A stretch of 26,236 bases of DNA. Source: a virus. Location of the stretch: positions 1 to 26,236 of the IMG/VR virus record IMGVR_UViG_3300045928_000156; one strand, 5' to 3'. Below are positions 1 through 26,236 of this stretch, one piece after another; within the stretch, counting starts at the first letter, position 1, and every line of letters starts with the position of its first letter. A program made the translations under genes and the position numbers. A model generated the notes under the pieces. The model did no database searches. It was not told where the DNA came from and saw nothing but the letters and a program-made list of their open reading frames with translations.

Positions 1-16
1 TCAGCGTCACCGCCAT
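1..16 (-). CDS. Start of a further leftward gene, cut by the window edge
   Basis: An ATG sits two bases after the TAA of the 231-residue gene, with a good ribosome binding site (GGAGGG, eight bases upstream) inside the end of that gene. Only five codons (M-A-V-T-L) are present, so no function can be given. The spacing matches the tightly packed late block, which suggests the block continues beyond the left edge. Confidence 0.5.
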
Positions 17-18
17 GG

Positions 19-714
19 TTACCGCCCTCCCCGGGCCATCAGGCGCTCCAGCGCGCCGGGCTCCTGCGCGATCTCACTGAGCCGGGGCACGAAGGGTGTG
101 AACGCCGCGGCCATCTCCGAGCCGCTCGGCTGCGGCAGCACGTCCGGCTTCGGCACCGTCATCGCACTGACCGAGGACGGCACACTCGGCTCGCCGAGCG
201 CCAGCAGCTTGCTCGCGCCCTTCTCCGCCCCGCCCAGCACCTTGCCGAGGACATCGCCGAGCCCACCCCCGGTGATAGCGTTCTTCGCGCCGCTGAGGAT
301 TCCCCCGAGCCCGCCCGGCTTGGGCATCTGATTCTCGGAGCGCTGGTCGATCGGCACCGTGGTGCCCGGGATGTCCGGATCGAGGTTCGCGCTGCCGAAA
401 ATCGGATCGTTCGACAGCGAGCTGGCATCGGCGGCGAGATTCGGATCGTAGATGCCACCTCCCACGCCCTTCACGATGCCACTGTCGTCCGTCATGTCGC
501 CGTAGTCCCCGACGGACTCCCCGGCGCCGGTGTAGTCGATCGTGGAGTAGCCTGGCTCCGTGTACAGCGAGCCGTAGTCCGGCACCGCGTACTCAGCCCC
601 GGTGTAGTCCGGGAGTGCAGGGACATCGGACCACCCCGAAATACCGCCGAAATCATCCGGCAGCCCGCTGAGATCAATGTCGCCCCACCAGTCGCCCCAC
701 GGGGAATACGCCAT
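19..714 (-). CDS. Hypothetical virion-block protein, acidic Tyr/Asp/Gly-rich N-terminus (231 aa)
   Basis: I do not recognise a family. The first 80 residues are acidic and rich in Tyr, Trp, Gly and Pro, with imperfect repeats of a D-Y-(T/G)-G type (PDYTGAEY, PDYGSLYT, IDYTGAGE, GDYGDM). Residues about 130-180 are Gly/Ala/Leu-rich and may be membrane-interacting or flexible. There is no signal peptide. The start is supported by a purine-rich site (AGGAGAGGA) just ahead of the ATG, and the gene follows the 574-residue gene after nine bases. Position near the distal end of the leftward structural block suggests a minor virion or ejected protein, which is inference only. Such low-complexity termini are common in phage internal or tail-tip proteins. 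Confidence 0.7.
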   Translation of the reverse strand: MAYSPWGDWWGDIDLSGLPDDFGGISGWSDVPALPDYTGAEYAVPDYGSLYTEPGYSTIDYTGAGESVGDYGDMTDDSGIVKGVGGGIYDPNLAADASSLSNDPIFGSANLDPDIPGTTVPIDQRSENQMPKPGGLGGILSGAKNAITGGGLGDVLGKVLGGAEKGASKLLALGEPSVPSSVSAMTVPKPDVLPQPSGSEMAAAFTPFVPRLSEIAQEPGALERLMARGGR

Positions 715-723
715 CGTCCTCTC

Positions 724-2448
724 CTACCCGAGCGCGCGTTCCAGGCCGCGCTTGCCCGCGATCGCCTGCCGCAACACGTCGGACGAGACCGGCCCGTACT
801 GCTGCGCCTCGTCAATGCGCCGCTGCCGTTCGTCGCGCGCCCACCGTTCCATCGTCGCGGCGTCGGCGTTGTAGTACTGCGACTTCGGATCGTCGTAGCC
901 GAGATATTGCCGATACGCCTGGCGCGCGCGCTCCTGCACCGCCGGGTCCTTGTTGATCAGGTTCTCCAGCGCCGACTGCGCGCGCGAGCCAAACTGCTGC
1001 CCCATCTTCCGCGCAGCATCGAGCCCGGGATTCGGGGCCTCGTCCCCTGACTGGTAGCGCTCCAGATACTCGGGCGAGGCGATGTACGCCTGCGCCTCGG
1101 CTGCCGCCTTCGATCTGGCGTCCTGGAGCCCCGCGAGAATGCCCTTCGCCTGCGTGTTCCCCGACAGCGCGTCGGCGTGCAAGCGCAAGGTCGCGTCGAG
1201 CCACTCGGTCAGGCGCTGGGACTCGTCCTTCAGCTTGCCGGGATGCACGCCCGCCTGGAGATCGCCGCGGATCTTGCCGCCCTCTTTCAGGATGCGCGCG
1301 GCGTCCGCGAAGGAGAGCTGCGGGATGCCCGGATGGTTGCCGTTCAGCTCTCCGAGGTGGTTGCCGGCCTTGTCGTACATGTTCACCGCCGCCATCGCCT
1401 CGGCGCCGGGCTTCCAGAGATGCTTGACGGCATCCATCCACTCGGCCGGGTTCGCGGCGTAGCGGAGATTCGAGAACTCCTGCCGGTTGCCCTGGATCGT
1501 GCGGCCAACCTCCATCGCCTCGCGCACGGCATGAGGGACGTCGGGCGCGAGCGCCTTCGCGAAGTTCCGCATGATCGCCTGCGTGATCAATCCCGTCACG
1601 GGTCCCACCACGCCGCCGAGCGCGGCGCTGCTCGTTGACGCCAGCGCCGTGAGGCCGGTAGTGGCGGCGTTCATGCCGAAATTCAACCCCGCGGCAGCCG
1701 GCGTCATCTTCCCTTCCAGGACGTTGTAGATGTCCGCGCCCGTGCCCAACGCCAACTGCGCGTAGGGCGCGGCGGCCCCGACCGCCGACAACGCGGGCGT
1801 CGCATATCCGAGCGCCTTCGCCGCCTCGATGCCGCCCTTCACGGCCGTGGTCACCCCGCTGGCCACCCCGAGCCCGCCCAGCACCGGATCACCGCCTTTC
1901 GCGATGTTGTAGGCGTTCTGCCCGGCGTTGACGAGCCCTCCCAGCCCGCCGACCGCCGCCGATCCGGCGTTCGCGAGGCCGCCGAGGTTCGTATCCTTGC
2001 CGAGCAGGGTCCCGAGGCCGCCGAGCGCGCTCGCGCCGAGCTTCGTCGCGCCTCCGGCCACCCCCAGCCCGCCCAGCACGGCCAGATCGTCCTTGCTCAG
2101 GCTCTTCGGCTGCGGCAGCGGAGGCGTGACCTCCGAGCCCAGCTTGCCGAGCGTGGTCGTGGGCGTCGTCGGCGTCGTCGGCGTCGTCACCGCTGACGTG
2201 GCCGACGGCGTGGCCGAGGGCGCGGCGGACGGCGGCGTCGGCGTCGTGGTCTTCGCCGCGTCGAGGGCCGGCGTCGCCGAGACCGCGGGCGTCGTGGTCG
2301 CGGGCGGCGTCCACGGCTGCGTCGGCGTCCAGGGCGACGGCGACCACGAGGGCGTCGGGGTCGGCGTGAAGTCGTAGCGCCCCGAGCTGCGGAAGCGCCG
2401 CTGCTCCGCGGGCACGTCGCCGAACACGCGCGCTAGACCTTGAGCCAT
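724..2448 (-). CDS. Putative internal virion / DNA-ejection-like protein (574 aa)
   Basis: No family is recognised with confidence. Residues about 25-105 are a Thr/Pro/Ser/Ala-rich linker ending in TTPTTPTTPTTT, encoded partly by perfect 9-bp DNA repeats. Residues about 120-290 are a long Gly/Ala/Leu/Val segment (GGLG, LGGLAN and similar) with several moderately hydrophobic stretches, as in membrane-penetrating ejection proteins. The C-terminal 280 residues are charged, helical and Gln/Ala/Arg-rich (for example QAYRQYLGYDDPKSQYYN). The start ATG lies inside the last codons of the upstream 118-residue gene, in a different frame with a 16-base overlap, which implies translational coupling. A role as an ejected internal protein is inferred from the domain pattern and from its place downstream of the tail genes. 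Confidence 0.72.
   Translation of the reverse strand: MAQGLARVFGDVPAEQRRFRSSGRYDFTPTPTPSWSPSPWTPTQPWTPPATTTPAVSATPALDAAKTTTPTPPSAAPSATPSATSAVTTPTTPTTPTTTLGKLGSEVTPPLPQPKSLSKDDLAVLGGLGVAGGATKLGASALGGLGTLLGKDTNLGGLANAGSAAVGGLGGLVNAGQNAYNIAKGGDPVLGGLGVASGVTTAVKGGIEAAKALGYATPALSAVGAAAPYAQLALGTGADIYNVLEGKMTPAAAGLNFGMNAATTGLTALASTSSAALGGVVGPVTGLITQAIMRNFAKALAPDVPHAVREAMEVGRTIQGNRQEFSNLRYAANPAEWMDAVKHLWKPGAEAMAAVNMYDKAGNHLGELNGNHPGIPQLSFADAARILKEGGKIRGDLQAGVHPGKLKDESQRLTEWLDATLRLHADALSGNTQAKGILAGLQDARSKAAAEAQAYIASPEYLERYQSGDEAPNPGLDAARKMGQQFGSRAQSALENLINKDPAVQERARQAYRQYLGYDDPKSQYYNADAATMERWARDERQRRIDEAQQYGPVSSDVLRQAIAGKRGLERALG
2162..2188. repeat. Three tandem perfect 9-bp repeats (GGCGTCGTC)
   Basis: Three uninterrupted copies of GGCGTCGTC lie in frame within the 574-residue gene and encode the T-T-P tract on the minus strand. 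Flanking partial copies extend the array. It is a likely slippage site that changes linker length by three residues per unit. Confidence 0.85.
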
Positions 2449-2789
2449 GCCTCGAACGCCGCACAGAGGCGCCGCACCAGCGGATCGGTGTGCATCGCCT
2501 CCCGCACGGCCACCAGCGCGTCGAGCACGTCTCCCAGCGCGGTCTCGCGCCGCTGCTCGACGGTGGGCGGCGGCGGCGGCAGCGGCTGGCCGTCGCTCTG
2601 GATCACGTCGATCACCGTCGCGAGGTCTTCGTCCTCCACCTCGCGCGTCTCGAAGGACAGCCGCTCCGGCTCGACATGCAGCGCGTCGGCGAGATCCTGC
2701 CGGTGCGCCTCTTCCGGCACCCCGGCGCCGGTCACGTACCAGCGCAGGAGCGTGCTATCGAGAAAGGCCCGTCGTACGGTCGTCGTCAT
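2433..2789 (-). CDS. Hypothetical small phage protein (118 aa)
   Basis: I do not recognise this protein. It is acidic and predicted mostly helical, with a proline stretch in the middle (QPLPPPPPTVEQRRE, about residues 68-82) separating two helical parts. There are no Cys pairs, signal peptide or membrane helix. Its stop overlaps the start of the 574-residue gene. Its own ATG overlaps, as ATGA, the stop of a 27-residue membrane-peptide frame. It may be a chaperone or small virion component for its neighbours, but that is only positional inference. Confidence 0.75.
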   Translation of the reverse strand: MTTTVRRAFLDSTLLRWYVTGAGVPEEAHRQDLADALHVEPERLSFETREVEDEDLATVIDVIQSDGQPLPPPPPTVEQRRETALGDVLDALVAVREAMHTDPLVRRLCAAFEAWLKV

Positions 2790-2869
2790 TCGTCGTCCCT
2801 AACAGCCACGCCGCCCACGAGCAACCCGACCACGATCGTCACGAAGTACACCGCTTGCCCATCGCCCAA
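2786..2869 (-). CDS. Candidate 27-residue single-span membrane peptide (TTG start)
   Basis: This frame starts with TTG seven bases after a strong GGGGGGAGG site. It encodes a peptide whose middle, VYFVTIVVGLLVGGVAV, is one transmembrane helix followed by a charged RDDE tail. Its TGA overlaps the ATG of the 118-residue gene in an ATGA junction, the coupling used elsewhere in this block. Third codon positions are mostly G or C, as in real genes here. It lies inside the last 23 codons of the 928-residue frame, whose tail in this stretch is Arg/Gly-rich and has poorer codon use. A tiny holin-like or spanin-like peptide is possible, but nothing specific supports it. The alternative is chance overlap. 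Confidence 0.45.
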   Translation of the reverse strand: MGDGQAVYFVTIVVGLLVGGVAVRDDE

Positions 2870-5585
2870 AGATACGCCTCCCCCCGCGTTGGCCTGGCGG
2901 ACTGCACGTCACCAGCCCCACCGGCGTCCGGACCGACTCGCCGACGTCGCTCTCGCCGATCGCACTCACCTCGATCCGCCAGGTGCCGACCGCGAGTTGT
3001 ACCGTCCAGGTCGGCGCCGTGGTGATCGCCCTCCGCTCGTCGTTCACGTACCAGGCCCAGCCCGTGTGGACCTCGCCCGCGTGCCGCGCGTCGGGCACCA
3101 GGGTCACGGTGATCTCGCCGGTGACCTCGGCGACCTCGGGCGGCTCGACGACGCTGCCGATCGGCGGGCCGTACTTGTAGGCGTTCGTCCGCGAGTCGAG
3201 GAACAGGATCAGATCGTCGATGTCCTCGTCGGATAGCTCCGGGCGCGGCACCCCGGTGCCCCAGCCCGCACGGATCTCCTCGGCGAGCGCCGCGCGGTCG
3301 ATCTCCAGCCCGCGCTCGTCGAGCGCGTGCCGCATCCAGAGATCCATCGCCGCCGGCCCGATGTAGTTCTGGAAGTCCGGCCCGTAGAGCTTCAGGAACG
3401 ACGGGCGATGGTACACGGGCTCGCCGGGACTGGTGCCGTTGCCGTAGATCCACTGCCCGCGCTCGATCGCCTCGAACTCGGTATCGGTCCAGCGGCGATC
3501 GGTCTCGTTGCGCGAGCGCACGTAGACCATCCACGGGACATTGGCCGCGTGGAAGATGAAGCCCTGCGGCCCCACGTCCTGATGGTTGATCGAGACCGCG
3601 AGCGGGTACGCCGGGTCCGGCAGACGGTTCGCCGGCCCGTCGAGCATCCGCTTGGTGCCGATATTGGGACGCGTCCGGATGATCGGCCCGCTGTTCACCC
3701 ACGTGTCACCGCTTGGTCTCCACCAGCGCCCGGTGTTCGACTGCCAGGCCCCGGTCGCGATCGAGTCGATCGGCCCGACCTTGGCGCGACGATCCGCCAC
3801 GAACGAGCAGCCGCTGAACACCCTCGTGCCGACCTCCTCGTCGGGGTCGGGGGAGAAGTCGAGGTCGAACGCCTTGGCGACCTGCTCGCCGACGAGGTCG
3901 AAGCTGTAGGCGTCCCACACGTGGAAGCCCGAGGCCATCAGGCGGCCGTCCGAGAGCTCGGTGAGGGCCTGGGGGCGCAGGACGCTCGCGTTGCTGAACG
4001 GCCCCGGGCGGACCATCGCGCGCAGGACCTCGGGCGGCAGCTTGCTCACCTTGCCGCGCTGGCCGAGCGCCTCGCGGTCCGTGTCGGCGCCGCCGATGCG
4101 GAGCTCCTTGTCGGTCGGCTCGAAGGGCTCGCCGGCCTCGGTGCGCGACTGGAACACCGTCCGGACGATGCCCGTCCCCGCCAGGCGGTTCGGAATGATC
4201 TCCACCAGACGCCCGCTCACCGTCACCGTCGCGTAGAACTTCCCGTTGCTGTGCCGGAGGATGTCCCACGGCTCGCGGAAGCGGGCCTCGGCGCCGTCGC
4301 CGTCCTCGTTGCCCTCGGCGCCCCACGGATCACCGCACCACGTCCGGACCGGCGTGTCCGCCACCGTCTCATCGTCGTAGTCGAGGAAATCGCTCTGCCG
4401 CCACGGGCCGACGATGAGGATGCGGTGATGCAGGGTGTCGGTGATGAGCCCGATCTCCTGATCCTCCGCAGCCTCGGCCAGCAGCACGGACGCCGGACCG
4501 ACCCAGGTGCCCCACGGCTCGCCGAGCCCAGGCTTGCAGTCGATCCACCGCCCGCAGAGCTCCAGGCGCGACATCGCCTTGTCGTGCTCCTGCTGCTCGG
4601 ACGGCGACATCACTTCCACGCGCGTGTTATGCCACTCGTCCCAGTACAGGTGCGGACTGTTGCTCTTGGTCCTCCAGCCGACCAGCGTCCGCGAGAGCCC
4701 CTGCTCGACGTCGGTGTACCCGAAGCGTCCGCGCGTCTCCAGGAACCAGAACCAGCCGTTGTGCCACGCCCCGGGGCTGCTCGGCCACTGGTGGTGGATG
4801 ACGCAGTGCTGCCGGCAGCCGTCCGTCATCAACGTCTTTTGCGTTTCGAGATCCGCGTCGTAGTAGTGCTGCCGCACCCAGATCCCCAGGCGATCGTGGC
4901 TGTCGGCCGCGGCGTAGAGCGGCATGCCGTGATGCCACGACCACGCCATCCGATCGACCTCCAGGGTGTCCGGCTGCGTGGTGTCGATCGGCACGGTCAC
5001 GCGCGGGAGCAGCGGGCGATGCACGTGGGCCAGCAATCCGCCCGGCCACCACACGGGCACCGGACGGTCGGTCGTCTCGATCAAGGGCGACCCGTTGATT
5101 TCGTACTTGGTGACCACGCTCCACAGCCACTGCGGACGGTTCACGTCGCCCTGGCCGTCGAGGGCCACCGGCTCGCCGAGCACGCAGATCGGCGGGCCGT
5201 CGACGCCGGCGGGCCAGCGCGCCTCGCCCCACAGCACGGTGGAGTAGCCGGGCACGGTGAACCGCGACCAGTCGATGGTGGCCGCCCACGGCGCCGGCCC
5301 TGGCAGCCAGTCCGACGCCGGCTCCAGGCGGTCCTCGACGCCGACCAGGAACCGGAATTCCGGATAGCCGTGCGGCGGCACGTTGGCCGTCGCCGGCGGC
5401 GGCTTGTCCGGCCGGTAGGGATAGATCACGATCGGCGTCTCTTCCACGCTGCCGAGCCACGCCGATTCGACGCGCGGTGCCGCGGGGGCCTCGAACCGGG
5501 TGATCTCGCGGTGATAACGGTTCCAGAGTTGCGTGCCCCGCACGCCCGCGGCCGCGTAGAAACCGATGTAGTACCCGAAGCTCAT
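2799..5585 (-). CDS. Large beta-propeller (NHL-like) / Ig-like virion protein (928 aa)
   Basis: The ATG (MSFGYYIGF) overlaps the previous stop as TGATG after a GGGGGTG site. An open frame continues 165 bases upstream, but those codons lie inside the fibre-like gene and have non-coding character. Residues about 375-465 read like NHL blades: LITDTLHHRILIVGP, then DGDGAEARFREPW and YATVTVSGRLVEII. The protein is Trp-rich overall, and residues about 740-830 form a helical segment ending LSDEDIDDLILFLDS. Residues about 840-915 look like an Ig-like beta domain. The last 35 residues are Arg/Gly-rich and may be run-on, because another small gene lies there. No transmembrane segment or CXXCH is seen. 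A tail spike, fibre or host-recognition protein is inferred from size, fold hints and position after the fibre gene. Confidence 0.7.
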   Translation of the reverse strand: MSFGYYIGFYAAAGVRGTQLWNRYHREITRFEAPAAPRVESAWLGSVEETPIVIYPYRPDKPPPATANVPPHGYPEFRFLVGVEDRLEPASDWLPGPAPWAATIDWSRFTVPGYSTVLWGEARWPAGVDGPPICVLGEPVALDGQGDVNRPQWLWSVVTKYEINGSPLIETTDRPVPVWWPGGLLAHVHRPLLPRVTVPIDTTQPDTLEVDRMAWSWHHGMPLYAAADSHDRLGIWVRQHYYDADLETQKTLMTDGCRQHCVIHHQWPSSPGAWHNGWFWFLETRGRFGYTDVEQGLSRTLVGWRTKSNSPHLYWDEWHNTRVEVMSPSEQQEHDKAMSRLELCGRWIDCKPGLGEPWGTWVGPASVLLAEAAEDQEIGLITDTLHHRILIVGPWRQSDFLDYDDETVADTPVRTWCGDPWGAEGNEDGDGAEARFREPWDILRHSNGKFYATVTVSGRLVEIIPNRLAGTGIVRTVFQSRTEAGEPFEPTDKELRIGGADTDREALGQRGKVSKLPPEVLRAMVRPGPFSNASVLRPQALTELSDGRLMASGFHVWDAYSFDLVGEQVAKAFDLDFSPDPDEEVGTRVFSGCSFVADRRAKVGPIDSIATGAWQSNTGRWWRPSGDTWVNSGPIIRTRPNIGTKRMLDGPANRLPDPAYPLAVSINHQDVGPQGFIFHAANVPWMVYVRSRNETDRRWTDTEFEAIERGQWIYGNGTSPGEPVYHRPSFLKLYGPDFQNYIGPAAMDLWMRHALDERGLEIDRAALAEEIRAGWGTGVPRPELSDEDIDDLILFLDSRTNAYKYGPPIGSVVEPPEVAEVTGEITVTLVPDARHAGEVHTGWAWYVNDERRAITTAPTWTVQLAVGTWRIEVSAIGESDVGESVRTPVGLVTCSPPGQRGGRRIFGRWASGVLRDDRGRVARGRRGC

Positions 5586-6277
5586 CACACCCCCAGGAGT
5601 TCGAAGACGCGCACGTTGGCCGCCCCCACCGTGATGACGCCGCCCGTGTTCCGCCCGCGGATATCGAGCGACGTGATGGTCGTGGCGACCGAGAACGGCG
5701 CGCCGCGGATCAGCCCCGTGCCGGCGCCCGCCGCGGACGCGATCAGCCACACCACCGATTGCGCGTAATTCGTCTGGCGCGGACCGATGAACAGCACCGA
5801 CTGCCCGGAGTCGTTGGACGTCGAGGACGCGAGCACCGTGGCCTCCGCGACCATCGTGGTGCCGTTGGCGCGCACGTCCATCAGCATCGAGTCGGCCGCC
5901 GCGTTGTTCTTCCGGAACGCGAACAGGATCAGCAGCGCCGACGTCGCGGGGACGTTCAGCGAGCTGATCGTCTTCAGCGTGCTGATCGCCGAGGACGTGC
6001 TCGTGGCCTCCGCGTCACTGACCGCGAGCAGGGTGCTCGACAGCGACACCCACGACGGCACGCTGCCGCCTCGCAGCACCTGCGTGGCCAGGCCGGCGCC
6101 GAGCCGCGCGATCACGTTGGCGCCGGCGCCGTACAGCAGCTCGCCCGTGGCGATCGCGGACAGCCCGGTGCCGCCGGTCGTCACCGGGCGCACCTCCGTG
6201 TTGAGCGCCGAAAAATTGCCGTTGAACATTGCCGCGGTCGGCACCGTGCCGTCGACCAGTTGCGTCAGCGTCGCCAT
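5585..6277 (-). CDS. Tail fibre / appendage-like protein (230 aa)
   Basis: The start chosen is MATLTQLVDG, whose ATG overlaps the previous stop (TGATG) and follows a GAGGAG site. The longer upstream frame is rejected because it lies within the neighbouring gene. The N-terminal 60 residues contain the pattern VTTGGTGLSAIATGELLYGAG, shortened here to TTGGTGLSAIATGELLYGAG, typical of phage tail-fibre and tail-collar proteins with a GGTG...G.LL.G motif. The rest is Ser/Thr/Ala-rich beta structure ending in a hydrophobic strand (VRVFELLGV). It sits between the nozzle-like gene and the 928-residue protein, consistent with a tail appendage. It could also be a neck-passage decoration protein. Confidence 0.68.
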   Translation of the reverse strand: MATLTQLVDGTVPTAAMFNGNFSALNTEVRPVTTGGTGLSAIATGELLYGAGANVIARLGAGLATQVLRGGSVPSWVSLSSTLLAVSDAEATSTSSAISTLKTISSLNVPATSALLILFAFRKNNAAADSMLMDVRANGTTMVAEATVLASSTSNDSGQSVLFIGPRQTNYAQSVVWLIASAAGAGTGLIRGAPFSVATTITSLDIRGRNTGGVITVGAANVRVFELLGV

Positions 6278-7842
6278 CAGTCTCCTCGCCGGATGATCCG
6301 CCGATCGCGGTAATGCGCCTCGTACCCAAGGAACGTCCACGGCTCGCTCGCGCCCAGCCCTTCGAGCGTCAACCCGATCACGTCGCCCAGCCCGCGCGTG
6401 TCAATCCGCAGGATCACGCGCGACTTCGCCCCCAGCGGATCTTCGCCGAGCACCCACGTCAGCCCGAGCAGGTGCGTCGTCGGGTCCACCAGCGAGGCCA
6501 TGTACGTCTGCCCGCCGCTGGTGCCGAAGTCGAACTCCGTGGTCACCCGCAGCGTGGTGTTCGCCTCGGAGTCGAAGTAGAGATAGAGCCGGCGCAGCAC
6601 CTTCTCGACGCCCGGCTCGCCCAGCGCGGTGATGTGCTTGAAGGTCGCCGTAATCGGGTTCGTGGAGTCGCGATGCGGAATCCGCACGAACCCGTCGTAG
6701 CCGCCGATGTAGGGCTCCTGCACCCCGGTCGTCGCGTTCCGGACGAGCCACATGGAGGCGATGCCCCACTTCGTCGCGCCCGTCCGCGTCGGCCACACAG
6801 ACCAACTCTTCGTCAACAGATGGAACACCAGCAGCAGGTCGTTCTGGCCGTCACCGTCGCTGTCGACGCCGAAGAACAGAATCCGGAAGTGCCGATCGAA
6901 GCACGCGACCGCGGTGTCGAAGGACGAGAAGGTGAGGGCCTCGTCCGTGCCGGGCAGGAAGTAGTGCTCGATCGGATCGCTGAGCAGCCGCGGCACGAGA
7001 TCGCCGAACTCCGTCACCCCGGCGAGCGTGTAGATGCCCTCGGGCGCGACCCAGAACGCCTCGGTGCCCGCCGAGCACACGCCGGACAGCGAGAGGCAGC
7101 CGATCGAGGACGATTGCGGGACGCGCGTCCACGTCGAGAACCCGCTGCCCTGGAGGCGATGCAGGCTGTACTCGCGGAAGAGGATCACCTCGCCGCTGGT
7201 GAGCGCCACCATGTCGGTCAGCGGCCCCGTGCTGTCCTTGGTGTCGACCAAGATGACCGCGGCGTCGTTCGCCGTCGTGTAGTCCTCGGGGTTGTCGATC
7301 GCGGAGATCGTCAGCCGCGACGGATTCGTGCGGTCGAACAGCAGGACGTGATTGCGGTGCACGAGCACCTTGCTGGCGGCGGTGGGCGGCGAGCCGCCCA
7401 GCAACGTCGTGCCGCCCGGCGTCCCATCCGTCTTCCGCGGGGCGTCGACCCCGTTGCAGCAGATGAGCAGGTCGTTGTACTGGTCAAACGACCACCGAAT
7501 CCCCGACCCCGTGGACAGCCCGGTCGCGAGGTTCGTCGTGGTGCCGTCCGCGTTGAGCCGCACGATCCGCCCATCGGTCGTGCCGCAGATCACACGGTTC
7601 ACGCCCGTGCTCTGCCGCAGCTCGCGGCCGCCGGTGATCGCCACACCGCCGCCGAGCGTCGTGGTGTTCGCCGTCACGCTGTCGCGTCGCTTCGTCACCC
7701 CGCCCGAGGGCGTGAAGACCAGGTTGTCGGCCTGCGTCAGGAACGTGTTCGTCTTCGCATAGGCCAGGATCGTCGGGCTGGTGTGATTGTCCAGGCCCCC
7801 GCTGAAGTCGAACGCCCGGTAGCGCTTGAGCGCCTGCGCCAT
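6277..7842 (-). CDS. Tail nozzle / tubular-B-like protein (P22 gp10 / T7 gp12 type) (521 aa)
   Basis: The protein starts at MAQALKRYRAFDFSGGLD, whose ATG overlaps the preceding TGA. The N-terminal pattern FSGGLD (residues 13-18), then NLVFTPSGGVTKRRDS (40-55), is the arrangement seen in podovirus nozzle proteins, where 'G...sP' is followed by 'N......GG..kR.g'. The remainder is beta-propeller-like, with repeated hydrophobic strands, LLFDRTNPSRL and an aspartate-rich DSDGDGQND loop (327-335) that could bind calcium. Length is near P22 gp10 (472 aa). Neighbours are an adaptor-like gene upstream and fibre-like genes downstream, as expected for a short-tail module. A generic tail or stabilisation protein is the main alternative. 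Confidence 0.68.
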   Translation of the reverse strand: MAQALKRYRAFDFSGGLDNHTSPTILAYAKTNTFLTQADNLVFTPSGGVTKRRDSVTANTTTLGGGVAITGGRELRQSTGVNRVICGTTDGRIVRLNADGTTTNLATGLSTGSGIRWSFDQYNDLLICCNGVDAPRKTDGTPGGTTLLGGSPPTAASKVLVHRNHVLLFDRTNPSRLTISAIDNPEDYTTANDAAVILVDTKDSTGPLTDMVALTSGEVILFREYSLHRLQGSGFSTWTRVPQSSSIGCLSLSGVCSAGTEAFWVAPEGIYTLAGVTEFGDLVPRLLSDPIEHYFLPGTDEALTFSSFDTAVACFDRHFRILFFGVDSDGDGQNDLLLVFHLLTKSWSVWPTRTGATKWGIASMWLVRNATTGVQEPYIGGYDGFVRIPHRDSTNPITATFKHITALGEPGVEKVLRRLYLYFDSEANTTLRVTTEFDFGTSGGQTYMASLVDPTTHLLGLTWVLGEDPLGAKSRVILRIDTRGLGDVIGLTLEGLGASEPWTFLGYEAHYRDRRIIRRGD

Positions 7843-8297
7843 CAGACCGCCACCACGCGCAGGAAGAAGAGCGTCACGCGCACGCGGCCGGCCGCACTCG
7901 CGGGCACCGCGTTGGGCGTGAGCCGCAGGCTCGTGGCCGCCGCGTACAGACTCGGCGTCGTGGTCCCCATGCTGACCGAGCTGGTGACGCCGATCGCCGT
8001 CGAGATCCCGGTGCCGTACCGCGTGGTGGCGCCGGAGACGCCCACATCGAACGTGGCGGCGGTCGGAATCGCCACCGACACGCGCACGGCGGTCCCGAGC
8101 CCCATCGAGGCCGCCGGGAACTTGATCCCCGTGTCGGTGAAGGCGGCGGCGGCGATCGTCGTCACCTCGGTCAGCGACTCGATCCGGACGTCGATCCCGG
8201 TCTCGGCGACCCAGCGCATGGAGCCGGCGATCGACCAGAGCCGCGAGGCGGCGGAGAGGAGGGTGCTGTTGAGCATCTCGGCGCTCAGGCCCGGCAT
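7842..8297 (-). CDS. Hypothetical tail/neck structural protein (151 aa)
   Basis: The ATG (MPGLSAEMLN) overlaps the stop of the adaptor-like gene as TAATG, and its own TGA overlaps the ATG of the nozzle-like gene. The sequence is rich in Thr, Ser, Ala, Val and Gly and predicted mainly beta, with no charged clusters and a hydrophobic end (VRVTLFFLRVVAV). No family is recognised. Being wedged between adaptor-like and nozzle-like genes suggests a component of the head-tail joint or a tail decoration, by context only. Confidence 0.7.
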   Translation of the reverse strand: MPGLSAEMLNSTLLSAASRLWSIAGSMRWVAETGIDVRIESLTEVTTIAAAAFTDTGIKFPAASMGLGTAVRVSVAIPTAATFDVGVSGATTRYGTGISTAIGVTSSVSMGTTTPSLYAAATSLRLTPNAVPASAAGRVRVTLFFLRVVAV

Positions 8298-9079
8298 TAC
8301 CAGCCACTCAGGTACGGCACGACGTACTCCGGGTCCATCGTCTGCCGGCGGTGACTGCCCATGAAGTTCGCGACGATCGTCGAGCCCTTCTGCTCCCACA
8401 CCGCGCTCGTCTCGTCGCGGTCCATCACCTGGAGGTGCGCGACCGCGTAGTGCTCGACGGCCATGTACAGCGGGTGCGGCATTTCGAGCTGGTCCTCGTC
8501 GGCGCTCAGATCCGCGAGGATCGGCACGTACCAGAGCCGCAGATCGAGGGTCATGTCGAGGGGCGGCGAGATCAGCAGGGTGCGCTCGGCCACCAGGTCG
8601 AAGGCGATGGTGTTCGGCGCCTGGTGCTCCGTGGACGACCGCAGCCCGCGCATGGCGTCCGAGTTCAGATCGCGGTGCACGAACCGCACCCACTCGTAGC
8701 CCGACGTCACGACCTCGATCAGCTTCACCTCGGTGACGTCGAAGGGGAGCTCGTACTCGGTGGTCCCCGCCACGAGGCGGAAATTGGTCGCGGCGTAGGC
8801 CACGCCGAGGATCGAGAGCGTGCCATCGGTGCTGCGCGGCGAGGACAGCAGGTAGTCGTCCTTCAGCCGCTTGACGTCCATCCACACGCGATCCTTCGCG
8901 CGGTTGATGGCCTCGATCATCTGGCTGTCGCTCCAGAACGCCGCGATCGGCTCATCGAGCGAATTCCTGACCGCCGTCTTCAGCGACGCGAGCGTCTTGC
9001 GCTGCGGATTGGTCGCGGTGGTGGGGCTCGGGGCTCCGGACCGGATGAATCCGCGCGTGACGACATGCTTGATCGGCAT
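8297..9079 (-). CDS. Head-to-tail adaptor / connector-like protein (260 aa)
   Basis: After a 25-residue Lys/Arg/Pro lead, the protein has the typical opening of podovirus adaptors: a helix (LASLKTAVRNSLDEP), then W.D.Q...AIN.A...VWMDVK (about residues 48-70). A beta-rich part follows with YELPFDVTEVKLIEV. Near the C-terminus it has LEMPHPLYMAVEHYAVAHLQ, resembling the 'p..~...l..ya...~l' helix of gp4/gp11-like adaptors. The start ATG directly follows the TAG of the upstream gene after a GAGGGTG site. It would bind the portal and prime tail assembly. The call rests on motif pattern and synteny with the nozzle-like gene, and I cannot place it in a named family with certainty. Confidence 0.65.
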   Translation of the reverse strand: MPIKHVVTRGFIRSGAPSPTTATNPQRKTLASLKTAVRNSLDEPIAAFWSDSQMIEAINRAKDRVWMDVKRLKDDYLLSSPRSTDGTLSILGVAYAATNFRLVAGTTEYELPFDVTEVKLIEVVTSGYEWVRFVHRDLNSDAMRGLRSSTEHQAPNTIAFDLVAERTLLISPPLDMTLDLRLWYVPILADLSADEDQLEMPHPLYMAVEHYAVAHLQVMDRDETSAVWEQKGSTIVANFMGSHRRQTMDPEYVVPYLSGW

Positions 9080-10150
9080 CTACGTCACCCTCGTGCGGCT
9101 GGTCGGTTCGCTGGTGTCATCCAGCAGATAGGTTTCCGCCGCCGTGCTCTTGTCGAGCTTCTTGGTCGTCCACGTGCCGGCGACGACCTCGAACTCGCAG
9201 AGGTTCTGCATGATCCTGTAGAGCGCCTGCGGGATGGTGGGGAGCACCCCGTCTGCCGCATAGGACTCGGCCATCGCCGTCGTAAAGAAGCCCGAGACGA
9301 TCTCCGCGACCGCATCGGCGGCGAGCTGCGAGGCGCCGACCGCGTTCGGCCCGAGCGCGGTGACGCTGCCGACGCTGCCCACGACGTTGCCGCCGACGTT
9401 CCCGAGCACGCTGCCGACACTCCCGACGACGTTCCCGCCGACGTTGCCGGTCACGCTGCCCACGGCGCCGGCGACACTGCCGACGCTCCCGACCACGTTG
9501 CCGCCGACGTTCCCGGTGACGCTCCCGACGGCGCCGGTCACGCTGGCCACACTCCCGTTCACGTTGCCGGTCACCGTGCCGACGCTGCCGACGACGCCGA
9601 GGCTGCTGTTGGGGCTCGCGTAGCCGGTGCCGTCGAACCACGCCTCGGCGTTGTCGGCCGCCGCGGTGTCACCGCTGATCTGGGCCAGGTTCGCGTCTTG
9701 CTTGATCGTGCCGCCCGCGTAGCCGGTGCCGTCGAAGAATCTCTCGAGGTTCGTGCTCGCGGTGCCGCCGTCGATTAGCATGTCGTTGAGCGCGGCGCGC
9801 CGGAAGCCGATCACCGGCCCGCGCCACGGCAGCACGCCGGTCACCAGGCCCGAGAACCACCCGTACCCCTCGGTGTCGTTGTTGATGCTCGCGCCGGCCG
9901 AGGCGGGAATCTCGATCGTGTAGAGACCGTCGCCGAGGTGCGTCCAGTCGTAGCTTCCGCCCGACGTCGGCGTCACCGCGGTCTGCGTCACCACGCCCGC
10001 GCTGGTCACGAAGTTCCAGACGAGATCCATGCCGGCGGCGTTGAACGCGATCGCCGTCTCGCGCGTCTTGAAGTCGGTGTCGTCGAGCAGCGCGAGCAAG
10101 TTGACCGGCACCACCACCGCGGCGTCCACGTCGACCCACAGGTCAGGCAC
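9080..10150 (-). CDS. Structural protein with Gly-Val repeat domain (356 aa, GTG start)
   Basis: The start is taken as GTG (MPDLWVDVDA) because a TAGGAG site, in which the preceding gene's TAG doubles as part of the Shine-Dalgarno, lies five bases ahead. The longer frame upstream overlaps a real gene. Residues 1-120 look like an Ig-like or carbohydrate-binding beta domain (YDWTHLGDGLYTIEIPAS, then LPWRGPVIGFRRAALNDML). Residues about 187-263 are repeats of GNVGGNVVGSVGSV with variants. The C-terminal 90 residues are helical, then beta. This combination is common in phage minor structural or tail proteins of unknown exact role. The repeat part probably forms an extended or triple-stranded fibrous rod, which is inferred. 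Confidence 0.72.
   Translation of the reverse strand: MPDLWVDVDAAVVVPVNLLALLDDTDFKTRETAIAFNAAGMDLVWNFVTSAGVVTQTAVTPTSGGSYDWTHLGDGLYTIEIPASAGASINNDTEGYGWFSGLVTGVLPWRGPVIGFRRAALNDMLIDGGTASTNLERFFDGTGYAGGTIKQDANLAQISGDTAAADNAEAWFDGTGYASPNSSLGVVGSVGTVTGNVNGSVASVTGAVGSVTGNVGGNVVGSVGSVAGAVGSVTGNVGGNVVGSVGSVLGNVGGNVVGSVGSVTALGPNAVGASQLAADAVAEIVSGFFTTAMAESYAADGVLPTIPQALYRIMQNLCEFEVVAGTWTTKKLDKSTAAETYLLDDTSEPTSRTRVT
9362..9592. repeat. Coding repeats for Gly-Val-Ser fibrous region
   Basis: On the plus strand this stretch is made of near-identical blocks such as ACGTTGCCGCCGACGTTCCC and CACGCTGCC. Read on the minus strand they give three copies of GNVGGNVVGSVGSV and several GAVGSVTGNV units. The blocks differ at third positions, so the repeat is old enough to have drifted but keeps the peptide pattern. 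Confidence 0.85.
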
Positions 10151-10158
10151 GGCGGCTC

Positions 10159-10845
10159 CTATTGCTGGGCATAGGCGTACCAGGGTTGCGTGCCGCCGCC
10201 GCCCGCAGCCACCGCGTTGAACCCCGCCATCGCGATGGCGCAATTGCGCGCGGTGGCCCACGTGTAGCCCATCGTCACACTCGCGGCGCCGCCCTCGGTG
10301 GAGGTGGCCCCGAAGACGTTGTTCGACGCGGTGGCGTTGGTCGTCACGTCGTTCGTGTCGTTGGCCTGGCCCGCGTTCGCGGTGGGGGCCTCCGTCGAGT
10401 CGCGCTTGCTGAGGAACGCCACGTAGAGCTTGTCCACCGACGCCGCGGCGTCGGTGACGGAGAGCGCCGCGGCATTCACCCCGCCGTTGTTCGAGACGGT
10501 GGCCGTCCCAAGCGCGTCGGCCGGGTCGACGCCGGTGGCGGAGCAGGCCATCCCGACCATCTGGGAGGCCACGGACAGCGTGATGACCACATCGTTGGCC
10601 CCCGACGCGGGCGCGTTGAATTCCCAGAGGTCGATGAGCGCCTGCGTGTTCCTGGCGCTCCCGATCGACGTGCCGCCGACGCCGTTGTACGTCACGCTGG
10701 AGACGACGGCCGTGGTCGACCGCGCGGCGACCCCCACCGCGAGGCCGAGATTCGCCCCGGTGTTCGTCTTCGAGAACGTCAGCGACAGGAGCGCCGTCGC
10801 GCCCGCGTCGACGACGACGTTATCGTCGAAGACTGGCGCGGCCAT
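10159..10845 (-). CDS. Ig-like beta-sandwich structural/decoration-type protein (228 aa)
   Basis: The protein is almost entirely Ala, Gly, Thr, Ser, Val and Asn, with a beta-sandwich pattern: VDAGATALLSLTFSK, SSVTYNGVGG, LWEFNAPASGANDVVITLS, VGMACSATGVDP, LYVAFLSKRDS. The YNGV...P..G...V.V pattern is frequent in phage and bacterial surface beta-sandwich proteins. It ends in a Gly stretch and aromatic tail (GGGGTQPWYAYAQQ). There is no signal peptide, so it is probably a virion surface protein. A GAGAGGCAGAGG site precedes the ATG, which overlaps the upstream 65-residue gene by 26 bases. The exact role is unknown. Confidence 0.7.
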   Translation of the reverse strand: MAAPVFDDNVVVDAGATALLSLTFSKTNTGANLGLAVGVAARSTTAVVSSVTYNGVGGTSIGSARNTQALIDLWEFNAPASGANDVVITLSVASQMVGMACSATGVDPADALGTATVSNNGGVNAAALSVTDAAASVDKLYVAFLSKRDSTEAPTANAGQANDTNDVTTNATASNNVFGATSTEGGAASVTMGYTWATARNCAIAMAGFNAVAAGGGGTQPWYAYAQQ

Positions 10846-11017
10846 CCTCTGCCTCTCGGCACAGCGTGACCCAACGCTGGGCCGCCCACGCCTCGGGCGG
10901 CAGCCACGCCGGGCGGCCCTGGCGGTACTCGGCCTCGGTCAGCTCGACGGCCCGGGAGAAATCGAGGATGCCCGTCGCAGGATCCCGAGGGACCGCCTCG
11001 TACACAACGTCGCGCAT
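10820..11017 (-). CDS. Small conserved-looking phage protein (65 aa)
   Basis: The ATG (MRDVVYEAVPRDPATG) overlaps the stop of the 210-residue gene as TGATG, and the 3' end overlaps the next ATG by 26 bases. It is a charged protein with a Trp-containing helix (LTEAEYRQGRPAWLPPEAW). No family is recognised. Coupling on both sides supports it as a real gene. An alternative longer frame reading back to 11635 is a shadow of the 210-residue gene. Confidence 0.65.
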   Translation of the reverse strand: MRDVVYEAVPRDPATGILDFSRAVELTEAEYRQGRPAWLPPEAWAAQRWVTLCREAEDGRASLRR

Positions 11018-11649
11018 CAGCGGCCTCGCCACCTCTCGCCTTGCACTCGCCCAAAGTCCCGCCGCGACGGCGTCGGGGGAATCCTGGCACTCGGCGGCGG
11101 CCCGAGCGACGCGCCCGGCGGGATGTGGCCGCCGGTCGGGATCGGCGGTCCCGGAACCGCGCCGGGCAGCATCGGATTGCTCTGGAGGCTCATCAGGGCC
11201 CGCTCGGCGTCGGCCATGTTGAAATTGCCGTGGAACGGCGGGCCGGAGAACCGCGTGCTCAGCGCCTCCATTTCTTCCGGCGTGGCCTTCAGCCCCCGCT
11301 TGGCGAAGTGCGAGAGGATCGCGTCGCGCGCCTCGGCCTCCCGCCGCACCAGCTCCTGGTCGGCCAGCACGCGCTGGCCGCGGCTCATCACCGGCGAGCC
11401 CCGCACCGGCACGTTCGGGTCGATCGGCGGTGCTGCCTGCGAGGCCGACAGGCGCATGGGCGCGGCCAGGCCCACCAGCGACGCGAGGCCGGACAGCCAG
11501 TCCTGCGCTCCCGCCTGCGGACGCTCGGCCGTCATGCCTTGCGCGTAGCGATCGAGCATCGTCCACGGATCCTGGTTCACCTCGGCGTCTTGCGGCGCCT
11601 GTCCGGGGTCCATCAGCAGCCGCGACAGGCCCCACGGCACGCTAGGCAT
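11017..11649 (-). CDS. Hypothetical protein, Pro-rich C-terminus (210 aa)
   Basis: No family is recognised. A GGAGG site seven bases ahead of the ATG fixes the start, which overlaps the end of the 171-residue gene by eight bases. Residues about 85-150 are helical and charged (RREAEARDAILSHFAKRG). The last 60 residues are Pro/Gly-rich (LPGAVPGPPIPTGGHIPPG) and likely disordered. It belongs to the head-completion part of the block by position only. Confidence 0.68.
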   Translation of the reverse strand: MPSVPWGLSRLLMDPGQAPQDAEVNQDPWTMLDRYAQGMTAERPQAGAQDWLSGLASLVGLAAPMRLSASQAAPPIDPNVPVRGSPVMSRGQRVLADQELVRREAEARDAILSHFAKRGLKATPEEMEALSTRFSGPPFHGNFNMADAERALMSLQSNPMLPGAVPGPPIPTGGHIPPGASLGPPPSARIPPTPSRRDFGRVQGERWRGR

Positions 11650-12157
11650 CGTGATGCCTCCGATCGCGGACCACGTAGCCCTCGCGCTGGATCACGTCGT
11701 CCTTGGGCGGCGCCGGGTCGCCGGGGACCTGGATCTTCCGGCCCTCGCGCCACGCCAGGGAATCGTGGAAGTCGTAGGCGGCGGCTTCCGCCCACGTCGA
11801 CACGTCACGGTCCTTGCCCTGCTCCCACGCCTCGTCGGCGGCATCGAGCTTGGCCGCGTAGCGCTCGAACCCGCCGTGCCGGTAGGTGTCGCAGTCCGCG
11901 AGGACCTCGAACACGGGCGCGCCGAGGAGCGACGGGTGGACGAAGAGCACGTTGACGTACCCCTCGCGCCACCCGTCCCAGAGATCCTTCTGCTTGCTGT
12001 GCTTACTCCACGCCGCCGGCCGCTCGCTGACGTACTGCGGGTGCTGCTCGCGCATCTTCCGCTCGATGATCCACATCTGCGTGAACCGACCCCAGCGCAC
12101 CCGCAGCAGGGGGTCGTAGGCGCGCAGGTCCTTGACGAACCCGGACGGCGGCGTCAC
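11642..12157 (-). CDS. Hypothetical protein (171 aa, GTG start)
   Basis: The frame opens with GTG three bases after the preceding TGA. An internal ATG at residue 28 (MWIIERKM) is a possible alternative start. The sequence is rich in Trp, Asp, Arg and Tyr (WRGREG-like clusters, WDGWREGYVN, WSKHSKQKD) and contains a central hydrophobic strand (VNVLFVHPSLLGAPVF). It has the look of a soluble, globular alpha/beta protein. I do not recognise a family. It lies between small head-associated genes. Confidence 0.68.
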   Translation of the reverse strand: MTPPSGFVKDLRAYDPLLRVRWGRFTQMWIIERKMREQHPQYVSERPAAWSKHSKQKDLWDGWREGYVNVLFVHPSLLGAPVFEVLADCDTYRHGGFERYAAKLDAADEAWEQGKDRDVSTWAEAAAYDFHDSLAWREGRKIQVPGDPAPPKDDVIQREGYVVRDRRHHDA

Positions 12158-12160
12158 CGC

Positions 12161-12631
12161 TCACTTGTTCGCCAGGACGGTCACCACTGGCGTATCGGCG
12201 CCGGCCACGCCGGTCGCCCCGCCCGCGGTCGTGGTGGCGCCGAACGTGAGCGCGGTCGAGAAGATCGTGTCGTCGTTGCCCGGCAGGAACAGGAGCGTCA
12301 CGCTCTTGGCCGCCGGCACCTTGAACGCGATATCCGCGCGCGTGGTGCCGAGGGTCACGCCGCCCGAGGCGACGTTGAACACCTGGACGAACGCCGGATT
12401 GGACGCGCCGGTCGGCGACGCCGCGTGAATGGCGTACACGCGCACAGGCCCGGTGCCCCACGGGGTGGACGACACCACCGCCGAGGGCGAGATCACGGTC
12501 AGGGTCAGGGCGTCGGAGAGCTCTTCCAGGTCGCCCGCCCAGCGCTTCATGATCTCCAGCCCGCGCTGCAGGCCATCGCGCTCGTACTGCGCCTTACAAG
12601 CCAGCTGGTACAGCGTCGCGGTGTTGGACAT
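12161..12631 (-). CDS. Hypothetical head-associated beta protein (156 aa)
   Basis: The ATG follows a GGGAGG site by five bases. The first 40 residues are helical (TLYQLACKAQYERDGLQRGLEIM). The rest is beta-rich, Ala/Thr/Gly/Val-heavy (VRVYAIHAASPTGASNPAFV, then KSVTLLFLPGNDDTIF). No family is recognised. Its place two genes after the major capsid gene would fit a head decoration or completion protein, by inference only. Confidence 0.68.
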   Translation of the reverse strand: MSNTATLYQLACKAQYERDGLQRGLEIMKRWAGDLEELSDALTLTVISPSAVVSSTPWGTGPVRVYAIHAASPTGASNPAFVQVFNVASGGVTLGTTRADIAFKVPAAKSVTLLFLPGNDDTIFSTALTFGATTTAGGATGVAGADTPVVTVLANK

Positions 12632-12641
12632 GGCGGCCTCC

Positions 12642-13085
12642 CTAGTGGTCGCGAATCAGGGTGCGGCTCGGCATCCCCTGATTGAAAAAGTCGGCGCGCA
12701 CGGCGCCCACGGGAATGACCTGGGCCTGGCTCCGCATCGGATCGGCCGAGTCGACGTCCCACCCCTCGATCCGGCCGGTCTCGACCTGGACGGGGCTCGC
12801 ATCGAGGATGAACTCGCCGCCGCACTCGATCACGAGCTCCGGCGGCGGGTTGATGGCGGCGAGCCGACACACAAAGCCCTCGTTGGTGTGCGCGTGCGCG
12901 TGGCCCTTCGTCAGGAGGTGCCGGGCCACCACGTAGGGCAGCGTCATCTCCTGGCGCTCGGGCGACCACTTGAACGGTTGCCCGTTGAACAGCACTTCGA
13001 GGGGCGGGGTGCCCTGCGCGCGGTCGCGCAGGGTCACCACCCGGTAGTCGATCGGCGGCGCGGACTGTTCGTCGTCGAGGAGCAT
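12642..13085 (-). CDS. Hypothetical protein following the capsid gene (147 aa)
   Basis: The start is fixed by an AGGAGG site five bases ahead, formed in part by the TAG stop of the capsid gene. The protein is acidic, with a His-rich loop (KGHAHAHTNEG, about residues 60-70) and beta strands (PELVIECGGEFILDA). No known family is recognised. Position immediately after the major capsid protein suggests a role in head assembly, decoration or completion, which is inferred. The His cluster could bind metal, but nothing else supports this. Confidence 0.7.
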   Translation of the reverse strand: MLLDDEQSAPPIDYRVVTLRDRAQGTPPLEVLFNGQPFKWSPERQEMTLPYVVARHLLTKGHAHAHTNEGFVCRLAAINPPPELVIECGGEFILDASPVQVETGRIEGWDVDSADPMRSQAQVIPVGAVRADFFNQGMPSRTLIRDH

Positions 13086-13094
13086 GGCCGCCTC

Positions 13095-14396
13095 CTAGTG
13101 GACGTGCGCCACGACGACAGTCGCGGTGACGCCTTCCAGGCGGAACGAGCTCGCGGGCTTCTCGAACGCCGAGTTGTCCCAGATCCGGTAGAAGGCCTCG
13201 AACGCATCCCTCGCCGCGGAGCCGGTGCCGACGCGGCAGAGGATCGCGCCGTCCTCGTCGGCCCACTCGCCATTGGTCATGACGTAGCGGGTGAGGAAGC
13301 TCTCGTCGATGCCGAAGATCATTCCGTAGGGGGCGTATTTTTCCGCCATGACGGTGATCCCGCCGAAGCTGAGATCCCGCCCCTTGGCCGCGCGGGTGCC
13401 GGCGTCCGGATTCAGGAGCTCCGAGCCGACATAGCGCCGGGCGTCGTTGGTCACCGCCAGGTAGGCGCGTCGCACGCTGTGGTGCATGGCGAGCAGGCTG
13501 ATGTCGCCGTCGCCGAGCTGGTCGGCGAGGTCGATGCCGCGCTGGATCACGTCGGCGGAGAGCGCGCCGACGCCGGTGATCACGTTCGCGCACCACAGCG
13601 GGTAGGTGGTGCGGTTCACGTTGTGCAGGGTCTGGACGTAGGTGCCGTCGTCGATGAGCCCGAGGAGGCCCATCATCTCCTTCTGGTAGCCGGAGTCGCT
13701 GACGTCCGTCGCGCCGGTCGTGTTCACCCGCACGATGTAGTCGTTGTCGGCGACGGCCGCGGCCATCGCGCTATCAACGGTCACGGTCTGGCCGTTCGCC
13801 GCGATGGACTGGATGGTGCGGTTCGCGGACGCGCGCATCGTCCCGGTCGCCGGATCGACGAACGCCACCGCCATCCCGGGATTCAGGAACCGCGCGCCGT
13901 TGGTCGCGCCGGCGATGCCGCCCGGCGCATCGACGGTCACCGTGGTGCCGGTGCCCGGATCGCCGTTCACGAGCGCGAACACGCCGCGCCCGTCGCCCCA
14001 GATCGCGCGCCCGCGCTCTGAGGACATGTCGGTGATGATGCCGCGCATCTCCTGCTCCATCGCCGCGGCGAACGCGTGGCGCTCGCCCTGCGAGGCTTTC
14101 ATCACCTGGGCGGTGAGCAAAACGCGGCCGTACTGATACCGCATCGGGATGCGCGTGTTGGTGTAGCCCTGCTGCTGCGCGGCGGGCAGGTTGCCGTTCT
14201 CCGCCGCCCAGCCGCTCCCCTGGTTGCGGCGCACGTGCACGGGATACGTCACGACGCGGCCGCCCCAGTCGCGCGCTTCCTTCTGCAGGAAGCGATCGAG
14301 CATCTTGACCTTGGTCGGGATGATTTCTCGAATCCCGCCCTCGTAGACGTCCTTCAACACTTCGTCGTAGGCAGTGGTGTCCTGTCCGGCTGGCAT
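13095..14396 (-). CDS. Major capsid protein, HK97 fold with inserted beta domain
   Basis: This is the main shell protein of the head. Residues 8-45 form an N-terminal helical arm, and 46-95 an E-loop-like stretch (VVTYPVHVRRNQGSGWA, then NTRIPMRYQYGRVLLTAQ). Residues 100-135 form the spine helix (HAFAAAMEQEMRGIITDMSS). Residues about 150-226 form a beta-rich insertion (FLNPGMAVAFVDPATG, TIQSIAANGQTVTV), resembling the I-domain of P22-like coats. The A-domain contains MMGLLGLIDDGTY and LLAMHHSVRRAYLAV. Length 433 aa is close to P22 gp5 (430 aa). The scaffold gene lies directly upstream, with four bases between. The ATG follows CCGGGGTAGACCT. Family identity is solid; the exact subtype is inference. 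Confidence 0.92.
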   Translation of the reverse strand: MPAGQDTTAYDEVLKDVYEGGIREIIPTKVKMLDRFLQKEARDWGGRVVTYPVHVRRNQGSGWAAENGNLPAAQQQGYTNTRIPMRYQYGRVLLTAQVMKASQGERHAFAAAMEQEMRGIITDMSSERGRAIWGDGRGVFALVNGDPGTGTTVTVDAPGGIAGATNGARFLNPGMAVAFVDPATGTMRASANRTIQSIAANGQTVTVDSAMAAAVADNDYIVRVNTTGATDVSDSGYQKEMMGLLGLIDDGTYVQTLHNVNRTTYPLWCANVITGVGALSADVIQRGIDLADQLGDGDISLLAMHHSVRRAYLAVTNDARRYVGSELLNPDAGTRAAKGRDLSFGGITVMAEKYAPYGMIFGIDESFLTRYVMTNGEWADEDGAILCRVGTGSAARDAFEAFYRIWDNSAFEKPASSFRLEGVTATVVVAHVH

Positions 14397-14400
14397 AGGT

Positions 14401-15216
14401 CTACCCCGGCATCAACTCCGCGAGCCGCTGCATGGCCTTCTGGTGCAGCCGCTGCTCGAATTGCCGCTCCTGGCCCGGCTCGGGCCGGTCCGGCAACTCG
14501 GCGCCGCGCGCACCTCCGCCACGGAGGGGCGTCGGGAGTCGCTGCATGCGCTGTTTCGTCGTGGAGAGCGCCGCGTGCTGCTGGCGACGCAGGCCCGTGA
14601 GGAACGAGGCGTTCACCTCGTTGAAGGCTTCGGCGATGACGCTGCCGTCCCCGGCCCGGAATCGCGCATCGAGATCGGGGTCCGAGCGAATGACCCCGGC
14701 CACCATCTCCTCGACGTGGCGCAGCGCCCGGGGGTCGGTCGACAACCCGGCCTCCTTGGCGAGCGTCGCGAGCTGCGCCGTGCCGTTCGACACGATGCCC
14801 CGCTGGTGCGCCTGGTGGAGCTGCTGGTAGCCCTGATAGACCTGGGGCAGCACCCGGAGCTGCTCCTGCGCCTGGAGGATGGCGCGCAGCTCGGGATCGG
14901 CCTGCATCAGGGTCTTGAGCGTGCGGGCCGCCTCCAGGACTTCCTGGGTGGGCGGCTCGACGGGCGCACGCTGGGAAGACTCGTAGCGGGCGAGGCGATC
15001 GGTGAGCTGGCGGATGTGGGCCGCGGTCTGCGCCTGGCCGGCGCGGAACTCGCGGTTCTGCGCGATCAGCTGCTGGAACCGGGGATGCTGGTGAAACGGG
15101 ACCTGCGCGTCGGGGTCCGTGTTTTGCGTCGCGGCCGACGTGGGGGACGCGCTGCTGTCGAATGCGGGGGGCGAGCCCGCGCCGCTGTCTGCGGCTACGC
15201 CTTCCATCTCGTCCAT
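14401..15216 (-). CDS. Capsid scaffolding protein-like (271 aa)
   Basis: The sequence has the composition of a scaffold: a disordered Ser/Pro/Ala N-terminus (1-40), then long Gln/Ala/Glu/Arg helices with coiled-coil character (FQQLIAQNREFRAGQAQ, AILQAQEQLRVLPQVYQGY), a helical middle (EEMVAGVIRSDPDLDARFR), and a basic Gln/Arg-rich C-terminal segment (ERQFEQRLHQKAMQRLAELM), where scaffolds usually bind the coat. It is immediately upstream of the major capsid gene and downstream of the portal region, as in P22-type phages. No Ser-His-Asp protease pattern is evident. The start lacks a clear Shine-Dalgarno; the third-codon-downstream ATG (MEGVAAD) is an alternative. The identity rests on position and composition. 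Confidence 0.7.
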   Translation of the reverse strand: MDEMEGVAADSGAGSPPAFDSSASPTSAATQNTDPDAQVPFHQHPRFQQLIAQNREFRAGQAQTAAHIRQLTDRLARYESSQRAPVEPPTQEVLEAARTLKTLMQADPELRAILQAQEQLRVLPQVYQGYQQLHQAHQRGIVSNGTAQLATLAKEAGLSTDPRALRHVEEMVAGVIRSDPDLDARFRAGDGSVIAEAFNEVNASFLTGLRRQQHAALSTTKQRMQRLPTPLRGGGARGAELPDRPEPGQERQFEQRLHQKAMQRLAELMPG

Positions 15217-15266
15217 CGGACAACCCGCGCGACACCTCGACCGCCGCGAGCTCGGCCGAAACGAAA

Positions 15267-15300
15267 TGAGGCCGTCGGGAAGATTCTCCCAACGGCCTCA
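15267..15300 (-). terminator. Leftward hairpin, likely internal terminator or processing site
   Basis: TGAGGCCGT and ACGGCCTCA (9 bp) and GGGA/TCCC (4 bp) pair around a 6-nt loop. The single non-Watson-Crick position is U-G in the minus-strand RNA but C-A in the plus-strand RNA. The structure is therefore a continuous 14-bp stem only when transcribed leftward. A modest U-rich stretch (TCATTTCGTTTCGG) follows on that strand. It stands between the 65-residue gene and the scaffold gene. Confidence 0.6.
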
Positions 15301-15316
15301 CCCGTTCCGTTCTCAG

Positions 15317-15352
15317 GCCCCCGGCGCGAGGACCGGGGCTTACGGGTCCCCG
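15317..15352 (-). other. Alternative GC-rich hairpins ahead of the terminator
   Basis: In leftward RNA three segments occur in order: GGGG, GCCCCGG and CCGGGGGC. The middle one can pair with either neighbour (about 7 bp with a bulge, or 6-7 bp). This lies just upstream of the 15267-15300 hairpin in the 169-bp gap between genes, an attenuator-like layout. No leader peptide is obvious. Confidence 0.35.
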
Positions 15353-15385
15353 TCGAGACCACCTGCGAGTTTGACTAGGTCTGCG

Positions 15386-15583
15386 TTACCGCTCCTCCAT
15401 CAACCGCCCGAGGGGCCTCTTCTGGGCGCGAGCGCGATCCTTGGCGAACTCCTGAGGGGTGTGCGTGGCGCCGGTCGAGAGGTTTTTCGCCTCCACGACC
15501 TTGCCCTTGCCGCGAAAAGCCAGGCGCACGGGTTGGCCGCCCTTCTTCGTCACGCGATAGCGGACATTGCCTTTCAACGGCAC
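15386..15583 (-). CDS. Small basic phage protein (65 aa, GTG start)
   Basis: The start codon is GTG. The sequence (GNVRYRVTKKGGQPVRLAFR, then KVVEAKNLSTG and THTPQEFAKDRARA) has the pattern of small basic phage proteins in which a two-strand beta unit, 'vRyRv..k.gk.vRLAF..gkVvEak', is followed by a short helix. I know the pattern but not a function. Codon use is as in neighbouring genes. A longer overlapping frame (15375-15620) has worse composition and is rejected. It is the last gene before the internal hairpin and may have its own promoter upstream. Confidence 0.68.
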   Translation of the reverse strand: MPLKGNVRYRVTKKGGQPVRLAFRGKGKVVEAKNLSTGATHTPQEFAKDRARAQKRPLGRLMEER

Positions 15584-15591
15584 GGCGACAC

Positions 15592-15620
15592 GATACCATC
15601 GGCATCGCCGATACCGTCAA
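15592..15620 (-). promoter_or_regulatory. Possible leftward promoter with operator-like repeat
   Basis: On the minus strand TTGACG (15620-15615) is followed at usual distance only by weak -10 candidates (TGGTAT after 16 nt, TATCGT after 19 nt). Between them is a perfect inverted repeat ATCGGC-ATC-GCCGAT (15598-15612), and GATACC occurs twice (15592-15597 and 15610-15615). This is the 44-bp gap before the 65-residue gene, one of the few gaps in the block. Confidence 0.35.
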
Positions 15621-15627
15621 GCAGAAT

Positions 15628-16335
15628 CTACAGGTGGTGTGACACTTTACGGCACCGCTGCGCCGAGCGGGAGTGTGGCACCGCCCCGTTGAGCCGCTTC
15701 CAGCGCTTGCGTTTGAAGATCCCCGGGATCGGTTCGATCTCCTGGGGCTCGGCGGCCAGGAGGGCGGCCAGGAGCTCGGCCTCGTGGGGGTCCTCCGGGA
15801 CGACCAGGTCGTGCGAGGGCACCACCCCGTAGAGCTCCGGGTCCCGCTTCCTGGGCTCCGGGAAGAAGCCGAACACCCCCTTGCAGTAGCGCCAGGTGTA
15901 GGTGCCCGACGCCTTGATCTTCCGGGGCGGCGGCGTCGGGTACGGCTCAGGCTCCGGCGGCGCCGCCGGCCTGTCCGGCAGCGGCGCCCACACCGTGTAG
16001 GCGTCCAGCTGGCGGAGCGCCTGCAAGGCCCGAGACTGCAGGGAGGGCTGCGGCTGGGGCGCCGGGGCGTCGCGCCACTCCAGGTGCAGTTGCGCGCACC
16101 GGGTCTCGCCCGGCACCGGCGCGTGCGGGCACGGCGCGTACCGGGGAGCGATCGGCGGCCCGATCTGCACGGCCATCTCGCAGAAGACGGGCTCGGTCGT
16201 TGCCGCCTCCAGGCGGGCGACGATGGTGGCCCTGGGGTAGAGGCTCGCCCAGTAGGCGGCGATCTCCTTGTCGTTCGCCTGCAGCGCGAGCGGGACGTTC
16301 CACCACTGCGCCGCCGGCCGCTTCCGCCAGGGCAT
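15628..16335 (-). CDS. Hypothetical protein, Pro-rich middle, basic C-terminus (235 aa)
   Basis: No family is recognised. The N-terminal 75 residues look globular with Trp, Cys and Tyr residues (QWWNVPLALQANDKEIAAYW; CEMAVQIGPPIAPRYAPC). Residues about 90-145 are Pro-rich. Residues about 145-215 contain aromatic and acidic elements (WRYCKGVFGFFPEPRKRDPE). The C-terminus is strongly basic (IFKRKRWKRLNG, SAQRCRKVSHHL), compatible with nucleic-acid binding. The ATG comes four bases after the TAG-less junction with the upstream CxxC gene and lacks a strong ribosome site. Function unknown; it lies in the small-gene cluster after the portal gene. Confidence 0.62.
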   Translation of the reverse strand: MPWRKRPAAQWWNVPLALQANDKEIAAYWASLYPRATIVARLEAATTEPVFCEMAVQIGPPIAPRYAPCPHAPVPGETRCAQLHLEWRDAPAPQPQPSLQSRALQALRQLDAYTVWAPLPDRPAAPPEPEPYPTPPPRKIKASGTYTWRYCKGVFGFFPEPRKRDPELYGVVPSHDLVVPEDPHEAELLAALLAAEPQEIEPIPGIFKRKRWKRLNGAVPHSRSAQRCRKVSHHL

Positions 16336-16342
16336 CCCTACA

Positions 16343-16675
16343 TCACTTCTTCCCCGACGACCCCACGATGACCTCTCGCCGCCCCGCCGGCACCGGGGGT
16401 GGGGGGGGTGGGGGTGGGGGCGGCGGCGCGGGCGGCGGCGCGACCTTCTTCGGCGCGTGCTTCGCGGCCTCCGGCGGCCCGACGCGGTACTCGCCGCACC
16501 ACTCGGAGGCCACCAGGCGGGGCCAGCGCGGCGGGCGCGCGAGATCGTAGATGCCGGGCGGCGAGGCGGGCGGCGCGGTGCGCCGGCACTCGCCGACCGC
16601 CTCGCCAGCGAGCTCGACCTCGGCCGGCAGGCTGAGACTCAGGTTGTTGAAGTAGACGCAATCAAGGCAGGGCAT
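16343..16675 (-). CDS. Small four-cysteine (CxxC...C...CGE) protein with polyproline tract (110 aa)
   Basis: The N-terminal 63 residues match a widespread pattern of small phage and bacterial proteins of unknown function: C3-x-x-C6, then GEC30RR.APP, then a W-P segment and EWC60GEY. The four cysteines could hold zinc or an iron-sulphur cluster. Residues 80-96 are nearly all proline, encoded by a C-rich tract whose plus strand is an ideal G-quadruplex, and the tail is basic/Gly-Ser. The gene starts three bases after the upstream TGA. It may be a small regulator or metal-binding accessory, but nothing specific is known. Confidence 0.7.
   Translation of the reverse strand: MPCLDCVYFNNLSLSLPAEVELAGEAVGECRRTAPPASPPGIYDLARPPRWPRLVASEWCGEYRVGPPEAAKHAPKKVAPPPAPPPPPPPPPPPVPAGRREVIVGSSGKK
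16395..16420 (+). other. G-quadruplex motif with single-T loops
   Basis: Four runs of G (5, 8, 5 and 5 bases) are separated by single T residues on the plus strand, which is the template strand of the CxxC gene. Single-base loops favour a very stable parallel quadruplex. The tract encodes the polyproline stretch, so it may merely reflect selection on protein, but it could pause leftward transcription or replication. Confidence 0.8.
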
Positions 16676-16678
16676 AGC

Positions 16679-16882
16679 TCACCGATCCCTGTCGCGCGGC
16701 TTGCGCGACGGCGCGGGCACCTCGTCCTCGTGCAGGGCCTGGGCGATGGCCAGCAGGCCGGTGCGGATGTGGACGGCGGCTTCACGGATCGCCTGGGCGA
16801 GCTCGCGATCCCCGGGACCGTCGACCAGCAGGCCCTCCGTCGCGCTGGCCAGCCGTTCCAACGCCTCTTCGATGCGCGGCAT
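16679..16882 (-). CDS. Small helical protein (67 aa), paralogue-like to 22752-23069
   Basis: The ATG (MPRIEEALERLASATEG) overlaps the stop of the 95-residue gene as TGATG. The protein is one or two amphipathic helices (AIREAAVHIRTGLLAIAQAL) followed by a basic tail ending RKPRDRDR. The same pattern, with A..AA..I..GL.A.A.A and a terminal RDR tail, occurs in the rightward gene at 22752-23069, suggesting duplication. Function is unknown; a small nucleic-acid or portal-associated helical protein is possible. Confidence 0.68.
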   Translation of the reverse strand: MPRIEEALERLASATEGLLVDGPGDRELAQAIREAAVHIRTGLLAIAQALHEDEVPAPSRKPRDRDR

Positions 16883-17169
16883 CACTCGACTCCCTTCTCG
16901 GGCGCCAGCAGCTTCACGCCGACCACCGGCATGCCCGTCGCATCGGCGACGAGGCGCAAGATGGCCGGGGTGACCGTCTCGTCGTAATACGAGACGTCGG
17001 TGCGCGGCCACGACGGCGACGGCTCGCGGTCCCACTCCACGCGGATGTGCCCGAGCGTGTCGAGGTAGACGTTGCAGGAATTGCCGGACGGCAGGACGAA
17101 CGAGCCCAGGTCGCGGCCCGATCCCCGCGCGCCGTAGTCGCAGTTGTCGTGCATCGGACAGCGGCCCAT
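16882..17169 (-). CDS. Hypothetical protein after portal (95 aa)
   Basis: The ATG lies one base after the portal stop (TGAgATG). The first ten residues (MGRCPMHDNC) carry two cysteines, and a third is at residue 32. Beta strands (NVYLDTLGHIRVEWD) and a C-terminal helix-strand (AILRLVADATGMPVVGVKLL) suggest a small alpha/beta fold. No family is recognised. It is coupled to the portal gene and to the 67-residue gene. Confidence 0.68.
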   Translation of the reverse strand: MGRCPMHDNCDYGARGSGRDLGSFVLPSGNSCNVYLDTLGHIRVEWDREPSPSWPRTDVSYYDETVTPAILRLVADATGMPVVGVKLLAPEKGVE

Positions 17170-17170
17170 C

Positions 17171-19507
17171 TCACGCCCCCTTCTGCTGGCCCATCTCCTC
17201 GAACTCCCCTTCCATGCGCGCGGGTGAACTCCCGGCGTTCATGGGGTTCTGGTTCGGACGTCCGGGAGCGCCACGACCTGGCGGAGCGCCGGGACGCTGA
17301 GGCGTGCCCCCGCCCCCACCCTGGGCCTGCTGCATGGCCATCATCTGCTCGGCCGAGAGCTGGTCGTGCATGGCCTTGTGGCGCTCGGCCAGCATCTGCA
17401 CCAGCGGGGGCAGGGTCTGGCTGTACTGGCCCTTCAGGAACCGGCCGTGCTCGCGGCTGTGAATGCCGTGATCGTCGACGCTCGGGCGCACGCGCGGGAG
17501 CTGCACGCCCAGGCCGGCGAAGACCTGCACGATCGACTCGTAGTCGAGCATCTGCAGCTCGGCCAGCTCGTCGGGCGCCGCCTGCTGCATCCGCGGGTCC
17601 TGGGCGAGCGCCGCGAAGGCCTCGTCCTCCATGACGGCGTTCTTGGCGTCGAGCGCGAAGGTCTCGACGAACTTCGTGCGCCCGTAGATCTCCAGGATCT
17701 TGAAGCGCTGCTCGGGATCGAGGGGCTGCACGATGCCGAGCGACACCAGCTGCTCGATCTCCGCGCGCTCGGCCATGTTCGTCCTCGGCATGGCGCTGCC
17801 CGCCTCCGGGACGACGTTGACGTGCCCCTCCAGGTCGGCGCCGAGGAACTTCTCGACCTCCCACTGCCCGTCGCGCCCCATGATCTGCAGCAGCCGGGGC
17901 TCGGTGACGTACTCCCGGAAGATGTCGACGGCCTGGGCCCCCCAGGCGGCCCAGGCGCTCTCCCACGTGATGAACAGCGGGGCGAAGCGGCTCTGGCCGC
18001 GTTCGTTCAGGATCTGCAGCGCGATGCCGGCGGACACGCCCTCCGGCCGCGAGCCCTTGATCACGTCGAACGTCGCCGCGAGCTCTTCGAGGTCCTGGTC
18101 GATCTTCTCTAGATAGGAGACGAAGCTGCCGTTGATCGGCTGGCCGGCGACCCGCTCGGGCTTCGCCGGCACCAGGGGCGAGTACCGGATCACCTGGCCC
18201 GGATGCCCGGTGAGCGTCACCACGTTGGCGCCCTCGGGCAGCAGCCAGACGGCATTGCCCATCGACATGCCGGCGAGCTCGATGATCGACTCCCACCGAT
18301 TGCGCTGCGCTTGCTTGAGGGCGACGTCATCGGCGACGGTCTTGCTCCAGCCACTGCCCGGGACGAGCTGCTGCGGGAACCACGTGAACGGCAGGAACGG
18401 CTGCCCGCGCGAGTCGTGATACGGCAGCGGCCCGGCGTGCGCGAGCTGGTGATTCTTGCCGAGGGTGATCGCGAGCAGCCCCTCGGGATACTCCTTGGTC
18501 GGCAGCTGCCAGAACCACGTCTCGGTGATCTTCTTGGCCAGGCCCACCACGCCGTCGGGCTTGCGGGCGCTCTCGCCGAGGTGCGCGCCGAGGGTGGCCA
18601 GCGACTCCTGATAGAAGGCCTCCTGCACGGAGCCCAGCGAGTCGGGCTGCAGGCGCTCGGCGAGCTCGGGCCACCGTTCCTTGGCATGATCCAACGGCAT
18701 CGACTTCTCGCGCAGACACTCGCGCTGTTTCGTCCAGTCGGCGATCGACGGATCGCTGAACATCTCGAAGCACGACACCACGTCGGTGTACATCCGCCCG
18801 ATCGGCACCTGCTGGCCGAGCGGCTGGCCGTCCGGCCCCACGGCGGCCTCGGTGGGCGCCCCGCACGCCGCACACTGCCCGCCCGGCGTCGGCGGCTGCT
18901 GCAAGGCACACGCCGGACAGGCCTGATCGGGGATCAGGCGCGTGCCCCAGCGCGGATCGGGATCGTAGCCCGTCTCGACCCAGGCATCGCCGGTGTGCCC
19001 CACCCACTGCGCGAGGTACTGCCGCTGCATGCGCAGGCCGACCTCGCTCTCGATCACCTCGATCACGCGGCCGGCCACCCGCGCGGCGGCCCGATCATCG
19101 GTGTCGTCGGTCGCCGGCAGGAAGTTCAGGCGCGGCTCGATGCGCGCGAACACGCTGATCACCGCGGCCATGGTCGAGGCGTAGCGGTTGGTCACCGGCA
19201 TCGGCACGGTGGGCGGCAGGACCACGTCGCGATAGCGCGCCTGGCCGCGGTCCCAGCGAATCCACTGCCGCCCGCGCAGGAACAGGAGGTTGCGGTAGGC
19301 CGGACGCAGGCGATTGCTCCGCCCGTGGCTCCACTCCTCGCGCTTGCGCGTGATCAGGTCGACGATGGCCCCGGGGTCGTAGCGGGTCTCCGGCGGCCTC
19401 GGCGGGCCGGGCGGCGCGCCCATCGGGGCGGCCGGCATCCCGGGCGGCGCCATCGCGGACGGCGCGCCCCCCAGGGCGGCCCCGAGCTGGTCTTCACGCA
19501 TCGCCAT
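17171..19507 (-). CDS. Portal protein (P22-like size) with zinc-ribbon insertion (778 aa)
   Basis: The portal forms the ring at the head vertex through which DNA enters. After a Pro/Ala/Gly-rich N-terminal 40 residues comes the usual opening (YRNLLFLRGRQWIRWD, about 71-86), then MPVTNRYASTMAAVISV. Later landmarks include the clip/stem region (QLVPGSGWSKTVADDVALKQAQRNR) quoted here in part as LVPGSGWSKTVADDVALKQA, and the helix PEGVSAGIALQILNERGQSR. Residues 197-215 contain CPAC...CAAC, a zinc-ribbon-type insertion. The C-terminus is Gln/Gly/Pro-rich and probably disordered. Length exceeds P22 gp1 (725 aa). An AGGAG site lies eight bases before the first ATG; the second ATG two codons on is less well placed. 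It lies after the terminase genes, as expected. Confidence 0.9.
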   Translation of the reverse strand: MAMREDQLGAALGGAPSAMAPPGMPAAPMGAPPGPPRPPETRYDPGAIVDLITRKREEWSHGRSNRLRPAYRNLLFLRGRQWIRWDRGQARYRDVVLPPTVPMPVTNRYASTMAAVISVFARIEPRLNFLPATDDTDDRAAARVAGRVIEVIESEVGLRMQRQYLAQWVGHTGDAWVETGYDPDPRWGTRLIPDQACPACALQQPPTPGGQCAACGAPTEAAVGPDGQPLGQQVPIGRMYTDVVSCFEMFSDPSIADWTKQRECLREKSMPLDHAKERWPELAERLQPDSLGSVQEAFYQESLATLGAHLGESARKPDGVVGLAKKITETWFWQLPTKEYPEGLLAITLGKNHQLAHAGPLPYHDSRGQPFLPFTWFPQQLVPGSGWSKTVADDVALKQAQRNRWESIIELAGMSMGNAVWLLPEGANVVTLTGHPGQVIRYSPLVPAKPERVAGQPINGSFVSYLEKIDQDLEELAATFDVIKGSRPEGVSAGIALQILNERGQSRFAPLFITWESAWAAWGAQAVDIFREYVTEPRLLQIMGRDGQWEVEKFLGADLEGHVNVVPEAGSAMPRTNMAERAEIEQLVSLGIVQPLDPEQRFKILEIYGRTKFVETFALDAKNAVMEDEAFAALAQDPRMQQAAPDELAELQMLDYESIVQVFAGLGVQLPRVRPSVDDHGIHSREHGRFLKGQYSQTLPPLVQMLAERHKAMHDQLSAEQMMAMQQAQGGGGGTPQRPGAPPGRGAPGRPNQNPMNAGSSPARMEGEFEEMGQQKGA

Positions 19508-19510
19508 GGC

Positions 19511-19777
19511 TTACTCTCCTGCGTTCGCGAACTCGGCGGTCTGGGCCAGGCGCTCCAGCACGTGCGCCTCGCGATCGCGCTGCTCGCTGGGCGTCGGGAC
19601 GGTGACCGGGCCGTGCCCCTGCTGCGCCAGGAGGCGATCGACGGCGAACTCCGCCCGCTGCCGTTCGTGCACGAACTGTTCGCGCCAGAAGGCGATCTCC
19701 TCGCGGAGATGCGCAATGAACGGATCACGCTCCTCGCGACGCTCGTCTCGACGCTCGCGGCGCCCCCACCAGGTCAT
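19511..19777 (-). CDS. Small coiled-coil protein between terminase and portal (88 aa)
   Basis: The sequence is highly charged and helical throughout (RRERRDERREERDPFIAHLR, then EEIAFWREQFVHERQRAEFA), with heptad-like spacing suggesting a coiled coil. Its ATG overlaps the stop of the 72-residue gene (ATGA), and its TAA is followed after three bases by the portal ATG. No family is recognised. A small packaging accessory or portal-associated helper is plausible by position. Confidence 0.7.
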   Translation of the reverse strand: MTWWGRRERRDERREERDPFIAHLREEIAFWREQFVHERQRAEFAVDRLLAQQGHGPVTVPTPSEQRDREAHVLERLAQTAEFANAGE

Positions 19778-19992
19778 GCCGCCGCCCCCACCAGGTCGAC
19801 AGCCCCGCCGTCGCCGCGCGTGCCCCCGCCGCGCATCCGCCGCGGCCGCCGCGGGGCGGACGGCCGCGGCGGGCGGCAGATCGCCACCGGCCCCGTGGCG
19901 CCCGGCGGCCCCGCGACGGCGCGCCGCGGGGGGCCAGGCTCGACGGTCGGCGTGCCCGGCGGCCCCGCGCTCCGCTGGCGACGCGCGCTCAT
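19774..19992 (-). CDS. Pro/Arg/Gly-rich small protein bridging terminase and portal genes (72 aa)
   Basis: The frame begins with an ATG that overlaps the terminase stop as ATGA and ends with a TGA that overlaps the ATG of the 88-residue gene, also as ATGA. It exactly fills the gap between the two. The protein is low complexity and strongly basic (PPGTPTVEPGPPRRAVAGPP, ICRPPRPSAPRRPRRMRGGG) and probably disordered, perhaps DNA-binding. A longer open frame runs upstream inside the terminase gene and is a shadow. Two-sided coupling is the main evidence, since such composition can also arise in non-coding GC-rich frames. Confidence 0.6.
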   Translation of the reverse strand: MSARRQRSAGPPGTPTVEPGPPRRAVAGPPGATGPVAICRPPRPSAPRRPRRMRGGGTRGDGGAVDLVGAAA

Positions 19993-21617
19993 CGCCAGAA
20001 GTCTCCGCGCATCCCGATCGTTTCGGGTGGAGTGTCCGCCGCCGTCGACAGCCGGTGGAGGTCGTAGGCCAGGCGCAGGGCGCCGCGATCGAGGGGCGGG
20101 GCCTTCCGCTCGGCGCGCGTGGCGAGCAGGGCGAGCTCGAAGGCGGCGCGGGCGTCGAGCTCGGGATCCCCGCTCGTCGCCAGGGGCGCGGGCGGGGCCG
20201 GCCGCAGGCGCAGCTGGAACAGATCGACGACGGCGTCGAGGAGGTCGTCGTGCTCGCTCTCCTTGTACGTCCGGAACCGACTGGCCTCTTCGAGGAAGTC
20301 GTCGAGCGCGGGACACTCCGTCGACACCCGGAGATTGCCGTGCTCCCAATGCGGTTGCAGGGCGCGGATCCGGATGTTCTTCTTCTGCCGGGTATCGCGT
20401 TCGAGTTTGGTGATGGGCAATTGATACCCGCGGCGCTCGCCTTCCTGGATGAGCAGCCGCCGGTAGATTTGCGCGAACCCGACCGCTTCGAAGCCGATCA
20501 CCCGCACCCCGGGGATCGCGTCATAGGCGTCATAGATTTCGCGCAGGGTGCGATCCTCCGCCCAGCGCCCGCGGCGCAGGTCGAGGAGCCAGAGGACGCC
20601 GTTGCGATCGAACCCCCCCGTCGCGATGGCGGTGTAATCGGCCCAGGCCTTCGTGCTGATCGCGGGGTCGATGGTCATGGCGATCCAGAGCTGTTCGAGG
20701 CCGCCGGTCTCACTCTCGATCTGGGCGCGCGACTTGAGATAGGGCAGGATCTTGGCGCGGGCGAACACCGCGGTCGAGGCGTCCTCGGGATTGAGGAGCA
20801 TCTGGGCGGCGAACACCTCGGCCCCCATCTCCGTGCGGAGCTCGGTCAGCCGCTCCAAACTGAAGCGCTCGGGAAACGTGGGCACCGTGCGGGCATCGGG
20901 CACGCTGGGCACGGTGCCGTCGGGGTTCTCCCAGCAGGCGATCTTGTAGACGCCCAGGCGCAGCCCCTCCTTCTGCTTCTGCTCCTGCAGATAGCTGTAG
21001 AGATCGGCGGTGGCCCAGGTGGTGCCGACGAGATCGAGGGTGGCGTGCGGTTCGAGCAGGGCGAGGGACTTGCGATACCAGTCCTTGACGCCTTCCAGGC
21101 CGTCGATGGTCTCGGAATTCTCCTTGCCCACCAAATCGTCAAACGTGCCGTGATCGTAGTGCTTACTGGTGAGCTCCCCCGTGATCCCAATCGCTTCGAC
21201 ACTGCATTCCCGGCGCGGCCGCCGCTTGATGGTCAACGCCGTCTTGGTCCACTTCTCCGCCTCCTTGCCGGGATCGTCATAGAGGAGATCGGGAAACGCC
21301 CAGAGGAGCTCGGGGGTTTGCAGCTTGGCCTGGATCTCCCCGAGCATGGCGGCGGCGTTGTCCTCCTTGTTACTGGCGATGAGGATGCGGATGGGCTTGG
21401 CGGGATCGCCTTTGACCCCGTCGTGGAGCAAGCGGCGGATGTTGCGGCCCACGGTGATGACCGACGTCTTGAAGTGCAGGCGCGGGCAGAGGTAGAGGTT
21501 CTTGGCGTAGGGGCTGGTATCGAGAAAGCGGCAGAGCGGCCCGTGAAAGGACGGGGTGAGATCGGTGTAGCCGAGGATGCGCTTGCAGAGGGCATAGGTA
21601 TCGGTCAACGCGAGCAT
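19989..21617 (-). CDS. terL: Terminase large subunit (ATPase and nuclease)
   Basis: This is the motor that packages and cuts phage DNA at the portal. The ATPase domain has a Walker A variant LCPRLHFKTS (K50, T51), Walker B FDDL (D160, D161) and coupling motif GTTW (198-201). The typical QMLLNPED follows at 272-279. The nuclease domain has acidic residues in MTIDP (D318), GFEAVGF (E377) and HDDLLDAV (D457, D458, D461), the RNase-H-like set. Length 542 aa is normal (P22 gp2 is 499). The C-terminal 60 residues are Ala/Pro/Leu-rich. The start at MLALTDTYAL has only a distant AAGG, and no ATG, GTG or TTG occurs in frame back to the TerS stop 47 bases upstream. Confidence 0.95.
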   Translation of the reverse strand: MLALTDTYALCKRILGYTDLTPSFHGPLCRFLDTSPYAKNLYLCPRLHFKTSVITVGRNIRRLLHDGVKGDPAKPIRILIASNKEDNAAAMLGEIQAKLQTPELLWAFPDLLYDDPGKEAEKWTKTALTIKRRPRRECSVEAIGITGELTSKHYDHGTFDDLVGKENSETIDGLEGVKDWYRKSLALLEPHATLDLVGTTWATADLYSYLQEQKQKEGLRLGVYKIACWENPDGTVPSVPDARTVPTFPERFSLERLTELRTEMGAEVFAAQMLLNPEDASTAVFARAKILPYLKSRAQIESETGGLEQLWIAMTIDPAISTKAWADYTAIATGGFDRNGVLWLLDLRRGRWAEDRTLREIYDAYDAIPGVRVIGFEAVGFAQIYRRLLIQEGERRGYQLPITKLERDTRQKKNIRIRALQPHWEHGNLRVSTECPALDDFLEEASRFRTYKESEHDDLLDAVVDLFQLRLRPAPPAPLATSGDPELDARAAFELALLATRAERKAPPLDRGALRLAYDLHRLSTAADTPPETIGMRGDFWR

Positions 21618-21664
21618 CCGGATGCCGGCCTTGGTGACGGCGGCGGGCGAGGACTTGCGAGCGG

Positions 21665-22174
21665 TCAGGGGGTCGACGGCCGATCCTCCCCCTGGAGCAG
21701 GACGGTGTCCTCGACGTCGTCGTCCTGCGCCTCCTCCGGCTCCGCGACGGGCGGCTCGGGCAGGCGTTCCACGAGGGGCACGCCGGTGGCGAGGGCGAAG
21801 GCGGCGGCGGTTTCCGGGCGGAGATCGCCGAGCATGGCGCGCAGGAGGGTGGCGGCCTCGCCGTGGCTGACCTTGTCCTGGTGCATGGTGAGGCCGAGGG
21901 TGATGTGCTTTTCCAGGTACAGGTGCGGCCGCAGGGCCTTGAGACGCACGATGGGGCCGACGACGTTCTTGGTCTGGGGATGCACGAGGACCTGTTCGAG
22001 GCGATCGGCATAGAGCTCCAGGGCATCCTCGACCTGCTGCCCGAAGCTCGGGTTGCGGGCGAGCTCGTCGAGCACCTGCGTCCTCGTGACCCCGGCGGCG
22101 CGGGCGGCGATCCAGCGACCGCCGACCTCTTCGAGCTCGGCGAGGAAGCGGGGCTGCCAGCCGTTACTCGGCAC
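21665..22174 (-). CDS. Terminase small subunit-like protein (169 aa, GTG start)
   Basis: The N-terminal 60 residues form a helix-turn-helix of the terminase small subunit kind: GGRWIAARAAGVTRTQVLDE, then a NPSFGQQVEDALELYADRLE helix. This matches 'G....Aa..aGv.r.tv...r..dp.F...~.~al'. The middle is helical, for oligomerisation (LYLEKHITLGLTMHQDK), and the C-terminus is acidic (EPEEAQDDDVEDTV), perhaps contacting TerL. P22 gp3 is 162 aa. It lies directly before the large subunit. The start GTG overlaps the previous stop by 11 bases. TerS recognises the packaging site, so the nearby non-coding arrays are candidate targets, an inference. Confidence 0.75.
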   Translation of the reverse strand: MPSNGWQPRFLAELEEVGGRWIAARAAGVTRTQVLDELARNPSFGQQVEDALELYADRLEQVLVHPQTKNVVGPIVRLKALRPHLYLEKHITLGLTMHQDKVSHGEAATLLRAMLGDLRPETAAAFALATGVPLVERLPEPPVAEPEEAQDDDVEDTVLLQGEDRPSTP

Positions 22175-22655
22175 GGGCGGCCCCGATCAACCCCAAGCGT
22201 TCCGCTTCGGCGCGCACGGCCCGGCACCCGAGGCAGGTGCATTTCGGGCCATGGGCGACGACCTGGCCGGCGAGTTCCTGGGGGGCCTCGGTGAACCGAG
22301 CCCTGGCCCGGGCCTCGAAGCGGAGGGCGTTGAGGTCCTCCTCCAGCTGGCGCACGCGCCGTTCGGCGGCGGCGAGGCTCACCTTGAGGCGATCGCAGAC
22401 CTGACAGGGCGGCAGCACGGCCCCCAACGCGACCGCGGGCCGCGTCACGGTGGCCCGGGCCTCCTGGGCGAGGACTCGGAGGGCGGCCTTGGCCTGGGCG
22501 GGTTCCGCCTCGTCCTTGGAGGGCGGGGGCAGGCCGGCGCGCTTGCGCTGCCGCTGCAGGAGGCGCTGGTTGGCGAGGCAGCGGCGGCCCCAGCGCGAAC
22601 TTCCGGCGCGCTCCTCCTCATGGCACTTATTGCAGAGCCGGACGGGGGGCTGCAT
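22164..22655 (-). CDS. Multi-cysteine zinc-finger-like protein, first gene of leftward block (163 aa)
   Basis: The N-terminus has C8-N-K-C11-H with C26 in an Arg-rich context (EERAGSSRWGRRCLANQRLL), resembling the zinc-binding part of HNH-associated phage proteins. A second pair is C84-Q-V-C87, followed by a coiled coil (about 88-120), and the C-terminus has C139-T-C-L-G-C144. There is no HNH His-Asn-His core, so it is not called a nuclease. An ATG eight codons earlier (22679) is an alternative start; neither start has a clear Shine-Dalgarno. It heads the leftward block and may be a regulator or packaging accessory, which is inference. Confidence 0.65.
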   Translation of the reverse strand: MQPPVRLCNKCHEEERAGSSRWGRRCLANQRLLQRQRKRAGLPPPSKDEAEPAQAKAALRVLAQEARATVTRPAVALGAVLPPCQVCDRLKVSLAAAERRVRQLEEDLNALRFEARARARFTEAPQELAGQVVAHGPKCTCLGCRAVRAEAERLGLIGAARAE

Positions 22656-22751
22656 GGCCGGACTGTCGCACGCCCCCATCGGCGAATGCAATCTCTGCGA
22701 TCGGGACCGATCGGCGCGGGCGGCTGTGCCCCGCCTCCCCCTGCCTCTCAG
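22656..22751. promoter_or_regulatory. Divergent intergenic region with operator-like palindrome and heptamer
   Basis: It lies between the leftward block and a rightward small gene. It contains a perfect inverted repeat CGATCGG-GA-CCGATCG (22698-22713) and one GTCGCAC heptamer (22665-22671). Both motifs recur in the 1.9-kb non-coding region to the right. I see no clear -35/-10 pair on either strand, so the promoters may need a phage-encoded factor. Confidence 0.5.
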
Positions 22752-23069
22752 ATGGTCAGCGCCTGGGGTCCGGGGCCGCTTGCCCCCCTGCCCCGGGCCG
22801 GGGTAGACTCCTCGCGGCCGGGCCTCACTCCCCCGGTGCTCGTGACCTCCTCGTCTCTCCCGGCCGCCCAGGTCCCCCCCTGGCGGCCGGTCCCCTTTCC
22901 CCCCGCCGCCCAGGGCGGGGACCTCGGCGACGCCGTGGTGGCTGCCGCCACGCTGATCAAGGAAGGGCTGATGGCCGTGGCCGACGCCGTGGCCGAGCTG
23001 GGCGAGGACCACTACGGGCTCCACGGGCCGGCGGCCCGCAAGCCCAAGCCGAAGGACCGCGACCGGTAA
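22752..23069 (+). CDS. Rightward small helical protein (about 105 aa), related to the 16679-16882 product
   Basis: The last 50 codons have very high G/C at third positions and encode a helix (GDLGDAVVAAATLIKEGLMA, VADAVAELGEDH) with a basic tail KPKPKDRDR. This matches the 67-residue late protein in spacing of A..AA..I..GL.A.A.A and in the RDR terminus. The N-terminal 50 residues are Pro/Ser-rich and uncertain. Starts at ATG 22752, GTG 22836 or GTG 22842 are possible, none with a good ribosome binding site. The minus-strand frame opposite lacks these features. It is the only convincing plus-strand gene between the late block and the DUF932 gene. Confidence 0.5.
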   Translation: MVSAWGPGPLAPLPRAGVDSSRPGLTPPVLVTSSSLPAAQVPPWRPVPFPPAAQGGDLGDAVVAAATLIKEGLMAVADAVAELGEDHYGLHGPAARKPKPKDRDR

Positions 23070-23151
23070 AGGCGGTTCTACGCGCTCCCGGGTGGCCTAT
23101 CGGGATGAACTTCAGCACGTAAGTGGCTTATTTCATTGACGTATTCTGAGC

Positions 23152-23202
23152 TATCGGAGAGCATCTATATGTCGCCGGCCTATCCATAGACGCTCTCCGA
23201 TA
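23152..23202. repeat. Inverted repeat, 11-bp perfect arms
   Basis: TATCGGAGAGC (23152-23162) and GCTCTCCGATA (23192-23202) are exact reverse complements around 29 bases containing CTATATG and CTATCCATAG. The arms are long enough for a stable stem with a large loop or for a dimeric protein with distant half-sites. Confidence 0.8.
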
Positions 23203-23243
23203 CCACGTCCTCCCTAACGGCTCTAACGGGGGGTCTCGAGTGT

Positions 23244-23260
23244 GAATCCGAACGGGATTC
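23244..23260. repeat. Inverted repeat GAATCC-N5-GGATTC
   Basis: Perfect 6-bp arms around a 5-base spacer (GAACG). It is operator-like but short, so it could be chance. Confidence 0.5.
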
Positions 23261-23363
23261 GCTGTCCGGCGCACCGGGAAATCCGACGAACCTAGAAAAC
23301 GCCAGGGTTCCGCGGTGGGGCGCCGGTGGGAGAAAGGACGGAATAGCGGGGGGTGTTACCCGG

Positions 23364-23381
23364 CACCGGTTCCACCGGTTC
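23364..23381. repeat. Tandem duplicate of 9 bp (CACCGGTTC)
   Basis: Two direct, adjacent, identical copies lie just before the hairpin at 23391-23418. Confidence 0.8.
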
Positions 23382-23390
23382 CGGAAATGG

Positions 23391-23418
23391 AAGGGGGCCG
23401 GATCGCTCCGACCCCCTT
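23391..23418. terminator. Hairpin, possible bidirectional terminator
   Basis: AAGGGGG-c-CGGA pairs with TCCG-a-CCCCCTT around a TCGC loop, giving 7 bp plus 4 bp with one C-A mismatch in plus-strand RNA and a G-U pair in minus-strand RNA. The T tract after it is short (TTGTGCTGCTT rightward, TTCCATTTCC leftward). It could end transcription from the small rightward gene, or act as a structural element next to the pentamer array. Confidence 0.45.
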
Positions 23419-23430
23419 GTGCTGCTTCCC

Positions 23431-23520
23431 AACCACGCCATACCTCACCAGACCAAGCCGTGCCGTGCCTGACCAAACCGGACCAAGCCGAGCCACACCA
23501 CACCCCGCCTCGCCTCACCG
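23431..23520. repeat. Array of 18 consecutive NRCCN pentamers
   Basis: Cut into fives from 23431, all eighteen units have CC at positions 3 and 4 and a purine at position 2: AACCA CGCCA TACCT CACCA, and so on to CACCG. The outer positions vary, so this is a strict 5-bp phase rather than a simple microsatellite. The complementary strand has GG every five bases. Possible roles are a binding array (one contact each half-turn), a TerS packaging site or an origin element. None is proven. Confidence 0.85.
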
Positions 23521-24016
23521 TGTCACTTCCACTACCCAGGGGAGGGCGTCGACCGCTGGCGAAGCCGATGCTCGCACGGTGCGGAGCTGAAGGGAAAGGG
23601 GAATTTGTAACGAAATTGGTAACTACCGACGAGCCTGCTCTGGTGTCACCGTAACGCGGCGCGGGCTCGCCCCCCGCTCCTGTCGACAGCGCGTCCCCGC
23701 CGGCCGCGGCTGACACCCTGCTCCTGGCAGCACAGTCCCCGGGGTCCCGTCGACTGGCCGCCCTCCTGACCGCTTCGGTTTCTCTCACCCGCCCTGCGGG
23801 TGCCCCACGCTGTGCCTTGTCCTCCTCCCTGACGTGCTCTGGACCCCAGAGAGATACAGCCCCGTGCGACACGTGCGACGTCTCCTCTCCCCACCGGGCG
23901 GATAGAGCGCTGAGCTCGGCGTGCGACACTACTGCAGAGCTCGGCTAGGTTTTCTGAGATGTATCCGGAGCGCAGGGAGGCTCATGCACGCGCCACTCGG
24001 AAGGAGGTACGGACCT

Positions 24017-24031
24017 CGATCGGTCCGATCG
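24017..24031. promoter_or_regulatory. Operator-like palindrome CGATCGG-T-CCGATCG
   Basis: Perfect 7-bp arms around one base. The same arms with a 2-base spacer occur at 22698-22713, and a half-site (CCGATCG) lies at 24083-24089. It is a candidate binding site for a dimeric regulator. Confidence 0.55.
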
Positions 24032-24174
24032 GGATTGCCTACCCGGCCATCGGCCGTGCCTATACGGTGACGAGAGGTCAGTCCGATCGTTGTATCGGCG
24101 TTCAGTGGCGCGGCTGAAAGCCTCCTGGCCCCTGAAACTGCCCGGGATCTACCGCTGGTAGACGCCGCCAGCGC

Positions 24175-24192
24175 GCACACTACAGGGTGTGC
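24175..24192. repeat. Inverted repeat GCACAC-N6-GTGTGC
   Basis: Perfect 6-bp arms end seven bases before the TTGACA at 24200. It may be an operator or activator site for that promoter. Confidence 0.5.
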
Positions 24193-24199
24193 TAAACCC

Positions 24200-24228
24200 T
24201 TGACATAATAGCGATTATCAGCTGTAGC
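24200..24228 (+). promoter_or_regulatory. Candidate rightward promoter in an A/T island
   Basis: A perfect TTGACA (24200-24205) is followed after 17 bases by TGTAGC (24223-24228), a weak -10. The spacer contains an ATAAT-AGCG-ATTAT inverted repeat (24205-24218). A 12-bp perfect palindrome, TAGCGGCCGCTA (24225-24236), covers the -10/+1 side. No gene starts soon after, so it would give a long leader or a small RNA. Confidence 0.4.
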
Positions 24229-24236
24229 GGCCGCTA
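24225..24236. repeat. 12-bp perfect palindrome TAGCGGCCGCTA
   Basis: A perfect palindrome overlapping the candidate promoter start region, possibly an operator. GC-rich sequence makes chance palindromes less rare here. Confidence 0.6.
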
Positions 24237-24480
24237 GCCCCCTCTTTTCAGGTACTTGCGCTGCAGTGGTCGCACGCGCCGGTGTCGTCGCGTTGCACCC
24301 TGCGACCAGGCGCCGCACGCTGGCGGCCGCCCGCGGCGGCTTTCCTGGCCAGGGTTCAGTCGCGGCGGCCGCGACACCGGCAAGCACCTTCTGCACCTTC
24401 TCGCGGCGCTCGCCGCTCCGGACGTCGCACGGCGGATCGTCCGGACAGCTCCGGTGCCGTGCCTGCCGTGCGACACCAGG

Positions 24481-24546
24481 AGGCTCGTACAGGCGTCCTA
24501 TGAGCCTTCAGAGAGCGCACCATGGGGGGCAGCCGCAGAGCGGCTG
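24481..24546. repeat. Two adjacent stem-loops
   Basis: AGGCTC/GAGCCT (24481-24486 and 24502-24507) form a 6-bp stem with 15-nt loop. CAGCCGC-AGA-GCGGCTG (24530-24546) is a 7-bp perfect stem with a 3-nt loop. They are a sign that any RNA made here is structured. Confidence 0.5.
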
Positions 24547-24739
24547 AATTGGGGCGCCGCGGCGCGCTGGCGAGCCGTCTGCTTTCGCCCCCCGGCGCGT
24601 CGTCGCACCGTCGGTAGTCGCACGGGCAGCGCGGCGCCAGGCGTGCGACCAGGCCGAGGCGCGTCCCAGGGAGTGCGTCGCAACCTATTGATCTTGCGCG
24701 AAACATGCTCCGCGTTCCAAAGGTGTCGTCATCGGCCCT

Positions 24740-24764
24740 GAAACGCTGTTACTGCCTGCGTTTC
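24740..24764. repeat. Inverted repeat GAAACGC-N11-GCGTTTC
   Basis: Perfect 7-bp arms 20 bases before a cluster of heptamers (24784, 24799, 24811). It is a possible operator or hairpin. Confidence 0.55.
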
Positions 24765-24885
24765 CAACGCGTTACGCGACACCGTGCGACGTCCCCTGGT
24801 CGCACGGCTGGTCGCACGATCGTCACCTGAGATGATCCCGCGCGTGCGACGTAACCCCGCGTCACGACAGGCCAAAAAAATTCAG

Positions 24886-24916
24886 TTGACCTGATCCCAA
24901 GCGTTTCGGGTAGTGT
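24886..24916 (+). promoter_or_regulatory. Candidate promoter for the DUF932 transcript
   Basis: TTGACC (24886-24891) is followed by TAGTGT (24911-24916) after 19 bases, a weak TANNNT -10. A run of seven A and an A/T-rich stretch (24874-24884) precede it, like an UP element. Heptamer copies flank it at 24844 and 24940, which suggests control by whatever binds them. Confidence 0.4.
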
Positions 24917-24991
24917 GAGGGGTAGCACGGTATGGGACCGTGCGACGCAGGAGAGGCGCCGGCCAGAGCGGCCGGCCAGGAGGATCGATCA

Positions 24992-26053
24992 ATGGCGCAC
25001 CGACTCAGTATCCGCAACGGCAAGGTAGAGATGGCCTACACCGGGCAGACCCCGTGGCATGGCCTCGGCGAGAAGGTCGACCACTTCCAGACGGTCGCGG
25101 AGGCCTTCGCGCGCACCCTGCCGTGGACGGTCAGCCTCCGCGAGATCAGCTACGCCGGGTACGCCGGGGGCATGATCCCCAGCAAGGCCAATACCCGGAT
25201 CATCGCCCGCGACGACGACGACACCCAGCTGGGCGTCGCCACGGTGAGCTACATGCCCGTCCAGAACGCGCAGGCCGGCGAGATCGTCGAGGCCCTAGTG
25301 GCCGAAGGCGCGCAGTGTATCGAGACGATCGGCGCCCTGGACGACGGCGCCCGGTGCTTTACCCTCGTGAACCTCGACAAAACGGGATTCGAGGCCCGTC
25401 CTGGCGACACCGTCAAGCCCTACTTCGTCCTGGCCTGGGGCCACGACGGTCGCCACCCCGTGGCCGGCGACCTGACCACGGTCCGCGTGGTCTGCCACAA
25501 CACGCTCACGGCCGCGGGGTTCGGCGATAGCGGCGCCTGGCGCAAGCCCATCCACTTCAAGCACACCGCCAGCGCGAAGCTCCGCCTCGACGAAGCGCGC
25601 GAGGCCCTCAAGCTCGCCCGCAAGGCCCTGGCCACGACCCGCGAGCAGTACAGCACCCTCGCGGCCGCCCGGATCGCCCCGCAGGCCGCCCTCGACTACT
25701 TCGGCCAGGCCTTCCAGGCTCCCGTCCAGGGCACGTCGCTGCAGTTCACCGGCGACAGCCGGATCACGCTGATCGCCCCGAAGGACGCCGACCAGAAGGT
25801 CGTCGAGGCCATCGACAAGTGGGAGGCCGTCCAGCGTCGCCTGGTCAGCCTCTACGCGGGCGAGGGCAAGGGCGCCAACATCGCCGGCCCCACGGCCTGG
25901 GGCGCCTACAACGCCATCACGGAGTACCTCGACCACGTCTACCCCGTCACCAGCAACGGCACGGTGTCCACGGTGCGCCAACAGTCGGTGCTCTTCGGCA
26001 CGTACGCCGACGTCCGGACGTCCGCGTACGACGCGGCCCTGGCCCTGGTCTAG
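24992..26053 (+). CDS. DUF932 (TIGR03299-type) phage/plasmid protein (353 aa)
   Basis: This matches the DUF932 family, found in phages and plasmids and of unknown biochemical function, often near replication and recombination genes. Marks seen are GQTPWHGLG (residues 18-26), LREISYAGYAGGMIP, NTRIIARDDDDTQLGVATVS, a central LVNLDKTGFEARPGDTVKPY, VVCHNTLTAA, and the C-terminal helical half (LDEAREALKLARKALATTRE; DKWEAVQRRLVSLYAGEG). Length is normal for the family. The start is fixed by AGGAGG eight bases ahead, although the frame is open 20 codons earlier. It is the first gene of a rightward unit opposite in direction to the virion genes, which suggests early expression. Confidence 0.9.
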   Translation: MAHRLSIRNGKVEMAYTGQTPWHGLGEKVDHFQTVAEAFARTLPWTVSLREISYAGYAGGMIPSKANTRIIARDDDDTQLGVATVSYMPVQNAQAGEIVEALVAEGAQCIETIGALDDGARCFTLVNLDKTGFEARPGDTVKPYFVLAWGHDGRHPVAGDLTTVRVVCHNTLTAAGFGDSGAWRKPIHFKHTASAKLRLDEAREALKLARKALATTREQYSTLAAARIAPQAALDYFGQAFQAPVQGTSLQFTGDSRITLIAPKDADQKVVEAIDKWEAVQRRLVSLYAGEGKGANIAGPTAWGAYNAITEYLDHVYPVTSNGTVSTVRQQSVLFGTYADVRTSAYDAALALV

Positions 26054-26072
26054 CCCCGCGCAGAGAGCTCCC

Positions 26073-26130
26073 GGCGCCCCGCGGCGCCTGGAGTAATGCG
26101 GCGGCCTGGTCTCAAGCCCAGGCAGGCCGC
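26073..26130 (+). other. Two hairpins after the DUF932 gene
   Basis: GGCGCC-CCGC-GGCGCC (26073-26088) is a 6-bp stem. GCGGCCTG/CAGGCCGC (26101-26108 and 26123-26130) is a perfect 8-bp stem, inside which CCTGG/CCAGG can also pair. No T tract follows, so they more likely protect or process the transcript than end it, or they act as a partial terminator. Confidence 0.5.
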
Positions 26131-26146
26131 TAGACCAATCGCAGAT

Positions 26147-26165
26147 GCCAGGCAGCGTGCCTGGC
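26147..26165 (+). promoter_or_regulatory. Hairpin or operator directly before a ribosome binding site
   Basis: GCCAGGCA-GCG-TGCCTGGC is a perfect 8-bp inverted repeat with a 3-base centre. It ends one base before the AGGAGG (26167-26172) of the next gene. As RNA it could control access to the site; as DNA it could be an operator. Confidence 0.55.
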
Positions 26166-26180
26166 CAGGAGGGGAGCGAG

Positions 26181-26236
26181 ATGATCGAGTGCACCGTCAA
26201 GGGCAACAGGTTCCAGGCCGCCAGGGCGGCCGCCGA
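26181..26236 (+). CDS. Start of a rightward gene, cut by the window edge
   Basis: AGGAGG stands eight bases before an ATG, the same spacing as for the DUF932 gene. Eighteen codons are present (M-I-E-C-T-V-K-G-N-R-F-Q-A-A-R-A-A-A) with no stop. The peptide looks real (short strand, then Ala-rich helix), but the family cannot be called from so little. It is likely co-transcribed with DUF932. Confidence 0.7.
   Translation, partial: MIECTVKGNRFQAARAAA

Follow-up and report, generated by a model that had tools for sequence, protein, structure and literature searches.

Stoperators of cluster A mycobacteriophages are numerous, near-identical, asymmetric sites of approximately 13 bp that are dispersed over the genome. 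In iteron origins of actinobacterial theta plasmids, a non-coding stretch carries repeated copies of a 7-8-bp word in either orientation; in the Streptomyces plasmid pWTY27, 8-bp GTGGGAAC and 7-bp TTCCCAC repeats (10 copies in a 300-bp origin beside repA/repB) are bound by RepA, and this binding is proven (PMC3583192). dif/Xer sites, including those exploited by IMEX phages, have a 28-bp core with two 11-bp arms and a 6-bp centre and occur once per genome (PMC3025954, PMC2731167, PMC4246890), and in the literature searched the phages described as using dif are filamentous, microviral, or tailless. Exact non-palindromic 8-mers are recognized by FtsK (KOPS; PMC2680272) and by TraB of Streptomyces (TRS; PMC4170104). 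Here we describe a phage locus in which a cluster of octamer boxes surrounds a dif-like site.

The window analyzed is the whole 26,236-bp uncultivated virus record IMGVR_UViG_3300045928_000156, a fragment of a phage genome. Two more contigs belong to the same phage (99.4-99.98% identity), adding 8.4 kb on the left and approximately 0.5 kb on the right, and approximately 35 kb of the phage was read overall. Approximately 12 kb of the genome, probably including replication genes, is absent from all contigs found, and a search for an extending contig gave none further. The same-phage contigs differ from the window at two places: the overlapping contig has 21 codons (63 bp) fewer in gene 724-2448, where short tandem repeats occur at 2156-2234, and at 26141-26236 the second contig contains approximately 250 bp extra with a small gene, bounded by the repeated leader CCTGGCCAGGAGGGGAGCGAGATG. 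Since the leftward genes encode a terminase, a P22-like portal, a major head protein, and an SU10-type adaptor, we infer a tailed phage whose gene set is podovirus-like. The features that frame the locus are as follows.

17171 to 19507, minus strand: P22-like portal protein gene, late block (PF16510, E 7.9e-11; phrog_156)
19989 to 21617, minus strand: terminase large subunit gene, late block (phrog_38, E 2.3e-72)
23070 to 24991, no strand: non-coding divergent region of approximately 1.9 kb, from the leftward late block to the rightward DUF932 gene (codon model)
24992 to 26053, plus strand: first rightward gene, DUF932 / phage-plasmid-like protein TIGR03299 (PF06067, E 2.9e-37; phrog_1221; TIGR03299 above cut-off)

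A codon model trained on this phage predicted no gene above threshold within 23070-24991, and neither a tRNA nor an Rfam family was detected there. The region also contains an imperfect 17-bp inverted repeat with a 17-bp loop (23152-23202), a pentamer-periodic tract of three varied bases followed by CC (23437-23514), and a repeat (23656-23708) that is approximately 80% identical to a spot in the late block (15130-15185). A cluster of boxes, located by exact count, lies entirely within the non-coding stretch.

23863 to 23870, plus strand: box 1, CGTGCGAC
23872 to 23879, plus strand: box 2, CGTGCGAC
23920 to 23927, plus strand: box 3, CGTGCGAC
24269 to 24276, minus strand: box 4, CGTGCGAC
24424 to 24431, minus strand: box 5, CGTGCGAC
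24467 to 24474, plus strand: box 6, CGTGCGAC
24602 to 24609, minus strand: box 7, GGTGCGAC, without the preceding C
24617 to 24624, minus strand: box 8, CGTGCGAC
24642 to 24649, plus strand: box 9, CGTGCGAC
24783 to 24790, plus strand: box 10, CGTGCGAC
24799 to 24806, minus strand: box 11, CGTGCGAC
24811 to 24818, minus strand: box 12, CGTGCGAC
24843 to 24850, plus strand: box 13, CGTGCGAC
24939 to 24946, plus strand: box 14, CGTGCGAC, just upstream of the DUF932 gene

The original prediction, made from the letters of the window, had reported 14 copies of the heptamer GTGCGAC in 23864-24946, and exact counting agrees, with eight copies on the plus strand (23864, 23873, 23921, 24468, 24643, 24784, 24844, and 24940) and six on the minus strand (24269, 24424, 24602, 24617, 24799, and 24811). 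As also reported, C precedes the heptamer in 13 of the 14 copies, forming the octamer CGTGCGAC, with the copy at 24602 as the exception. The rough estimate of less than one copy by chance holds as well: Markov models of orders 1-3, for which either the window or the intergenic stretch served as training sequence, give 0.30-0.86 heptamers and 0.10-0.28 octamers in 1083 bp, and the maximum in 400 simulations per model was four heptamers and three octamers. When the whole non-coding stretch was simulated, any 7-mer reached 14 copies in none of 200 order-2 and one of 200 order-1 simulations. Beyond the cluster the window contains two copies, the number noticed in the earlier reading (13469 and 22665, both on the minus strand). 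A count over the remaining 31.5 kb read from the phage (window 1-23069 plus the 8.4 kb of the overlapping contig) found four heptamers and two octamers, and the heptamer is therefore not common throughout the phage.

We found that the strong information is confined to the octamer, with flanks near background save for a mild depletion of G at the second position beyond it. Copies with one mismatch beyond the 14 sites occur at background (4 versus 3.1 expected) and those with two mismatches somewhat below it (14 versus 27.9 expected). These counts indicate that the boxes are all-or-nothing, that is, strictly recognized and without decaying sites. Box spacing is irregular (9-348 bp) and shows no helical phasing. 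Compared with pWTY27, the 14 copies are spread more widely, over 1.1 kb, and the contigs read revealed no rep gene. Like stoperators the boxes are many, near-identical, and asymmetric, but they are 8 bp long and all lie in one stretch, whereas stoperators are scattered through short intergenic gaps across the genome. Nor do they resemble the palindromes of parS, since CGTGCGAC is asymmetric and its pairs have no fixed inverted spacing.

The largest gap in the cluster (348-bp, 23928-24268, between boxes 3 and 4) is occupied by a feature that the original prediction had missed.

24198 to 24225, minus strand: dif-like Xer site, ACAGCTGATAA-TCGCTA-TTATGTCAAGG (matrix of 18 published dif sites)

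The matrix was built from sites in PMC3025954 and PMC2731167, and the site scores 17.9 bits against 1.2 for the runner-up in the window. It has 11-bp XerC-like and XerD-like arms, an inner palindrome, and a centre within the 6-8-bp range of dif sites. The pattern GATAATN4ATTATGT occurs once in the window, with 0.00 expected, and the dif-like core is unique both here and in the 47-kb relative described below. In contrast to the dif users described so far, the window phage has tailed-phage terminase, portal, and head genes. Such a site offers a handle on the host, and on whether phages of this type are maintained as plasmids or become integrated at dif. Among sampled genomes, 296 from one phylum, 95 from a second, and 11 others, none contained the exact dif-like 24-mer (3 mismatches), a portal homologue was not found in 149 genomes, and a search of plasmids gave no match.

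We compared the region with two relatives, one of them truncated at the dif-like site. One relative (L044-L046), whose portal is 85% identical, is represented by a 47,103-bp contig with ends that nearly meet on the map of the window; it is therefore nearly complete, and circularly permuted or circular. A dif-like site, GCGTCCGATAA-TAACCAA-TTATGTAAGGA, lies in its matching divergent region and scores 24.9 with free centre length. None of 150 shuffles reached the score of either site, while a first, smaller set (six shuffles each) gave single values of 20.0 and 23.2, and the per-genome margin is not to be over-read. In the 48% relative the contig end falls within CTTCCGATAATAGGCAGTATGTCAA in the matching region, cutting its dif-like site. 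Bacterial genomes of 1-10 Mb contain the dif-like core zero or one time, rarely twice, and its chance presence in the same stretch of three related phages is therefore very unlikely.

None of the relatives has a GTGCGAC cluster in the matching region. The matching stretch of the 47-kb relative (32719-34310) contains instead a 17-bp unit repeated six to seven times and a perfect 38-bp unit in approximately four tandem copies plus a further copy (L045:13159-13355 and L045:13699-13927). Since the dif-like site is accompanied there by unrelated repeats, what is conserved is the non-coding place with its dif-like site and repeats, not the repeats themselves. This suggests rapid change of the box word and of the protein that reads it, with the role of the site staying constant. 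A CGTTACG array in relative G4, considered as a counterpart, lies within coding sequence and was rejected. In the 48% relative, a CGTTACGG array (L048, approximately 14,275-14,470) falls inside a gene that probably encodes a zinc-ribbon protein. The 47,103-bp relative also contains the octamer TGGGAGAA 31 times (0.8 expected); the copies lie on either strand, within genes as well as between them, and most follow a C or G. This octamer is perhaps Chi-like.

We tentatively favor, as quite possible, the reading that the non-coding stretch is a plasmid-like replication or maintenance region, in which the octamers are bound by an initiator-type protein of the phage and the dif-like site serves Xer recombinases. 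The 14 iteron-like octamers would be bound by a single sequence-specific DNA-binding protein of the phage. This would most likely be the replication initiator, which would assemble on the array and start replication there; Xer-type recombinases would use the dif-like site for resolution of genome multimers or for integration at the host dif. The boxes are a multi-copy short word in non-coding DNA with virtually no copies elsewhere, as in iteron origins, and the original suggestion of iterons or regulator boxes thus named the right class of explanation, given sites that are exact, non-coding, in both orientations, and free of background elsewhere. That the cluster surrounds a dif-like site, a kind of site present also in the matching region of both relatives, points to replicon maintenance rather than plain transcription control. 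The 38-bp and 17-bp arrays of the 47-kb relative are iteron-like, and this relative codes elsewhere for a DnaB helicase and an XerC/D-like recombinase with a SAM-like N-terminal domain (below equivalog cut-offs). A similar layout is found in a 123.8-kb phage contig (L162), where eight recognizable origin boxes in both orientations lie in non-coding DNA approximately 150 bp from a dif-like site, with rIIA/rIIB genes nearby. The L162 boxes are likewise exact but of the DnaA type (TATCCACA), are more tightly packed (approximately 125 bp), and have no sequence relation to those of the window; the origin in L162 is itself putative. Its stretch at approximately 11,900-12,370 (dif-like site at 11743-11763) also holds six CGGACTAT repeats and several CACGCCGA words.

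Several observations weigh against an origin. No initiator gene was seen near the boxes, the DUF932 neighbor is without a known role, and approximately 12 kb of the genome is missing. No DnaA box was found in the region at one mismatch, and there is no strong AT-rich tract by the boxes, the best 60-bp windows being approximately 47-50% AT. DnaA boxes and an AT-rich melting region are not a requirement of all phage origins. The array, at 1.1 kb with irregular spacing, is longer than classic iteron origins, and a 1.2-kb-window scan of the fetched flanks of three relatives with 47% identical terminases revealed no comparable octamer array. If the origin reading is true, a group of tailed phages not yet described would have its origin and its site for multimer resolution or integration together in one short stretch, and the box word is simple enough for footprinting tests.

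A second reading, which we consider rather unlikely, is that the octamers are operators through which a phage regulator (repressor or activator) acts on one or more early promoters of the divergent region. The first rightward gene directly follows the cluster, its start lying a few tens of bases beyond box 14, and the phage has elsewhere a small HTH-like gene without a Pfam match. A promoter-like TTGACC...TAGTGT pair was spotted by eye at 24885-24920, but a promoter scan gave no sigma-70-type promoter. Fourteen sites over 1.1 kb far exceed the needs of a promoter, and other gene starts are without boxes. Operator sets usually include degenerate copies, whereas one-mismatch copies of the boxes are at background. 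The original prediction went further and proposed boxes shared by early and late control, for which we find no support: 0.84-1.2 kb separate the first gene of the late block from the nearest box, and the copy near the late start (22665), which had been placed in the divergent region, sits within a predicted gene (22164-22679).

It is unlikely, in our judgment, that the octamers are loading sites of a partition or translocation protein, either as a centromere or as FtsK/TraB-type boxes that drive or activate Xer recombination. The more specific proposal that they work with the phage dif site, as translocase or partition loading boxes in a compact FtsK/Xer-like segregation locus of a tailed phage, is quite improbable. 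The boxes share with KOPS and TRS the form of exact asymmetric octamers, the array encloses the dif-like site, and the boxes nearest to it aim at it (three on the left and two on the right). KOPS are polar towards dif, but only nine of all 14 boxes point to the dif-like site (P = 0.21), and such polarity was rejected; neither a translocase nor a ParA/B gene was seen among the genes scanned. Among 27 other dif-bearing viral loci, an 8-mer in eight copies occurs nearby only in L162, where it is the DnaA box, and the others have at most five copies.

It is very improbable that the dif-like site is the core of a phage attachment region in which the octamers act as arm or accessory sites. Pairs of CGTGCGAC with 10-bp spacing do adjoin a tyrosine integrase gene in alphaproteobacterial genomes (L118, L126, L140, L149, and L054), but their distance from that gene ranges from some tens of bases to 0.65 kb, whereas the array here spans 1.1 kb. 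No integrase as at a lambda-type attP was seen beside the cluster or anywhere in the 35 kb of phage read, and the recombinase of the 47-kb relative is of the XerC/D-like kind with a SAM-like N-terminal domain, which is not known to need arm sites.

We also asked where else the octamer clusters. A literature text search for CGTGCGAC gave nothing relevant. IMG/VR was scanned for three copies of CGTGCGAC, with an octamer in which A and T are swapped as the control. Clusters were found within winged-helix/O-type genes (L056 and L091, probably also L055 and L090), adjoining AAA_25 helicase genes (L058 and L092/L098), and after a probable helicase gene (L057), and many other matches are coding tandem repeats. 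The control octamer yielded seven loci in the same arrangement, compared with approximately six independent lineages for CGTGCGAC; because it clusters as often, CGTGCGAC itself is not a signal shared across phages. The CGTGCGAC clusters beside replication or integrase genes are evidence that a cluster of this sort can mark an origin or an att site, but they say nothing about whether the one in the window does. In the alphaproteobacterial genomes or prophages named above, the clusters, often with 10-bp spacing, lie beside one tyrosine integrase family and are possibly arm sites. Among further loci (L119, L128, L132, L136, L142, and L145), intergenic CGTGCGAC clusters occur on at least six contigs of one Geobacteraceae MAG, and an Azospirillum has three.
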